NCBI RefSeq assembly: GCF_000612545.2
Contig: NZ_CP097800.1
Location: 6,750,001 to 6,814,000, forward strand
Source of the DNA: Streptomyces sp. PCS3-D2
Lineage (GTDB): Bacteria > Actinomycetota > Actinomycetes > Streptomycetales > Streptomycetaceae
Direction of reading: 5' to 3'
DNA: 64,000 bases
This document shows, piece by piece, positions 1 through 64,000 of this stretch. Below the pieces are notes generated by a model that was not told the origin of the DNA, searched no databases, and saw nothing but the letters and a program-made list of their open reading frames with translations. Position numbers and translations under genes: made by a program. How positions within the stretch are numbered: position 1 is the first letter of the stretch; the number at the start of each line of letters is the position of its first letter.

Positions 1-1
1 C

Positions 2-301
2 GAGCTCATCCGCCCCGACGTCCTGATCCTCGACGACTTCGCCATGCGCCAACTGACTGCGGCCCAGGCCGACGACCTCTACGAACTCGTCTCCGAGCGG
101 CAGGGACGCTCCCTGATCATCACCAGCAACCGGGCACCCAGCGACTGGTATCCCCTCTTCCCCAACCCCGTCGTCGCCGAGTCCCTGCTCGACCGCCTGA
201 TCAACACCAGCCACCAAGTCATCATGAACGGCCCCAGCTACCGCCCGAACAAGCGCCCAAGGAACCCCGCCGACAAGCCCGATAAGCCCTCAGCCAACTG
301 A
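2..301 (+). CDS. istB: IstB-like ATP-binding helper of an IS21-type element, 5'-truncated by the window edge
   Basis: The frame is open from base 2 and ends in TGA at 301, so only the last ~99 residues are present. The visible part has a Walker B-like VLILDDFAM, the sensor-type ITSNR motif and the DRLINTSHQVIMNG stretch usual in the IstB/DnaC-like AAA+ helpers that assist the IS21 transposase IstA. Lys/Pro-rich residues close the protein. The terminal repeats of the element follow within 12 bp. The P-loop lies outside the window, so activity cannot be judged. The family call is strong from these motifs. Confidence 0.88.
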   Translation, partial: ELIRPDVLILDDFAMRQLTAAQADDLYELVSERQGRSLIITSNRAPSDWYPLFPNPVVAESLLDRLINTSHQVIMNGPSYRPNKRPRNPADKPDKPSAN

Positions 302-312
302 TCAAGGCACCA

Positions 313-362
313 CCCCAGGGGTTGGGGAATTACGTGACCACAACCCCTGGGGAATTACGTGA
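313..362. repeat. Terminal repeat structure of the IS21-type element
   Basis: A perfect 12-bp inverted repeat (313-324 and 341-352) is interleaved with a 15-bp direct repeat containing GGAATTACGTGA (323-337 and 348-362). Multiple repeated sites at the ends are a known trait of IS21-family elements, where they bind the transposase. The exact outer end is not defined here; host sequence resumes at about 360-370. Confidence 0.6.
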
Positions 363-520
363 TCGTCCACAACAAGAAACAGGCCCGCAACACCCATGCC
401 GTCACCGAGATCACCGAAATGCCCGACCGCGGTCACTCCCTCACCATCGATCACGGCTGGCGAGAGGTCGCCGACACCGCACTCACCTTCCTCCGGCGAT
501 TCGCCGACCCCTCTCAGTAG
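359..520 (+). pseudogene. C-terminal stump of an alpha/beta hydrolase, cut by the IS21-type end
   Basis: Reading from 359 to the TAG at 520 gives 53 residues that include EITEMPDRGHSLTIDHGW and then REVADTALTFLRRF. This is the typical end of alpha/beta hydrolases, with the catalytic His in the GHSLTID segment. The nucleophile and acid regions are missing, and the frame begins inside the repeated IS end. The element therefore appears to have inserted in, or been joined by deletion to, the hydrolase gene. The family call rests on pattern memory and not on a search. Confidence 0.55.
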
Positions 521-677
521 CACCACACACCAAGCGCTGGGGCCAACCCACCGGGCCATACCGATCCAGCGCGACGGCGGACAGACCCTCCGCAGGCCGC
601 CCAGCAGACCCATCAGGTCCTCTGAGAAGCCGTTGTCGGACCGATCATGCTGAGCATGGGTTCGACTCGCGGTGGCT

Positions 678-1027
678 CTACGAGGTCGGCATGGGTCGCA
701 GGAATCGGGCCCAGATCTGGGCCTTGCGGTAGGGACCGTCGCCGTTGCTGTCATGCTGCGGCTGGTCGAAGCTGACCCAGTAGGCCAACTCTCCGCGCCT
801 CGCGCTCGGGTGTCGGACGGGCTCCGGGGCGGCCATGTCGTCGATCGTGCCGAGGAACTCCCTCTGCCACGGGGCCCACCTCTCCAGCGGATCGCGGATC
901 ACTATGACCCGGCAGCCGGGCGCCAGCGCGGCAGCTGGCCACACTCGGCCCAGGGGGCGGCCGAGGACGTGCTCAACGGCTTCCCGGTCCCGCGCTTGCC
1001 CTGTGCTGGAGGAGGAGTCGGCAGGCA
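678..1027 (-). CDS. Small conserved actinobacterial protein, possibly with an SH3-like fold
   Basis: The product is about 115 residues. The conserved half contains RVIVIRDPLERWAPWQREF, then EPVRHPSARRGELAYWVSF and DGDGPYRKAQIWARFLRP. This pattern recurs in small Streptomyces proteins that are sometimes labelled ferrous iron transport protein A-like. The start at 1027 was chosen because GGGGAAG lies about 8 bp upstream of that ATG; a longer frame exists but its N-terminus looks like non-coding sequence. Its function is unknown. It stands alone between the hydrolase stump and the disrupted IS5 gene. Confidence 0.55.
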
Positions 1028-1294
1028 TGCGTTCAGCTTCCCCGGCTGCGTTCAAAGAAGCCACCCGATATCGGTCATCGGCCGCATGCTGTGACTCGGT
1101 CGGATGGTCTTCCAGCGGCCCGGGCATGAAGGCGGGGCCTCCTGCACAGCTCGTGGGTGCGAAGGCATCCGAACTGCAGGGAGACCCCATTGCCGCAGTT
1201 GTACGCGCCTACGTCCCACGAGTCCAACTCGCCGTCCCGGGCGTGTGATTGCCTCGCGCACCTGTACGGGAACGCGGCCGACGGTCCGGAACGG

Positions 1295-1422
1295 GTGCGG
1301 ACCTATCCCTCCGACATGACCGACGCCGAGTGGGCCGAGATCCGCGCTTCACTGCCCGTGCCGGGATGGCTGGAAGGCAGGGGCGGGCAGCCGGAGGGCT
1401 ACTGCCACCGGCAGATGATCGA
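1295..1422 (+). pseudogene. 5' part of an IS5-type transposase, interrupted by IS4-type insertion
   Basis: From the GTG at 1295 the frame reads YPSDMTDAEWAEIRASLPVP and continues to GYCHRQMID, the N-terminal domain typical of IS5-family (IS427-like) transposases of Streptomyces. The reading frame breaks exactly at the left end of the IS4-type element. Removing bases 1423-3171 (the element plus one target copy) joins codons ATG ATC GAC GCC GTG and restores the usual MIDAVRCLVDNGIKW sequence. An alternative start is the ATG at 1316. Confidence 0.8.
1415..1422. repeat. Left copy of the 8-bp target-site duplication
   Basis: ATGATCGA directly precedes the left inverted repeat and is identical to bases 3164-3171. 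It codes for Met-Ile-Asp of the interrupted IS5 transposase. Confidence 0.92.
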
Positions 1423-1441
1423 CCAATGCCACGAAGTTAAG
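1423..1441 (+). repeat. Left terminal inverted repeat of the IS4-type element
   Basis: CCAATGCCACGAAGTTAAG matches the reverse complement of 3145-3163 at 18 of 19 positions. The transposase stop codon (1437-1439) lies inside it. Confidence 0.9.
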
Positions 1442-3050
1442 GATTCCGTGGTGGCGTCAAGGCGTCGGGGAGGGTGAGCCTGTAGGTGTTCGGCGCGGTG
1501 CGGATGAGCCGGCCGTTGCGGGCCCAGTAGCAGAGTTGCGCGGTGAGGCTGCTGAGGGGGCGCCCAGAGGCGGGGAGTCCAAGATGTCGCGCGATGTCCC
1601 GGGTGTGCATGGCCTGGTTGGAGTTCGCGGCCATGAGCTGGCAGAGCTGGCCCCAGCGGCCGGAGAGGGTCCGGCTCGGGTCCTGCGCGCTGGGCAGGGC
1701 TGGTGGGTGCACGGTGATCTCGATGGCGGTGATCGGGGTGCTGTCGCGTGGACGCCCGTCGCGGTTCCAGATGTTGTAGCGGGAGGTTCCGCACTTGACG
1801 ATGCGGGCGGACAGTCGCAGTCGGCGCCCGGGAAGCAACGCGTGCAGGACGCGGGCGCCGATGTGTCCGACCAGGTCGGAGTGGTTGCTCGGCCCACAGG
1901 CCGCGGCCGTCCCGACCAGGCTGACGACAGTGTCACGGGCGGCCTCCAGGGCGACGGTGAAGCTGGCCCGGTCGGGATCGCAGCCGGGCACCGTCTCCAC
2001 CGCGGTCACCATGACCGAGCGCAGGGCCTGGTAGAGAGTGAGCAGTCCCCACATCTCCTGGTTGAGGCCCACTGGGTCCTTCGACCGTAGAACTCGGCCC
2101 TTGAGCAGGGTATGACGCAACGCCAGGTAGGTGATCTCGATCTCCCAGCGCTCGTGGTAGAGACGCACCAGGTGGTCAGCTGGATCGGTGCGGTGGTCGT
2201 GGAGCGTGGTCAGCAGGCGGTAGGTGCCGCCGAAGTCGCCTCCGTCGGCAGTGCGGGCCCGGATCTCGGCCTCGATCACCCGCAGCGACAGGCCCCCGAT
2301 CCGGGTCAGGTAGGAGCCGTCGGGCAGCAGCGCCAGCACGGGCGGTCGTCGGGTGCTGGTGGCGCGAATCAGGAACTGCGCTCCCTGAGCTGCGATGTCT
2401 GTGAGCAGTTCGTTGCTGTCGAAGGCGCGATCGGCGAGGAGGAGCATGTCCGAGGTCAGGTGGCCGACCAGGTCGTGGGCGTAGTCGGTCTCGCCCTTGG
2501 AGGCGGGGCCGAAGACCGCGGCTATCAGGCCGCGGGTGCCGGTTTCGCACAGGGTCAAGAGCATCAGCCGGGGGAAGCCCGCCGGCCCGTGGCGCCGTTC
2601 GGTGCGGCCGAGCCAGGACCGGTTGCGCTCGTGGTCGGGAACGTTCAGGCTCCCGCAGCCGTCGAAGGCGACCGTGCGCCAGCGTCGGTAGCGCACTCCG
2701 GGCGTGGACGGCTGGCCCAGCGGTCCGGCCAGCACGTCGAACAGTCGCTTGAGCGGGGCCACCCCGACTCGCCGACGCAGATCGCGAAGCGCCTTCTCTG
2801 AGGGCTGCGGCACCCGGACGGCCAGTCTGGCCGCGAGTTTGCCCCACACCAGACCGGTGCCCAGATGCTCAAACAGCGCGAGTGCGAGCACGAAGTACAC
2901 CCCAACGCGCGAGGGGAGGCTGCGCAGTCGTCGCTCGCGCGCCCCGGTCTCGTCCAGCACTGCATCCACCAACTCGGGTGGGATGACCTGGCTTAACTCA
3001 CCGATGTGACCGGGCGCGAACACGTCGCCGCCCGTGACAGACTGGGCCAC
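1437..3050 (-). CDS. IS4-family transposase, intact
   Basis: The product is 537 residues, starting at a GTG. The N-terminal part (about 1-110) resembles the IS4 N-terminal domain. The DDE core has an Asp in the VAFDGCGSLNVPD region and a second in LLLADRAFDS. The IS4 signature Y-(2)-R-(3)-E-(6)-K is visible as YHERWEIEITYLALRHTLLK, with the E followed by a basic residue. Cut-and-paste transposition with 8-bp or longer duplications is usual for IS4 members and fits the flanks here. Length is normal or slightly long for the family. No frameshift was seen, so it may be active. Confidence 0.93.
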   Translation of the reverse strand: MAQSVTGGDVFAPGHIGELSQVIPPELVDAVLDETGARERRLRSLPSRVGVYFVLALALFEHLGTGLVWGKLAARLAVRVPQPSEKALRDLRRRVGVAPLKRLFDVLAGPLGQPSTPGVRYRRWRTVAFDGCGSLNVPDHERNRSWLGRTERRHGPAGFPRLMLLTLCETGTRGLIAAVFGPASKGETDYAHDLVGHLTSDMLLLADRAFDSNELLTDIAAQGAQFLIRATSTRRPPVLALLPDGSYLTRIGGLSLRVIEAEIRARTADGGDFGGTYRLLTTLHDHRTDPADHLVRLYHERWEIEITYLALRHTLLKGRVLRSKDPVGLNQEMWGLLTLYQALRSVMVTAVETVPGCDPDRASFTVALEAARDTVVSLVGTAAACGPSNHSDLVGHIGARVLHALLPGRRLRLSARIVKCGTSRYNIWNRDGRPRDSTPITAIEITVHPPALPSAQDPSRTLSGRWGQLCQLMAANSNQAMHTRDIARHLGLPASGRPLSSLTAQLCYWARNGRLIRTAPNTYRLTLPDALTPPRNP

Positions 3051-3144
3051 TGAGCCTCTGCTTCCTCAGGAAGATCTTGGTCGATCCCCTGGATAGCAGA
3101 GGCCCATCCCACATCTCGCCCACCCTTGACATCACCGTTGAACG

Positions 3145-3163
3145 CTTAACGTCGTGGCATTGG
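3145..3163 (-). repeat. Right terminal inverted repeat of the IS4-type element
   Basis: CTTAACGTCGTGGCATTGG is the inverted copy of 1423-1441 with one mismatch. Confidence 0.9.
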
Positions 3164-3171
3164 ATGATCGA
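3164..3171. repeat. Right copy of the 8-bp target-site duplication
   Basis: ATGATCGA follows the right inverted repeat directly and repeats 1415-1422. Confidence 0.92.
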
Positions 3172-4069
3172 CGCCGTGCGCTGCCTCGTCGACAACGGGA
3201 TCAAGTGGCGGGCCATGCCGGCCGACTTCCCCGGCTGGGACCGGGTCTACGCGTTCTGGCGCAGGTGGCGGGACAAGGGACTGCGGGTCGGTATCGGTGC
3301 GGCGTTGGCCCTGCCGGACCGGGTTCGCGAGGCAGCGGGCCGGGATCGGGAGCCGACCGCGGGCGTCATCGACGCGCAGTCGGTGAAGGGTGCCAGCTCG
3401 GTGCCGGCCGCGGCGCGGGGCTTCGACGGCGGCAAGAAGGTGAACGGCCGCAAGCGGCACATCGTCGTGGACACGCTCGGTCTGCTGCTGGCGGTGATAG
3501 TCGCAGCGGCGTCGGTGACCGACCGCGAGGCCGGACAGACGCTGCTGGCTCGGCTGAGCGGGCGGCACTGGCGGGTGGCCCGGGTGTGGGCGGACGGCGG
3601 CTACACCGGAAAGCTCGTCGACGTCGCCCGAAGTGTCCTGCGGATCGCGTTGACGGTGGTCAAACGCAGCGACGGCACTGCGGGCTTCGTCGTACTCCCG
3701 AAAAGGTGGCTTCTCGACCCCACACGCCTGGTCGAAAGCGAGTGGCAGCACCTGCGCACCGAGGCGAGAGAGCTGGAGTGCCCGTGGAGGCCCGCGTATC
3801 GAGCCCTGGTCGAGGCGGCCCACGCCGAACCGGCGCTGCGGAGGCTCTACCCGTTCACCAGCCACTGGGCGCTGCGCTTCTCGACCACGACGCGCCCGCG
3901 CCTCTGCGTTGTGGGACCGCTGCTGGTCACCCATGATGTCGACCGGTACACGGTCGACATGACCGTGGCGAGCGGGGACGGCACCGAGTACACCACGGCG
4001 CCCGAGCTAGTGGCGGCAGCTGTGCGCACACTGCCTTCCGTCCTCACCCCGGTCACGCTCGGGCGTTGA
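3164..4069 (+). pseudogene. 3' part of the IS5-type transposase fused in frame to the C-terminus of a DUF6193-like protein
   Basis: Bases 3164-3709 continue the IS5-type transposase: MIDAVRCLVDNGIKWRAMP, the DDE-region VIDAQSVKG, GRKRHIVVDTLGLL and WADGGYTG. The sequence follows the family up to FVVLPKRW at 3709. The expected WVVERTFAWL-type end, with the catalytic Glu, is absent. The frame instead continues for 119 residues that do not belong to a transposase, including RALVEAAHAEPALRRLYPF and GPLLVTHDVDRYTVDMTV. These recall the end of Streptomyces proteins annotated DUF6193. A start at 3077 inside the IS4-type element would give a 330-residue hybrid. The DUF6193 assignment is from memory and less sure than the fusion itself. 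Confidence 0.7.
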
Positions 4070-4366
4070 ACCGCCCGGGGGTGGAGCCGCGTCCGCTTCG
4101 TGGTCCACATAGGGCCCGAGGCACCAAGGGCGCGAACAGCCGCCGCGAACTCCTCCAACCGACCCCGCACCCCAGCCCTTGAACAGCCAGCGAACTACCA
4201 CCCACCCACCACGACAAGACCACCTGACAAAGCACTATGAGGTCCTTGTGCCAGGACCGTGGTTGTGCTCGGCCCGCACGATGGCTTGACCGGACATGGT
4301 GTCCGGGCGGAAGGGTGCGCGGTAACCCGTTCGCGTGACGTGGTTCCGGCCGCGTCCGTTCCATGG

Positions 4367-4450
4367 ATGACCAGGACGACGCCGGCCAGGCCGCTGGCAG
4401 TGGAGTCCGTGTTCCCGGAACTGGCGGCATACCGAGGGCGGACACCCACG
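4367..4450 (+). pseudogene. Possible N-terminal scrap of a hypothetical protein
   Basis: From the ATG at 4367 the sequence reads MTRTTPARPLAVESVFPELA and then AYRGRTPT. This looks like the start of a real actinobacterial protein because it carries the spaced VEEVFPELA-type pattern common there. The following residues lose coding character. No ribosome binding site is visible. The remaining sequence from 4070 to 4775 shows no convincing gene on either strand. Confidence 0.25.
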
Positions 4451-4775
4451 GCCCTTACCTGGAGCGCCGATACCCACCTGACGGTGTCGTTCTGGTGGAC
4501 CCACCCGGTCCGGTATCCGCCCGCCCCGACGGCCGCCAGCGCAGACCTGTATGGCGAGAAGCGGGTTCTCACGAGCGGTCCCGGCCGCTGCGTCACCCCG
4601 AGCGGGCCTGGCGCCCCGGCGACGCGGTGGCGCTCGGATCGTGCCAGGAGCCCCGCCGCCCGCGGACGCCGCTTCAGCCGGGCTGAGCGCCCGCTCACCA
4701 CGACGATCGCGGGACCCGGCGCGAGGATGCCCGGGCTGTCATGACGCGGCCGACACGGCAGGTAGGACGCCATCC

Positions 4776-4806
4776 TTGACCTCAAGTCCGCTTGAGGTCC
4801 TACGGT
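4776..4806 (+). promoter_or_regulatory. MerR/SoxR-type promoter with a SoxR-box-like palindrome
   Basis: TTGACC (4776-4781) and TACGGT (4801-4806) are separated by 19 bp, the over-long spacer of promoters activated by MerR-family proteins. A perfect inverted repeat, GACCTCAAG at 4778-4786 and CTTGAGGTC at 4791-4799, fills the spacer. Its core CCTCAAG-N4-CTTGAGG is the layout of the SoxR box known from the soxS promoter. It sits 37 bp upstream of the MarR-type start codon. No MerR-family gene is present nearby, so the regulator would act from elsewhere. Confidence 0.6.
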
Positions 4807-4842
4807 GCTTTCATCAGCGAATACTTCCAGGGGGCGACACAC

Positions 4843-5310
4843 ATGACGACTCAGCACACGTCCGACGCCGAGCTTGCCGCTCAGCCGGCCGCGTACTGGA
4901 CCGGATTGGCCTACGAGGCCACTCTTTCGTTCACGCGATCCGAGCAGGCCGAACGAGGCTTCACTCAGCCCCAGTTCTGGCTGCTGCGGAACCTGTCGAA
5001 GAACGACATCTCACCTGACGGCCGCGGCATGACCCTCCCCGAACTCCAGCAGGCCATGAGCTCCTACATCAGGCCCGAGGACGACCTGGGGGCAGAGGCG
5101 GACGTCCTGCTTCAGCGCGGTTGGCTCACCCTCGACACCAGGGGGCGACTGTGGATCACCGAGACGGGCGAGACAGCTCGCATCGGGCTCCAGCGACACA
5201 GCCCGGCCATCCGGGCCCGCATCCACCAGGGCATCGACGACGCCGACTACGTCACCACACTGAAGGTGCTCCAGCAGATGATCCGCAACACGGGTGGCAC
5301 CCTGCCCTAG
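4843..5310 (+). CDS. MarR-family transcriptional regulator
   Basis: The 155-residue product has the MarR layout: an N-terminal dimerisation helix, QPQFWLLRNLSKNDI as the first HTH helices, MTLPELQQAMSSYI as the HTH, and a wing around RGWLTLDTRGRLWITETGE. The closing helices are again for dimerisation. The ATG at 4843 follows CCAGGGGG by about 8 bp. A longer frame from 4792 would start inside the promoter palindrome and is unlikely. The MerR/SoxR-type promoter just upstream suggests redox or drug control. No transporter is adjacent, so its target is not evident. Confidence 0.82.
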   Translation: MTTQHTSDAELAAQPAAYWTGLAYEATLSFTRSEQAERGFTQPQFWLLRNLSKNDISPDGRGMTLPELQQAMSSYIRPEDDLGAEADVLLQRGWLTLDTRGRLWITETGETARIGLQRHSPAIRARIHQGIDDADYVTTLKVLQQMIRNTGGTLP

Positions 5311-5369
5311 CCGATCCAGGAAGCCTATGTCGTAAAGTGCGAGAGTAGCGCACGCGTTCGAGGGGTTGG

Positions 5370-6548
5370 GTGCAGGTCATAGATCACGCTCGGTGGGACC
5401 GGGGCTTCCCGGTGAAGTACCTCCTGGTCCAGGAGGACGAGGAGGGCGTGGAGCGGCTCTGGGGACGGTGTGCGGGTGTCGAAGGGCTGTTCGTCGACCC
5501 GGTCCCGCCGCCGCGGGAGACCCTCACCCTGCGCGGATGCAGCCCCGAAGGCCCCCTGAGCGAAATCCTGGCCGAACCCGGTGTGTCGTTCCGAGGGCTG
5601 GGCGACATGTGTGTCGAGGTCTGGGACGAGGAGGAGCCGGTCCAGTGGTGGACTCTCGTCGACGCGGTCGTGGTGGCGCATCAGCCGCATCCCGGTGATC
5701 CGGCGCGGTACGACGTCGTGATCGGTGCCGGCGTCAGAAACGAGGAGAGCTTCTTCGACGTGCCGGCCACCCCGCGCTTCGAGCTCCTCGCGGGAACGAC
5801 GGTCGCCGCCGCGCGTGCGGGGCGGTGCTCCTCGGTGGACGGCCTTTTCGCGCCACGGGCGGACCCTGACCCCGTCCCGCTGGAGCTGATCGGCTGCGAG
5901 GCCACGGAACCCCTGCTCGTGGGGACTCAGCGGCCCCGCCGATGGGCAGGCGCCTGGGCCGATCTCCTGGTGCTGGACCGCCATGGTGCGGTGATGGCCT
6001 CGTGCTCCGTGGACCTGGCCGTCTCCGAAGCGCGCCCGTCCGTGCTCGGGTACGGGCTGGAGGACATCACGCTCACGGACGGGGGCACCGACCGCCCCTC
6101 GCCGGCGGCTCGCGGCATCTGGACGGAGTGGTACCAGGGCCCGCCCGCAGCGCCCAACGGATGGGCACCGTACGACGCGCAGGGCAGGACTGCCTGGCTG
6201 GAGCTGACCACCCGCGCCTGGCGGGGACGCGCGTCCGGACCGGACCGGACCGGAGGCGCGTACCACCTCGACGGCCGGTTCGTCACCGACGTCCCAGGGC
6301 TGCACTGCGCGATCGCCGAGGCACTGCTCGGACCCGGCCGCTACTTCGGCAGAGAGTGGAACGCCTTCAAGGACTGCTTGTCCGGCGGCTTCGGTGTAGC
6401 CCCTCCCTTCACCCTGACCTGGCACGAGTCGGACGTCGCACGCGACGCGCTGGCAGATGTCGTGGAGGACCCGGAAGGGCAGCTCTCGTACTTCGAGGAG
6501 ACCGTCCAGCTCCTCGAACGGTGCGGCGTCACCGTCGTGCTCCGATAG
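5370..6548 (+). CDS. Large protein with a C-terminal barstar-like domain
   Basis: The product is 392 residues starting at GTG with GAGGGG upstream. Residues ~1-290 hold repeated beta-rich segments such as LTLRGCSPEGPL and LELIGCEATEPL, which look like a duplicated unit. Residues ~297-392 match the barstar (ribonuclease inhibitor) fold: YHLDGRFVTDVPGLHCAIAE, then GREWNAFKDCLSGGF and the hydrophobic end FEETVQLLERCGVTVVLR. Barstar proteins bind and block barnase-type RNases. No RNase gene is adjacent. The protein is likely cytoplasmic, with no signal peptide or membrane segment. A long minus-strand frame over the same bases is a shadow. Confidence 0.8.
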   Translation: MQVIDHARWDRGFPVKYLLVQEDEEGVERLWGRCAGVEGLFVDPVPPPRETLTLRGCSPEGPLSEILAEPGVSFRGLGDMCVEVWDEEEPVQWWTLVDAVVVAHQPHPGDPARYDVVIGAGVRNEESFFDVPATPRFELLAGTTVAAARAGRCSSVDGLFAPRADPDPVPLELIGCEATEPLLVGTQRPRRWAGAWADLLVLDRHGAVMASCSVDLAVSEARPSVLGYGLEDITLTDGGTDRPSPAARGIWTEWYQGPPAAPNGWAPYDAQGRTAWLELTTRAWRGRASGPDRTGGAYHLDGRFVTDVPGLHCAIAEALLGPGRYFGREWNAFKDCLSGGFGVAPPFTLTWHESDVARDALADVVEDPEGQLSYFEETVQLLERCGVTVVLR

Positions 6549-6792
6549 CCCGCCGGCACCGGGGACGACTCGGGGACCGTGCCGCGGAGGCAGCAGCACT
6601 CGCTGCTTCGGGCACGAGAACGCCGGGAGGTCCGGGAACGGAAGCGACCATGGTCATCGGGGGCAAGGACAGGCCAGGGCTGACCGACACGATCGGGATC
6701 CGGTCCCGAGCACCGCCTGCGGATCCGGGCACCGCCGGAGCGCACCGGTGAACAGGTGAACCGCCCGATGCCGAGCGAAACCTCGCCGCCCG

Positions 6793-6822
6793 CTGCCGCT
6801 CTGGCCCGCGCCAGGGCGGCAG
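6793..6822. terminator. Hairpin between convergent genes
   Basis: Thirteen-base arms with one wobble mismatch (6793-6805 and 6810-6822) enclose a 4-nt loop. The site is 18 bp past the end of the minus-strand gene at 6840 and beyond the barstar gene, so it can end transcripts from both sides. The rest of 6549-6839 shows nothing else. Confidence 0.55.
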
Positions 6823-6839
6823 CGGCCGAGGCGCAGCCT

Positions 6840-7490
6840 CTAGCGAAGCCCCAGGAACTTCGCCGGAGCGAGCTCGAGAAGCCTCGATACGGCAAGGGCG
6901 ATCTGGGGATCCTCGGGCCCTTCGGGGTCGCCGGCCAGGCTGCGGAAGGTGAGTTCCAGCGCCCGGGCTCCGTCGCGGACGAGGAGCGTGGTGATCCGAC
7001 CCCGCTGCCCGACCGGGCCGGCGAGCATGGTGCGCATCAACGCCTCGTCACCCAAGCCGTCCTCCACCTTGAGCGGCTTCCGCGGGTCTCCGGCGGGATC
7101 CGTCACCTGGACGGGCAGTTCCTGGTCGCCGATGCTCATCGTCCACTCGTGGCACTGGGCGTACACCTGCCGCATGTCCGCGAACCAGGCCGCAGCGGCA
7201 CTCCGGGTGCGCTCCGAGACGCCCACGTCGACGACGAGCGAGGAGTCGGCGTTCACGAACGAGGTTCTGACCTCCCTCGCCGCCTTGTCGCCGAACGCCT
7301 TGTTCAGCAGGGCCGTGAGTTCCGGCGTCGCTCCCGTCATCGGCGGCGGGTCCTCGTCCGACGAGGGTGCCGCCAACTCGGCGAAGCCCTCCAGGCCGGC
7401 GCCGGACAGCTCCGCCGATCCGATCAGCAGAGACTCCAGCTCCCCGGCCCCCGAGGCCGGCGACGGATACGAACCACCCTGTGCGCTCAC
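6840..7490 (-). CDS. Hypothetical protein resembling the extracellular domain of PknH-like sensor lipoproteins, without a signal peptide
   Basis: The product is 216 residues, with a GTG start preceded by GAAGGG at 7-bp spacing. It opens with a low-complexity stretch and SLLIGSAELSGAGLEGFAEL, which is reminiscent of secreted or lipoprotein sensor domains of actinobacteria. The rest alternates strands and helices up to ISRLLELAPAKF-like residues at the end. No signal sequence or lipobox cysteine is visible at this start. It could therefore be a cytoplasmic homologue or a gene that has lost its export signal. The function is unknown and the family link is tentative. Confidence 0.55.
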   Translation of the reverse strand: MSAQGGSYPSPASGAGELESLLIGSAELSGAGLEGFAELAAPSSDEDPPPMTGATPELTALLNKAFGDKAAREVRTSFVNADSSLVVDVGVSERTRSAAAAWFADMRQVYAQCHEWTMSIGDQELPVQVTDPAGDPRKPLKVEDGLGDEALMRTMLAGPVGQRGRITTLLVRDGARALELTFRSLAGDPEGPEDPQIALAVSRLLELAPAKFLGLR

Positions 7491-7744
7491 GAAGTTGCCC
7501 TTCAGATCCCGAATGCTGCGTGACGGCCATCACCCTAGATGATCTTCTGCAGCAGGACCTCCGATTACCGCGGGAGCCGCCCTTCGCCGCCTGGCCCGGA
7601 AGGCGGTCCCGCCAGATCCCAGGAGGTGGCCAGCATGATCCCATCAGGTACCGCTCCGGGCACCGACCAGGACGCCACCACGCTCCTGCCCGCGACGCTC
7701 CCGCAGAACCGCCACCACATCGGCGTCCCTGGGATAGTCGACGG

Positions 7745-8219
7745 ATGGATCGAACGCCCCCGCACAGCGACAGGGTGTCCCTGTCCCAGGAAGAGCATGA
7801 CGCTGTGTACGCCGCGGTATCTGCTGGTGCTGGCCACTGGGCCGGCGGACAGCCATGCACGCTCAACTCACTGCTCGCGCAGTGGAGCGATGTTGTGACA
7901 GAGCTGGAAGAGGGCTATTCGTGGTGCGCGCCAGAGCTCGACAACGACATCTGGTGTCGGAGTGCGCTGGCGTGTCTGGCCCCTGTTGCCCCCACGCATC
8001 CAATTCATCCAGCAACCAGTGCTGCATGAACTCGACGAGCGATTCCGTGCGGCAACGATCCAGTGGCCCGACCGGGATGCGGAGGATGGCCAGTGGTGGA
8101 AGTGGCGCATCCCTCGACTGCTTGAGACTGAAGTTGGAGACCGGCGAGAACGAGGTTGGCCTTCGGGTTGGGCGATGATGCCGTTCCTTAAACCGGATGG
8201 AGTGCAAGTGATCGACTGA
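7745..8219 (+). pseudogene. Hypothetical gene read in two frames (frameshift near 7955-7965)
   Basis: The first frame, from the ATG at 7745 (or GTG 7775), gives SLSQEEHDAVYAAVSAGAGHW and WSDVVTELEEGYSWCAPELD up to DNDIWCR. The second frame then gives RVWPLLPPRIQFIQQPVLHE, DAEDGQWWKWRIPRLLE and GWPSGWAMMPFLKPDGVQVI, ending at 8219. Both halves look like continuous, ordinary protein sequence and each stops making sense in the other frame. One extra base around 7960 explains this. It may be a real frameshift or a sequencing error. The family is not recognised. Confidence 0.5.
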
Positions 8220-8731
8220 GGACCAAACTGAGGCTTACCCAAGGCCGCGTGAATTGCTTTTCCGCAGTTCAGGCAAGGGGTGCCGCTTCCTGCATGATTG
8301 CTGGGTAGCGTTCTGTGCGGGCTCCCTTGAGTATTCCTTTCTCGGTCCAGCGCGCGATTTATCGGTGGGCGGCAACGAGGGTGACGTAGCAGAGGAGTGC
8401 GGCGATCTCCCGTGAGTGCCGGAGCCCTGGCTTCGGACGAGCAGCACACGGTGTCTTACCGATCGGCACCGAGTTGCTGCCTGAAGCCATCGGCATCCAG
8501 CACGGGCAGTGCCTCCCGAACCGCCCGAGAAACGCTGCTCCTCGCATCGACAGAGCCACCGGCTCGCGGAATGGGGTCGCGGTCGGCGACAGCAGCCGTC
8601 ACGAGGCCGTGACCCAGGTGCCCTCGCGGGGTCACGCAGCTGGACGAGGCGGATGGCGCAGGCGTTGACCGCCTGGATCGGATGCCACCTCCCCGGTGGA
8701 TGGCATCCGACGGGCCGGGCGCCGGAACCAG
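8220..8731. other. Gap with a weak coding trace on the minus strand
   Basis: On the minus strand, bases from about 8560 down to 8269 read as protein-like sequence (PGLRHSREIAALLCYVTL, then ARWTEKGILKGARTERYP) with a single TAA at 8359-8361 in between. This may be a decayed gene end with a nonsense codon. The family is not recognised. The rest of the stretch shows nothing. Confidence 0.25.
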
Positions 8732-9451
8732 CTACACGCTCTGGGTCAGCAGACCGGCGTCGATGACCTCGGCGATATGGGTGGCGCCGCGGCTGTTCTG
8801 GTGGATGTGGTCGGTCGTGAGCACGAGACCTCGCCGCCGCGAGATCGTGTCGAGGCTGCGGCGCAGCACCGCGTGCTGGACGAGGACGCCGACGACCGCT
8901 GCGGGCGTCACCTCCCGGTACGGGATCGGCGGCGGGTCCGCTTGGCGCAGTTCCTCGATCTGACGTTCGTGGAGCGGGAGGTAGGTCACCTCGTTGGTGG
9001 CGGCGACCTCGGCGATCATCCGGCTGTACGCCCGTGATGCCTGTGCCGCTGCTCCGTCGAGTTGTTGGCCGAGTACCGGTAGCGACAGCAGACCGATCGT
9101 CGCGTCGGTCTCCGCTCTCAGCCGCGCGACGACGGCTCCCAGGCACTGTTGGAACCAGCCGGCCGACGGGCGACAGGGGAGCTGTTTGCGCTTCATGGCC
9201 TGCTCGACGGGGTAGCCGGCGAGGCTCGCTCGGGCGTCGTTGGTCCCGATCAACACAGTGATCGCATCGGGTGGGTTCGTGACGACAGTGTCCAGGCGCT
9301 GCAAGAGGTTGTAGGCGAAGTCGCCGTTGACGCCGAAACGGGCAGGGTGCACGTCACCGGGAGGGTGGCGTCGTCGGAGAAGATTTAGGTAGTCGACGCT
9401 GAACTGCGCGCGGGTGAGGCTGTCGCCGAGGCATGCGATGCGTGTCGTCAC
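8732..9451 (-). CDS. SGNH/GDSL-type hydrolase
   Basis: The 239-residue product shows the SGNH blocks in order: CLGDSLT near residue 8 with the nucleophile Ser, Gly-Asn in the FGVNGDFAYNLL region, IGTNDAR for block III, and TDHIHQNS near the end with the catalytic Asp and His. These enzymes cleave esters of lipids, sugars or small molecules. No signal peptide is present, so it is probably intracellular. GGAGGAAG lies 4 bp before the GTG start. The start overlaps the stop of the upstream cupin gene as GTGA, so the two are translationally coupled. Confidence 0.88.
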   Translation of the reverse strand: MTTRIACLGDSLTRAQFSVDYLNLLRRRHPPGDVHPARFGVNGDFAYNLLQRLDTVVTNPPDAITVLIGTNDARASLAGYPVEQAMKRKQLPCRPSAGWFQQCLGAVVARLRAETDATIGLLSLPVLGQQLDGAAAQASRAYSRMIAEVAATNEVTYLPLHERQIEELRQADPPPIPYREVTPAAVVGVLVQHAVLRRSLDTISRRRGLVLTTDHIHQNSRGATHIAEVIDAGLLTQSV

Positions 9452-9915
9452 GGCGCTTCCTCCGGGCTGGGCGCAACGTGTTCGGTCGGGCGGGTGTCGG
9501 TCCGAGGGCGGTGGTCGGTGCCGAGGCCCGCGGTGATGGACAGGATGGACGTCGGCCCCTCCATGTCGACCACGTGCCATACCCCGGCCGGGTTGATGGT
9601 GGCCTCGCCCGGCCCGAGTAGAACGCGGTCGGGCACCCCGTCCACGTCGCGGGTGACCGTCACTGATCCGCTGAGGCAGACGACCAGTTCGTCGCCTGCA
9701 GGGTGGCTCTCCCAGTGGTCGCCGAGCCCGTCGCCATCGAAGATCATCACCATCCTGCCCTCGGCGCCGTCTGCCGCGACCGCGGTGCTGTAAGCCTGGA
9801 GCACCTCCGGGTCCCAGGTGAAGCCCTCGACGGGTTTCGCTCTCGATCCCAGTCCGAGGTGCACGGGGGTGGTCCGCAGGTCCATGGCATTGCGTTCGTG
9901 GTTGACGAGTCTCAT
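9448..9915 (-). CDS. Cupin-domain protein
   Basis: The 155-residue product carries both cupin motifs. Motif 1 is GDHWESHPAGDELVVCLSG and motif 2 is GEATINPAGVWHVVD, with His residues placed for metal binding. Single-domain cupins are sugar epimerases, dioxygenases or simple ligand binders; the substrate cannot be read from sequence. The stop overlaps the start of the SGNH hydrolase by 4 bp, so the two products probably work together. The start at 9915 is uncertain because no good ribosome binding site precedes it; the ATG at 9885 is an alternative. Confidence 0.82.
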   Translation of the reverse strand: MRLVNHERNAMDLRTTPVHLGLGSRAKPVEGFTWDPEVLQAYSTAVAADGAEGRMVMIFDGDGLGDHWESHPAGDELVVCLSGSVTVTRDVDGVPDRVLLGPGEATINPAGVWHVVDMEGPTSILSITAGLGTDHRPRTDTRPTEHVAPSPEEAP

Positions 9916-9997
9916 GCCGACGATCGTCCACGCCGGCGATCGGGCGGTCTTGAAGAAAAGGGAAGAGAAGCCGACGCGACGGGCAGACGGTTGGCGG

Positions 9998-10840
9998 CTA
10001 CCCGGCTCCGAGGAGGACTTCGCCGCGACGCCAGGCCGTCGGCGATCGGCCCGTGAACTCGCGCCATTCCCGTATGAGATGGGCCTGGTCGGCGTAGCCG
10101 GAGACGGTTGCCACAGCGCCCCAGGGGAGCGGGTCCTGCGCCGTCGCCAGTTCGTGCGCGTGGTCGAAGCGCAAGACTCGGGCGAAGGTCTTCGGCGACA
10201 GGCCCACCTCGCCGCGAAACCGCTCGGTGAGGTACCGACGGCTCCAGCCGAGTTCCGCGGCGACCGCACCGACCTGGACGCAACCCCGCGCGGCGACGAG
10301 GAGGCGCCATGCCTCGGCTACCTCGGGGCGCGTCCAGCGCACCTGGTCGCCGCAGGCGCCACGGCCGACGGCTCGGAGGAGCAATTCGTCCAGTACGGTG
10401 AACCGCGCCGCCCATGTTGTCGCCGATCGGAGCCGGTCGACCAGCTCGACGGCAAGCGCTCCGAGAAGCTCGTCAAGTGGGAACAGTCGGTGGGCCAGTT
10501 CGGCGGCGGGCACGCCGTAGATGGCTCGGGCCCCGAGCGGTGTCAGCGATACCTGAACACCTTGTTGGCGTCCGTCGTGGTGAATCGCGACGGACCGGCA
10601 CATCAGACCGCCGGCCACGCTGGCGAATCGGGTGACCGGTGACCCGTCGTCAACGCCCGCCGCCACCTCCAAAGGATCTGACAGGCTGATCACCGTAGTG
10701 AGCGCGCGGCTCGGCGGGCCGCAGTGCACCCCCGCCGGGAGCCCGCGGAGGTCGAAGCCGACATACCAGTCGACGTACTCCCGCAAGACGGGCGCCGGAC
10801 GTGCGCCGATCCCGGTGGCCGTATGGTCCTCCATTCTCAT
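9998..10840 (-). CDS. AraC-family transcriptional regulator
   Basis: The product is about 280 residues. The C-terminal third has the double HTH of AraC proteins: VGAVAAELGWSRRYLTERFR for the first, and SGYADQAHLIREWREFTG for the second with the usual PxxWRR end. The N-terminal two thirds, with LREYVDWYVGFDLRG and PLGARAIYGVPAAEL, match the DUF6597-type sensor half of such regulators. It lies upstream of, and in the same direction as, the cupin/hydrolase pair (82 bp gap), so it is a likely local regulator. The start at 10840 is chosen for fit; an ATG 6 bp downstream is possible. Confidence 0.87.
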   Translation of the reverse strand: MRMEDHTATGIGARPAPVLREYVDWYVGFDLRGLPAGVHCGPPSRALTTVISLSDPLEVAAGVDDGSPVTRFASVAGGLMCRSVAIHHDGRQQGVQVSLTPLGARAIYGVPAAELAHRLFPLDELLGALAVELVDRLRSATTWAARFTVLDELLLRAVGRGACGDQVRWTRPEVAEAWRLLVAARGCVQVGAVAAELGWSRRYLTERFRGEVGLSPKTFARVLRFDHAHELATAQDPLPWGAVATVSGYADQAHLIREWREFTGRSPTAWRRGEVLLGAG

Positions 10841-11286
10841 CAGTGTACGAGCCGCCCAGCCCAGGAAGAGCACAGTCGAAGGACTGATCACCGCCGTTCG
10901 CGGCTGGTGACGTGGTTCTCGCCGGCACCCGTCATGCCGTCGTCGGGTGGGCCCCTCCGGCCCGGTGGCTTCGGAGCCGGTCCCGCTGTGCGGCCTGGCT
11001 GTCGGCCGCACAGCGACACTCGGTCAGGTCGGTCGGCGGAACGAGCCGCGGCTCCGGCCCGGCTCGGGGCGTCCTCCGGCTCCGGCGGTGCGGCGCCCTG
11101 GAGTCGGGCGGCTTCGGCGACGTCCTTGGCCTGGCACGGGCCGCACCCCGACTTGTCCCCGGCCCGTACGGCGGTCCGGTGCACGGTGATCTTCCCGTGG
11201 GAGGCTGCGGGCCAGACGTTCCAGCCGACCAGGTCGAGCGAGCGGTGGAGCGCGGACGTACGCCACGACGTCGGAGCAGGCCCAGC
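10841..11286. other. Gap, probably the lost 5' end of the LuxR-type gene
   Basis: No intact gene was found on either strand. The P-loop half of the adjoining LuxR-type regulator would be expected here but no Walker A motif could be read in any frame. Confidence 0.35.
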
Positions 11287-13244
11287 ATGCTGGCGTTCGT
11301 CGCGAGGCGCCTGGAGGGCGAGCCGATGGCCCTGCTGCTCGCGGCACGGGAGGAGTCGGTACCAGCGCGTTTCGACCGCGACTTCCCCCATCTGGCGACC
11401 CGCCCCCTCGACGGGGCGGAGGCCGGCCTCGTGCTGGACGAGCAGCCGAACCCGCCGCGCGGCAAGGTCCGGGCCCAGATCATCGAACAGGCCGCCGGGA
11501 ACCCGCTCGCCCTCATCGAACTCGCGCGGGCGTTCGCCAAGGGACCGGGCCTCCAGCGGCCCGGCGCGATCGAATCCCTCCCCCTCACCACCAGGCCGGC
11601 TCTCCGACGTGCTGCGCGCCGTCACGGGCCTGGACGACCCCGAAGTCTGGCGGCCGGCCGAGGAGGCCGCGCTCGTACGGGTCGAGAAGGGTGACGTCCG
11701 GCTGCGCCACCCGCTCATCCGCTTCGCGATCCACCAGGCCGCCTCCTTCGCCGACCGCCGTGAGGCCCACCTGGCACTCGCCGCCGCCGTCTCCGCCATG
11801 TACGCCGGGTACCCGCAGTGGGTGGGCGAGATCGCGGCCCGCGTGGGCACCCTGACGAACGACCCCGAACCCCTCGCCCAGGCATCCCTGTGCGGAGGCT
11901 GGTCGCTGTCCGTCACACTCCGCCATCAGGACGCCCTCGGATTCCTGCTGCCCGTGGCAGAATCCATGGCCACAAACTGCACCCGGGCTGGCGCTGGACG
12001 CGCTGGGAACGGCGGCCACCCCCGCCTACAACTCCGGCGACCCCCTCTACCGCACCGAACTCCAGCGCACCGGTGATCTGGTCCCGCTGCAGGCGGACCG
12101 GATCGACCGGCTGTGGGTTGAGGCGGTCGCCGCCGCCTTCAGGGACCGGGAGAAGGCGCTGCGACGCCTGCACGACGTGGTGGGCATCTCATGGGAAGGC
12201 CTGCCCGCGGATCCCACCACGCTCGGCGAACTCATCGTGCTCGGCGCCGTTGCGTGGATCCTTGACGAGACCGACCTGTCCATACGGCTCCTCGGCCGGG
12301 CCATGGACCACTTCCGCCCGGCCGCCACGGCCGGCACCAACTGCACGGTCACCCAGGCACTCGCCCTCGCCCAATTCGACAGCGGCGCATGGACGGCCGC
12401 TGGAGCCGCGGCCGAGGAGGCATTCTCCCTGGCCGCGGAAGCCGGCGCGGAGAACGTCGCTGTGGGCACCGATCCTCCAGGCCACGCTGCGTGCCATCCG
12501 AGGCGACCAGACCGGCGCGCGGGAGCGGGCCGCTGAGGCCGTACGCGGCATCGAACTGCGCACGTCCCGAGGTCTGTACGTCCGTCACTGCCAGGCCCTC
12601 GGCATGGCGGCGCTCGCGGAAGGCGACCACCAGGCGGCGTACGAGCACCTCCGTCGCGTCTTCACCCAGGATTCCCCTCCCATCCCCGTGCACCAACACG
12701 CCTCCCTACCACCTCGCCGACCTCACCGCGGCCGCCGTGCGCGTCGGCCAGGCGGATGACGCCCGTGCTGTGCTCCGAGCGGCTGAGGGCATCCTGGAAT
12801 CGCCCCGCTCCAGCCGACTGAGCGCGATCGTGCACCGCGCCACGACTCTGCTGAGCCCGCCCGACGACGCCGGGCGGCACTTCCTTGTGGCACTCGCCGA
12901 CCCCGAGGGCGCGCTGGCCTTTCGAACGTGCCATCACGCAGCTGGACTTCGTAGAATGGCTACGTCGCCGCCGACGGGCCGCGGAGGCGCGTCCCCTGCT
13001 CGCTGCCGCTCTGGAAGTCTTCGAGCTGCTCGACGCCCGCCCGTGGATCGAGCGCGCCACCGCCGAACTCCGCGCAGCGGGTGTCACCGTGGCGGACTCC
13101 ACCGCCCCGGAGGGAGTGATGAACCGGGACATCGGCGCCCGGCTCTACCTATCCCCTCGCGCCATCGGCTTCCACCTGCACAAGATCTTCCCGAGGCTCG
13201 GCATCACAGGGCGCGCCCAGTTGCGGGACGCCCTCGGCCGCTGA
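11287..13244 (+). pseudogene. Decayed large LuxR-type (LAL/MalT-like) regulator read in six pieces
   Basis: Coding-like segments run in order through different frames: 11287-~11600 (LAFVARRLEGEPMALLLAAR), ~11600-11980 (LRAVTGLDDPEVW, HPLIRFAIHQAASF), ~11985-12470 (WVEAVAAAFRDREKALRRLH), ~12470-12690 (RAIRGDQTGARERAAEAVRG), ~12690-12920 (LADLTAAAVRVGQADDAR) and ~12920-13244 (ending IGARLYLSPRAIGFHLHKIF). Together they match the ATPase, TPR-like and HTH regions of large LuxR regulators. Five frameshifts, a missing P-loop and loss of the first HTH helix just before 13120 show it is dead. Confidence 0.85.
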
Positions 13245-13293
13245 AGCGCCTGAGGTGAGCACGGCCGCGGCAGAACCCCGACGCCGAAGACGC

Positions 13294-13422
13294 TCAGAAG
13301 AACCCGAGCTTCTTCGGCGAGTAGCTGACCAGCAGGTTCTTGGTCCACTGGTAGTGCTCCAACACCATCTTGTGGGTCTCTCGGCCGATGCCTGACTGCT
13401 TCGTTCCGCCGAAAGCGGCGTG
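13294..13422 (-). pseudogene. C-terminal fragment of an aldehyde dehydrogenase
   Basis: The last ~42 codons read [20 protein letters not shown] and [20 protein letters not shown]. This differs by one residue from the end of the intact aldehyde dehydrogenase at 20895-22418, which lies in the same orientation. The similarity stops at about 13422, where unrelated sequence with a hairpin begins. The fragment lacks the catalytic Cys and Glu. Confidence 0.85.
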
Positions 13423-13423
13423 T

Positions 13424-13445
13424 ACGGAGTTTGATGAAACTCCGT
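13424..13445. repeat. Perfect 9-bp inverted repeat at the aldehyde dehydrogenase breakpoint
   Basis: ACGGAGTTT (13424-13432) and AAACTCCGT (13437-13445) flank GATG. The repeat begins 1-2 bp from where similarity to the intact gene ends, so it may mark a rearrangement junction or an old element end. Confidence 0.5.
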
Positions 13446-13470
13446 GAAAGCGGAGGGCGGCTGACCAGGC

Positions 13471-13581
13471 ATGATGACGGATACGGAGTGGCTTCGGTAC
13501 TGGCTGCAACGGTCTCCGGGCCTTTCGGTGGAGACGCTGGAGCGGCCTATGGAGCACCTGACTGAGGGGGAGGACGACTGA
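13471..13581 (+). CDS. Possible 36-residue small protein
   Basis: Two ATG codons at 13471 and 13474 open a short frame: [18 protein letters not shown], then [18 protein letters not shown]. It is acidic and helical in appearance. GGAGGG lies 13 bp upstream, which is rather far. It may be a small gene or the N-terminal scrap of a longer one. No family is recognised. Confidence 0.25.
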
Positions 13582-13584
13582 CTG

Positions 13585-14460
13585 CCGGGTCTGCGCCGAG
13601 ATGGTCGATCATGGCTTCGACGATGCACCCTTCCTGCTCGACTGGGTAGCCGCGGGTCGGGCAGCCGTTGGCGAGCGGCATGGCCGGACTCGCCGGCATG
13701 GTGCGGAGATCCGCCCAAACCGGGCTGTCGGGGGCCGGCGTACCGGGTGGGGTGGTCAGGGAGGTGAGGGTGGCGTCGACGAGGCGGCCGACCAGGGCGG
13801 GGCCGGTGGCTTCCTGTCGGGAGGTACCGGTGGTGTAGCGGTTCGGGTGCTGGGCGACGGTGTCGGTGTGCCGTGGTGTTCGCCGGGGTGCTGCATGCGG
13901 GCGGCGAGCAGCGGCCACGGGCGTGGGCCGATCAGGAGTCCGGCTTCGCGCTCCGGCAGCACCTGTTTGATCATCGCGACCGTCTTGGAGTTGACGGCCG
14001 GTTGCACCCTGAGCTGTTTCGGTGCGCGGGGCCGGTTGCCGAGGTCGAGGTCGCGGGTAACGGTCAGGCCCTCGGTCAGCGGGCCCCATGCCCGCTTCGC
14101 ATCCGAACTCGCGGGCACGGGCGCGGGGGCGGGTGCCGGAGCGGGGACCGGGCGGGCGAGGCCCACGGGGCGCCGTCCGCGCCCAGGCGTTCGGCCGGCA
14201 CGTCCCTCGCGGCGCCGACTGCGGCCCCGGGAGCAGAAGCGGGCGCTGCGGGGGCGGGGATCGGTCGGGTGGGTGGTGCCCACGGGGCGTCGGCCGGCAC
14301 CCGGGCGCCGGCTGCGGGAGCGGGGGCCGAAGCGGCGGCCGCGAAGCTGTCACCCCACCTGACGCCTGGGATGGGAGCCGTTCCGCGAGCGGCCTCGGCC
14401 TGCGCGAGCTACCGCCGTACCGTCCGCTCCGCCTGACCGGGGTGCATCGTCCGGCCCCGG
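13585..14460 (-). pseudogene. Decayed protein, possibly a mobilisation/relaxase C-terminal region
   Basis: On the minus strand, protein-like segments appear in successive frames. QAERTVRR ends at a TAG near 14410 and is followed in frame by LAQAEAARGTAPIPGVRWGD. An Ala/Pro-rich linker follows, then KRAWGPLTEGLTVTRDLDLG, AVNSKTVAMIKQVLPEREAG and PWPLLAARMQ. A last frame gives RLVDATLTSLTTPPGTPAP and ends near 13585. At least one nonsense codon and two frameshifts are needed. The helical DPAWPALA-like segment recalls the tail of actinobacterial relaxases, but this link is weak. Confidence 0.4.
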
Positions 14461-14598
14461 CGGACCGGATCTGGCGGGAGTCGCCCGACCCAGGCAACCG
14501 GAATGTTTGAATCCGCATCTTGTTGGTGGTCCGGGCTGCCGGACGTCCGCGGCATGGTGCTGCGGCGAACCGAGACAGAAGTGAACGAGGGGGCTGGT

Positions 14599-15255
14599 GT
14601 GATCCGGGTACTGGTGGTGGACGACGAGGCGCTGGTGCGTTCGGGGCTGAGCATGATCCTGAACGCTGCCGACGGCATCGAGGCGGTCGGGGCGACCGAC
14701 GGCCAGGGTGCCCTCCAGGCCGTGGCCGATCGTGCCCCAGACCTTGTCCTGCTCGACGTCCGGATGCCCGGTGTCGACGGACTGACGGTGCTGCGGTCCC
14801 TGATGGCGCGGCCGTCTCCGCCCGTGGTCGCGATGCTCACGACGTTCGAGGCGGACGAGTACGTCGCCGCCGCACTGCGCGCCGGCGCCCGCGGCTACCT
14901 GGTCAAGGACACCGACCCCGAGGTCCTGCCGGCTCTGGTGCGGCGCCTGGTGGCGGGCGGTGTCGTGCTCGCGCCCCGTGTCGCCTCGCACGTCGTGGCC
15001 GGCTACCTGCGTCACCAGGCGGGCCTCGGCGTCGCGGCGCAGACCCTGGAGCGGCTGAGCAGCCGTGAGCGGGAGGTCCTTGTCCTGCTCGCCGAGGGCC
15101 TGTCCAACGCCGACATAGGGCGCCGGCTGCACCTGAGCCTGGGAACCGTCAAGGAGCACGTGGGGGCGCTGCTGGCCAAGCTCGGCGTTCACAACCGTGT
15201 CCAGGCCGCGCTGTGGGCGCAGCGTGCCGGGCTGCTCGACAGGGTCGGCGTATGA
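14599..15255 (+). CDS. NarL/LuxR-type response regulator
   Basis: The 218-residue product has an N-terminal receiver with the acidic pair D8-D9, the phospho-acceptor Asp in LLDVRMPG (D53), a Thr in MLTTFE and the conserved Lys in YLVKDT. The C-terminal LuxR-type HTH reads LSSREREVLVLLAEGLSNAD and continues through LSLGTVKEHV. The GTG start at 14599 follows GAGGGGG at about 6 bp; a GTG at 14581 is a weaker option. The stop overlaps the start of the histidine kinase gene, so the pair is co-translated. Confidence 0.93.
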   Translation: MIRVLVVDDEALVRSGLSMILNAADGIEAVGATDGQGALQAVADRAPDLVLLDVRMPGVDGLTVLRSLMARPSPPVVAMLTTFEADEYVAAALRAGARGYLVKDTDPEVLPALVRRLVAGGVVLAPRVASHVVAGYLRHQAGLGVAAQTLERLSSREREVLVLLAEGLSNADIGRRLHLSLGTVKEHVGALLAKLGVHNRVQAALWAQRAGLLDRVGV

Positions 15256-16475
15256 GTGCGGGTGCGGCCGAGGCCTTGGGCAGCGGTGATCTCAAGGGGG
15301 CCGGGATGGGAGTGGGGCGGGCGGTGCGGCGGGCTTTGACTCCGAGAGCCGTCGACTGGCTGCTGACGCTGTCGGCTCTGGTCGATGTCTGCGGGTATCT
15401 GGCGGAGCTGCCGCGCATCGCTGCGGTTCCCCCGGTGGCAGGTGCCTTTCTGCTGCTGGCCCGGCGCCGGCTGCCGCTGGCGGTCTTCGCCGTCGCACTC
15501 GTACTCGTGGTGTACGGGCAGTGCGGCATGATGGCGCTGGGTGCCTTGTTCACGCTGGCCGAGCAGAACCGTGACCGTCGTCTCCTCGCCGCCGGGGCGG
15601 TGGCCTTCGCTGCTTGCACGATCATGCCCCAGGCTTTCTTCGGCGCCGCGAGACCGTTGTGGTGGGACACGGCGACGGCGGCCTCGATGGCCGGCTGCTG
15701 CCTGGCCCTCTCCTCCGCGGCGGTGTTCCTGGGCCGGCTGATCGTCGCGCGCCGCGAGCTCGCGGACCGGATCCGCGACCTGCGCCGAGCCCAGGAACAC
15801 GAGCGGGAACTCCATGCCGAGACGGTGCTGGCCCGCGAACGGGCGCACCTCGCCCGCGAGATGCACGACGTGGTCTCTCACCAGGTCAGCCTGATCGCCG
15901 TCCGCGCCGGTGCCCTCCAGGTCACCGCCGACAGCCCCGACACCAGGCAGGCCGCGCGCGTCATCCGGGGGCTGAGCGCGGCAACCCTGGACGAGCTGCG
16001 CCACATGGTGTCCGTGCTCCGGGCTTCCGAGGCCCCTGTCGGCGGGCTGACGCCGCAGCCGACCCTGGAGCGGCTGCACGAACTGCTCGCGGTCGACGAC
16101 CTGGACGTGAGCCTGGCCGGTGAGATCCCCGGCGGTGTCGACGGTGCCGTGCAGCGGGCCGTACACCGCACCGTGCAGGAAGCACTGACCAACGTCCGCA
16201 AACACGCAGCCGGGGCCGCTGTCGTGGTCGGGATCCGCGAGGAGGGCGGCTGGGTGGAGGTCACCGTGACCAATACCGCGCCCTCCGCACCCGCACTGCT
16301 GCTGCCCGGCTCCCGGCAGGGTCTGACCGGGTTGCGTGAGCGCGCAGAGCTCCTCGGCGGCCGGCTCACCCACGGCCCCACCCCCGGAGGCGGCTACCGC
16401 CTCCACGCCCGCTTCCCGTCCGACGGACCCCAGCGGAACCGGGTGACGGACGCCCTCGACACCCCTCGGCGGTGA
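15252..16475 (+). CDS. Two-component sensor histidine kinase (HisKA_3 type)
   Basis: The 407-residue product has about four to five hydrophobic segments between residues 34 and 165. A coiled linker follows (ELADRIRDLRRAQEHEREL), then the dimerisation and phospho-acceptor box REMHDVVSHQVSLIAVRAG with H205. The ATPase domain closes the protein, with the N box in EALTNVRKHA and the G box in GLTGLRERAELLGG. This is the usual partner of NarL-type regulators. The ATG overlaps the response regulator stop by 4 bp. The secreted protein and small membrane protein downstream are possible targets. Confidence 0.93.
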   Translation: MSAGAAEALGSGDLKGAGMGVGRAVRRALTPRAVDWLLTLSALVDVCGYLAELPRIAAVPPVAGAFLLLARRRLPLAVFAVALVLVVYGQCGMMALGALFTLAEQNRDRRLLAAGAVAFAACTIMPQAFFGAARPLWWDTATAASMAGCCLALSSAAVFLGRLIVARRELADRIRDLRRAQEHERELHAETVLARERAHLAREMHDVVSHQVSLIAVRAGALQVTADSPDTRQAARVIRGLSAATLDELRHMVSVLRASEAPVGGLTPQPTLERLHELLAVDDLDVSLAGEIPGGVDGAVQRAVHRTVQEALTNVRKHAAGAAVVVGIREEGGWVEVTVTNTAPSAPALLLPGSRQGLTGLRERAELLGGRLTHGPTPGGGYRLHARFPSDGPQRNRVTDALDTPRR

Positions 16476-16876
16476 GCGGCCCGTCTGCCGACAGGCTCGG
16501 TATGGCCCCGGCCCGCGTGGCGCGCAGCGGACTCAGCCGCTCCTGTGGGGCCAGGAAGCGGCAGGAGGTCTTCTCGGGGACCGGCCTTGACTGTGCGGCA
16601 GACCGGCCAGGCAGTGGCCGTCCCATCCGGTCGTGGCCCGTCGCAGGTCATCCGGTCGAGTCCCGTACACCGCCTGCGTTCACCCGCAGCCGGACCAGCG
16701 CACGCGCCTGTGGGCCGGTCGCCTACCAGCCGGACGGACAGGGCGCGGCAGCCGGTCGGAGGGTGGTCGCGCGGCCGTGGGCGGCGCAGAGTTCTCGGCA
16801 GCGGTTGACACCGCGATCACCAGGAGCGGTAAGACGCGGCCCCGCGGGGGCTGCTGCCGTTCCCCAGCACGTGTAC
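16476..16876. other. Gap without a recognised gene
   Basis: The frame of the downstream gene is open through this stretch, but the translation is Arg/Gly/Ser-rich and lacks coding character. The promoter of the secreted protein is presumably here. No clear -35/-10 pair was identified. Confidence 0.4.
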
Positions 16877-17716
16877 ATGGAGAACCTCTTGAACAGCGTT
16901 GCCTTCCGCATATCCGCGGCTTCCCTGATCGTTTCGACCGCGGTTCTCGCGGGCTCCGCCCCGGCTGCCTTCGCCACTACCCGACAGGCCCCCGTGCAGA
17001 CCGCCGGACAGACCGCGGACGCCGTGGAGAAGGTGACCGGCACCCAGGACATCACCGAGGCCGCCCCCAGCACGGTCCCCGCCACGGCGACGGGCAAGGT
17101 GGTGGCGCGGGCGGACGACGGCAGCACCATCGGCATCCGGCTTCCCGCGACCCGGGCGAGCGACGCCGTCACTTCCCCCCACGGCACAGTCGTCTACCCG
17201 AACAGTGCCGCCGCCACCAGTCTCGCGGTCCAGCCCATCAGCGACGGCGGGATCCGTGCCCTGATCGTCATCAACGACGCCTCAGCCCCCACCGAGTACC
17301 GCTTCGGCCTCGACCTCCCCACCGACGCCGAGGTCATCGCCCTTGACGACGGCAGCGCCGCCGTCGTCAAGGGCGATGACATGCTGGGCGTGTTCGCCGC
17401 TCCCTGGGCCCAGGACGCCAACGGCCGTCCCGTCGCCACCAGCTACCGCCTGGAGCAGGGTTCCCTGGTCCAGACCGTCGCCTTCGATGCCGACACGGCC
17501 TTCCCCGTCGTGGCCGACCCGACCTGGGAAGGCCTGAAGAAGCGCGCCAAGGCAGCCCTGAAGAACTCGAACACATCCACGGTCACCGGGGCGGCGGCGG
17601 GCTGCATCGCCGGCGCGATCACCGCGGCCGGCGCCGGCTGCGGCCCGGGCGCAGCAGCCGGCGCGGTGGGCGGGTTCGCCAAGGGCGCCATAGAAGGCTT
17701 CATCCGGGGCCACTGA
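16877..17716 (+). CDS. Secreted protein with a Gly/Ala-rich C-terminus containing two Cys
   Basis: The product is about 279 residues. A Sec-type signal peptide is visible: NSVAFRISAASLIVSTAVLA followed by GSAPAAFA, with cleavage likely after AFA. A beta-rich middle region follows. The last ~45 residues, after KKRAKAALKNSNTSTVTG, are Gly/Ala-rich with GxxxG spacing (GCIAGAITAAGAGCGPG, GAVGGFAKGAIEGF) and two Cys that could form a bridge. Two starts are possible: ATG 16877, without a good ribosome binding site, and TTG 16889, with GGAGA 6 bp upstream. It lies 2 bp before the small membrane protein. The function is not known; a pore-forming or bacteriocin-like end is a speculation. Confidence 0.72.
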   Translation: MENLLNSVAFRISAASLIVSTAVLAGSAPAAFATTRQAPVQTAGQTADAVEKVTGTQDITEAAPSTVPATATGKVVARADDGSTIGIRLPATRASDAVTSPHGTVVYPNSAAATSLAVQPISDGGIRALIVINDASAPTEYRFGLDLPTDAEVIALDDGSAAVVKGDDMLGVFAAPWAQDANGRPVATSYRLEQGSLVQTVAFDADTAFPVVADPTWEGLKKRAKAALKNSNTSTVTGAAAGCIAGAITAAGAGCGPGAAAGAVGGFAKGAIEGFIRGH

Positions 17717-17718
17717 CC

Positions 17719-17970
17719 ATGAACAACTCCCACACGGACACACCCCCTCCCCGACCCCCGCGGTTCGGCTACGAGAGGTCGTTCTGGGCCCTGATCACCG
17801 CCGGACTGCTCACAGGATGGCTGCTGCGCTGGGCATGCGCCCCGGCCCTGCCGAGCGGGGGCTGGGCGGACCTGACGGCAAGCCTGATGTGCATGGCCGC
17901 GGGAGGAACCGCCGCCGGGGGCATCGCACGATGGCGGCACCGACGGCACGGCACGGGCCCGCACCGGTAG
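17719..17970 (+). CDS. Small two-helix membrane protein
   Basis: The 83-residue product starts 2 bp after the preceding stop, so it is co-transcribed and probably co-translated with the secreted protein. A Pro-rich N-terminus is followed by two hydrophobic stretches (FWALITAGLLTGWLLRWAC and DLTASLMCMAAGGTAAGGIA) and a basic tail RWRHRRHGTGPHR that should face the cytoplasm. No family is recognised. The position suggests a partner, immunity or anchoring role for the secreted protein, but nothing in the sequence proves it. Confidence 0.65.
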   Translation: MNNSHTDTPPPRPPRFGYERSFWALITAGLLTGWLLRWACAPALPSGGWADLTASLMCMAAGGTAAGGIARWRHRRHGTGPHR

Positions 17971-18001
17971 ACCAGTACGCACCCGGAGGAGAAATCTCCT
18001 C

Positions 18002-18047
18002 GATGCTGCCGTGCCGGCGAACCCCACCGCCCATGCACGGCAGCATC
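18002..18047. terminator. Strong hairpin downstream of the small membrane protein
   Basis: Perfect 13-bp arms GATGCTGCCGTGC (18002-18014) and GCACGGCAGCATC (18035-18047) enclose 20 nt. It lies 32 bp after the stop at 17970 and lacks a T-tract, as Streptomyces terminators often do. The remaining sequence to 18345 holds nothing recognised. Confidence 0.55.
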
Positions 18048-18345
18048 CCCAGCCGCGTCACTGCCAACGCAGTCTGCCCACACACGAGGGCCGAGTGGCC
18101 TCCAGCCGTCGGCACACGAGCCGCACAGGTGCAGTCGGCAGGGCCGGCGGCTGCCACAGATCACGCCGGGACAGCCGACGGAAGCCCTGGGTCCCGCTGA
18201 AGGCGGTGCCGACGGCGCCGTCAGTCGTCGCCCTTGCCTCCGATTCCGGCCAGGGTGCTCTACACCGAAGCAGTCTCACCCGTAGGGGTACATCAGGGCG
18301 TGGGCCCGGTTCGCCGGTCTCGGCCCGGGTCAGGCTCCCTGTCAT

Positions 18346-19437
18346 ATGGATGCGGAGCGTGAGGCTGGGCGATTGGCCCGGACGGTGCGGGGCTGGTCCC
18401 CATTCGCCGTCGTGGCCGTCGTCATCACCGTGGCCTTCGTGTGCGCGCTGTGGTCGCCCGCCGGCAGTGGCGGGCGTTCCGCCACGCACGCCCCGGCGCC
18501 GGCGGCGGCCGTGCCCGCCTGCGATGTCGGCGCGTACGTTGCGGATCTGTACGACCTGGATCCCGCGAAGCATTCCTTCTCCGCACGGGTGTACCTGTGG
18601 TCCGTCTGCCCGGACCGCAAGCTCGATCCGCTGCCCACGGCGGCCTTCACCAACGCCAACGATCCGGAGAGGGACACTCCCGTCCTGACCTCCGAAGCAG
18701 GCAGGTTCCGCGACCTGATACTGCTCCAGGGAACCTTCCGGCAGGACTGGGACGTCCGCGCCTTTCCCTTCGACCGGCAGCGGATCGAGGTACTGGTCAC
18801 CGCCGCGGCGCAAAGCCGCGCCCTGCGAATGGTGCCGGACAACGCCAACTCGTCCTACAACAAGAACATCCGCCCGGCCGGATGGCGCATCACCGGCTTC
18901 CGACTCACCCCCGCCCAGCATGTCTTCTCCACCAACTTCGGAGACACCACCCTGCCGCGGGGCACCACCAGCACCTACAGCAGGATCCGCGTACAAGTCG
19001 ACGTGGCGCGGAACGACCCCACGATCTTCTGGAAACTCACAGGCCCGCTGTACCTGATGGTGCTCGTGGTCACCGCCACCTTCCTCCTGCCGGCGCACGC
19101 AGAGGAACTGGGCATGGGAGAACGGCTGGACACGCTCCAAAGCCGGCTGGCCATGCTCGGCGGCGGGCTGTTCGTGGTCATGTTGAACATGCAGCAGGTC
19201 AACACAGTGATCACCAGCACTGTGGGCCTCACCCTCATCGACTGGCTCCACCTCCTCACCCTCGGCTTCGTCCTCCTGGCGGTCGTCGCCACCGTCGTCT
19301 CCTGGCGCTGGACGGTGCACGGCGGCAGCCCCGCCCGGGCAGAGCAATGGCACCGCACGGCCGCCCTGGCCGGCCTCATCGGGTACACGGCCATCGCCGC
19401 GGCAATGGTGTGGAGCTTCGCAGCGCAGGCGGGATAG
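18346..19437 (+). CDS. Prokaryotic pentameric ligand-gated ion channel homologue
   Basis: The 363-residue product has one hydrophobic N-terminal segment (~17-36), an extracellular beta-rich domain (~60-225) and four C-terminal membrane helices (about 228-249, 266-286, 297-321, 339-360). This is the layout of Cys-loop-type channels such as GLIC and ELIC. Key motifs fit: YVADLYDLDPAKHSFSARVY in the first strands, WSVCPDRKLD like the W-x-D loop, GTFRQDWDVRAFPFDRQ for the FPFDxQ loop, and a TM1 beginning after NDPTIFWKLTGPLYL. The TM2 equivalent is RLAMLGGGLFVVMLNMQQVN. The ligand is unknown. No recognisable ribosome binding site precedes the ATG. Confidence 0.72.
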   Translation: MDAEREAGRLARTVRGWSPFAVVAVVITVAFVCALWSPAGSGGRSATHAPAPAAAVPACDVGAYVADLYDLDPAKHSFSARVYLWSVCPDRKLDPLPTAAFTNANDPERDTPVLTSEAGRFRDLILLQGTFRQDWDVRAFPFDRQRIEVLVTAAAQSRALRMVPDNANSSYNKNIRPAGWRITGFRLTPAQHVFSTNFGDTTLPRGTTSTYSRIRVQVDVARNDPTIFWKLTGPLYLMVLVVTATFLLPAHAEELGMGERLDTLQSRLAMLGGGLFVVMLNMQQVNTVITSTVGLTLIDWLHLLTLGFVLLAVVATVVSWRWTVHGGSPARAEQWHRTAALAGLIGYTAIAAAMVWSFAAQAG

Positions 19438-19571
19438 AGCGGCTGGCAGGGCCTCGACCGGTGCCGCGCCGCCGACACGCCACAGGCCGTGCGACGCGGC
19501 GAAGTTCGCTCCAAAGCTTTCTTGGGTGCGGTTCCTTTGAAGGTAAGGGCTTGTGCTGAGCTGGGCCGTGG

Positions 19572-19853
19572 CTATGAAGCGTCGGCGTAGGCGAGGTGAG
19601 TGCCGCAGATGGTGCAGCGGAAGAGCATGGAGCTTGCCCCCTGGCCGAGGTGGGTCAGGAAGGTCTCGAGCTGGGATGCGTCGTGACAGCCGCCCATTCG
19701 GAGGTCGAGTCGGAGCTGGTCAAGTGCCTCGGGGTGAGCTGCCAGCCCGGTGTATCCGACCTCGCCGATGAAGGCGGCCGCGTCGTTGCAGCGGACAAGC
19801 CAGTGCGGATCCTGCCAGGCGTGGAAGCCGGGAGTGCGGCGGGTGACCTGCAC
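19572..19853 (-). pseudogene. CbrC/UPF0167-like fragment
   Basis: The frame gives VTRRTPGFHAWQDPHWLVRC and continues with AAFIGEVGYTGLAAHPEALD to FRCTICGTHLAYADAS. This is the typical CbrC-family end with a Cys-x2-Cys pair. Only ~93 residues remain. The N-terminal half with the first Cys motif is missing or shifted out of frame beyond about 19880. CbrC proteins have been linked to colicin tolerance in Escherichia coli, but this copy is unlikely to work. Confidence 0.6.
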
Positions 19854-20025
19854 CAGGGTTTCCTCGCTGACGCCGTCGAGTGGGCAGGACTTCCCGCATG
19901 GGGCAGTCCCTCACTGCGCTGCGGGCGGCCTTGGGGCTGTCCCAGCCCCGGTATGCGCGTCTGGTCGCCCGGGAGCCGGGCCCCGTGAGTGGGAATGGGG
20001 GCCCGGCTTCTTGCAGAGTGTGGTG

Positions 20026-20370
20026 TCAGCTGAAGACGACCGAGCGCAGCCGCAGTCGGTTGCCGACTACCTGACCCGGGCGCATCGTGAAGAAGACGTC
20101 GCCGTCGCAGTTCGCGTCGAGGAAGGCGGTGGCGGTGGCGTCTGTGAAGTTGCGGGGGGCGAAGGCGGGCGGGGAGGAGTCTCCCGTCTCGGGGATGTTG
20201 ATGCACTGGCCGCTGTCCGGTTCGACGAGGGCACCTCGCAGGTTCACGCCGTTGGTGCCGACGTAGCTGTACAGGAATTCGCCGCTGGCAGCCGAGGCGG
20301 GCGACGTCGGCAGGGCCGCGGAGAGCATGAGGGCGCCGAGAGCGGCGGCCACAGTGTTGCGCAGGCGCAT
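20026..20370 (-). CDS. Small secreted protein
   Basis: The 114-residue product begins with a clear Sec signal peptide: MRLRNTVAAALGALMLSAAL followed by PTSPASA, with cleavage likely after ASA. The mature part is about 87 residues of beta-type sequence (GEFLYSYVGTNGVNLRGAL, CINIPETGD, FLDANCDGDVFFTMRPG) with two Cys that may form a disulfide. GAGAGGA sits 8 bp before the ATG at 20370. Similar short secreted proteins occur in Streptomyces but no function is known to me. Confidence 0.78.
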   Translation of the reverse strand: MRLRNTVAAALGALMLSAALPTSPASAASGEFLYSYVGTNGVNLRGALVEPDSGQCINIPETGDSSPPAFAPRNFTDATATAFLDANCDGDVFFTMRPGQVVGNRLRLRSVVFS

Positions 20371-20470
20371 GGCCTGGTCCTCTCTGAGGGAAGGAAAGTG
20401 CTGTCGGCTTGTCTTCCCTTGGCGGGGTCTGACGGTTGCGATCCCGCGAGCAGGAACGTTTCTTGTCGCC

Positions 20471-20665
20471 CGTTCGGACCGCCGCAGCCCCGGCATCCCG
20501 CCACAGCGGGTGCCACTGGTAGACCGACTTCAGGCTTACCCTCGGCTGCCGGGCGACCTCCGACGCCTTCACCTTCTGCTCGAAAAGCTCAGCCGCCTGC
20601 ATCCGTACCGATTCACGACGCCGACGCCCCGCAGCGGTCAGCCCGCCCCCATCCGCGTACCTCAC
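20471..20665 (-). pseudogene. N-terminal fragment of an IS630-type transposase
   Basis: From the GTG at 20665 the sequence reads MRYADGGGLTAAGRRRRESV, then QAAELFEQKVKASEVARQ and RVSLKSVYQWHPLWR. This is the N-terminal HTH of Streptomyces IS630-family transposases. The similarity ends at about 20471 and no DDE domain follows. Confidence 0.65.
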
Positions 20666-20894
20666 CCGACCTGGGATACAGCCACAGCTCCCGGCCTGAC
20701 AGCAACCTCACGAAGATTCACCCCGACGAGCCGAAGTCAGTAGTTGAATCCGCTCTGGCGCCTCATCGCCCCTCGGCGGTGCGACCACTGCTGCCTCGGC
20801 CCCCGTCCCCGGCCCCATGCCGCTCCTGATCGTCGTCGCAGTCCTGGCCGGAGTCGTCCCAGGTCCAGGGATTCCAAGGTGCCGTTTCGTGCTC

Positions 20895-22418
<1,524 letters not shown>

Positions 22419-22471
22419 GGTGTCCTCCTCCTGCCGGGCGCCGGCCGCCGTCGGACAGCGCTCGGGGGAGG

Positions 22472-23782
22472 CTAGGAGCGGGCGGGTTGCGGATACGTTG
22501 CACGGCGTCCGCGCCGGTCCGGCCGGGCGGCCAGCTCGCGGTCCAGGGAGCGGGCCCGGGCCAGCGCGGACGCCCTCCCTGCGGGCGGCAGCTCCGCCGC
22601 CAGCGCCCGCCACGCCTCCGGGTCCTCCGCGCCCCACGCGCTGCACACCCAGTCCGCCAGCAGCCCGGCGTCGGCCCGCGCGATGACGGCCGCCCGCGCC
22701 TGCTCCTCGATCCGCCGTCGCAGCCGGACCACCCCGGGAGCCGTAGAGGCCGGCAGCAGTGGACCCGGATAGCGGTGGAGGGCCGCGGAGACGGCACCGG
22801 TCGCCAACTGCCGTGTCAAGACGGTGAAGTCCGCGTCCAGCGGACCGGCCGCGCGGTAGGGCCGCGACAGCGGTGCCGAGGAGCCCAGCAGCGTGCGCAG
22901 CCGGGACATCTCGGCACGCAGCGTCACCGGTGACACCGACTCGTCCTCGTAGAGGGCGATCGCCAGTTCCTCACCGGACAGGCCCTCGGGGTGTTGCGCG
23001 AGCAGGGCCATGATCTCGCTGTGCCGACGGCCCAGTCGCAGCTGCCGGCCCCCGGTCACCAGCAGCGCCTCGTCCCGCCCGAGGGCCGTGAGCCGGTCCG
23101 GCGCGCCCGGCCGCCCCTCGTCGAGCAGGGCCAGCTGGGCCTCCGCCGCCCGGGCCACTGCACGTACGAACGCCAGGGAGTGCGGGTGCGCCAGGCCGTC
23201 GCCGCCGGTGATGTCCACCGCGCCCAGCAGTCCGCCCGTCCGAGGGTCCCGCACCGGCGCTGCCGCACAGGTCCACGGGTGCACCCGGCGGCTGAAGTGC
23301 TCCGCCCCGAAGACCTGCACGGCCTCGTCCAACGCCACCGCCGTGCCGGGCGCGTTGGTCCCCATCGTGCTCTCCGCCCAGCGTGTTCCGGGGACGAAGC
23401 CCAGGCCCTCAGCCCGACGCAGCGTGCCCGCCTCTCCCTCCACCCACAGCAGGCTGCCCCGCGCGTCGCACACCGCCAGCAGGTGCGCCCCGTGGGAGGC
23501 GAAGGCGCCCACGAGTTCCCGGAACAGCGGCATCACCCGGGCCAGCGGGTGCTCCTCCCGGTACGGACGCAGCTCCGCCTCCGCCAGCTCCACCCGCGGT
23601 GTGCACTCCGGGCTCAGCCGGGCCCGCGCACACCGCCGCCAGGATCGCGCGATGACCGACCGGACCGGGGCATCCACCCGGCCCTCCCGGGTGAACGCGT
23701 CGTGTGCCCGACGCAGTTCGCGCGAGCGGGCCGCCGGATCGGCCCCGTCCGGCAGCGCCACCGACGGTTTCCGGTCACCCAT
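22472..23782 (-). CDS. GAF-domain transcriptional regulator (AcoR N-terminal type)
   Basis: The 436-residue product starts at ATG 23782 with GGAGGG upstream. Residues ~30-220 match the sensor half of AcoR-type regulators ([55 protein letters not shown], and GAVDITGG). The central AAA+ domain of true AcoR activators is absent. The C-terminal half instead has a winged-helix-like segment, [20 protein letters not shown]. It most likely controls the downstream aldehyde dehydrogenase gene in response to a small molecule such as an alcohol or aldehyde. Confidence 0.85.
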
Positions 23783-24278
23783 CTCACCCTCCTGTGGTGC
23801 CGCGGTACCCGGAGCGCCCCCATCGTCGTCCCGGCACCGTGCCCCGGCAAGCACTACGTCGGCCACGACGCGGGGCCGACTCCGGCCCGATCCCGTCCGG
23901 ACCGGGCCGTACGGTCCGCGCAGGCTCCGGCCTGTTCGGGCGGACCGTGCTCCACCGGAGGCGGCCCGGCGAGCGCGGCTTCAGCCCGCCCGCATCGGCC
24001 TCCAACGCCGCTGAGGGGTCCGGCGGCGACCGGCCCGACGGGATCCACGGGGCCTGGGGTAGGTCCGGGAGTGGAGGCGGGGTGAGGTCGCCCCGGTCAC
24101 CGAGGGGCTGGTGCCGGCCGGGGGAGAACGGTGCGCCGGGGGAGTGCGGGCCGGAGGGGGGTGGCCCACACGCGGCACATGCGCCTCACGGGGGTGGGGG
24201 TGGCCGCGGGCACCTCGACCCGGCACCCGGGAACGCGTGGTCCGGGCCGCGCGTTGAGGGGGTAGTGGTCGACGTCAC
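23783..24278. other. Divergent intergenic region, GC-rich
   Basis: About 500 bp between the GAF regulator and a small membrane protein gene. No convincing gene is seen on either strand. It must hold both promoters but no clear elements could be assigned. Confidence 0.4.
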
Positions 24279-24294
24279 AAGGAGGTGTCCGCAG

Positions 24295-24477
24295 ATGTCC
24301 AACGGCGGAAAGGTCGCGGTTGCCGGAGTCGTGGCAGCCATCGTGTTGTTCTGGGCGGTGGGCTTCTGGGCGGGCCTGCTGGTTCTGATCGGGGTGCCGG
24401 CTGCGGCCTACCTCCTGTTGGATCCGTCCCAGAGGCGTCGGGTGCGCGGACTGTCCAGGAAGCAGATCGGCCGCTGA
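24295..24477 (+). CDS. Small membrane protein, 60 residues
   Basis: An almost ideal ribosome binding site, AAGGAGGTG (24279-24287), precedes the ATG by 7 bp, which strongly supports this short gene. The product is one long or two short hydrophobic helices (VAVAGVVAAIVLFWAVGFWA and [16 protein letters not shown]) followed by a basic tail with RRRVRGLSRKQ. Such proteins are common in Streptomyces. The function is unknown. Confidence 0.72.
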   Translation: MSNGGKVAVAGVVAAIVLFWAVGFWAGLLVLIGVPAAAYLLLDPSQRRRVRGLSRKQIGR

Positions 24478-24491
24478 CAGGGGACGTCTGA

Positions 24492-24507
24492 CGCCTGACG
24501 TCAGGCG
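24492..24507. repeat. Perfect 16-bp palindrome
   Basis: CGCCTGACGTCAGGCG reads the same on both strands with no central gap, 14 bp after the stop of the small membrane protein. It may be a protein-binding site centred on TGACGTCA. A perfect uninterrupted palindrome makes a poor RNA hairpin. Confidence 0.5.
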
Positions 24508-24569
24508 AGTGACACAGGCGCGCAGTGCGTGGCGTGCTCTGTGACGTGAGGGCCGATCGGTGGAAGCGC

Positions 24570-24596
24570 CGGGCTCCGGCCGGTGTACGGAGCCCG
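24570..24596. terminator. Hairpin between convergent genes
   Basis: Nine-base perfect arms (CGGGCTCCG at 24570-24578, CGGAGCCCG at 24588-24596) enclose a 9-nt loop. The position between the ends of a plus-strand and a minus-strand gene fits a bidirectional terminator. Confidence 0.55.
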
Positions 24597-24667
24597 GACG
24601 GCGCGGCCGTGGTGCGGGGCCGGTGCGGCCGCGGGGCGGGCTTGCGGCGCCGGCCCGCCCACCCGGC

Positions 24668-25675
24668 TCAGGCCGCGCCGCTCACGAAGGCCGGCGTGAA
24701 ATCCGCTTCGAGCAGCATCTGGGACGCGTGGTCCACGAGGTTGCGCAGGACCGACTGGTAGGTCTCGTCGCCGCCCAGTTCGTCCAGGATCCGGTAGGCC
24801 TCCGCGCGGAAGCAGTCGATCTCGGCACGGTAGCGGTCGAGGGCGGCGGGGGTCCGCAGGAGGCTCGCGAGTTCGAGCCTGGCCGGATGTGACCGGCTCG
24901 CGGCGGCGCACAGTCCCAGGATGTGATCCCGGGAGAGGGGTGAGGCGTCCTCGATGACGGAGGCGAGCAGGTAGGTCACCGTGCCGTTGAGAAGGTCCTC
25001 GTCGCGGCCGGACAGGATGTCCTCCTGGTCGTTGAAGAGCTGCCACAGGATTCCGAAGACGTATCCGAATTCACGCCACAGGGCGACCTTTTCACCCGTG
25101 GTGCCCGAGAATAAGGCGGCCATGGCCGTGATCATGCCGAACGGGGCGCCGGATTTGCCGCGGTACGTCTCCACTACTGACATGCGGGAGGCGCTGCGGA
25201 TATCTCCGCGCATGTCGTCTAACTGGCCGTCGGCTCCTATGATCCAGCCGTCGAGAATCTCGCTTATCAGCGCGCCGCGCGTCGCCTCCGGGAGATCTTG
25301 CGCCAGGATGATCTGAACGGGCAGTGCGTTTCCGGTGATGACGGCGGCGAGCAGTGCTTCGTCCTCGGTGAGCTCGCCCGAGATGGACGCGCCGTCGGCG
25401 TCGGCCAGGTCGTCGAGATAGCAAGCCGAGGTCCACCACAGCAGGTGCACTGCGGACAGTGGCACCGCCGGCCCTGGGTTTCCCGTTTCTATGGCGTGCG
25501 TGAGCAGGGGGAGCACCGAAAGGGGATGTCTCAGTTTGCGCTGTTCGAGGAGCTTGGCCACGGATTTCCTGGTCGTCGCCGCGACGAGTCCGAGCCGGTC
25601 CAGAGCGGTTGCGATCTCCGCGTCGATGTCCTGTGCGACCTTCCGGTGTAGGTCCAGGTACGACATGCAATTCAA
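24668..25675 (-). CDS. Polyprenyl diphosphate synthase-like protein with a TTA codon
   Basis: The product is 335 residues from a TTG start at 25675, which has GGAGG 6 bp upstream; the ATG at 25666 would be too far from it. The first Asp-rich motif is DDLADAD (88-94) and the second is NDQED (215-219), as in trans-prenyltransferases that condense isopentenyl diphosphate with allylic diphosphates. The binding-site residues in GQLDDM and YRGKSGAPF are also in place. Codon 188 (25112-25114) is TTA, which in Streptomyces needs the bldA tRNA. No terpene cyclase or other isoprenoid gene lies nearby, so the product chain and pathway are unknown. Confidence 0.85.
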   Translation of the reverse strand: MNCMSYLDLHRKVAQDIDAEIATALDRLGLVAATTRKSVAKLLEQRKLRHPLSVLPLLTHAIETGNPGPAVPLSAVHLLWWTSACYLDDLADADGASISGELTEDEALLAAVITGNALPVQIILAQDLPEATRGALISEILDGWIIGADGQLDDMRGDIRSASRMSVVETYRGKSGAPFGMITAMAALFSGTTGEKVALWREFGYVFGILWQLFNDQEDILSGRDEDLLNGTVTYLLASVIEDASPLSRDHILGLCAAASRSHPARLELASLLRTPAALDRYRAEIDCFRAEAYRILDELGGDETYQSVLRNLVDHASQMLLEADFTPAFVSGAA

Positions 25676-26168
25676 GAGTGGCCTCCATCGGGGAATGTGC
25701 GTGGGGGTGAGGTGCGCACCCTTCGAGCCGCGTGACTGGCCGATTCGATCATTCCGGAGGAGGGGGATCCAGAGCGATTTTCAGTCGCCGTGACCGGATT
25801 TCATTAGTTGACTCGTTAAACTACCGACGGTAATGGATATTTTTCGCCATTGTGTCGATCATTAATGGTCATTCATGAAGGTGGGCGCCCGATCTGGCTG
25901 TCGCGGCTCGCCACATGGCCCGAATTCGACTATTCGGGGAATCCGGGGACTCCGTTCGGGAGCCGGGTGGGTTGTCCACGGCGCCGAGTCCCCGGCGCAC
26001 ACCGAGGCCGCCCGCCCGCGCCACCCGGTACCGTGGGACGTCCGGCCGGCCGGGCCCGTTCCCGCCGCGATGCGGAAAGAGCACGACCAGCGCCCGGTCC
26101 GCCTGTCCGCACACCGCTACCCGGTCCGCCCACGTCCCCGGTCCGCCCCCGTCCCCGGTCCGCCCGGG
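25676..26168. other. Intergenic region with an AT-rich core
   Basis: Bases about 25780-25880 are markedly AT-rich for this genome, with ATTAGTTGACTCGTTAAACT and GGATATTTTTCGCC. They probably hold the promoter of the prenyltransferase gene, for example TTGACT near 25807 on the plus strand or a minus-strand equivalent. No gene is recognised here. Confidence 0.4.
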
Positions 26169-26948
26169 TCACGCCGGGCGGACGGCCACGCGGTCGAGTG
26201 CAGCCAACAGGTCCGGCACGTCGATATCCCCCTCCCGGGGGACCATGAGCACCTCGCCCGGTTCCTCGTCCAGGAGGAGAAAGGCCGCCTCACCGGTGCG
26301 GGCCACCAGCGACCAGCCGGGCCCGTCCACCCGTAGCGTCCGGGCCCCCTCACCGGCGAAGGAGGACCGCACCCGGCCGGGCGGCGGTGGCATCCGCGTG
26401 TACTCCAGGGCCTCCTCCAGCGCACGTGCGAGCCCGGGGTGAGCCGCGGCCGCGGCCCCGCCGTCCGAGGCGACGCGCTCGCGCCAGTCGGCCCATTCCC
26501 TGGCGATCTGGTCCGCCCCCAGCCGCCGCTGCACCGGACCCCACGCCTCCGCCGACGGCGGCGCCAGCGGCACCCGCCCCGTACCGTCCGCCCCCTGCTC
26601 CGGATCGTGCGGCGCCGGGATCCCCGGCGCGGCCACCGACAACTCCACGGGCCAGCCCGCCAGCGAGACCACGATCGTCCGCTCGTCGGGCGACAGGTCG
26701 TACTCCATGCCGCAGTCCCACGAGGCGATGGCCGCGGCCACGAGCGAGACGTCGTCGACGACGACCGTCCAGCGCGCGCCGTCCTCGTCCTGGCCCAGCA
26801 CCAGCCCGTACCCCTCCCGGTCGGGCGCCACGCCCAGCAGGGCACACGCCGCGGGGAAGTCGTCGCCCAGGAAGCCGGGGAACTGCGCGGGGGTCAGGAG
26901 TACGGCTGTCAGCACGTACAGCGAGCCGCCACCCTCGTCGTCGGACAC
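26169..26948 (-). CDS. Conserved hypothetical protein
   Basis: The 259-residue product starts at GTG 26948, 5 bp after GGGAGG. It is acidic and has no membrane segment or signal peptide. The N-terminal half (LYVLTAVLLTPAQFPGFLGD, GMEYDLSPDERTIVVSLAG) looks like a compact alpha/beta domain. The C-terminal end (VDGPGWSLVARTGEAAFLLL, GDIDVPDLLAALDRVA) forms a second one. I do not recognise a named family. It is divergent from the MpaB-type gene with 132 bp between them. Confidence 0.7.
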   Translation of the reverse strand: MSDDEGGGSLYVLTAVLLTPAQFPGFLGDDFPAACALLGVAPDREGYGLVLGQDEDGARWTVVVDDVSLVAAAIASWDCGMEYDLSPDERTIVVSLAGWPVELSVAAPGIPAPHDPEQGADGTGRVPLAPPSAEAWGPVQRRLGADQIAREWADWRERVASDGGAAAAAHPGLARALEEALEYTRMPPPPGRVRSSFAGEGARTLRVDGPGWSLVARTGEAAFLLLDEEPGEVLMVPREGDIDVPDLLAALDRVAVRPA

Positions 26949-27080
26949 CTGGCCTCCCTGCTCTCTCGTCGGCGCACCTTAACCAGCGGGTAACCCGCCC
27001 GTCGAGAGCCTGCGGGCCACGATTTCCAAGGTCGCGCGCTGCACGTAGAGTTGGGCACCCGCCACAGAAAGGGACTCGCG

Positions 27081-27995
27081 GTGCAGCGTTACGACCGGCT
27101 GAGGGAGATCCTCCGGCTCGACCCCGACGAGGACTTCCTCGCCATCTACCGGCTCACCGCCACCTACGAGTTCCCCTGGGACTTCACCCGTGCCCTGGAG
27201 CTCGCGCTGTTCCGGACGTACGCCGTGCCCGCCATCGGAGGCCTGCTCGCCGAGACCGCCGAGTTCACCGACCGTGCCCAGAAGCGCTACGACGACACCG
27301 CGCTGCTCCTCGACGCGGTCGTCGAGCACGGCTTCGACAACGACACCGCGCGCACGGCGATCCGCCGCGTCAACCAGATGCACCGCAGCTACGACATTTC
27401 CAACGACGACATGCGCTACGTGCTGTGCACGTTCGTGGTGATCCCGTCGCGCTGGCTGGATGCCTACGGCTGGCGCCCGATGACGCACCACGAGCGCCGG
27501 GCGAGCGCCAACTACTACGCCACCCTCGGCCGACACCTCGGTATCACCGACATCCCGGGCTCCTACGAGGAGTTCGAAACCACCCTGAACGCCTACGAAG
27601 CGGACCACTTCGGCTGGGACGAGGGCGGCCGCAGGGTCGCCGACGCCACCCTCGACCTGATGGCGTCCTGGTATCCGGCGCCGCTCGCACCCGCCATGCG
27701 CCGCGGGGGGATCGCCCTCCTCGACGACTCGCTCATCGACGCTTTCCGGTACGAGACCCCACACGCGGGTGTGCGGAAGCTGGTGCGGGGGGCGCTGCGG
27801 CTGCGGGGCCGCGCGGTCCGGCTGCTGCCGCCGCGCAGGGCCCCGCACTACGCCCGCCAGAACCCGGAGATCAAGGGCTACCGGGGTGGCTACGACGTGG
27901 GTGAGCTCGGCACGTTCCCGGTGCCCGGGTCGGGCGGCTGCCCCGTGCCGCATCCGCGCCGACCCACCGGAGCTGATGCCCAGCCCCCGGCCTGA
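27081..27995 (+). CDS. Oxygenase of the MpaB/DUF2236 family
   Basis: The 304-residue product has GTG 27081 as the best start, with GAAAGGG 7 bp before it. The central region (RRVNQMHRSYDISNDDMRYV, CTFVVIPSRWLDAYGWRPM, ASANYYATLGRHLGI) carries the His and Arg positions typical of the haem-binding oxygenases related to latex-clearing protein and fungal MpaB. Residues after ~230 form a Pro/Arg-rich tail. The substrate is unknown; the family cleaves or oxidises isoprenoid-type chains. No partner gene is adjacent, although a polyprenyl synthase lies 1.4 kb away on the other strand. Confidence 0.82.
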   Translation: MQRYDRLREILRLDPDEDFLAIYRLTATYEFPWDFTRALELALFRTYAVPAIGGLLAETAEFTDRAQKRYDDTALLLDAVVEHGFDNDTARTAIRRVNQMHRSYDISNDDMRYVLCTFVVIPSRWLDAYGWRPMTHHERRASANYYATLGRHLGITDIPGSYEEFETTLNAYEADHFGWDEGGRRVADATLDLMASWYPAPLAPAMRRGGIALLDDSLIDAFRYETPHAGVRKLVRGALRLRGRAVRLLPPRRAPHYARQNPEIKGYRGGYDVGELGTFPVPGSGGCPVPHPRRPTGADAQPPA

Positions 27996-28054
27996 CCCCG
28001 GGCGCCCCCGGCGGTGGCCGGGTGCGCCGCCGCCGTAGGGGCATCGTGTCGCGG

Positions 28055-28086
28055 CGGACGGGCGGACGGGCGGACGGGCGGACGGG
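28055..28086. repeat. Four tandem copies of an 8-bp unit
   Basis: CGGACGGG is repeated exactly four times, followed by a partial copy. It lies just beyond the 3' end of the methyltransferase gene (28109). Slippage could change the copy number. Confidence 0.7.
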
Positions 28087-28108
28087 CGGGTGCGTGGCGG
28101 GGCCGGCG

Positions 28109-28708
28109 TCACGCCCGCCGCACGGCCAGCGCCAGGAAGCGGTGGTCCTCGTCTGCGTACGAGTCCAGGTCCCAGCCCGCGGCCGACAGGAGAGGGCGGA
28201 GGTTGTGCTCGGCCCGCAGGTCCTGCGGGGTCAGCCGGCGGCCCTGGCGCGCGGCGAGGGCCGCCCGCCCGATCGGGTGGAAGAGCGCGAGCCGGCCACC
28301 GGGGCGCACCACCCGAGACAGTTCGCGCAGATTCGCCTCGGGGTCGGGAAGGTGCGCGACGAGGCCCGCGGCGAACACCGCGTCGAGCGATCCGTCGCGC
28401 AGCGGCAGCCGGGCCACGTCGGCGAGCAGCAGCGCGCCCGCGTCCGCGCGTCCGGCCCGCACCGCCGCCGCCAGCATCTGCGGGGTCAGGTCCACGCCGA
28501 GCACGGTCCCGGCGCGGCCGACGGCGGCCCGGAGCGCGCCCAGGGCCCGGCCGGTGCCGCAGCCCGCGTCCAGCACGCGGTCCCCGGGCCGCAGCCCGCA
28601 CTCGGTCACGGCGGCGGCGAAGGCGGGTCCGTCCTCCGGGAACTTGCGGTCCCAGCCGGCGGCCCGGGCCCCGAAGAACTCCTGCACGTGCGTGTGGTCC
28701 TCGCTCAT
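28109..28708 (-). CDS. Class I SAM-dependent methyltransferase
   Basis: The 199-residue product has the SAM-binding motif I VLDAGCGTGRALGAL near residue 45, an acidic motif II at GVDLTPQML, and motif IV as DAVFAAGLVAHLPDP. The end VVRPGGRLALFHPIG is typical of methyltransferase type 11/UbiE-like enzymes. The substrate cannot be inferred. The ATG at 28708 was chosen because the upstream extension looks non-coding. It stands alone, divergent from the MHYT-domain gene. Confidence 0.85.
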   Translation of the reverse strand: MSEDHTHVQEFFGARAAGWDRKFPEDGPAFAAAVTECGLRPGDRVLDAGCGTGRALGALRAAVGRAGTVLGVDLTPQMLAAAVRAGRADAGALLLADVARLPLRDGSLDAVFAAGLVAHLPDPEANLRELSRVVRPGGRLALFHPIGRAALAARQGRRLTPQDLRAEHNLRPLLSAAGWDLDSYADEDHRFLALAVRRA

Positions 28709-28875
28709 GGGCACATGATCCCCCACCGCTGCACCGCCAGGTGTCGGCGGCCCGTACGCAAGGTGCACGCGGGGTGATCGAACGTGAACGTAGCTCTGTC
28801 ATATTCCAGCACTTCCAGCTGCTTTCGAAATGCGCCCCCTGTTCGCGCCCTCACCCGGACTAGCGTCCGTTGGCC

Positions 28876-29664
28876 ATGGGACACCTGGAACATCTGGACC
28901 ATGCCGCCTTCGGCTGGCTGACACCCGTGCTGTCGTACGTGATGGCATCGATCGGCGCCGCCCTCGGGCTGCGCTGCACCGTCCGCGCGCTCGCCGCGAC
29001 CGGGACCGTCCGCCGCAATTGGCTCCTCACCGCCGCCTCCGCCATCGCCACCGGCATCTGGACCATGCATTTCGTCGCGATGCTCGGTTTCGAGGTCACC
29101 GGCACGGAGATCCACTACAACGTGCCGCTCACCGTCCTGAGCCTGCTCGTCGCCCTGCTGGTCGTCGGCGCCGGCGTGTTCGCCGTCTGCTACGGCACGG
29201 CGCGCGGCCACTCCCTCGTACTGGGCGGCCTCACCACCGGGCTCGGTGTCGCCAGCATGCACTACCTGGGCATGGCGGCCCTGCGCCTGCACGGCGAGAT
29301 CTCCTACGACCCGCTCCTGGTCTGCCTGTCCGTCGTCATCGCCGTGGTCGCGGCCACCGCCGCCCTCTGGGCCGCCCTCAAGATCAGCTCGCCGGTGGCC
29401 GTGGCCGCCGCCTCGCTCCTCATGGGCGCTGCGGTCAGCAGCATGCACTACACCGGGATGGCGGCCGTCTCGGTCAGCGTCAGCCCCTCCGACGAGGCCC
29501 TGCCCGGAGCCGACGCGATGCAGTTCGTCTTCCCGCTCGCCGTCGGACTGGGCTCCTACCTCTTCATCACCGCCGCCTTCGTCGCGCTCTCGCCCAGAGT
29601 CGGCGAGCGGGCCGCCACCGACTCGGCCCGGCACCCGGGGGAGCGGCCCGTGGCCGCGCACTGA
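28876..29664 (+). CDS. MHYT-domain integral membrane sensor protein
   Basis: The 262-residue product contains three copies of the MHYT signature: MHFVAML, MHYLGMA and MHYTGMA. They are spread over about seven membrane helices, the standard arrangement of the MHYT domain. It is proposed to sense diatomic gases or redox state through a bound metal. No output domain is attached. The conservon-like operon begins 125 bp downstream in the same direction, so it may feed into it. The ATG at 28876 has only a weak upstream purine stretch. Confidence 0.88.
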   Translation: MGHLEHLDHAAFGWLTPVLSYVMASIGAALGLRCTVRALAATGTVRRNWLLTAASAIATGIWTMHFVAMLGFEVTGTEIHYNVPLTVLSLLVALLVVGAGVFAVCYGTARGHSLVLGGLTTGLGVASMHYLGMAALRLHGEISYDPLLVCLSVVIAVVAATAALWAALKISSPVAVAAASLLMGAAVSSMHYTGMAAVSVSVSPSDEALPGADAMQFVFPLAVGLGSYLFITAAFVALSPRVGERAATDSARHPGERPVAAH

Positions 29665-29789
29665 CCCCCGCCTCCGTGGGACCGCGCGCCGCGCCCGTCC
29701 CGCCGCCTGTCCCGCCGGTGATCCCACGGACCGGCGGTTCCCCCCACCGACCGACCGCACCCCTGGGCACCGCCCGGAACGAGGAGCCC

Positions 29790-32453
29790 ATGCGAACACC
29801 CCGCAGAAGACCGGACGCAGCGGCGCCGCGGCTGCCAGCGCCCCCGGCACGGGGCCGTCGGGCCCACGCCGGGCCACCGGCAGAGGAACCAACGCAGGAA
29901 CCGTCGCAGGAACCAGCGCAGGAACCGGTGCAGCAGCGACCGCGCCCGTCGGACGCCGCCCGCCCGCCCGGCTCCGGCGTCCCCCGGGAGCGCGGCCCCC
30001 GGCCGCGACTGCGCCCCGCCACCGTCCGCGCGAAGATCCTCTCCCTGTTGATGGTGCCGGTCGTCTCGCTCCTCGCGCTCTGGGCCTTCGCCACCGTCAA
30101 CACCGCCCAGGACATGGCCCGGCTGGGGCGAGTCCAGCGGGTCGACTCCGAGATACGCGCCCCCGTCACCGCCGCCGTCACCGAGTTGCAGGCCGAACGG
30201 CGAGCAGCCGTCCGCCTCCTGGCCGATCCCGCGGCCGACGCGGGCACACTGGACCAGCAGGCCCGCCGCACCGACGGCGCCGTCCGCGCCCTACGGCTCG
30301 GAGACCGCCACACCGTCGCCGATTCCGGTGGCTACCGCCCCGACACGGTGGTCCGTCTGGGCGCGTTCGTGGTCGCGGCCGAGGCGCTGGAATCGGCCCG
30401 TAAGGACATCACCGACCGCCGCGCCACCCCCGAGGCCGCCTTCGCCATCTACACCCGGGTGGTCGACGCCGCCTTCGCCGTGGGCGGCTCCCTCTCCGGG
30501 GGCGAGAGCGCCGAGCTGGGTCCCGACGCGCGGGTCCTGCTCGAATTCGCCCGGGCCGCGGAACTCCTGTCCCGAGAGGACGCCCTCCTCGCCCTGCCGG
30601 GGCAGCGTAGCGCCGAAACGCTTCGGCAGCTGACCGGCGCCATCGAGTCCCGCCGCGCGCTCACTGAGGCCGCGACCCGCGACCTGCCGGCCGCCCAGCA
30701 GGACGCCTGGCGGTCCGTCGCCAAGAGCGCAGCCTACGCCGAACTGACCGGCGCCGAGGACCGGGCGCTCGCCGCCGGAACCTCCCGGGACGGCCGGGGT
30801 GCGCCCGCCGGATGGGAGACCGCCCACAGCGGCGTCAGCACCTCGATGCGGGAGATCGAGGAGGCCGCCCACACCGCGGCCGCGGACCGGGCCGACCCCG
30901 TCAGGGAGGGGGCCTTCAGCCCCGCGGGCGCCGCCGTGCTGCTCGGTCTGCTGGCTGTCGCGGCCTCGCTCGCCATCTCCGTCCGGATCGGCCGGGTCCT
31001 CGTCGTCGAACTGGTCTCCCTGCGCAACGCCGCCCTGGAGATCGCCCACCGCAAACTCCCCGAGGCGATGGATCGGCTGCGCGCCGGCGAGCACGTCGAC
31101 GTGCCCGCCGAGGCCCCGGCCGGCCCGCCCGCCGACGACGAGATCACCCAGGTCGGCGAGGCACTGGGTACCGTACACCGGGCTGCGCTCAACGCCGCCG
31201 TCGAGCGGGCGGAGCTCGCCGGAGGGGTCTCCGGGGTCTTCGTCAACCTCGCCCGCCGCAGCCAGGTCCTCGTGCACAAACAGCTCATCCTGCTGGATTC
31301 GATGGAACGGCGCGCCGACGACCCGAGCGAGCTCGGCGACCTCTTCCGCCTCGACCACCTGACCACCAGGATGCGCCGCCACGCGGAGAGCCTGATCATC
31401 CTTTCGGGCGCCTCCCCGGGCCGGGCCTGGCGGATGCCGGTCCCCCTCACCAGCGTCGTCAGGGCCGCCGTCTCGGAGATCGAGGACTACCCGCGCGTCG
31501 AGGTGCACGGGCTCGCCGAGGCCGCGGTGGCCGGCGCGGCCGTCGCCGACCTCACCCACCTCCTCGCCGAACTCATCGAGAACGCGGCCCAGTTCTCTCC
31601 TCCGCACACCAAGGTCCGGGTCACCGGCGAACCGGTCGGCACCGGTTACGTCCTGGAGATCGAGGACCGCGGACTGGGCATGGGGCGCGCATCCCTGGCC
31701 GACGCCAACCGGCGCATCGAGCAGTCCGAGGGCCTCGACCTCTTCGACAGCGACCGGCTCGGCCTCTTCGTGGTCAGCCGGCTCTCGGCCCGCCACGACG
31801 TCAAGGTGCACCTGCGCACGTCGCCCTACGGCGGCACCACCGCCGTGGTGCTCCTGCCCACCTCCGTGCTCCAGAGCGCCACCTCCGCCTCCGCGACCTC
31901 CACCGCGACCGCGGTCGGCACCGACGACGCCGACGCGGCGGGCCCGCAGCCCGGCCACCGGGAGGATTCCCCGGGCGCCCGGGACCGCGCCGCGCCCCCG
32001 TCGCCCACACCGGCCGCGGAACAGGGCGCGCCCGTGCAGCAGCCCGCCGCGGTCACCGTCGTACGGGACCGTGCGCGAAGCGGCGTACGGGACGGCGTGC
32101 GCGGCATTCCGGCACGGGACGTGGCACCCGCGGCAGCGGCGGACGAACCGCGCCCGGCGCCGGTGGCGCCGCTGCGGCCGCGCGCCGCCGTCGGCACGGG
32201 CTTCCGTACGGAGGCCGCCGCATCCCCTTCCGCCTCCGTGGCGGAACTTCCGCGCCGGGTACGCCAGGCCAGCCTCGTCCCCCAGCTCCGCGAGGCGCCC
32301 GCGCCCGAGGAGCAGGCCGCCGGACGGCCGGCCGGGGACGCGCCGGGGCGCAGCCCACAGGAGGTCCGGGACCGGATGGCGGCCTACCGGGCGGGATGGC
32401 TGCGCGGCTCCGAGGAGAACTCCCCCCACGCAGGCAGCGAAGGAGAAGCGTGA
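29790..32453 (+). CDS. cvnA: Conservon sensor kinase-like protein (CvnA type) with nitrate-sensor-like domain
   Basis: The 887-residue product starts at ATG 29790, with GAGGAG upstream. It has a Pro-rich N-terminal arm with EPxQ repeats. Membrane helix one (LSLLMVPVVSLLALWAF) is followed by a ~280-residue extracellular helical domain of the NIT type. Helix two (AAVLLGLLAVAASLAISV) leads into a HAMP-like linker, and a HATPase_c domain carries LAELIENAAQFSPP (N box) and DRGLGMG (G box). A phospho-acceptor His as in true kinases is not obvious. The tail is Ala/Pro-rich and disordered. It heads an operon with roadblock, DUF742 and GTPase genes, the conservon order described in Streptomyces. Confidence 0.9.
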   Translation: MRTPRRRPDAAAPRLPAPPARGRRAHAGPPAEEPTQEPSQEPAQEPVQQRPRPSDAARPPGSGVPRERGPRPRLRPATVRAKILSLLMVPVVSLLALWAFATVNTAQDMARLGRVQRVDSEIRAPVTAAVTELQAERRAAVRLLADPAADAGTLDQQARRTDGAVRALRLGDRHTVADSGGYRPDTVVRLGAFVVAAEALESARKDITDRRATPEAAFAIYTRVVDAAFAVGGSLSGGESAELGPDARVLLEFARAAELLSREDALLALPGQRSAETLRQLTGAIESRRALTEAATRDLPAAQQDAWRSVAKSAAYAELTGAEDRALAAGTSRDGRGAPAGWETAHSGVSTSMREIEEAAHTAAADRADPVREGAFSPAGAAVLLGLLAVAASLAISVRIGRVLVVELVSLRNAALEIAHRKLPEAMDRLRAGEHVDVPAEAPAGPPADDEITQVGEALGTVHRAALNAAVERAELAGGVSGVFVNLARRSQVLVHKQLILLDSMERRADDPSELGDLFRLDHLTTRMRRHAESLIILSGASPGRAWRMPVPLTSVVRAAVSEIEDYPRVEVHGLAEAAVAGAAVADLTHLLAELIENAAQFSPPHTKVRVTGEPVGTGYVLEIEDRGLGMGRASLADANRRIEQSEGLDLFDSDRLGLFVVSRLSARHDVKVHLRTSPYGGTTAVVLLPTSVLQSATSASATSTATAVGTDDADAAGPQPGHREDSPGARDRAAPPSPTPAAEQGAPVQQPAAVTVVRDRARSGVRDGVRGIPARDVAPAAAADEPRPAPVAPLRPRAAVGTGFRTEAAASPSASVAELPRRVRQASLVPQLREAPAPEEQAAGRPAGDAPGRSPQEVRDRMAAYRAGWLRGSEENSPHAGSEGEA

Positions 32454-32896
32454 TGATCGAACACCAGAGGGTCGGCCACGACGGCATCCGCAGGTCGGGC
32501 GAGCTCGACTGGCTCCTGGACGACCTGGTGCACCGGGTCATCGAGGTCCGGCACGCCGTGGTGCTCTCCAACGACGGCCTGGCGGTGGGTGCCTCCAGTG
32601 CGCTCGGCCGGGAGGACGCCGAACACCTCGCGGCGGTGGCCTCCGGCTTCCACAGCCTGGCCAAGGGCGCGGGACGGCACTTCCAGGCCGGGGGTGTGCG
32701 CCAGACGTTGGTCGAGATGGACGAGGGTTTCCTCTTCGTCGCGGCGGCCGGGGACGGATCCTGCCTCGCCGTGCTCAGCGCCGCCGGCGCCGACATCGGC
32801 CTGATCGCCTACGAGATGGCTCGGCTGGTGAAGCGGGTCGGCGAACACCTCTGCGCTCCGCCCCGGTTCGCGGCGCGGCCGCCGGCCGCCGGCTGA
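32453..32896 (+). CDS. cvnB: Roadblock/LC7-domain protein (CvnB type)
   Basis: The 147-residue product contains LDWLLDDLVHRVIEVRHAVV, then LSNDGLAVGASSALGRED and an alternating alpha/beta roadblock fold to GLIAYEMARLVKRVGEHL. In conservons it is thought to associate with the membrane kinase-like protein and the GTPase in a complex resembling G-protein-coupled signalling. The ATG shares one base with the stop of the sensor gene (TGATG) and follows AAGGAGAA, so the two are translationally coupled. Confidence 0.93.
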   Translation: MIEHQRVGHDGIRRSGELDWLLDDLVHRVIEVRHAVVLSNDGLAVGASSALGREDAEHLAAVASGFHSLAKGAGRHFQAGGVRQTLVEMDEGFLFVAAAGDGSCLAVLSAAGADIGLIAYEMARLVKRVGEHLCAPPRFAARPPAAG

Positions 32897-32912
32897 GGGC
32901 GCGGTCCGGCAC

Positions 32913-33296
32913 ATGAACGGCCAGTGGTACGACGACGAAGCGGGCCCGCTCGTCCGCCCGTACGCCATGACCGGGGGGCGTACCAAGCCGGGACCGCACG
33001 GGGTCCGCTTCGACCTGATCGCCCTGGTCGCGGTGGAGCCGCAGAGTGGCGCGGACGAGGCGGCCGAGTCCCTGCTCGGCCCCGAACACCGGGCACTGCT
33101 GGGGCTGTGCCGGTCCGAGACCCAGTCGGTGGCGGAACTCGCCGCCGACGCCGACCTGCCCGTGGGAGTCGTTCGGGTGCTCCTCGGGGACCTGCTGGAG
33201 GGCGGGCACGTCAAGGTCAGCCGCCCGGTGCCGCCCGCCCAGCTTCCGGACGAGCGGATTCTGCGTGAAGTCATCGAGGGATTGAGAGCGCTTTGA
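32913..33296 (+). CDS. cvnC: DUF742 protein (CvnC type)
   Basis: The 127-residue product has the DUF742 features: LVRPYAMTGGRTKPGPHGVR at the N-terminus, then a winged-helix-like part with LCRSETQSVAELAADADLPV and VVRVLLGDLLEGGHV. It is the third member of the conservon order. The gap to the roadblock gene is 16 bp and the stop overlaps the start of the GTPase gene by one base. Confidence 0.93.
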   Translation: MNGQWYDDEAGPLVRPYAMTGGRTKPGPHGVRFDLIALVAVEPQSGADEAAESLLGPEHRALLGLCRSETQSVAELAADADLPVGVVRVLLGDLLEGGHVKVSRPVPPAQLPDERILREVIEGLRAL

Positions 33297-33976
33297 TGGG
33301 ACACCACGACAATCTGACCACCGGATCCGGCGGACCTGCCGGCGACGGTCCGGACGCGGAGCCGGGGACGGTGGAGGAGGACGCCGAACTGGCCGCGCTC
33401 GCGCTGAAGATCCTCGTGGCGGGGGGATTCGGGGTGGGCAAGACCACGCTCGTCGGAGCGGTGAGCGAGATCCGGCCACTGCGCACCGAGGAACAGCTCA
33501 GCGAGGCCGGAGAAATGGTCGACGACACGGGCGGCGTCGAGCAGAAGACGAGCACGACCGTGGCGATGGACTTCGGGCGGATCACCATCCGGTCCGGTCT
33601 GTCCCTCTACCTGTTCGGCACTCCGGGGCAGGACCGGTTCTGGTTCCTGTGGGACGAGCTGTCCACGGGGGCGCTCGGCGCGGTGGTGCTCGCCGACACG
33701 CGGCGCCTGGAGGACTGCTTCCCGGCGGTCGACTACTTCGAGCACCGGCGCATCCCGTTCGTGGTCGCCGTCAACTGCTTCGCGGAGGCGCGGCGGTACG
33801 GGGCGCACGACGTGTCGCGCGCACTGGACCTGGAACAGGGGACGCCGGTGGTGCTGTGCGACGCACGGGACAGGGACTCGGGCAAGGAAGTGCTGATCCG
33901 GCTGGTCGAGTACGCCGGGCGGGTGCACACCGCCCGGCTGCTGGACTCGGTGGGGCCGCAGGCCGGTTCCGTGTGA
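33296..33976 (+). CDS. cvnD: Small GTP/ATP-binding protein (CvnD type)
   Basis: The 226-residue product has the P-loop GGFGVGKTT near residue 45, a switch region with TSTTVAMDFG, and LFGTPGQDRFWFLWDEL as the G3-like motif. VVAVNCFAEA stands where other GTPases have NKxD. These are the hallmarks of the conserved GTPase of conservons. It starts at ATG 33296, overlapping the DUF742 stop. The cytochrome P450 gene that often follows in conservons is missing. Confidence 0.93.
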   Translation: MGHHDNLTTGSGGPAGDGPDAEPGTVEEDAELAALALKILVAGGFGVGKTTLVGAVSEIRPLRTEEQLSEAGEMVDDTGGVEQKTSTTVAMDFGRITIRSGLSLYLFGTPGQDRFWFLWDELSTGALGAVVLADTRRLEDCFPAVDYFEHRRIPFVVAVNCFAEARRYGAHDVSRALDLEQGTPVVLCDARDRDSGKEVLIRLVEYAGRVHTARLLDSVGPQAGSV

Positions 33977-33999
33977 GCAGGTCCTGCCACCGGGGTGGG

Positions 34000-34437
34000 T
34001 CAGTCGGCCACCCGGGCTTCGGCGATCACCTGGTCGATCGGGACACGGACCAGGAGCGAGCCGGGGACGCCGTTGCGGCGGCCGATCGCCTCGGCGTCCG
34101 CCTCGCCCATGTAGCGGGCGGCGATGCGGGTCGCCCAGGTGAGCACCTCGTCCCCGGCGTCGGCGTAGTCGCTGATCTCGGCGCGGCCCTGGAGGATGAC
34201 GTAGGCGAAGGGCGGACGCTCGTCGTCCACGCAGAGCGCGACGCGGCCGTCCCTGGCCAGATTGCGTCCCTTGACGGTGTCCTTTCCTGTGTTGAAGACG
34301 AAGGAATCGCCGTCGAGTACGAACCAGACGGGGGCGACGTGCGGACTTCCGTCCTCGCGGACGGTGCAGAGCTTTCCGGTGCGGGCGGAATCGGAAACAA
34401 ATGCCCGCCATTCCTCTTGAGTCATCTTCTTCGCCAT
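34000..34437 (-). CDS. PPOX-class F420- or flavin-dependent oxidoreductase
   Basis: The 145-residue product forms a split-barrel flavin-binding fold: GKLCTVREDGSPHVAPVWFV, then SFVFNTGKDTVKGRNLARDG and VALCVDDERPPFAYVILQG. This is the pattern of pyridoxamine 5'-phosphate oxidase-like proteins of actinobacteria, many of which bind coenzyme F420. AAGGAGGATG lies just upstream of the ATG at 34437. It is inserted on the opposite strand between the conservon and a second roadblock gene. The substrate is unknown. Confidence 0.88.
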   Translation of the reverse strand: MAKKMTQEEWRAFVSDSARTGKLCTVREDGSPHVAPVWFVLDGDSFVFNTGKDTVKGRNLARDGRVALCVDDERPPFAYVILQGRAEISDYADAGDEVLTWATRIAARYMGEADAEAIGRRNGVPGSLLVRVPIDQVIAEARVAD

Positions 34438-34543
34438 GGGCACATCCTCCTTGCCGGAAAGGCACTGGTGGGGAAGGCTTGCCGCACGAGTACGCGGGGT
34501 GGGGCACGGCCGAGCGGGCCACGTCAACGGGGAGGGGCCGGGA

Positions 34544-34942
34544 ATGGCACTGGACAAGCAACTGGACTGGCTGTTGGACGACCTGACACGCAGGGTCCCG
34601 CAGGTGCGGCACGCGGTGGTGCTGTCCAATGACGGCCTGGTGACGGCGGCGAGCGCGGGGCTGCCCAGGGAGGACGCGGAACACCTGGCGGCCGTCGCGG
34701 CCGGGCTGCAGAGCCTGGCGAAGGGGTCGGGACGGCACTTCAGGGCCGGCGAGGTCCGTCAGACGATGGTCGAGTACGACGACGGGGCGCTCTTCGTCAT
34801 GGCGGCGGGCGCGGGCAGTTCCCTGTGTGTGCTGAGTGCGGCCGAGGCGGACATCGGCCAGGTCGCGTACGAGATGACGCTGCTGGTCAACCGGGTGGGT
34901 GAGCATCTGGGAGTGGCGGAGCGGCGCATCACCGGAGGCTGA
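34544..34942 (+). CDS. Second roadblock/LC7-domain protein
   Basis: The 132-residue product closely resembles the roadblock protein at 32453: QLDWLLDDLTRRVPQVRHAV, LSNDGLVTAASAGLPREDAE and IGQVAYEMTLLVNRVGEHLG align along the whole length. GGAGGGG lies upstream of the ATG. It may be a duplicate of the conservon subunit that pairs with it or with a kinase elsewhere. The oxidoreductase gene separates it from the operon. Confidence 0.92.
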   Translation: MALDKQLDWLLDDLTRRVPQVRHAVVLSNDGLVTAASAGLPREDAEHLAAVAAGLQSLAKGSGRHFRAGEVRQTMVEYDDGALFVMAAGAGSSLCVLSAAEADIGQVAYEMTLLVNRVGEHLGVAERRITGG

Positions 34943-35040
34943 GCCGGCGCCCCGCGGAGGTTGTCCACAGGCCTCACGAGATCCCGTCACAGCAAGTTAC
35001 GATCCTCACGTAGAGTAGTCATTGCTCGTGGGGGAGGACC

Positions 35041-35892
35041 GTGATGACACAGATGGTGACCGCGCCGCCGCAGGATGGGGCCGCGCACCAGGGAGACAGG
35101 CCCAGAGGCCGGGCCGACGACGCCGCGGAGGCGCTGATGGGCAGTGCGCGGGCCGCCGGGGAACTGGGCCTGACCCGGGGTGAGCTGGCCAGGGCCGTCC
35201 AGCTGGGGATCGTACGGGCCGGGCCGCCGGCGGCCGGCGGTGCCGCGCGCTTCACGCGGGCGGAGCTGGCGCGGGTACGGGCCGTGGCCGCGGGCCCGTC
35301 GGACACCCTGCGCCGGCGGGTCGAGGCGGTGGCCGGGGCCCAAGCGGCGGCCGAGGTGCTCGGGGTCGGCCCGAGCCGGTTCACCCGGCTCGCGCGCTGC
35401 GGGCACCTCACGCCCGTCGGCTACCGGATCAACCGCTACCGCGCGGTCGTGTGGCTCTATCTCGCTTCGGAACTTAGGGAGTTCGCCGACGACCGGCCGG
35501 GGATGCTGCGCGGGACGGCATCCGCCGAGGACCGGGAACTGCTGGCGGCCAAGGGGGACCTGCGCCCGCGCACCTGGCGCGGGCGGCATGTGGGGCTCCT
35601 GCTGAGACGGACCACCGATCCATGGGCCCGCGCGGCGGTTCTGGCCCGCGTACTTCCCGAGGACGACCTGCGCGGAGCCGTGCCCGATCCGGCGGAACGG
35701 ATCATCCTGGCCGCACTGGCCCCGCCTCCGCCGTACGGTCACCCACAGGTGCCCGCCGCCGCGGCGGTGGCGGAGGGGCTGCTGCGCGCCGGGCCGCCGG
35801 ACGAGGTTCTCCGGTACCGAACCAGGCTGGAGGTCGCCCTGGCGGCGGCCCGGCTTCAGTCGAAGTCGACGGGGGACAGGGGGCCGACGTAG
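35041..35892 (+). CDS. DUF6397-like Streptomyces protein with helix-turn-helix-like segments
   Basis: The product is 283 residues. The start is GTG 35041 or, with better spacing from GGGGGAGG, ATG 35044. Residues ~30-150 contain DNA-binding-like helices (ELGLTRGELARAVQLGIVRA, AAAEVLGVGPSRFTRLARCG) and YRINRYRAVVWLYLASELRE. The middle and end are Arg/Ala-rich helices. This pattern is found in Streptomyces-specific proteins, some annotated DUF6397. A role in DNA binding or protein contact is possible but unproven. The last 37 bp overlap the end of the convergent ychJ gene. Confidence 0.75.
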   Translation: MMTQMVTAPPQDGAAHQGDRPRGRADDAAEALMGSARAAGELGLTRGELARAVQLGIVRAGPPAAGGAARFTRAELARVRAVAAGPSDTLRRRVEAVAGAQAAAEVLGVGPSRFTRLARCGHLTPVGYRINRYRAVVWLYLASELREFADDRPGMLRGTASAEDRELLAAKGDLRPRTWRGRHVGLLLRRTTDPWARAAVLARVLPEDDLRGAVPDPAERIILAALAPPPPYGHPQVPAAAAVAEGLLRAGPPDEVLRYRTRLEVALAAARLQSKSTGDRGPT

Positions 35893-36257
35893 ACCCAGGC
35901 CCCCGCCTCGCGGGCGAAGCTGCTGTGCTCGTGCAGCGAGCCGGTGTGGCGGCCCTCGCGGTAGTGCGCGCGGAACTCCACCGAGCCCTCCGTCTCGAAC
36001 ATCCCGCCGCGCTCGGTGGCGAGGATCTCCAGCCGCTCCCAGCGCTGCCCGGGATCGAGGTCGAGCACGGCCGGGCGCGTGGAGGGGTGCCAGGAGCGGA
36101 GCAGGTACGCGGTGTCACCGACGGCGAAGGCGCTGAAGCGGGAACGCATCAGCAGCTCGGCGGTGGGCGCCTGCCGTTGACCGGAGTGGAAGCGGCCGCA
36201 GCACTCCGCGTAGGCGGCGGGCAGCCCGCAGGGGCACGGCATGGCGGGAGTGGGCAT
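35856..36257 (-). CDS. YchJ-family protein with SEC-C metal-binding motif
   Basis: The 133-residue product begins PCPCGLPAAYAECCGRFH, the Cys-rich SEC-C motif that binds zinc. It continues with TAELLMRSRFSAFAVGDTAY and the LLRSWHPSTRP stretch typical of YchJ/UPF0225 proteins, which have an NTF2-like fold. The N-terminus at ATG 36257 places the Cys motif at the very start, as in the family. The biochemical role is not established. Confidence 0.92.
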   Translation of the reverse strand: MPTPAMPCPCGLPAAYAECCGRFHSGQRQAPTAELLMRSRFSAFAVGDTAYLLRSWHPSTRPAVLDLDPGQRWERLEILATERGGMFETEGSVEFRAHYREGRHTGSLHEHSSFAREAGAWVYVGPLSPVDFD

Positions 36258-36304
36258 GGGTCTGCTCAGTTCTTCGGTACGGGAAGGGACGGCCGGCCCG
36301 GAGG

Positions 36305-37180
36305 TCACGCCCGGGCGGGATGGGGGCGGAAGAGGCCCTCTTGGACCACGGAGACCAGCAGCCTGCCCTCCAGGTCGTAGATGCGGCCCCGGGCCAGGCC
36401 CCGGCCGCCGTGCGCGATGGGCGATTCCTGGTCGTAGAGGAACCACTCGTCCGCCCGGAAGGGCCGGTGGAACCACATGGCGTGATCGAGCGAGGCCATG
36501 TCGAAGCCGCGCATGCCCCAGAGGGGTTCCACGGGGATGCGCACGGCGTCGAGGAGGGTCATGTCACTGGCGTAGGTGAGGGCACAGGTGTGCACGAGCG
36601 GGTCGTCGCCCAGCGGGCCCACGGCGCGCATCCACACCGCGCTGCGCGGATCGGCACCCTTGAGCTCCTCCGGAGTCCAGCGGAGCCGGCTGACATAGCG
36701 GATGTCGAAGGGCTGGCGGCGGGCCATCCGCTCCAGCGCCTCCGGCAGCGCCCCGAGGTGCGCGCGGATCTCGTCCGCGACCTTGGGGAGCGTGTCGGGA
36801 TGGGGACAGTGGTGGGGAGGCAGCTGGTGCTCGATGCCGCCCTCCTCCGGGTGATGGAAGGAGGCGGTGAGATTGAAGATCGTCTTGCCCTGCCGGACCG
36901 CGGTGACCCGCCGGGTGGTGAAGGACCGCCCGTCACGCACCCGCTCCACCTGGTACACGATCGGCACCCCGGGAATGCCGGGGCGCAGGAAGTACGCGTG
37001 CAGTGAGTGGACCGGGCGGTCGCTCTCCACGGTGCGGCCCGCGGCCACCAGGGCCTGGCCCGCGACCTGGCCGCCGAAGACCCGCTGGAGGGACTCCTGC
37101 GGGCTGGCGCCGCGGAAGATGTTGACCTCGATCTGCTCCAGATCGAGCAGATCGACCAGTCTCTCGGCGGGGTTCGTCAT
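36305..37180 (-). CDS. tesB: Acyl-CoA thioesterase II (TesB type)
   Basis: The 291-residue product is a double hot-dog enzyme that hydrolyses acyl-CoA to free acid and CoA. N-terminal hot-dog signs are FRGASPQESLQRVFGGQVAG and SLHAYFLRPGIPGVPIVYQV. The C-terminal one has TLLDAVRIP, GFDMASLDHAMWFHRPFRAD with the active-site Asp-type residue in SLDHAMWFH, and GRGLARGRIYDLEGRL. The length is normal for TesB. GGAG precedes the ATG at 8-bp spacing. It lies just upstream of the helicase gene's 3' side on the same strand. Confidence 0.95.
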   Translation of the reverse strand: MTNPAERLVDLLDLEQIEVNIFRGASPQESLQRVFGGQVAGQALVAAGRTVESDRPVHSLHAYFLRPGIPGVPIVYQVERVRDGRSFTTRRVTAVRQGKTIFNLTASFHHPEEGGIEHQLPPHHCPHPDTLPKVADEIRAHLGALPEALERMARRQPFDIRYVSRLRWTPEELKGADPRSAVWMRAVGPLGDDPLVHTCALTYASDMTLLDAVRIPVEPLWGMRGFDMASLDHAMWFHRPFRADEWFLYDQESPIAHGGRGLARGRIYDLEGRLLVSVVQEGLFRPHPARA

Positions 37181-37232
37181 CAGAGGATCTCCACTGTCGG
37201 GTCCGGGCGGTCCGGCGGCGTGCCGGGACGCT

Positions 37233-39755
37233 TCACAGGGCGCCGAGCTCGCCGACCGAGGTCACCCGGACGACCGCCCGGCCCTCCTCGTCGGACGCGG
37301 CCAGGTCGACCTCGGCGCTGATGCCCCAGCCATGGTCGCCGTTGGGGTCGGCGAAGGTCTGGCGGACGCGCCACAGGCCGTGCGCGGGGTCCTCCTCGAT
37401 CTGCAGCAGCTTGGGGCCCCGGGCGTCGGGGCCGGTACCGAGGTCGTCGTACTCGTCCCAGTACGCGTCCATGGCCTCGCCCCAGGCGTCGGCGTCCCAG
37501 CCCGACCCGGCGTCCAGCTCGCCCAGCGTGTCGACGTGGTCGAGGGCGGCCAGCTCGACGCGGCGGAACATGGCGTTGCGGACCAGGACGCGGAAGGCGC
37601 GCGCATTCGCGGTGACGGGCTTGACCTGATCGGCCTTCTCCTGAGCCTGTTCCGCCGTCTCCACCTCGGGGTTCGCCAGCTGCTCCCACTCGTCGAGCAG
37701 GCTCGAATCGACCTGGCGGACCAGCTCGCCCAACCAAGCGATCAGGTCCTCGAGGTCCTCGGACTTGAGGTCGTCGGGGATGGTGTGGTCCAGCGCCTTG
37801 AACGCGCTGGCCAGGTAGCGCAGCACGATGCCCTCGGTGCGGGCCAGTTCGTAGAAGGAGGTGAACTCGGTGAAGGTCATCGCACGTTCGTACATGTCGC
37901 GGATGATCGACTTCGGGGAGACGGGGTGGTCGCGCACCCACGGGTGGCTCTTGGAGTACACGTCGTAGGCGTGGGAGAGGAGTTCTTCCAGCGGCTTGGG
38001 ATAGGTGACGTCCTGGAGCCGCTCCATCCGCTCCTCGTACTCGATCCCGTCGGCCTTCATCTGGCCGACCGCGATGCCGCGCTCCTTGTTCTGCTGGGCG
38101 GCCAGGATCTGGCGCGGGTCGTCCAGCGTGGACTCCACGACGGACACCATGTCCAGCGCGTAGGAGGGGGACTCCGGGTCCAGCAGGTCGAAGGAGGCCA
38201 GCGCGAAGGTGGACAGCGGCTGGTTGAGGGCGAAGTCCTGCTGGAGGTCGACGGTGAGCCGAATGGTGCGGCCCTCCGCGTCCGGGGTGTCGAGCTTCTC
38301 CACCACGCCGCCGTCCAGCAGCGAGCGGTAGATCGCGATGGCCCGGCGGATGTGCCGCAGCTGTGCCTTGCGCGGCTCGTGGTTGTCCTCGAGGAGGTGG
38401 CGCATCGCCTGGAAGGCGTCTCCGGGCCGGGCGATCACCGACAGGAGCATGATGTTGGTGACCTTGAAGCGCGAGGTCAGAGGCTCCGGATCGGCGGCGA
38501 TGAGCTTTTCGAAGGTGGTGTCCGACCAGGCGACGAACCCCTCGGGCGCCTTCTTGCGGACCACCTTGCGGCGCTTCTTCGGGTCGTCGCCCGCCTTCGC
38601 GAGCGCCTTCTCGTTCTCGATGACGTGTTCGGGCGCCTGGGCGACCACGTAGCCCGCCGTGTCGAAGCCGGCCCGTCCGGCCCGTCCGGCGATCTGGTGG
38701 AACTCGCGGGCGCGCAGCGTGCGGACCCGGTTGCCGTCGTACTTGGTGAGCGCGGTGAACAGCACGGTGCGGATCGGGACGTTCACGCCGACGCCGAGCG
38801 TGTCCGTACCGCAGATGACCTTCAGCAGGCCGGCCTGCGCGAGCTTCTCCACCAGGCGCCGGTACTTGGGCAGCATGCCGGCGTGGTGCACGCCGATGCC
38901 GTGCCGCACGTAGCGCGAGAGGTTCTGGCCGAACTTCGTGGTGAAGCGGAAGTTCCCGATCAGCTCCTGGATCTTGTCCTTCTCCTCGCGGGTGCACATG
39001 TTGATGCTCATGAGCGACTGGGCCCGCTCGACCGCCTGGGCCTGAGTGAAGTGCACGATGTAGACGGGTGCCTGCCGGGTCTCCAGCAGCTCGGTGATCG
39101 TGTCGGTGATCGGGGTGGTGACGTAGTCGTACGACAGCGGCACCGGACGGGTCGCGGAGCGGACCACCGAGGTGGGCCGGCCCGTGCGCCGGGTCAGGTC
39201 GTCCTCGAAGCGCTTGACGTCGCCGAGGGTCGCCGACATCAGGACGAACTGCGCCTGCGGCAGCTCCAGCAGCGGGATCTGCCAGGCCCAGCCGCGATCG
39301 GGCTCGGCATAGAAGTGGAACTCGTCCATCACGACCTGGCCGATGTCGGCGTGCTTGCCGTCACGCAGGGCGATCGAGGCCAGCACCTCTGCGGTGCAGC
39401 AGATCACCGGGGCGTCTGCGTTGACCGAGGCGTCGCCGGTCAGCATGCCGACGTTCTCGGTGCCGAAGAGCTTGCACAGGTCGAAGAACTTCTCCGACAC
39501 CAGCGCCTTGATCGGGGCGGTGTAGAAGGTCACCTTGTCCTGGGCCAGTGCGGTGAAGTGCGCACCGGCCGCGACCAGGCTCTTGCCGGATCCGGTCGGG
39601 GTGGACAGGATCACGTTCGCCCCGGAGACGACCTCGATCAGCGCCTCCTCCTGAGCCGGGTACAGGGTGATGCCCTGCTCCTCCGCCCACGAGGAGAAGG
39701 CCTCGAACAGGGCGTCGGGGTCGGCGGTCGGCGGGAGCTGATCAATGAGGGTCAC
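37233..39755 (-). CDS. DEAD/DEAH-box RNA helicase (Ski2/Mtr4-like)
   Basis: The 840-residue product has all the helicase motifs: Q-like YPAQEEALIE, Walker A STPTGSGKSLVA, Ia APIKALVSEK, motif II as MDEFHFY, motif III MSATLGD, and the C-terminal RecA half with VHHAGMLPKYR, GTDTLGVGVNVP and HQIAGRAGRAGFD (motif VI). A long helical C-terminal region follows, as in Ski2-like enzymes. It probably unwinds RNA during turnover or ribosome assembly. The GTG at 39755 puts the Q-like motif at a normal distance. A very long plus-strand frame across it is a shadow. Confidence 0.94.
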   Translation of the reverse strand: MTLIDQLPPTADPDALFEAFSSWAEEQGITLYPAQEEALIEVVSGANVILSTPTGSGKSLVAAGAHFTALAQDKVTFYTAPIKALVSEKFFDLCKLFGTENVGMLTGDASVNADAPVICCTAEVLASIALRDGKHADIGQVVMDEFHFYAEPDRGWAWQIPLLELPQAQFVLMSATLGDVKRFEDDLTRRTGRPTSVVRSATRPVPLSYDYVTTPITDTITELLETRQAPVYIVHFTQAQAVERAQSLMSINMCTREEKDKIQELIGNFRFTTKFGQNLSRYVRHGIGVHHAGMLPKYRRLVEKLAQAGLLKVICGTDTLGVGVNVPIRTVLFTALTKYDGNRVRTLRAREFHQIAGRAGRAGFDTAGYVVAQAPEHVIENEKALAKAGDDPKKRRKVVRKKAPEGFVAWSDTTFEKLIAADPEPLTSRFKVTNIMLLSVIARPGDAFQAMRHLLEDNHEPRKAQLRHIRRAIAIYRSLLDGGVVEKLDTPDAEGRTIRLTVDLQQDFALNQPLSTFALASFDLLDPESPSYALDMVSVVESTLDDPRQILAAQQNKERGIAVGQMKADGIEYEERMERLQDVTYPKPLEELLSHAYDVYSKSHPWVRDHPVSPKSIIRDMYERAMTFTEFTSFYELARTEGIVLRYLASAFKALDHTIPDDLKSEDLEDLIAWLGELVRQVDSSLLDEWEQLANPEVETAEQAQEKADQVKPVTANARAFRVLVRNAMFRRVELAALDHVDTLGELDAGSGWDADAWGEAMDAYWDEYDDLGTGPDARGPKLLQIEEDPAHGLWRVRQTFADPNGDHGWGISAEVDLAASDEEGRAVVRVTSVGELGAL

Positions 39756-39897
39756 GCCCCCATCTTGCCTGCCTTCCCGCCGGATCAGGGAACCGGAGGA
39801 CAGAAGGAAGATCACCGACGGTACGCTGTGCCGTCGATGCGGCCCGAACGAACCGGTCAACAGGGCCCGACACACACCAGCGGGGCGGGGAACAACC

Positions 39898-40689
39898 ATG
39901 ATGGGTCCGGCGCACTCACTCTCCGGGGCGGCGGCCTGGCTGGGGGTGGGCGCGGCCACTGCGGCCGCCGGCCACCCCATGCCCTGGCCGGTCCTCGTCG
40001 TCGGCGCGCTGATCTGCGCCGGCGCCGCCCTCGCCCCGGATCTCGACCACAAGTCGGCCACGATCTCCCGCGCCTTCGGCCCGTTGTCCAAGGGCCTGTG
40101 CGAGGTGGTCGACAAGATCTCCTACGCCGTCTACAAAGCCACGCGCTCCACGAAGGACGCCCGCCGTTCCGGTGGCCACCGCACCCTGACGCACACCTGG
40201 CTGTGGGCGGTGCTGATCGGCGGCGGAGCCTCCGCGCTCGCCGTCACCGCCGATCGCTGGGGCGTGCTGGCGCTGCTCTTCGTGCACCTGGTGCTCGCGG
40301 TCGAGGGCCTCCTGTGGCGGGCCGCCCGGATGTCCAGCGACGTCTTGGTGTGGCTACTCGGCGCGACCAGCGCGTGGATCATGGCCGGGGTGCTCGACCA
40401 GCCCGGAAACGGTGCGAACTGGCTGTTCACCGAGCCGGGACAGGAGTACCTCTGGCTCGGCCTGCCCATCGTGCTCGGCGCCCTGGTCCACGACATCGGC
40501 GACGCTCTGACGGTCTCCGGCTGTCCGGTCCTGTGGCCGCTGCCGATCGCCGGGAAACGCTGGTACCCGATCGGCCCGCCGAAGGCGATGCGTTTCCGCG
40601 CCGGCAGCTGGGTGGAGCTGAAGGTCCTCATGCCCGTGTTCATCGTGCTGGGCGGCTTCGGAGGCGCCTCGGCCCTCGGCTTCATCTGA
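39898..40689 (+). CDS. Membrane-bound metal-dependent hydrolase (YbcI/DUF457 family)
   Basis: The 263-residue product has about five hydrophobic helices. It carries the metal-ligand patterns of the family: GPAHSLSGAAAWLGVG at the N-terminus, APDLDHKSATISRAFGP, GGHRTLTHTWLWAV and LVHDIGDALTVSGC. The His and Asp residues in these four places probably bind metal. Two ATG codons stand in a row (39898 and 39901). The physiological substrate is unknown; YdjM/LexA-regulated relatives occur in other bacteria. Confidence 0.9.
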   Translation: MMGPAHSLSGAAAWLGVGAATAAAGHPMPWPVLVVGALICAGAALAPDLDHKSATISRAFGPLSKGLCEVVDKISYAVYKATRSTKDARRSGGHRTLTHTWLWAVLIGGGASALAVTADRWGVLALLFVHLVLAVEGLLWRAARMSSDVLVWLLGATSAWIMAGVLDQPGNGANWLFTEPGQEYLWLGLPIVLGALVHDIGDALTVSGCPVLWPLPIAGKRWYPIGPPKAMRFRAGSWVELKVLMPVFIVLGGFGGASALGFI

Positions 40690-40865
40690 GGGCTCTCCCG
40701 CCCGTCCCCGGCGGGCTGCGGACTGCCGGACGACCCTTGTCCCGGACGTCGCGGGGTCGGTGGGCATGCTGGCCCACGGCGGCCCCGGGCACCAGGGGCG
40801 GAGCGATGCTCATCCCCCGGTGACCGGGGCCGTCGGGCCGTTCCGGGCCGGCTGGTGCCCCGGGC

Positions 40866-42647
40866 TCAGCCGTGCCAGGACCTCCAGAGTGCCGCGTACG
40901 CCCCGTCCGCCGCGACCAGCTCGTCGTGCGAGCCGAGTTCGCTGATCCGGCCGCCCTCGACCACCGCGATCACATCCGCGTCGTGGGCGGTGTGGAGCCG
41001 GTGGGCGATGGCGATGACCGTGCGGCCGTCCAGCACCCGGGCCAGCGAGCGTTCCATGTGACGCGCCGCCCGAGGGTCGAGCAGCGAGGTGGCCTCGTCC
41101 AACACCAGCGTGTGCGGATCCGCGAGCACCAGCCGGGCCAGCGCCACCTGCTGCGCCTGCGCCGGGGTGAGTGCCGTGCCGCCGGAGCCGACCTCGGTGT
41201 CCAGGCCGTCCGCCAGGGCCCGGGCCCAGCCGTCCGCGTCCACTGCCCTCAGCGCCGCCCACAGCTCGACGTCCGTGGCCTCCGTCCGCGCGAGCCGGAG
41301 GTTGTCGCGCAGCGATCCCACGAAAACGTGGTGCTCCTGGTTGACCAGGGCCACGTGCTCGCGCACCCGCTCCGCCGGCATCCGCGACAGCCGGGCCCCG
41401 CCGAGGGTGACCTCGCCGGTCCGGGGTCCGTAGATGCCCGCGAGCAGCCGTCCCAGGGTGGACTTCCCCGCGCCCGACGGGCCGACGAGCGCCATCCGGG
41501 TGCCGGGGGGCACCGACAACGCCACCCCGTGCAGGACGTCCACGCCGTCCCGGTAGCCGAAGCGGACCTCCCGTGCCCGGACGTCCCGGCCGTCGGGGGC
41601 CGCCTTCGCGTCTCCGGCGTCCGGTTCGATCTCCCGCACACCCACCAGGCGGCCCAGCGACACCTGGGCGATCTGGAGCTCGTCGTACCAGCGAAGGATC
41701 AGGCCGATCGGATCGATCAGCATCTGCGCCAGCAGCGCGCCGGTGGTCAGCTGACCCACCGACATCCAGCCCTGGATCACGCAGTAACCGCCGATCAGCA
41801 GCACCGAGCCGAGGATCGTCACGAAGGTGACGTTGACGACGGGGAAGAGGACGGTCCGCAGGAACAGCGTGTACCGCTCCCACGCCGTCCACTCCTTGAT
41901 CCGACGCTCGGACTTCGCGATCCGCTCCGGACCCAGCCGGTGCGCCTCGACCGTGCGGCCCGCGTCCACCGTCTCGGTGAGCACGGCGGCGACCGCGGCG
42001 TAGCCGGCGGCTTCCGAGCGGTACGCCGAGGGAGCCCGCCGGAAGTACCAGCGGCAGCCGAGCACCAGGACCGGCAGTGCGACGAGCGCGGCCAGCGCCA
42101 GTGGCGGCGCGGTCGCCGCCAGGGCGCCGAACAGCAGGCCCGCCCACACCACGCCGATCGCCAGCTGCGGTACGGCCTCGCGCATCGCGTTGGCCAGCCG
42201 GTCGATGTCGGTGGTGATCCGCGACAGCAGGTCCCCGGTACCGGCGCGTTCGAGCACGCCCGGCGGCAGACCCACCGACCGCACCAGGAAGTCCTCGCGC
42301 AGATCGGCGAGCATCTCCTCGCCCAGCATCGCCCCGCGCAGCCTGACCAGCCGCACGAAGCACGCCTGCACGGCCAGCGCCGCCGCGAACAGCAGGGCCA
42401 TCCGTCCCAGTTGCAGCTCGCGGGCCCCCGCCGCCAGGTCGTCGACGACCCGGCCCAGCAGGTACGGGCCGACCATGGAGGCGATCACCGCGACGGCGTT
42501 GACGCCCACCAGCAGCAGGAACGCCCGCCGGTGGCGCCGGAACAGGCCGCGCACATAGCCCCGTACGGTTGCCGGCGTCCCCACGGGCAGGGTCGCGGCC
42601 GTCTCGGGGGCCGCCGGATCGTGTTCCGGTGGCGCCACGCCGATCAT
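40866..42647 (-). CDS. ABC exporter half-transporter with intact Walker A but divergent signature motif
   Basis: The 593-residue product fuses a six-helix membrane domain (~40-315) to an ATPase. The nucleotide-binding domain has Walker [10 protein letters not shown] (389-397), Walker B LVLDEA (514-519) and the H-loop His549. The ABC signature that should read LSGGQ is LTPAQAQQ (493-500). The start overlaps the stop of the upstream half-transporter as ATGA, so both halves are made together. The partner has the opposite defects, which indicates a heterodimer with one competent ATP site. The cargo is unknown. Confidence 0.93.
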
Positions 42648-44539
42648 GCGGATTCCTCGATCTCTGTGAGTGCTTCTTCCAGCTCTGTCATGCCGAGTCC
42701 GGCGAGGCGCTGCTCCTCGTCCGTCTCGCGGGTGACGACCGCCCGGTAGAGCGGCTCGCGGTGCAGCAGCTCCTGGTGGGTCCCGACGGCCGCCACGGTG
42801 CCGCCGTCGATGAGCACGACCCGGTCCGCACGGTCCAGCAGGAGCGGCGAGGACGCCAGGACGACCGTGGTCCGTCCGGAGCGCAGGGCCGTGATCCCGT
42901 CCGCGATCCGTGCCTCCGTGTGCGAGTCGACCGCGGAGGTCGGCTCGTCGAGCACGAGCACCTCCGGGTCGGTGACCAGGGACCGGGCCAGCGCCAGACG
43001 CTGGCGCTGGCCGCCGGACAGCGACCGGCCGCGTTCGGTGATCCGGGCGTCCATCGGGTCCTCGACGCCGTCCGGCGCCGACTGCAGCAGCGCGTCCAGT
43101 ACGTCCGCGCACTGGGCGGCGGCGAGAGCGGCGCCGGAGGCGACCGCCCCGGAGGCCGGTACGTCGAACAGCTCGCGCAGTGTTCCCGACAGCAGCACCG
43201 GGTCCTTGTCCTGGACCAGGACCAGCCTGCGGGCGGTGTCCAGTTCGAGGTCGTCCAGGGCCACTCCACCCAGGAGCACCGAAGGTTCGTCCTGCGCCGG
43301 CCGGTCGCCGCTTCCGTCCGCCTCGCCGCCGTCGCCGTCCTGGTCCCGCTCCTGCGAGTCCCCCGCGGCCACGGCATGGCCGCCGAGGCGCTCCGCCAGC
43401 CGCCCCGCCAGGTCCGGATCCCCGCAGACGACGGCGGTGAACCGGCCCGCGGGTGCCAGCAGCCCGGTCCGCGGGTCGTACAGGTCCCCGCCCGCGGCCG
43501 GTTCCAGCACCGCACCGTCCCGCACGGGACGCTCCACCGAGTCCGTCCGGGCCAGGGACAGCACCCGGGCGGCCCGCTGGGCCGAGGGGCGCGAGAAGGA
43601 GTACGCCATGGCGATCTCCTCGAAGTGGCGCAGCGGGTAGAGGAGCGTCGCCACTGCGCTGAACGCCGCGACGAGTTCACCCACCGCGATGCGCCCGTCC
43701 AGGGCCAGCGAGGCGCCGTACCAGACGACGGTGATCAGCAGCAGGCCGGGGAGCACCACCTGGATCGCGGCGATCAGCGCCCACATCCGGGCACTGCGCA
43801 CGGCGGCCTTGCGGACCTCCTGCGAGGCCTCGCGGTACCGGCCGAGGAACAGCTCCTCGCCTCCGATGCCGCGCAGCACGCGCAGCCCCGCGACGGTGTC
43901 CGAGGCCAGCTCGGTCGCCCTGCCCGCCTTCTCCCGCTGGATGTCGGCGCGCCGGGTGGCCCGCGGCAGCAGCGGCAGCGCGGCCAGGGCGATCAGCGGT
44001 ACGCCGACGGACACGACGACGCCCAGCTCGGGTGCGTAGAACATCAGGCCCACGCACACCAGTACGACGGCGAAGACGGCGGCGAGGAAGCGGGAGACCG
44101 CCTCGACGAACCATCCGATCTTCTCCACGTCACCGGTGGACACCGCGACCACCTCACCCGCGGCGACCCGGCGCGTCAGGGCGGAGCCCAGCTCTGCGGT
44201 CTTGCGGGCGAGGAGCTGTTGCACACGGGCGGCGGCGGTGATCCAGTTGGTGACGGCGGTGCGGTGGAGCATGGCATCGCCGACCGAGATGGCGACGCCG
44301 ATCAGAACCAGCAGTCCGCCCACGAGCAGCAGCCGGTCGGCATCGCGGTCCACGACCGCGTCGACGCCCAGGCCCACGGCGTACGGCAGTCCGGCGACGC
44401 CGCCGAAGTGCAGCATTCCCCAGCACAGGCTCTTGAGTTGTCCGCCGAGCTGACCACGCCCCAGCCACAGGAGGAAGCGGGGGCCGGAGCGCGCGTCTGG
44501 TACTCCCGGATCCGGATACGGAAGATCGCTGATCTGCAT
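42644..44539 (-). CDS. ABC exporter half-transporter with degenerate Walker A and normal signature
   Basis: The 631-residue product has an N-terminal six-helix domain (~40-315). In the ATPase domain the Walker A position reads CGDPDLAGR (372-380), with no GxxGxGK. An acidic insert ([19 protein letters not shown]) follows at about 394-412. The signature LSGGQRQ (507-513) and Walker B VLVLDEP (527-533) are intact, but the H-loop His is replaced by Ser in LASSPLLL. It forms an operon with the following half-transporter. The ATG at 44539 was chosen because the upstream extension looks non-coding. Confidence 0.93.
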
Positions 44540-44697
44540 GACGCCCCATGACTGGTCGAGTGGTCCAAACCGTGCAAGGTTCGCCTTCCGGATCGGGGCC
44601 GGGCAATTGATTTTCCGTCTGCCCGGTGCCGGAGGAGACAGGTTTGCGTCTGCGGACACCGGCCGGACGGCAGGTCACGGAGGGCGCGCACCGGCGC

Positions 44698-45445
44698 TCA
44701 CGGGCGGGTGGCGCGCTCCAGTTCGACGAGGGCCGAGTGGTAGCTGCGTCCCGTCGCCCGGCCCCTCCCCACCTCGCACATCCGGTTCGCCGACAGAGGG
44801 GCGTCGAAGGGCCGCGCGGTCACCTCCGCGGCCCACACGACCGAGTCGACGATCCACAGTTCCTCGTGCAGCGAGCGGTTGTCCGGCGTGAGGTACGCGA
44901 CCACCTCCCGGGCGAGGCCCAGGGTGCAGGAGGAGGCGTCGACGACCAGCGGCAACCGTCCTCCGGCCGTCCAGCCCCAGGCCGCCTCGACGATCCGGTT
45001 GGCCATCACCCGGCTGCCCTCGGCGTAGCCCTTGGAGTGCCAGATCGTCGAGCAGCAGGTGCCCCTCGACGCCGGCCGAGGCCCGCAGGGTGTGGGCGTC
45101 CATCAGCTCGACGGCGAGTGCGCCCGCCTGGTTGAAGCGGGGCACGGCCGCGGCCGCGGCGGGCAGTGAGGGGAAGAAGAGCAGGGCGGTGCACCGTTCG
45201 CGGTCGAGCGGGAGGGTGTCGAAGACGACTTCGGAGATGAAGCCGAGGGTGCCCTCCGAGCCGACCATGAGCCCCCGCAGGATCTCGACGGGGGTGTTGC
45301 CGTCCAGGTAGGCGTCGAGCCGGTAGCCGGTGGTGTTCTTGATCTCGTGCTTGGCGCGGATCCGGGCGGTCAGCGCGGGATCGGCCTCGATCTGCCGCTT
45401 GATCGCCATCAGCTCCCGGCACAGGTCCGGTTCCCACAGCGGCAT
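44698..45445 (-). pseudogene. Remnant of an FAD/Fe-S D-lactate dehydrogenase with internal deletions
   Basis: Three pieces of one long enzyme remain in order. First, the FAD-oxidase part: LMAIKRQIEADPALTARIRA, IKNTTGYRLDAYLDG and LMVGSEGTLGFISEVVFDTL. A frameshifted join near 45045 leads to the Fe-S part: WHSKGYAEGSRVMANRIVEA and LPLVVDASSCTLGLAREVVA. After a second deletion comes the extreme C-terminus: LSANRMCEVGRGRATGRSYH. The N-terminal FAD-binding region and most Cys-rich segments are gone. Intact relatives have about 950 residues, against about 250 here. The enzyme cannot be active. Confidence 0.82.
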
Positions 45446-45486
45446 GTGCGGCCCCTCGCCTGGTCGTGGCCCGCGGGCGGGCCCCT

Positions 45487-45942
45487 TCAGCAGGTGCGCT
45501 CCTCCGCCGGGGCGTCCGACAGAGCGTTCAGCAGACCGCCGAGCACCTCGCGCTGGTCGGCGGTCAACGGAGCCAGGATTTCCTCCGCGGCGTCGGTCCG
45601 CGCGTCGCGCAGACGGCGCAGCGTGGCCCGGCCGGTGTCGGTGAGCTCGATCCTGATGACGCGGCGGTTCGCCGGGTCGGGCACCCGCCGTACGCACTCG
45701 GCCGCTTCCAGGCCGTCGACGAGGGTGGTCACCGCGCGGGGGACCACCTCCAGCCGGGCGGCGAGGTCCGCCATCCGGGGCGGCTGCCCGCCCTCGTAAT
45801 GCGAGACGAGCCGCAGCAGCCGACTCTGGGCGGGAGTGATCCCGAGCGGCACCATGTGGCGCTTCTGGATCCGGTGCAGCCTGCGCGTCAGGCGCAGCAG
45901 TTGTTCGGCGAGGAGGCGATCGGTGTCGGAGGCGGAGCTCAT
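45487..45942 (-). CDS. MarR-family transcriptional regulator
   Basis: The 151-residue product shows the full MarR fold: LAEQLLRLTRRLHRIQKRHM, then ITPAQSRLLRLVSHYEGG, MADLAARLEVVPRAVTTLVD as the HTH, the wing CVRRVPDPANRRVIRIELTD and the closing dimerisation helices. It is divergent from an ABC exporter gene, with a 27-bp near-palindrome between them. It probably represses both genes and lets go on binding a drug or metabolite exported by the transporter. Confidence 0.93.
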   Translation of the reverse strand: MSSASDTDRLLAEQLLRLTRRLHRIQKRHMVPLGITPAQSRLLRLVSHYEGGQPPRMADLAARLEVVPRAVTTLVDGLEAAECVRRVPDPANRRVIRIELTDTGRATLRRLRDARTDAAEEILAPLTADQREVLGGLLNALSDAPAEERTC

Positions 45943-45973
45943 GCGGGAACGATATCAGGACCCCGTTCATTGT

Positions 45974-46000
45974 GAGTATAGGTAACAATGACCTATGCTC
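45974..46000. promoter_or_regulatory. Near-palindromic operator between marR and the ABC exporter gene
   Basis: GAGTATAGGT (45974-45983) and ACCTATGCTC (45991-46000) form 10-bp arms matching at 9 positions around AACAATG. The core ATAGGT-N7-ACCTAT is perfect. It begins 32 bp upstream of the marR start and ends 76 bp upstream of the exporter start, so a bound dimer could shut both promoters. It is locally AT-rich. Confidence 0.62.
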
Positions 46001-46075
46001 CCATGGTGCCGATCCTGTCGGAGCCGGCTCCGCGAACACCTCCGACCCCTGTTTCCTGACCCCGGGAGGGTGCCC

Positions 46076-47938
46076 ATGCCACACGACGAACCGAAGTGGA
46101 CCCCGTCGAAGGACCCCCTGGATCCGACCCGACCCGCCCCGGCCGAGCAGCCTCGGGAGCTGCGCCGGATCGTCGGCCTGTTCCGCCCCTACCGCGGCCG
46201 GCTGGCCGTCGTCGGCCTGCTCGTCTGCGCCTCCTCGCTGGTCGGCGTCGCCTCGCCGTTCCTGCTCAGGGAGATCCTCGACGTCGCGATCCCGCAGGGC
46301 CGCACCGGACTGCTGAGCCTGCTCGCGCTCGGCATGATCGCCACCGCCGTCGTCACGAGCGTCTTCGGAGTCCTGCAGACGCTGATATCCACCACGGTGG
46401 GTCAGCGCGTCATGCACGACTTGCGCACCGCCGTCTACGAGCAGCTCCAGCGGATGCCGCTCGCCTTCTTCACCCGGACCCGCACCGGAGAGGTCCAGTC
46501 CCGCATCGCCAACGACATCGGCGGCATGCAGGCCACCGTCACCTCCACCGCGACCTCGCTCGTCTCGAACCTGACGGCCGTCATCGCCACCGTGGTCGCC
46601 ATGCTCGCGCTCGACTGGCGGCTCACCCTGGTCTCACTGCTCCTGCTGCCCGTCTTCGTGTGGATCAGCCGCCGGGTCGGGAACGAGCGGAAGAGGATCA
46701 CGACGCGGCGGCAGAAGCAGATGGCGGCCATGGCCGCGACGGTCACCGAGTCGCTCTCGGTCAGCGGCATCCTGCTCGGCCGCACCATGGGGCGCTCCGA
46801 GTCGCTGACGTCCGCCTTCTCCGAGGAGTCGGAGAAGCTCGTCGACCTCGAAGTGCGCGCCAGCATGGCCGGGCGCTGGCGGATGTCCACCATCGGCATC
46901 GTCATGGCCGCTATGCCCGCGCTCATCTACTGGGCCGCCGGCATCGCCCTCCAGACCGGCGCCCCTTCGCTCTCCGTCGGCACCCTCGTCGCCTTCGTCA
47001 CCCTCCAGCAGGGACTCTTCCGGCCCGCCGTCAGCCTGCTGTCGACCGGGGTGCAGATACAGACCTCGCTGGCGCTGTTCGCCCGCATCTTCGAATACCT
47101 CGACCTGCCGGTGGACATCACGGAGCGGGCGGACCCGGTCCGGCTGGACCGGGCCAAGGGAGAGGTCACCCTGGAGGGCGTGGACTTCGCCTACGACGCG
47201 GAGAACGCCCCGACCCTCACCGGGATCGACATCACCGTCCCGGCCGGCGGCTCCCTCGCCGTCGTCGGCCCGACAGGCTCCGGCAAGAGCACCCTCAGCT
47301 ACCTGGTGCCACGGCTCTACGACGTCACCGGCGGGCGGGTCGCCATCGACGGGGTGGACGTGCGCGACCTCGACTTCGACTCGCTCGCCCGCTCGGTCGG
47401 GGTCGTCTCCCAGGAGACCTATCTCTTCCACGCCTCGGTCGCGGACAACCTGCGCTTCGCCAAGCCCGACGCCACCGACGAGGAGATCACCGAGGCGGCC
47501 CGCGCCGCCCAGATCCACGACCACATCGCGTCCCTGCCCGACGGCTACGACACCCTCGTCGGCGAGCGCGGCTACCGGTTCTCCGGTGGTGAGAAACAGC
47601 GCCTCGCCATCGCCCGCACCATCCTCAGGGACCCGCCCGTGCTCATCCTCGACGAGGCGACCAGCGCCCTCGACACCCGCACGGAGCACGCGGTCCAGCA
47701 GGCCATCGACCGCCTGTCCGCGGGGCGCACCACCATCACCATTGCCCACCGCCTCTCGACCGTGCGCGACGCCGACCAGATCGTGGTCCTCGACGGCGGC
47801 CGCATCGCCGAGCGCGGCACCCATGAGGAGCTCCTGAAGGCGGACGGCCGGTACGCGGCCCTGGTACGCCGGGACCGGGACGCGGCCCTCACCCCCGAGC
47901 CGCCGGAGGAAGCGCAGCTGGCTCCGGTGAATGTGTGA
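46076..47938 (+). CDS. ABC multidrug exporter (homodimer type)
   Basis: The 620-residue product combines a six-helix membrane domain (residues ~30-330) with an ATPase that has every motif: Walker A GPTGSGKST, Q-loop VVSQETYLF, signature FSGGEKQRL, Walker B LILDEATSALD and H-loop TIAHRLS. It should therefore work as a homodimer. GGGAGGG precedes the ATG at 46076. Divergent transcription from a marR gene and the shared operator suggest drug-induced expression. The substrate is unknown. Confidence 0.94.
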   Translation: MPHDEPKWTPSKDPLDPTRPAPAEQPRELRRIVGLFRPYRGRLAVVGLLVCASSLVGVASPFLLREILDVAIPQGRTGLLSLLALGMIATAVVTSVFGVLQTLISTTVGQRVMHDLRTAVYEQLQRMPLAFFTRTRTGEVQSRIANDIGGMQATVTSTATSLVSNLTAVIATVVAMLALDWRLTLVSLLLLPVFVWISRRVGNERKRITTRRQKQMAAMAATVTESLSVSGILLGRTMGRSESLTSAFSEESEKLVDLEVRASMAGRWRMSTIGIVMAAMPALIYWAAGIALQTGAPSLSVGTLVAFVTLQQGLFRPAVSLLSTGVQIQTSLALFARIFEYLDLPVDITERADPVRLDRAKGEVTLEGVDFAYDAENAPTLTGIDITVPAGGSLAVVGPTGSGKSTLSYLVPRLYDVTGGRVAIDGVDVRDLDFDSLARSVGVVSQETYLFHASVADNLRFAKPDATDEEITEAARAAQIHDHIASLPDGYDTLVGERGYRFSGGEKQRLAIARTILRDPPVLILDEATSALDTRTEHAVQQAIDRLSAGRTTITIAHRLSTVRDADQIVVLDGGRIAERGTHEELLKADGRYAALVRRDRDAALTPEPPEEAQLAPVNV

Positions 47939-48001
47939 CCATATGACAGGGATGCGGACGGGATGCCTGAAAAGTGATGATCTGCGCGTTAGTGTTCCCG
48001 C

Positions 48002-48844
48002 ATGCGTCATGAGTCCCGGCCGCACCGGCGCCGATCCCGGCTCACCCGCCGGGGCCGACTGGCCCTCTTCCTCGGCCTCCTGCTCACGCTCGGTGCGGTG
48101 GTCCTGATCCCGGTCCTGCGGGGCGCGCAGGAGCCGGAGGTGCCGAGCCGGCTGACGATTCCGGAGGGATGGCGCGCGTCCCAGGTGTACGCGGCGGTCG
48201 ACCGGGCGCTCAAGCTCCCGCCGGGAACCGCGAAGTCGGCCGTGCCCAGCGCCGCTCTGGCGCTGCCCGCGGAGGCCGAGGGCAACCCGGAGGGGTACCT
48301 CTTCCCCGCGACGTACCCGGTGACCTCGAAGACGACCCCGGCCGCGCTCCTCGCCCGTATGGTGCGCACGGCCAACGAGAAGCTCGCCACCACGGCGGTG
48401 GCCGACGGCGGCAAGGCCCACGGGATGACCCCCTACCAGACGGCGACGATGGCCAGCGTCATCGAGGCGGAGGCCGAGAGCCCCGCCGACATGGGCAAGG
48501 TCGCCCGGGTGGTGCACAACCGGCTGGCGAAGTCGATGCCGCTGCAGATGGACTCCACCCTCAACTACGCGCTGAACCGCAGCACCCTCGACACCACGCT
48601 GAGCGACACCCGGATCGACCACCCCTTCAACACCTACGAACGCCAGGGCCTGCCGCCCACACCGATCGACAGCCCCGGTCTGGCGGCGATGGCCGCGGCG
48701 GTCGCGCCGACACCGGGCGACTGGCTCTTCTTCGTCACCGTCAAGCCGGGCGACACGCGCTTCTCGGCGACGTACGCGGAGCACCGGAAGCACGTGGCGG
48801 AGTTCAACAGGTACCGCGCCCGGGCGGGCTCGCGCGCCGGGTGA
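48002..48844 (+). CDS. MltG/YceG-like endolytic murein transglycosylase, short form
   Basis: The 280-residue product has a basic N-terminus and one membrane anchor (ALFLGLLLTLGAVVLIPVL, ~20-38). A periplasm-side domain follows with LTIPEGWRASQVYAAV, the EGYLFPATYPV motif, MASVIEAEAE with the probable catalytic Glu155, and VVHNRLAKSMPLQMDSTLNY. These are all diagnostic of MltG, which cuts nascent glycan strands. It is shorter than the main Streptomyces MltG, which sits beside aroE/ruvX genes, so this is probably a paralogue. No ribosome binding site is obvious. Confidence 0.9.
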   Translation: MRHESRPHRRRSRLTRRGRLALFLGLLLTLGAVVLIPVLRGAQEPEVPSRLTIPEGWRASQVYAAVDRALKLPPGTAKSAVPSAALALPAEAEGNPEGYLFPATYPVTSKTTPAALLARMVRTANEKLATTAVADGGKAHGMTPYQTATMASVIEAEAESPADMGKVARVVHNRLAKSMPLQMDSTLNYALNRSTLDTTLSDTRIDHPFNTYERQGLPPTPIDSPGLAAMAAAVAPTPGDWLFFVTVKPGDTRFSATYAEHRKHVAEFNRYRARAGSRAG

Positions 48845-48871
48845 CGGGCCCGGGCCCGGGCCCGCGCCGGA

Positions 48872-49984
48872 TCAGGGCGCGGGTGCGAGGGCCGGTTCGC
48901 GCCGCAGCAGGCGGCGGATCTCACGCACCGCCGCCCGGCCCGCGCGGTTGGCGCCGACGGTCGAGGCCGAAGGACCGTAGCCGACCAGGTGGATCCGCTC
49001 GTCGAGCACGGCCCGGGTCCCCTCGACGCGGATGCCGCCGCCCGGTTCGCGCAGGTGCAGCGGGGCCAGGTGGTCGACGGCCGCGCGGAAGCCGGTGGCC
49101 CACAGGAGGACGTCCGCGTCCACACGGCTGCCGTCGGCCCAGGCGGCCCCGGCGGTGGTGATCCGGTCGAACACGGGCCGGCGGTTCAGGACGCCCGAGG
49201 CCAGGCCGGCCCGGACGGCCTCGTTCAGCGGCAGGCCCGTCACGCTGACCACGCTCTGCGGCGGCAGCCCCCGGCGCACCCGCTCGTCCACCAGGGCCAC
49301 CGCGGCCCGTCCCTCGGCCTCGCCGAAGCTCCCGTCGCGGAAGACCGGGGGACGTCGGGTCACCCAGGTGGTCCGCTCCGCCACCTCGGCGATCTCCAGC
49401 AGGTGCTGGACCGCCGACGTCCCGCCGCCCACCACGATCACCCGGGCGCCGGCGAACGCCCGAGGCCCCGGGTAGTCCGCCGTGTGCAGCTGGCGGCCGC
49501 GGAACGTCTCCTGCCCGGGGTAGCGTGGCCAGAACGGCCGGTCCCAGGTCCCGGTTGCGCTGATCAGGGCCCGCGCCGACCAGCTGCCGGCCGAGGTCTC
49601 CACGCGCAGCCGCCCGTCGCCCGCCTCGCGTATGGCCGACACGTGCACGGGGCGCCGTACGCGTAGGCCGAAGTGCTCCTCGTAGGCGGCGAAGTACTCC
49701 CCGACCACCTCCGACGCGGGCCGCAGCGGGTCGGCGCCGGTCAGTTCCATGCCGGGCAGGGCGTGCATCCCGTGCACCGTGCCGTAGGTGAGCGAGGGCC
49801 AGCGGTACTGCCAGGCCCCGCCCGGGCGGGGCGCGTGGTCCAGGACCACGTGGTCGAGCCCCGCCCGCGTCAGGTGGTATGCGCCGGACAGGCCCGCCTG
49901 CCCGGCCCCGATGACCGCCACGTCGACCACCGCCGGGTCCCCGTCGCTGCTCGCGCCGTCCGCGTTCCGCCTCAGATCGTTCAC
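48872..49984 (-). CDS. FAD-dependent NAD(P)-binding monooxygenase/oxidoreductase
   Basis: The product is 370 residues from a GTG at 49984. It has two Rossmann motifs: VAVIGAGQAGLSGAYHL near residue 22 for FAD, and ARVIVVGGGTSAVQHLL in the middle for NADPH. The region between includes ISATGTWDRPFWPRYPG, typical of flavin monooxygenases and thioredoxin reductase-like enzymes such as CzcO. The end VLLWATGFRAAVDHLAPL carries the family's ATGF motif. The substrate is unknown. It runs in the same direction as the HAD phosphatase upstream. Confidence 0.9.
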   Translation of the reverse strand: MNDLRRNADGASSDGDPAVVDVAVIGAGQAGLSGAYHLTRAGLDHVVLDHAPRPGGAWQYRWPSLTYGTVHGMHALPGMELTGADPLRPASEVVGEYFAAYEEHFGLRVRRPVHVSAIREAGDGRLRVETSAGSWSARALISATGTWDRPFWPRYPGQETFRGRQLHTADYPGPRAFAGARVIVVGGGTSAVQHLLEIAEVAERTTWVTRRPPVFRDGSFGEAEGRAAVALVDERVRRGLPPQSVVSVTGLPLNEAVRAGLASGVLNRRPVFDRITTAGAAWADGSRVDADVLLWATGFRAAVDHLAPLHLREPGGGIRVEGTRAVLDERIHLVGYGPSASTVGANRAGRAAVREIRRLLRREPALAPAP

Positions 49985-50098
49985 GGTTCTACCAACTCGC
50001 GGTCGTCGCGGGATCTTCCCGCCCCCCACGTGCCGGGGGCACCGGCGGTCCGACCGCTTTGCTCCGCCCCTCGGCCGCCGCAGCTCCCCGCCGCTCCC

Positions 50099-50785
50099 TC
50101 AGGCGGCCGGGCCCGGGGAGCGCGTGCACAGCCACTCGTAGGCGGCGTCCGCGCTGAAACCGGACTGCCCGCCGGGGAAGAGTAGACCAGCGGACGTGAA
50201 CGCCGTGTCACCGGCGATCTCCGCCGCGTAGGGGACCGCGATGCATCCCATGCCCGCTGCGCGGGCTGCCAGGGCACCCGGCGCCGCGTCCTCCACGACC
50301 ACGCAGTCGGCCGGCTCGGCGCCCAGCCGCCGGGCCGCCTCCAGGAACACGTCCGGGGCGGGCTTGCCCTGCGCGACCTCCTCCGCGGAGACCGCCGTGG
50401 TCAGCAGCGCGTCCAGGCCGGTGCCCACCAGTACGGCGTCGATGGCCGCGCGGGAGGAACCGGAGGCCACCGCCATCGGCACCCCCTCGGACCGCAGCCG
50501 TTCGACGAGCTTGCGCATCTGCGGAAAGACCTCGGTCCGGGTGCGCGCGAGTTCCAGGTAGGCGGCGTTCTGCTCGGCGAGCAGCCGCTCGACGGGCGTC
50601 CGGATGCCGTACCGGTCCCTGAGGATCTCCAGGGTCTCCCGTGTGCCGATGCCGATGAAGCGGGCGTGCTGCTCCCACGTGAAGTCGGGGACGCCGTGCG
50701 CCTCCAGCGTGCGGCGCCCGGACTCGTAGTAGTTCGGCTCGCTGTCCACGAGGGTGCCGTCGAGATCGAATATGACGGAGATCAT
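50099..50785 (-). CDS. HAD-superfamily phosphatase (beta-phosphoglucomutase/GPP-like)
   Basis: The 228-residue product has motif I as FDLDGTLVDSE (nucleophile Asp at about residue 7), a helical cap, motif II in AVASGSSRAAID, the motif III Lys in GKPAPDVFLEAA, and motif IV as VVEDAAPGALAARAAG. These small hydrolases act on sugar phosphates or similar metabolites. The exact substrate cannot be told. It is a single gene between the oxidoreductase and the Lrp regulator. Confidence 0.92.
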   Translation of the reverse strand: MISVIFDLDGTLVDSEPNYYESGRRTLEAHGVPDFTWEQHARFIGIGTRETLEILRDRYGIRTPVERLLAEQNAAYLELARTRTEVFPQMRKLVERLRSEGVPMAVASGSSRAAIDAVLVGTGLDALLTTAVSAEEVAQGKPAPDVFLEAARRLGAEPADCVVVEDAAPGALAARAAGMGCIAVPYAAEIAGDTAFTSAGLLFPGGQSGFSADAAYEWLCTRSPGPAA

Positions 50786-50839
50786 CCGCTGTGCCCGTCC
50801 TGCCTGTCGCGTCCTGCCACACCCGTACCGGCCATCCTG

Positions 50840-51319
50840 TCAGGTTCTGCGGGCGTTCCTCCCCACCGCTTCCACCAAGGGCAGCAGCCGGTGTGCGACC
50901 CGCTCGCGCAGTGCCACTTCCGTCCGCGTGCGGACCACGCCCGGAAGCCGGATCAGCCGCTGGATCACGTCCTCCAGATGCGCGTTGTCCCGGGCCGCCA
51001 CCCGGGTCAGCAGGTCCCCGCCACCGGTGATGGAGAAGGCCTCGATGATCTCCGGCACGGCGGCCAGCGCGTCGCCGACGTCGTCCAGGTGGCCCTGGGT
51101 GACCTCGATGTGTACGAAGGCCAGCACCGGGTGGCCCAGTGCCGCGGGGGAAAGCACCGGTCCGGTCCCGGTGATCACGCCCGTGCGCTCCAGCCGGTCC
51201 AGCCGGGCCTGGAGGGTGCCGCGGGCGACACCGAGGATCCGGGCGTACTCACGGACGCTGGTGCGCGGCTGCTCGATCAGCAGGCGCAGGATTCTGGTGT
51301 CGAGCTCGTCCACCGCCAT
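50840..51319 (-). CDS. Lrp/AsnC-family transcriptional regulator
   Basis: The 159-residue product has an N-terminal HTH (LDTRILRLLIEQPRTSVREY, ILGVARGTLQARLDRLERTG) and a C-terminal RAM ligand domain (AFVHIEVTQGHLDDVGDALA, FSITGGGDLLTRVAARDNAH). Such proteins respond to amino acids. Its stop lies 54 bp from the start of the HAD phosphatase gene on the same strand. Regulated genes are not evident. Confidence 0.93.
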   Translation of the reverse strand: MAVDELDTRILRLLIEQPRTSVREYARILGVARGTLQARLDRLERTGVITGTGPVLSPAALGHPVLAFVHIEVTQGHLDDVGDALAAVPEIIEAFSITGGGDLLTRVAARDNAHLEDVIQRLIRLPGVVRTRTEVALRERVAHRLLPLVEAVGRNARRT

Positions 51320-51344
51320 GCCGGGACCATACCAACGGCATGGT

Positions 51345-52151
51345 TCACCGCCGTCGTTCCCGGCCAGTGACCCGCCCGGTGCGCGGCTGGGGCTGCTTGC
51401 GGTACGCCAGGGCCACCACCATGACCGTGGCGGCGGGAACCAGCAGCAGCCAGCCCACCGTCCAGCCGGCCCGGAGCAGCAGCAGCGCCCCGAAGACCCC
51501 GCCGGTGAAGATGGCCAGGACGGACAGGCCGCGCAGTTTCCAGCCGGCCGAACCGTACGCGTAGACCGCTTGGTGCCCCATGGCGGAGCCGCCCAGGAAC
51601 GCCGTCATCGACCGGGTGACCAGCGTCGTGGGCACCCCCGGCACGTCGGCCCGCATGATCGTGGTGTTGCGCAGCCCCATCGCCAGCGCCAGGACCGACG
51701 TCACCGCGAGGTGCCGCGGGGTCGGCGAACCGTACTGCGGCACCAGCCCCCACGCCACCACCGCGGCGGCCAGGATCAGCCCGGCCTCGACGAGGAGCCC
51801 CATGACGAACCAGCGCCGCCCGCGGGCCTCCGTCACGGCCTCCAGGTGCGAACCGCAGACCACGCCGATGACGAACGCGGCCAGCGAGACGGCGGCGGGG
51901 AGCGTCGGAAGGTCGGGCGCCTGAGCGACACCGAAGGCCAGGAACAGCACGTTCCCTGTCTGCATCGCCGTGAAGGCGGGCCCGAGCGCGAGCAGGCTCA
52001 CCGCCTCGATCACCCCGGTCACCGAGGTCAGGGCGACCATCAGCGCCGGCATGTGCGGCGGCAGCCGCGAACCGGCCGTCCGCCCGGCCTTCCGGTTCTC
52101 GTCCATGACGCCCGACAGTGACACGCCTGCCGTGCCCGCCGCCGCCGACAT
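51345..52151 (-). CDS. DUF1275/YoaK-family membrane protein
   Basis: The product is about 268 residues with roughly six to seven hydrophobic helices. The signs of the DUF1275 family are SVTGVIEAVSLLALGPAFTA near the first helix, then TGNVLFLAFGVA, LALAMGLRNTTIMRADVPGV and TLVTRSMTAFL. The role of this family is not settled. The start may be ATG 52151 or the in-frame ATG at 52106; neither has a strong ribosome binding site. It is divergent from the histidine phosphatase gene with only 24 bp between the outer start codons. Confidence 0.88.
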   Translation of the reverse strand: MSAAAGTAGVSLSGVMDENRKAGRTAGSRLPPHMPALMVALTSVTGVIEAVSLLALGPAFTAMQTGNVLFLAFGVAQAPDLPTLPAAVSLAAFVIGVVCGSHLEAVTEARGRRWFVMGLLVEAGLILAAAVVAWGLVPQYGSPTPRHLAVTSVLALAMGLRNTTIMRADVPGVPTTLVTRSMTAFLGGSAMGHQAVYAYGSAGWKLRGLSVLAIFTGGVFGALLLLRAGWTVGWLLLVPAATVMVVALAYRKQPQPRTGRVTGRERRR

Positions 52152-52175
52152 GCCGGAAGGCGTAGGGTCCGCAGG

Positions 52176-52769
52176 GTGAGTGATCTTCTGCTGGTGAGGC
52201 ACGGTGAGACCGCCTGGAGCGCCAACGGGCGGCACACCGGGCGCACCGACGTTCCGCTGACCGCACGGGGGGTCGAGGAAGCCATCTGCCTGGCTCCCTA
52301 CTTCCGGGACCGGCGGCCGGCCCTGGTGCTGACCAGCCCGCTGCGCCGGGCCGTGGCCACCGCGGAGCTCGCCGGACTCCCCGGCGCCGGCATCGACTCC
52401 GATCTGTACGAGTGGGACTACGGCGGTTACGAGGGCATCACCACCGCGGAGATCCGGCGGACCACCCCCGACTGGTCCCTGTGGACCCACGGGGTGCCGC
52501 CCGGCGACGCGGATCACCCCGGCGAGAGCGCCGCCCAGGTCGGCGCCCGCGCGGACCGGGTCCTGGCCCGGATCGCCCCCGTGCTCCATGGGGACGACGG
52601 CGACGTGGTGCTCGTCGCCCACGGCCACTTCCTGCGCGTCCTGACCGCCCGCTACCTGCGTCTGGAACCTGAGCAGGGCCGGCTCTTCCTGCTCCGCACG
52701 GGAACCGTCAGCACGCTCTCCACGGAACACGGCCTCCCCGTGATCGCCGGCTGGAACGCCCGCGACTGA
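52176..52769 (+). CDS. Histidine phosphatase (phosphoglycerate mutase-like)
   Basis: The 197-residue product has the RHGE catalytic tetrad start in LLLVRHGETAWSANGRHTG with the nucleophilic His at about residue 8. TSPLRRAVATAELAG supplies the second Arg and VLVAHGHFLRVLTARYL the second His. These residues define the branch-1 histidine phosphatases, which act on small phosphoesters. The substrate is not predictable. GTG is the start codon. Confidence 0.92.
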   Translation: MSDLLLVRHGETAWSANGRHTGRTDVPLTARGVEEAICLAPYFRDRRPALVLTSPLRRAVATAELAGLPGAGIDSDLYEWDYGGYEGITTAEIRRTTPDWSLWTHGVPPGDADHPGESAAQVGARADRVLARIAPVLHGDDGDVVLVAHGHFLRVLTARYLRLEPEQGRLFLLRTGTVSTLSTEHGLPVIAGWNARD

Positions 52770-52853
52770 CCCGCTCCCGCCGCCCGTCCCCGCCGGGTCC
52801 GCGCGGCCCCCGCTCGCCTCGCGCGCCCGGGCCGCCTGCGTGACCATTCGTAC

Positions 52854-54362
52854 ATGAGCCATGACGGTGCGGGCGACGGCCCCGGGACATCCGCCCCGGA
52901 AGCGGGGCTCAAGGCCAATGCGATCGGATTCCTCGACGCGCTCGTCATCGGTCTGAACTCGACCTCGCCCGCCTACTCCCTCGCCGCCGTCCTCGGGCCG
53001 ATCGTGGCCCTCGTCGGGATCTACGCGCCGGGCGTGATCCTGGCCTCCTTCGTGCCGATGCTGATGATCGCGGCCGCCTTCTACTACCTCAACAAGGTCG
53101 ACCAGGACTGCGGGACGACCTTCTCCTGGGTGACACGGGCCATGGGCCCGTGGGCGGGCTGGCTCGGCGGCTGGGCGATCGCCATGACGGGCGTTCTGGT
53201 CATCGGCTCGCTGGCCGACGTCGCCGTGAACTTCGGACTGCTCGCCTTCGGCCTGGACGACTGGGCCGCCAACGCCTGGATCCGGCAGGGCCTCACCGTC
53301 GCGGTGATCCTGGCCATGACCGCGATCTGCGTGATCGGCACCGAACTCTCCGCCCACCTGCAGGACATCCTCATCCTCGCCCAGGTCTTCTTCCTCCTGG
53401 CGTTCGCGGTGGTGGCCATCTACCGCATCTACGCCGGCACCAGCACCCTGGAGGAGATCGAGCCCAGCATCGGCTGGCTCAACCCCTTCGGCGCCGGAGG
53501 CGCCGCCCTCACCGGCGGCCTGCTCCTCGGCGTGTTCATGTACTGGGGATGGGAATCGGCGGTCAACCTCACCGAAGAGGTCGAGAACTCCGCCACGGCG
53601 CCCGGCAAGGCCGGCATCTGGTCCACCGTGATCCTCCTGGTCACCTACCTGTCCGTGTGCATCGCCGTGGTCGGCTACGCGGGCACCGCCTTCCTCGCCG
53701 AGAACGCCGCCGAGGAGGAGGCCATCTTCGCCGTGCTCGCCCACGAGGTCATGGGGGGCTGGGACTGGATGGTGCTGCTCGCCGTCTGCACCTCCGCGCT
53801 CGCCTCCACGCAGACCACGATCATTCCCGCCTCCCGCACCGCCCTGTCCATGGCCCGCCGCCACGCACTGCCCCAGCACCTCGCGCACATCCACCCGCGG
53901 TTCCTGACCCCGGACGTGAGCACCTGGTGGGTGGCCGGCATTGCCATCGGCTGGTACCTCGTCGTGAACCAGATCAGCGAGAACGCGCTCCTGGACTCGC
54001 TCACCGCGCTGTCCCTGCTCATCGCCTTCTACTACGCGCTCACCGGCCTGGCCTGCGCCGTCTACTACCGCCGCCACCTCCTGGAGAGCCCGCACAACCT
54101 CCTGCTCATCGGCGTCGGCCCGGTGGTCGGCGCCGGCCTGCTGTTCTGGCTGCTGATCGAGTCGATCGGCGACATGTCGAACCCGGAGAACTCGGCCAGC
54201 GGCGTCTCCTGGCTCGGGCTCGGCCCGCCGCTGGTCATCGGCATCGCGATCGCCCTCGTCGGCGTGCTCGTCATGTGCTTCTGGCGGGTACGGGACGGCC
54301 GGTTCTGGCAGGAGCGCCGCGGGGTCGTCGACCCGGCCCTCGTCCACCCCAGGAAGCGCTGA
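52854..54362 (+). CDS. APC-superfamily amino acid permease
   Basis: The 502-residue product has about twelve membrane helices. The first helix carries the APC pattern FLDALVIGLNSTSPAYSLAA, with the unwound substrate-binding Gly/Ser region. Later motifs include WVTRAMGPWAGWLGGWAIAM and GVFMYWGWESAVNLTEEV. It probably imports an amino acid or amine by proton coupling. The universal stress protein gene starts 9 bp after its stop, so the two form an operon, an arrangement seen for other actinobacterial permeases. Confidence 0.93.
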   Translation: MSHDGAGDGPGTSAPEAGLKANAIGFLDALVIGLNSTSPAYSLAAVLGPIVALVGIYAPGVILASFVPMLMIAAAFYYLNKVDQDCGTTFSWVTRAMGPWAGWLGGWAIAMTGVLVIGSLADVAVNFGLLAFGLDDWAANAWIRQGLTVAVILAMTAICVIGTELSAHLQDILILAQVFFLLAFAVVAIYRIYAGTSTLEEIEPSIGWLNPFGAGGAALTGGLLLGVFMYWGWESAVNLTEEVENSATAPGKAGIWSTVILLVTYLSVCIAVVGYAGTAFLAENAAEEEAIFAVLAHEVMGGWDWMVLLAVCTSALASTQTTIIPASRTALSMARRHALPQHLAHIHPRFLTPDVSTWWVAGIAIGWYLVVNQISENALLDSLTALSLLIAFYYALTGLACAVYYRRHLLESPHNLLLIGVGPVVGAGLLFWLLIESIGDMSNPENSASGVSWLGLGPPLVIGIAIALVGVLVMCFWRVRDGRFWQERRGVVDPALVHPRKR

Positions 54363-54371
54363 GGAGTCCCG

Positions 54372-54797
54372 ATGTCCGTGGTCCTCGGATACGACGAGTC
54401 ACCCGGCGCCGAGAGGGCCCTACAGGTCGCCCTGGAGGTGGCCGCCGCTTTCGGCGAACCCCTCGTCCTCGTCTACGGGGCGGCCGCTCCGGGCCCCACC
54501 GGCGAGGAGTCGCGCGCGCACCGCGAAGCCGTCCGCCAGGCGGGCCGAAGCGCCCTGGCACACGCCGTCGAGGAGGCCGACGCCGCCGGAGTGCCCTCGA
54601 CGGTCGAGGTCGCCGACGAGAAGCCCGCACCGGCGCTGCTCGACGCCGCCGAACGGCACGGCGCCCGCGTCATCATCGTCGGCAGCTGGGGTGACAGCCC
54701 GATGCGCGGCGCCCTGCTGGGCTCCACCCCGCACAAGCTCCTGCACCTCTCGCCGATCCCCGTGCTGTGCGTCCCGACGGAGAGCGCGGCACGCTGA
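54372..54797 (+). CDS. Universal stress protein (UspA family)
   Basis: The 141-residue product shows the Usp fold with VVLGYDESPGAERALQVAL at the N-terminus and the nucleotide-binding region IIVGSWGDSPMRGALLGST followed by PHKLLHLSPIPVLCVP. The G-2x-G-9x-G-(S/T) pattern of ATP-binding Usp proteins is only partly matched. GAGGAG stands upstream of the ATG. It is co-transcribed with the permease and may tune it. Confidence 0.92.
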   Translation: MSVVLGYDESPGAERALQVALEVAAAFGEPLVLVYGAAAPGPTGEESRAHREAVRQAGRSALAHAVEEADAAGVPSTVEVADEKPAPALLDAAERHGARVIIVGSWGDSPMRGALLGSTPHKLLHLSPIPVLCVPTESAAR

Positions 54798-54828
54798 AGG
54801 GGTCGGCCGGGCCGCCTCCTAGGATGCC

Positions 54829-55341
54829 GTGATGACGGAACTCCAACGGCTCCGCGCCGAACACGCCCCGGCCCTGCTCGCGTTCGAACGGGCCAACCGC
54901 GCCTACTTCGCGCAGTCGGTGCCCGACCGCGGGGACGCGTACTTCGAGGACTTCGACACCCGGCACCGCGAACTCCTCGCCGGGCAGGCCGCCGGCCGGG
55001 ACCACCTCCACCTGATCATCGGGGGCGGCGGGGAGGTGCTGGGACGGGTCAACCTGATCGACGTCGAGGGCGGCTCCGCCGAGCTGGGCTTCCGCGTCGC
55101 GCAGGACGCGGCCGGCCGGGGCTTGGCCACCCGCGCGGTCCGGCAGGTCCTGGTGCTGGCGGTACGGACGTACGGACTGCGGACCCTGCGCGCCTGCGCG
55201 GACGTCGGCAACACCGGATCGCGCACGGTCCTGGAGCGCACCGGCTTCGTGCCGGTGGAGGAGACCGTCCTGGACGGCCGCCCCACGATCCGCTACGTAC
55301 GGGACCTGGGGGAGGGACGGCAGCGGCCGGCGGGTGCCTGA
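54829..55341 (+). CDS. GNAT-family N-acetyltransferase (RimJ/RimL-like)
   Basis: The 170-residue product contains the acetyl-CoA binding pattern AELGFRVAQDAAGRGLATRA and the later LRACADVGNTGSRTVLERTG with FVPVEE. Both are typical of RimJ/RimL-type acetyltransferases that modify protein N-termini or small amines. The start is GTG 54829 or the adjoining ATG 54832. It lies 31 bp after the universal stress protein gene and may belong to the same transcript. Confidence 0.92.
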   Translation: MMTELQRLRAEHAPALLAFERANRAYFAQSVPDRGDAYFEDFDTRHRELLAGQAAGRDHLHLIIGGGGEVLGRVNLIDVEGGSAELGFRVAQDAAGRGLATRAVRQVLVLAVRTYGLRTLRACADVGNTGSRTVLERTGFVPVEETVLDGRPTIRYVRDLGEGRQRPAGA

Positions 55342-55375
55342 ACAGCCGTCAGGCACCGCCGGCCGGGTCCGGCCG

Positions 55376-56653
55376 TCAGGGGCGGGACAGCGCGCCCTCG
55401 GGCGGGGCCGACACCCCGTCCCGCGCGGTCACCTCCCTGGCTCGCAGCCGGGTCAGCGCCGGGCTGGTGACCGCCGTCGTCACCAGCGCCATCAACACCA
55501 GCATGGTGAACAACTCCGGTCCGATGACGCCGAGTTCCAGCCCGACGTTGAGCACCACCAGCTCGGTCAGCCCACGGCAGTTCAGCACGGCGCCGATCGA
55601 CAGGGCCTCCCGCCACGGTCTTCCACAGGCGCGTGCCGCGCCCGCGGCGCCGCCCCACTTGCCGAGGAAGGCCACCGCCAGGATCGCGCCCGTCCAGAGC
55701 CACATCCCGGGCGAGCCCGTCAGGCTGCCGAGGTCGGTGCGCAGGCCCGTGTGCACGAAGAACAGCGGCAGCAGAACGGGCACCGTGAAGGCGCGCAGCC
55801 GGGCCGCAGAGACCTCGATGCGCCCACCGGTGCGCGGGGTGACCACGCCGAAGAGGAAGGCGCCGAACAGCGCGTGCACGCCGATCAGGTCGGTGGCCAG
55901 CGCGGACACGCTCAGCCCGCTGAAGAGCGCCACCAGGACCGCGGCGTCCCCGGCCCGGTCGGCGCGGACCGCCCAGCGGGCCAGCAGCGGCCGCACCGCG
56001 TACAGCATGAACAGGGTGAAGGCCACGGCGAGGCCGGCCGTGGTGGCCGCCTCCATCGGGGACCCGGCCGTGGCGAGGGCCACGACCAGGGCGAGCAGGC
56101 ACCACGCGACGACGTCGTCCACGGCCGCGCAGGCCATCGCGAGGATGCCGAGCGGTGTCCCGTACAGGCCCCGGTCGGTGAGGATGCGGGCCAGGACCGG
56201 GAAGGCCGTGATGCTCATGGCCACTGCCATGAACAGGGTGAACGGCATCCGTCCCACACCGTCCGGGGCGAAGCCGTCGTACATCGCGATCGCGAGGAGC
56301 GCGCCCAGCACCAGCGGCAGCAGCATCCCGGCCTGGCTCACCGCCACCGCGACGCGGGTGTGGCCGCGCAGGCTCTTCAGGTCGAGCTCCAGCCCGACCA
56401 GGAACATGAAGGCGAGCAGCCCGAGTTGGCCGAGCACCGAGGTGTACGGCAGGACGGACGCGGGGAACAGCGCCTGCTGGGCCTGTGGCCAGATCCAGCC
56501 CAGCAGGGACGGGCCCAGCAGGATGCCGGTGGCGATCTCGCCCACCACCGGGGGCTGGCCGAACCGGCGACAGACGGCGGCTCCCGCCTGGCAGGCGAGG
56601 ATCACGGCCGGAACGGCGACCAGCAGTGCGGGCAGCGGGTCAGCGGACGGCAC
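55376..56653 (-). CDS. CPA2-family cation/proton antiporter
   Basis: The 425-residue product has about 12-13 membrane helices. Family signs include GQPPVVGEIATGILLGPSLL, FMFLVGLELDL, SITAFPVLARIL and CAAVDDVVAWCLLALVVALA with the paired Asp residues that carry cation and proton. The LFFVHTGLRTDLGSL region and NCRGLTELVVLNVG are also typical of KefB/NapA-type exchangers. No TrkA-N domain is attached. It overlaps the 3' end of the flavin reductase gene by 14 bp, so it may share a transcript with the biosynthetic cluster. Confidence 0.93.
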   Translation of the reverse strand: MPSADPLPALLVAVPAVILACQAGAAVCRRFGQPPVVGEIATGILLGPSLLGWIWPQAQQALFPASVLPYTSVLGQLGLLAFMFLVGLELDLKSLRGHTRVAVAVSQAGMLLPLVLGALLAIAMYDGFAPDGVGRMPFTLFMAVAMSITAFPVLARILTDRGLYGTPLGILAMACAAVDDVVAWCLLALVVALATAGSPMEAATTAGLAVAFTLFMLYAVRPLLARWAVRADRAGDAAVLVALFSGLSVSALATDLIGVHALFGAFLFGVVTPRTGGRIEVSAARLRAFTVPVLLPLFFVHTGLRTDLGSLTGSPGMWLWTGAILAVAFLGKWGGAAGAARACGRPWREALSIGAVLNCRGLTELVVLNVGLELGVIGPELFTMLVLMALVTTAVTSPALTRLRAREVTARDGVSAPPEGALSRP

Positions 56654-57260
56654 GGGCGTCTCCTTCGGGAGCGCCGGGGTGCAGGGCGGCGGCCGGGTCG
56701 AGGCGGGCGTCCGGCGGCGGGACCGCGGCCGCCTGCGACCACTGCGCGTAGCGGCGCAGGCCGTACAACAGGGGCTGCGGATCGTCCCGTACGCTCACCC
56801 GGTGGACCTCGGCGAACACGGCCGTGTGGTCGCCGAAGCCGACGGTCCTGACGACGGCACAGTCCGCGACGGCGTGCGCGTCCGCGGTCAGGTGCGGCCC
56901 GCCCGCCCCCAGGGGCAGCCGCCACTCGACGCGCTCGAAGCGGTCGGGTGCGCCCGAGGCGAACAGGTCGGAAGCACCCCGGGCGCGCTCGTGCAGCAGG
57001 TTGAGGGCGAAGGCCCCCTGGTCGAGGACCACCGCGAGAGTGGGGCTCGCCGCCCGGACGCACACCACGATGGTGGGCGGGTCGAGCGCGACACTCGCGA
57101 CGGAACTGCAGGTCAGGCCGTGGGGCAGGGTGTCCGAATCCAGAGTGGTCACGATGGACACCCCGCTGGGGAAGGCCGCCATGAAGGGCCGGAGGTCCGT
57201 GCGGCGGCCTCTGGCGGACTCGTCCGGCGCGGCGGGATGGGGCGCGGAGCGGTGGGGCAT
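56640..57260 (-). CDS. Flavin reductase, probable halogenase partner
   Basis: The 206-residue product matches the short-chain flavin reductases (HpaC/RebF type): FMAAFPSGVSIVTTLDSDTL, GLTCSSVASVALDPPTIVVC, FALNLLHERARGASDLFA and the GDHTAVFAEVHRV stretch. These enzymes use NAD(P)H to make FADH2, which flavin-dependent halogenases need. AGGAG lies 6 bp before the ATG. The halogenase gene is immediately upstream on the same strand, with an 84-bp gap that contains a strong hairpin. Confidence 0.92.
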   Translation of the reverse strand: MPHRSAPHPAAPDESARGRRTDLRPFMAAFPSGVSIVTTLDSDTLPHGLTCSSVASVALDPPTIVVCVRAASPTLAVVLDQGAFALNLLHERARGASDLFASGAPDRFERVEWRLPLGAGGPHLTADAHAVADCAVVRTVGFGDHTAVFAEVHRVSVRDDPQPLLYGLRRYAQWSQAAAVPPPDARLDPAAALHPGAPEGDARAVR

Positions 57261-57284
57261 GTCTGACTCCTGAGGTGGCTGGAA

Positions 57285-57336
57285 GCGACCGCGGCCCGGC
57301 AGCCGGCGGAGAGCCGTGCTGCCGGGCCGCGGTCGC
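57285..57336. terminator. Nineteen-base-pair stem hairpin between halogenase and flavin reductase genes
   Basis: Perfect 19-bp arms (57285-57303 and 57318-57336) enclose a 14-nt loop. The site is 9 bp past the halogenase stop and 25 bp before the flavin reductase start. It may be a terminator or attenuator that sets the expression ratio of the two genes, or a stem that guards the 3' end of the transcript. There is no T-tract. Confidence 0.68.
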
Positions 57337-57344
57337 GGAGGGCC

Positions 57345-58946
57345 TTACGCGCCGTGCAGTTGGCGCAGGTAGTCGTACGCGCTGGGGAGGGTCTCCAGCA
57401 GGTTCTGCTGCTGGCGCTTGACGGTGTCGAAGAGCGGCTCGGCGCCGGCCACCGATTCGGGCCGGTGCGCGAGGGTGGGCAGCGGGGCGTCCGGCTCCAG
57501 GCCGAGGCCGGCGAAGATGCAGTAGTAGCTGCCGTTGGTCCAGAAGTTGCGGAACTCCGCCTCGAAGTTGCCGTAGTAGGTGGACTCGTCGGTGATCGGG
57601 GAGTTGATGGGCAGACCCGCCTTGTAGGCGGAGATCTTCTGCTTGATGTTGTCCGGCAGCACGAGCTTCTTGTTGGCCTGCCAGAACGGCGTGTCGTTGC
57701 GCGGCGCGTAGAAGAAGTGCGCCTGGATGAAGTCGCGGGTGTCGTCGAACATCACCTCGATCTCGTGGTTGAAGCTGTCGATCAGACCCTCGTTGAAGGT
57801 CTTGTCCGGGAAGTGCTTGGCCAGCTGGTAGATCGCGGCCGTGATGAAGTAGATGCCGGTCGACTCCAGCGGCTCCAGGAAGCAGGACGACAGGCCGATG
57901 CTGACGACGTTCTTCACCCACGCTCGGCGGTTGCGGCCGACCCGGAAGCGGATGTGGTTGAACTTCGTCTCCTCGACGTCCAGGCCCCACATGTCGGCGA
58001 ACTCGCGGGTGGCGGCGTCCTGGTCGGTGAACTTGCTGGAGTACACGTAGCCGGTGCCGAAGCGGCCCAGCATGGGGATCTTCCACGCCCAGCCCGACGA
58101 CATGGCGATGGCCGAGGTGTACGGCTCCACCCCGTTCGCCTCGTCGTCGTGCGGGACGGCCGTGGCCACCGCGCTGTCGCACAGCAGGTGGTCGCTCATG
58201 TCGATGAACGGCTCCTGCATCGCCTGGTTGATCAGCAGCCCGCGGAAGCCCGAGCAGTCCACGAACAGGTCGGCGTCCAGCGCCAGTCCGCCCTTGGTGT
58301 GCAGTGTCGTCACGTGTCCGCGGGAGTCCTGCTCGGCCCGCACCATCTCGTCCTGCACGTGGTTGACGCCCTGCTTCTCGGTGGCGAAGCGGCGCAGGAA
58401 GTCGGCCACCAGCTGGGCGTCGAAGTGCCAGGCGTACCGGGTCGCCGGGCGACCGTCGAGCCAGCGCGGCGCCTTCATCGCGTCCATCACGGGGGGCTCG
58501 CGGAAGCAGGCGTAGTCGAACGGCTCGGTGGTGCGGCCCTCGTACTTGCGCTTGAACCAGTAGTGCGACAGCGGCGTCTGGTCGTAGTCGGGCAGCAGCC
58601 CGAAGGGGTGGTAGAAGTGGTCCGGGCCGCCGCCCGGCAGCTCCCGGGCCGTCGACTCGCCCTGCCCGTCGGTGCGCCAGTTCACGAAGCGCACGGCCAT
58701 CTTGAAGCTGGCGTTGCACTCCCGCATCCACTCGTCCTCGGCGATCCCCAGGTAGTCGAAGAACGAACGCTGGAGGTTGGGCACGGTGGCCTCGCCGACC
58801 CCGATGCGCGGGATCGTCGGGGCCTCCAGGACGGTGATGTCGACCGTTCCCTGGAGCGCCTTGCCGAGATACGCGGCCGTCATCCAGCCGGCCGTGCCGC
58901 CTCCCAGGATGACGACCTTCTGAAGCCGGGTGTCGGTGCTGGTCAT
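57345..58946 (-). CDS. Flavin-dependent tryptophan halogenase
   Basis: The 533-residue product is full length. FAD binds at GGGTAGW (15-21). The catalytic Lys is K82 in [15 protein letters not shown]. The halogenase signature WxWxIP is WAWKIP (286-291), and the Glu of FLEPLEST (E358) sits where the active-site Glu lies in PrnA/RebH. Residues ahead, such as [20 protein letters not shown], match the tryptophan-specific branch. It most likely chlorinates free tryptophan. The ring position cannot be fixed by eye: the N-terminal half recalls 7-halogenases such as RebH, while the end ([20 protein letters not shown]) recalls 6-halogenases. GAGGG precedes the ATG. Confidence 0.95.
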
Positions 58947-58992
58947 GAAACAGCCCTCATTTCGGAGTCGGCGGTTCGGGTGGTCGTGCTCA

Positions 58993-59024
58993 TCAGTGTC
59001 GAAAAACGCCCTATCACCGCCCTA
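58993..59024 (-). promoter_or_regulatory. Putative SARP operator and -10 region of the halogenase gene
   Basis: Two perfect heptamers, CGCCCTA at 59007-59013 and 59018-59024 (TAGGGCG on the coding strand), are 11 bp apart from start to start. SARP activators bind such repeats with the inner one 8 bp from the -10 box. Eight bases after the inner repeat there is CACTGA (58998-58993, minus strand), a possible -10. The halogenase start is 46 bp further on. Confidence 0.62.
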
Positions 59025-59046
59025 CACCGCAAGGATCCGGCCGTTG

Positions 59047-59078
59047 TAGGCCCGATATAGGCCCCCCGAACACACTCT
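59047..59078 (+). promoter_or_regulatory. Putative SARP operator and -10 region of the SARP gene
   Basis: TAGGCCC occurs at 59047-59053 and 59058-59064, again with 11-bp period. Eight bases further is CACTCT (59073-59078), matching the first four bases of the hexamer found at the halogenase side. The layout suggests that the SARP activates its own gene. The heptamers differ from those of the halogenase promoter only in the last G/C positions. Confidence 0.58.
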
Positions 59079-59121
59079 TCGCAGGCAGAGCGGCAGGCGG
59101 GACGACGACCGGGAGGACGCG

Positions 59122-60117
59122 ATGACCACCGCAGCGACCGAGAAAGCGGGGCCGGCGGTACGCGTCCGCTTCCTGGGCGATTTCGAGCTGACCGTGAACG
59201 GCACCCCCGTGCGGCGCTGGCGCGCCGGCAAGGCCCGCGGCCTCTTCCAGTACCTGGTGGTCCACCGCGGCCAGATGCTCACCCGCGACCGGCTCTACGC
59301 GTCCCTGTGGCCCGGCACCGACAGCACCGCGGGCAGCTCGCTCAAGGTCGCCGCCCACGCCCTGCGCCGGGTGCTCGACGCCCACCCCGACCGGCCCGGG
59401 GACTCCGGGATCCAGCTGGTCTACCGCGACTTCGGCTACGTCCTGCACGTCGCCGGCCTGTGGTGCGACCTCGACCGCTTCCAGGAACTCGTGCACGCCG
59501 GCCTGCGGGCCGCCACCGCCGGCGACACCGCGCTCGCCCGGACCCGGCTGCGGGCCGCGATCGCCCTCTACGGCGGGGAGTTCCTGCGCGGCGAGAGCGC
59601 CGACTGGGTCGTCGAACAGCGCGAGTACCTCCGGGCGCTGGTGCTGCGGGCACTGGGCGTGCTGCGCGCCGACGCCGAGGAACGCGAGGACTTCGTGGAG
59701 CTCATCGAGCTCTGCAAGCGCACCCTGGAGATCGACCGCCACCACGAGGAGACCTACCGCGCGCTGATGGCCGCCCACGGCCGGCGCGGCGAGCTGGCCT
59801 GCGTACGCCGCTGGTACGAGCTGTGCGCCCGCCGGCTGCGCGACGAGCTGGCGGTGGCGCCGGGCGCGGAGACCCAGCGGCTGCTGCGCTCCCTGATCCC
59901 GGCCGCCGCCCGCAGCGCCGCTCCGGCACCGGCCTCCGTCGGCGGCGCCCCCGCCACGGTCCGCGCGCTGCGGCCGGCAGGGCGCCAGCCCGGAACGCCC
60001 CCGTGGACCGCGGAGGTCCGTACGACCGTCACCCTGGCCCGCCCCGTCCGCAGGGCCAGGCCCGACACCCGGGCCCCGGCCGTCCTGGCCCGCACCGCGG
60101 ACCCCGCGACCGCGTGA
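59122..60117 (+). CDS. SARP-family pathway activator
   Basis: The 331-residue product has an OmpR-like winged helix (VRVRFLGDFELTVNGTPVRR, SLKVAAHALRRVLDA, YRDFGYVLHV; residues ~13-110). A bacterial transcriptional activation domain follows (CDLDRFQELVHAGLRAATAG, LYGGEFLRGESADWVVEQRE, LIELCKRTLEIDRHHEETYR; ~115-260). A Pro/Arg/Ala tail of ~70 residues closes it. GGGAGGA precedes the ATG. SARPs switch on antibiotic clusters, and this one sits centrally in the halogenase/NRPS cluster. The heptamer repeats upstream point to autoregulation. Confidence 0.93.
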   Translation: MTTAATEKAGPAVRVRFLGDFELTVNGTPVRRWRAGKARGLFQYLVVHRGQMLTRDRLYASLWPGTDSTAGSSLKVAAHALRRVLDAHPDRPGDSGIQLVYRDFGYVLHVAGLWCDLDRFQELVHAGLRAATAGDTALARTRLRAAIALYGGEFLRGESADWVVEQREYLRALVLRALGVLRADAEEREDFVELIELCKRTLEIDRHHEETYRALMAAHGRRGELACVRRWYELCARRLRDELAVAPGAETQRLLRSLIPAAARSAAPAPASVGGAPATVRALRPAGRQPGTPPWTAEVRTTVTLARPVRRARPDTRAPAVLARTADPATA

Positions 60118-60172
60118 CCGACGCAGCTGTTCAGCGAGCCCGTCAACTCCGTGACCGAGTGAGGAACCCACC

Positions 60173-61756
60173 GTGACCGTGCTGACCGTGCCGACCGTGC
60201 CGCAGGACTCCAGACCGCCCGGCGGCGAACCGAACGCGGCACCCCTGCCGCCCCGTTACACCGACCAGTGGATCGGCGGCGCCTGGGTCGCCTCCGACAC
60301 CGACGGCCGCCTCGTGGTGACCGACCCCGCCACCGAGCGCGCCCTGGCCACCGTGCCCGCCGGCACCGCCCGGGACGCCGACCTCGCCGCCCGCGCGGCC
60401 GCCGCGGCCTTCGAGGGCTGGGCTGCCACCCCGCTGCGCGAACGCACCGCTCTGCTGCGCAGGGTCGTCGAGGCCATGGAGGCACGGGCCGACCGCTTCG
60501 CCGAGGTCATCACCGCCGAGGTGGGCGCGCCCACCCGGATGGCCCGCCACACCCACGTCGGGCTCTCCCTCGGCATGGCCGCGCACTGCGTCGAGACCGC
60601 CGCCTCCTACTCCTTCGAGGAGCGCGTGGGCCACTCGCTCGTCGTGCGCGAGGCGGCGGGGGTCGCCGCTTGCATCACCCCGTGGAACACCCCGCTGCTG
60701 CTCACCGTGCAGAAGATCCTCCCGGCGCTCGCGGCCGGCTGCACCGTGGTGCACAAGCCGAGCGAGATCACCCCGCTGCACGCCCGGCTGTTGGCCGAGG
60801 CCATCGCCGAGGCGGACCTGCCGCCCGGGGTCTTCAACATGGTCGTCGGCACCGGCGACACCGTCGGGACCGCGCTGGTCGCCCATCCGCTGGTCGACGT
60901 CGTCTCCCTGACCGGTTCCACCCGGGCCGGACGCGACGTCTCCGCGCTCGGCGCCGACCGCCTCAAGCGCGTCCACCTCGAACTCGGCGGCAAGAACGCC
61001 AGCCTCGTCCTCGACGACGCGGACCTGGCCCCGGCCGTCGCCGCCACCGTCGACCAGATGCTCTTCAACACCGGCCAGACCTGCCTGCAGTGGAGCCGGC
61101 TGCTGGTGCCGCGCGAGCGCCAGGACGAGGCCGTGGAGCTCGCCGTCCGGGCCATGGACGGCTACGTCACCGGCGACCCGCGCGACCCCGCGACCGATCT
61201 CGGCCCGCTGGTGTCCGCGGCCGCGCACGCCCGTGTCACCGCGTACATCCGCCGCGGCGCCGAGGAAGGCGGAGCCCGTCTGGTCCACGGCGGCCCCGAC
61301 CGGCCCACCGGCCTCGACACCGGCTACTACGTCCGGCCGACGGTCTTCGCCGACGTCGACCCGCTCACCACGATCGCCCAGGAGGAGATCTTCGGGCCGG
61401 TGCTGTCCGTCATCCCCTACGACGACGCGGAGCAGGCCGTCCGGATCGTCAACGGCACCCGCTACGGGCTGCACGGCGCGGTCTGGTCCGGCGACGACGC
61501 CCGCGCCCAGCGGATGGCGCGCCGCTTCCGCTCCGGCCTGGTCGACGTGAACGGCGGCCAGTTCAACCCGGCCGCACCGTTCGGCGGGTTCAAGCAGTCC
61601 GGGATCGGCCGAGAGTGCGGCACCGCCGGGCTGGAGGCCTTCCTGGAGACCAAGTCGATGCAGCTCCCGCAGGGCGCGGGGGACCAGGTGGTGGGCCCGC
61701 GGCTGCGGGCCACCGAGGCCGCCCGCCCCGTGGACACCGAGAGGAACGACGGATGA
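60173..61756 (+). CDS. Aldehyde dehydrogenase of the biosynthetic cluster
   Basis: The 527-residue product has the complete catalytic set: ACITPWNTPLLLTVQKILPA for the cofactor region, HKPSEITP, the Glu in VHLELGGKNASL (E270) and the nucleophile in FNTGQTCLQWSR (C304). The active-site loop [14 protein letters not shown] and the C-terminal [13 protein letters not shown] are also present. It oxidises an aldehyde to an acid with NAD(P). In this cluster the substrate could be an indole- or amino-acid-derived aldehyde. The stop overlaps the start of the adenylation-carrier gene as ATGA, so the two are co-translated. Confidence 0.94.
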   Translation: MTVLTVPTVPQDSRPPGGEPNAAPLPPRYTDQWIGGAWVASDTDGRLVVTDPATERALATVPAGTARDADLAARAAAAAFEGWAATPLRERTALLRRVVEAMEARADRFAEVITAEVGAPTRMARHTHVGLSLGMAAHCVETAASYSFEERVGHSLVVREAAGVAACITPWNTPLLLTVQKILPALAAGCTVVHKPSEITPLHARLLAEAIAEADLPPGVFNMVVGTGDTVGTALVAHPLVDVVSLTGSTRAGRDVSALGADRLKRVHLELGGKNASLVLDDADLAPAVAATVDQMLFNTGQTCLQWSRLLVPRERQDEAVELAVRAMDGYVTGDPRDPATDLGPLVSAAAHARVTAYIRRGAEEGGARLVHGGPDRPTGLDTGYYVRPTVFADVDPLTTIAQEEIFGPVLSVIPYDDAEQAVRIVNGTRYGLHGAVWSGDDARAQRMARRFRSGLVDVNGGQFNPAAPFGGFKQSGIGRECGTAGLEAFLETKSMQLPQGAGDQVVGPRLRATEAARPVDTERNDG

Positions 61757-63585
61757 CCGAGCCCCTCGCCGGGCCGCCCGGGGCGAACGCCCCGGGCGGG
61801 CTCCCGCCGCTGTTCGCCCGCCTGGAACGGTGGACCCGCGAACAGCCGAACGAGACCGCGGTCAAGGCCGTGGACGGGAATCTCACCTACGCCGCGCTGA
61901 CCGCCCGCACCGCCCGGTACGCCGCCGCCCTCGCCCGCGCCGGAGTCGGCCCGGAGACCTCGGTCGGGCTCCTGCTGGGACGTTCCCGGGAGAGCGTGCC
62001 CGCCCTCCTCGCCGTCTGGAGCCTGGGTGGGACCGCCGTACCGCTGGACCCCGGGCACCCCGTGGAACGCCTCGGCGGCGTACTGCGCGACGCCGGGGCC
62101 GCGGTCCTGGTCGCCACCGGGGTGCCCGCCGGCCTGGAAGCGGGCGGGACCGAACTCCTGACCCCCCGCGAGGTCCGCCGCGGCGCCCCCGGGGCACTCG
62201 CCGTGTCCCCGCCCGCCCCCGACAACTGCGCCTACCTCATCTACACCTCCGGAACCACCGGCCGTCCCAAGGGCGTCGAGGTCACCTACCGCGGCCTGGA
62301 CACCTTCGTCGAGGCCCTCCGCGGACTCGGCCTGCCGCCCGGCGGTCTGGGCCTCAACGCCGTCTCGCCCGCCTTCGACGGCTGGCTCTGGTGCACCCTC
62401 CTCTACCTCGTGCACGGCCAGGGGGTGGCCCTCACCGACCTCTCCCTCGACGGACTGCGGCAGGCCGCGGCGGAGGGCCGTGAGCCGCTGCCCGCCGGAC
62501 TGCGCACCGTCTCCCTCACACCGTCGCTGCTCGCCGCCCACGGCGCGGGACTCGACTCCGCCGAGGTGGTCGTCGTCGCCGGGGAGGCCTGCCCGGCCGC
62601 TCTGGCCGAGCGGTTCGCCCGGGACCGCCGCCTGCTCAACGTGTACGGGCCGACGGAGGTGACCATCGCCGCCACCTGGGCCGACAGTCGACGAGGGGAC
62701 GACGTGACCGGAATCGGACGACCGCTGCCCGGCTACCGGGCGTACGTGCTGGACGAGGAGCTGCGGCCGGTGCCCGCGGGTGCCGAGGGCGAGCTCTACC
62801 TGGGCGGGCCCGCCGTCGCCCGCGGCTACCGGGGCCGCCCCGGCCTGACCGCCAGCCGCTTCCTGCCCGATCCCTTCCAGGGCGGCGGCACCCGCATGTA
62901 CCGCACCGGCGACGTGGTGGTCCGCCGCGACGGCGGCGAACTGGAGTACCGGGGCCGCCGGGACGACCAGGTCAAGATCCGCGGCCACCGCATCGAGCTC
63001 GGCGAGATCGAGCGCGTCGCCGCAGAACTCCCCGAGGTCGTCGCCGCCGCCTGCTGCCCGCTGGCCTCGGGACAGGCCCTCGGCCTCGCCGTCGTCGCCG
63101 CCCCCGGCGTCGACGACCCGGACGGGCTCGCCGGCCGGGTCGTCGAACGCTGCCGCAAGCAGCTGCCCGCCGCGGCGGTACCGGGCACGGTGCGGGTACT
63201 GGACCGGATCCCGACCCTGACCACCGGCAAGGCCGACCGGGTGGCGCTGGCCCGGGCCCTGGAGCAGCCGGAAGACGGCGCCGGAAGCGGCTCGGCCGGG
63301 GACGGCGCGGTGAGTGCGAGCGAGCGCACCGTGATGACGGTCTGGGCCGAGGTGCTCGCCACCGAGGTCCCCGGCCCCGAGTCGGACTTCTTCGACCTCG
63401 GCGGTCACTCCCTGGCGGCCGCCCGAGCGGTCTCCGAGCTGCGCCGTGCCACCGGACTGCGGGTCGGCCTCGGTGCGCTCCTGGCCCGGCCGACGGTCAC
63501 CGACGTCGCCGCCGAGATCGACCGGCTGGCGGCCGAACAGGGCGGGTCCGCAGCCGATGCGGCCGGCGCCGCCGAAGGGGCGTAG
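61753..63585 (+). CDS. Stand-alone NRPS adenylation-carrier didomain
   Basis: The 610-residue product activates an amino acid and loads it on its own carrier domain; no condensation or thioesterase domain is attached. Core motifs: A3 YTSGTTGRPKG (164-174), A4 with D209, A5 NVYGPTE (296-302), A7 YRTGD (383-387), A8 VKIRGHRIELGEIE (407-420) and the A10 Lys in LTTGK (K493). The carrier motif is LGGHSL with S553 for phosphopantetheine. The pocket residues read by eye are D, G, W, S, V, A, V, I, A, K; the substrate is not certain from this. Confidence 0.94.
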   Translation: MTEPLAGPPGANAPGGLPPLFARLERWTREQPNETAVKAVDGNLTYAALTARTARYAAALARAGVGPETSVGLLLGRSRESVPALLAVWSLGGTAVPLDPGHPVERLGGVLRDAGAAVLVATGVPAGLEAGGTELLTPREVRRGAPGALAVSPPAPDNCAYLIYTSGTTGRPKGVEVTYRGLDTFVEALRGLGLPPGGLGLNAVSPAFDGWLWCTLLYLVHGQGVALTDLSLDGLRQAAAEGREPLPAGLRTVSLTPSLLAAHGAGLDSAEVVVVAGEACPAALAERFARDRRLLNVYGPTEVTIAATWADSRRGDDVTGIGRPLPGYRAYVLDEELRPVPAGAEGELYLGGPAVARGYRGRPGLTASRFLPDPFQGGGTRMYRTGDVVVRRDGGELEYRGRRDDQVKIRGHRIELGEIERVAAELPEVVAAACCPLASGQALGLAVVAAPGVDDPDGLAGRVVERCRKQLPAAAVPGTVRVLDRIPTLTTGKADRVALARALEQPEDGAGSGSAGDGAVSASERTVMTVWAEVLATEVPGPESDFFDLGGHSLAAARAVSELRRATGLRVGLGALLARPTVTDVAAEIDRLAAEQGGSAADAAGAAEGA

Positions 63586-63588
63586 GCC

Positions 63589-64000
63589 ATGGGCACCTGG
63601 ATCTCCACCTGGACGGCGGAGCCCGCCGACCCGGCCCTGCCGGTACTGCTCTGCCTGCCCCCCGCCGGGGCCGGCTGCCAGCAGTTCCGCGCCTGGCAGC
63701 CCGCGCTCGACGGCACCGCGCAGGTGTACGGCGTACAGCTGCCGGGCCGCGAGAACCGCTGGCGGGAGCCGATGCCGGACACCTTCGACGAAGCCGTCGA
63801 GGCCATCGCGGTCGAACTGGTGTCCGTCGTCGGGAACCGGCCGCTGATCGTCTTCGGCCACAGTTTCGGCGGCCTCCTCGGCTACGAGGTGTCTCGCCGG
63901 GTCACCCCGCGGGCCCTGGTGGTCAGTGGCTGTCGGGCCCCCGGCCACTGGACCGGCGCCGGACGCGGCATCGTCGACGACGGCGAGGAGCTGGACAAGC
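63589..64000 (+). CDS. Type II thioesterase, cut by the window edge
   Basis: The first ~137 residues are visible. LLCLPPAGAGCQQFRAWQPA at the N-terminus, VQLPGRENRWREP, and the nucleophile elbow FGHSFGGLLGYEVSR (Ser in GHSFGG) define the external thioesterases that clear misloaded carrier domains or release intermediates. The gene starts 3 bp after the stop of the adenylation-carrier gene. The catalytic Asp and His lie beyond base 64000. Confidence 0.92.
   Translation, partial: MGTWISTWTAEPADPALPVLLCLPPAGAGCQQFRAWQPALDGTAQVYGVQLPGRENRWREPMPDTFDEAVEAIAVELVSVVGNRPLIVFGHSFGGLLGYEVSRRVTPRALVVSGCRAPGHWTGAGRGIVDDGEELDK

Follow-up and report, generated by a model that had tools for sequence, protein, structure and literature searches.

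Two pairs of short direct repeats lie back to back between a halogenase gene and the gene of a small SARP activator (SARP1) in Streptomyces sp. PCS3-D2. This raises the question whether the repeats are operators of two divergent SARP-dependent promoters and, if so, which SARP reads them. The window analysed here is the whole stretch of 64,000 nucleotides from contig NZ_CP097800.1, and all positions refer to it unless stated otherwise.

On the minus strand we found the gene of a flavin-dependent tryptophan halogenase (57345..58946; Pfam Trp_halogenase, E 3.3e-162), whose closest solved relatives are named tryptophan 6-halogenases (PDB 6ul2, E 1.6e-270). It is followed by a flavin reductase, probably the partner of the halogenase (56640..57260; Flavin_Reduct), and by a cation/proton antiporter as the third gene of the row (55376..56653; Na_H_Exchanger). 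On the plus strand lies SARP1 (59122..60117; 331 aa), in which an N-terminal OmpR-type DNA-binding domain (ODB; Trans_reg_C, E 1.8e-8) precedes a BTAD domain (E 2.1e-18), both above the Pfam cut-off. Its best PDB matches are EmbR and AfsR, and an AlphaFold model made with 14 sequences had a mean pLDDT of 51.9, too poor for a fold search. The SARP1-side row continues with an aldehyde dehydrogenase gene (60173..61756, plus strand; Aldedh) and, overlapping it, the gene of an NRPS adenylation-thiolation (A-T) didomain protein (61753..63585, plus strand; AMP-binding, PP-binding).

Beyond the window, Pfam identified a thioesterase, a P450, an A-T-C-MT NRPS, a PPTase, an AlkZ-like protein, an MFS transporter and a C-A-T-TE NRPS; a further open frame appears NRPS-like by eye. 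A convergent C-A-T NRPS gene and two more SARP genes are also present there. SARP2, encoded approximately 33 kb downstream of the boxes in the same cluster (G000:C1:6841605-6843488, minus strand), has 628 aa and the order ODB-BTAD-NB-ARC (BTAD E 3.8e-41, Trans_reg_C E 2.5e-7, NB-ARC E 8.9e-12). It thus has the length of about 600 aa and the SARP domain plus NB-ARC by which medium SARPs, CdaR among them, are defined in the relevant part of PMC10972967. SARP3, at the far end of the cluster, is an AfsR-like large SARP of 1014 aa with BTAD, NB-ARC and TPR domains. These genes belong to a peptide-type biosynthetic cluster of Streptomyces, a presumed chlorotryptophan NRPS cluster.

Paired boxes and their conservation

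A preliminary description of this region had reported the heptamer CGCCCTA at 59007 and 59018 and TAGGCCC at 59047 and 59058. These letters and positions were confirmed, as were the 11-bp period and the outward orientation of both pairs and the presence of CACTGA and CACTCT 8 bp past each downstream heptamer. We delimit the halogenase-side box TGTAGGGCGGTGATAGGGCG at 59007..59026 (minus strand), with RTAG half-sites at 59025-59022 and 59014-59011, and the SARP1-side box TGTAGGCCCGATATAGGCCC at 59045..59064 (plus strand), with RTAG half-sites at 59046-59049 and 59057-59060; the half-sites have an 11-bp period in both. The probable -10 hexamers are GACACT at 58995..59000 (minus strand) for the halogenase promoter, with A at position 2 and T at position 6, and CACACT at 59071..59076 (plus strand) for the promoter of the SARP1 operon. 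Between 58900 and 59200, no sigma-70-like promoter was found on either strand. Provided that the -10 is the proposed hexamer, the -35 place is occupied by the upstream repeat.

Scanning genome contigs with SARP1 gave 13 orthologous loci, 12 from Streptomyces and one from Frankia canadensis. Conserved pairs in related clusters, on which the preliminary description had made its interpretation depend, are indeed there: TAG-N8-TAG is kept on both sides in all 13 further loci, and so in 14/14 with the window included. Since this holds for all orthologous loci, the boxes are very probably SARP-type promoters. The assignment to SARP-class operators of two divergent promoters is supported by the repeat period, the -10 distance, the lack of a sigma-70-like promoter and the conservation. 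The halogenase, flavin reductase, SARP1, aldehyde dehydrogenase and A-T genes are each present in 13/13 orthologous loci. The antiporter was found in 12/13, the exception being the Frankia locus, and the P450 in 12/13, the exception being locus L016; the loci end there. One further orthologous locus, in genome G051, has a SARP1 of 75% identity and both boxes. In Frankia canadensis, where SARP1 (64% identity) and the boxes persist together, the intergenic region is about 700 bp long and the boxes are 489 bp apart, each before its own gene, which indicates two operators and not one composite site.

Two other features of the intergenic region were noted. Positions 59081-59097, beyond the -10 of the SARP1 promoter (GCAGGCAGAGCGGCAGG in the window), show broad conservation in the Streptomyces loci, where a few bases differ. 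A short in-frame leader before the halogenase gene (58994-58946) was considered and dropped, as it would begin upstream of the expected transcript start and its frame, compared by eye, is not kept in two of the loci (L017 and L018).

How rare are such pairs? The window has only two TAGGNC pairs at the 11-bp period, those described here, compared with a mean of 0.02 in 100 shuffled sequences, none of which had two. The preliminary description had considered this geometry hard to attribute to chance. In the 7.63-Mb genome, two of the three TAGGSCS pairs are those described here; the reversed pattern occurs 13 times. The third pair (G000:C1:6719958) was not supported as a further target; it is one of four background pairs, has no -10 A and T, and is spanned on the other strand by an open reading frame of 588 aa. 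TAG-N8-TAG by itself is not rare (300 Markov sequences had 1.33 on average, and the window has two), so that the case rests on its conservation and the flanking -10. With the hexamer included as TAGR-N7-TAGR-N12-ACT, the genome has three matches, two of them here, and five to the reversed control. In the home genome, the pattern TRTAG-N7-RTAG-N11-A-N3-T matches only the two sites described here (reversed control: one); in 13 further genomes it has 29 matches, 26 of which are at these two promoters (control: two). As this pattern was derived from these very sites, only its rarity elsewhere counts as a test.

A genus survey covered a sample of 61 genomes including the home genome; G060, G063 and G055, which have the same coordinates as G028, G022 and G030, were treated as the same genomes. 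Matches were found in 12 genomes, 26 in total; since the reversed control had 36, the pattern as such shows no over-representation. Ten of the 26 are orthologous promoters (five genomes), seven lie in the clusters of two other genomes, G054 and G059, and nine are elsewhere.

Site rule and -10 register

For the site rule, 28 sites (window included) were compared from column -40 to 59, counted from the first TAG as column 0. Invariant in 28/28 are T at -2, TAG at 0-2, TAG at 11-13, A at 25 and T at 29. The invariant A and T are four bases apart, as are positions 2 and 6 of a -10, which places the hexamer at columns 24-29. It reads CACACT in 13 sites, GACACT in eight and CAGACT in three, with four singles.

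In the hexamer starting with CACT that had been proposed before, a (C/G)ACT start is present in 24/28 sites, but the sixth base is T in only 5/28. As a -10, CACTnn was rejected in favour of the conserved SACACT-like hexamer 2 bp upstream, with its A and T in 28/28 sites. When the heptamer is likewise moved by 2 bp, to TRTAGRN, the published 8-bp distance to the -10 is restored. Equally, TAGGSCS turned out to be too narrow as the specific site: TAG is the only invariant part of that heptamer, and diverged orthologues carry TAGAGC, TAGCTC, TAGAAC and similar sequences, on which account the strict form was discarded. SARP operators have two or more direct repeats at an 11-bp (or 22-bp) period; the present sites have such repeats at 11 bp in 14/14 loci, a 3′ repeat 8 bp from the -10, given TRTAGRN as heptamer and SACACT as hexamer, and, with the -10 so placed, a 5′ repeat over a poor -35.

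The clusters of G054 and G059, chosen from the genus survey for four and three pattern matches, respectively, within about 40 kb, allowed a comparison outside the orthologous loci. Seven loci with 106 kb were analysed (L106-L109 from G054 and L110-L112 from G059; 12 kb of the G059 region were left out). Compared to the window, the halogenase is 82-84%, the flavin reductase 65-66% and the antiporter 68-69% identical, and long NRPS genes are present. Pfam identified a TauD-type dioxygenase in the stretches of both genomes, a PPTase, an ABC transporter and a carrier protein in that of G054, and an MbtH protein in that of G059. From its gene set, we take this cluster to be lipopeptide-like.

All 12 TAG-N8-TAG pairs in these stretches carry A25 and T29, for which base composition predicts 1.7% each; of four background pairs from other loci (93 kb), one carries both. 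The A and T of the SACACT -10 are hence also in 12/12 pairs of two other halogenase clusters, while the register of the preliminary description (A27 and T31; hexamer 26-31) fits 0/12. R at -1 is present in 12/12 and T at -2 in 7/12, so that RTAG-N7-RTAG-N11-A-N3-T fits all 12 pairs. Selection applies to the seven that fit the full pattern by which the two genomes were noticed. The other five were found by TAG-N8-TAG alone, without the full pattern, and are free of it. The number of pairs as such (12) is little above the composition expectation (9.6). In both genomes a box is located upstream of the halogenase gene, 103 and 85 bp from the first aligned codon.

Both stretches also encode SARP2 orthologues (55% and 54% identity). 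The row of halogenase, flavin reductase and antiporter together with SARP2 is thus common to the present cluster and to a different NRPS cluster, which suggests that a supply module may have moved together with its regulator.

Candidate readers and a second box family

We favour, with somewhat more than even confidence, the reading that the boxes are two back-to-back SARP-dependent promoters most likely read by SARP2, with SARP1 as a second tier. Co-occurrence, the recognition helices and genome G003 lead us to rank SARP2 first, SARP1 second and SARP3 third. SARP2 is present in 14/14 genomes tested with the cluster of the window (63-100% identity; in G031 the gene is divided between contig ends) and in each of the 16 genomes examined for it when G054 and G059 are added. 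Its recognition helix is nearly identical in the home genome, Frankia, G054 and G059 (SAQ[LI]YTY[IM]SRLRK, with YAQ in Frankia) and retains T88 and R92, the residues that read bases in the AfsR structure as presented in PMC10936776. SARP1 has V and A at these two places (phmmer alignment, our numbering). The same account of AfsR lists Q48, W74, P79, T88, R94 and K95 as conserved DNA-contacting residues (PMC10936776); in the phmmer alignment and our numbering, SARP1 keeps W74 and R94, whereas K95 is replaced by R, T88 by V and P79 by D.

The preliminary description had assigned the site to the adjacent small SARP. SARP1 would then bind both boxes and activate its own operon as well as the halogenase operon, as an autoregulated pathway activator. 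The boxes do flank the SARP1 gene in 13/13 orthologous loci, as for an autoregulated SARP, the two persist together as far as Frankia, and a SARP site before its own gene is known from PieR and pieR (PMC10972967, in the portion dealing with such sites). Autoregulation would confine the box to places where SARP1 occurs, but the 12 pairs of G054 and G059 stand in two halogenase clusters where no SARP1-like gene was found and which share SARP2 at 54-55%. The only match to SARP1 at E 1e-5 in these stretches is to the SARP2 homologue of G059 (29%), and the best matches in the whole genomes (37% and 32%) are on other contigs. Conversely, the box pattern has no match in G003, where a SARP1-like match (42%) is present; as the latter runs over two TGA codons, the gene may be shorter or broken. 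Distant SARP1-like proteins at L022 and L023, with the same SSLKVA helix start, also have no TAG pair upstream. Because all 14 cluster genomes have both SARP1 and SARP2, only the two clusters and this one weak counter-case, G003, separate the two regulators. On this evidence the assignment to SARP1 is probably wrong, and we regard it as unlikely. SARP2 is the probable driver because clusters in which no SARP1-like gene was found carry the boxes and encode SARP2 orthologues.

A reading of the boxes by SARP3 or another AfsR-type protein would agree with the SARP3 homologue in the G054 stretch (47%) and with a partial C-terminal match (36%) in the G059 stretch, close to its edge. The 18-kb Frankia stretch, however, keeps the boxes and SARP2 and has no SARP3 match except to that SARP2, and by helix alignment SARP3 differs from AfsR at both base-reading places, which makes this reading rather improbable. 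Direct repeats are also used by other OmpR-type regulators, and since binding by a SARP is itself deduced from sequence, a factor outside the SARP family might bind here, with the SARP-like geometry being coincidental. The period, the -10 distance, the lack of a sigma-70-like promoter and the SARP2 gene in 16/16 genomes speak against such a coincidence, to which we give very little credence.

Our preferred reading, with SARP2 as the reader, leads to a model in which we infer binding, activation, the transcription units and a cascade from the observed repeats, their geometry and conservation, the -10 register and the co-occurrence with SARP2. A SARP dimer would bind two RTAG half-sites separated by one turn of the DNA, where the missing -35 would be, and would bring RNA polymerase to SACACT, a weak -10 not expected to be recognised on its own, as modelled on AfsR and afsS. 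One promoter would serve the halogenase, flavin reductase and antiporter genes, the other the SARP1 gene, the aldehyde dehydrogenase gene and the first NRPS genes. SARP2 would switch on chlorotryptophan supply and SARP1 together, with SARP1 as the second tier. In this way SARP2 probably drives both the halogenase and the small-SARP operons, in a cascade like CpkO-CpkN or PolY-PolR.

A second, TAAC-type box family is present in the same cluster. Upstream of the MFS gene, a TAAC-type repeat with 11-bp period and a TANNNT hexamer is found in 13/13 genomes, its second repeat being YAAC. The pattern RTAACCG-N5-YAAC-N10-TANNNT has exactly two matches each in 13/14 genomes, and the reversed control has none. 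In these 13 genomes the two stand before the MFS-NRPS row and before the convergent NRPS gene; in the home genome they lie outside the window, at L004:12453-12484 (plus strand; 71453-71484 in the frame of the window) and L005:13599-13630 (minus strand; 91599-91630 in that frame), respectively. The second box is about 20 kb from the first, inside the 3′ end of the SARP2 gene, and played no part in making the pattern, which was drawn from the MFS site. Frankia has no exact match to the pattern; a relaxed pair, TAACTGG...TAAC with CAGGCT, stands there before the convergent NRPS gene. Beside the TAAC pair upstream of the MFS gene, 10/13 genomes also have a TAG-N8-TAG pair (L004:12421-12438, minus strand), which we did not accept as a promoter box, as it is antisense and without a -10. 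In G054, a TAAC-N7-TAAC pair followed by TAGCTT is located upstream of the SARP2 homologue (L106:470-500, plus strand); by eye, a degenerate form, TATC/YAAC, likewise with TAGCTT, is seen at the corresponding position of the SARP2 promoter in the home genome.

We tentatively consider it possible, though not the likelier outcome, that the cluster uses two SARP codes. SARP2 would read RTAG boxes at the operons of the halogenase and of SARP1. TAAC boxes at the MFS-NRPS row, at the gene of the convergent NRPS and perhaps at SARP2 itself would be the target of SARP1 or SARP3. In the different, lipopeptide-like cluster, the row of halogenase, reductase and antiporter would recur together with the RTAG code and the SARP2 lineage, as a chlorotryptophan supply module with a switch of its own.

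Known systems and biological meaning

The closest comparison is AfsR at afsS of S. coelicolor, as far as it is set out in the passages of PMC10936776 used here, with further AfsR data in PMC10972967. There, too, two 11-bp direct repeats lie over the -35 place before a weak -10, printed as CACTGT, and the SARP dimer acts as a sigma adaptor. In the corrected register our units align with the afs box (-40 to -19). Their upstream unit has T-N-Y-A in common with it and agrees at T, Y and A with CGTTYATCGNN, the unit of AfsR. For the downstream unit the fit is only partial, its third base being T in 12/28 sites. The present sites differ in having RTAG as half-site instead of CGTTYATCG, in forming two promoters back to back and in that their reader is deduced.

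Other relatives are described in the corresponding portions of two sources. In the pairs CpkO-CpkN, PolY-PolR and RslR3-RslR2 (PMC10972967), one cluster SARP activates the gene of another; in contrast, the same kind of box is proposed here to serve a pathway operon and a second SARP gene in opposite directions. The SanG site between sanO and sanN and the PolR site between polB and polC (PMC10972967) are two-heptamer SARP sites between genes, whereas here there are two separate full sites, one per direction, which in Frankia are 489 bp apart. The predicted OtcR and Ctc11 sites of the oxy and ctc clusters (PMC4393881) also lie in bidirectional regions and have 11-bp direct repeats with the 3′ repeat 8 bp before the -10, but their repeat has 9 nt and another sequence (CGGTCGAAG in oxyI).

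According to these parts of PMC10972967 and PMC4393881, SARP boxes are known already, as are their occurrence between divergent genes and cascades of SARPs within one cluster. New are the present instance, the corrected site rule and a probable mismatch between neighbour and reader. In the sections of the literature consulted, we recognised no report on this cluster or on an RTAG-type SARP site; we do not claim absence from print.

RTAG-N7-RTAG-N11-A-N3-T provides a rule for finding promoters of one SARP lineage, partly checked on independent sites. The findings also suggest that the position of a SARP gene next to a box says little about whether its product reads that box. Two box families together with three SARPs that have different recognition helices form a natural set for studying how a helix chooses its DNA. 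If our reading is true, awakening the chlorotryptophan NRPS cluster would need expression of SARP2 and not only of the halogenase-adjacent SARP.
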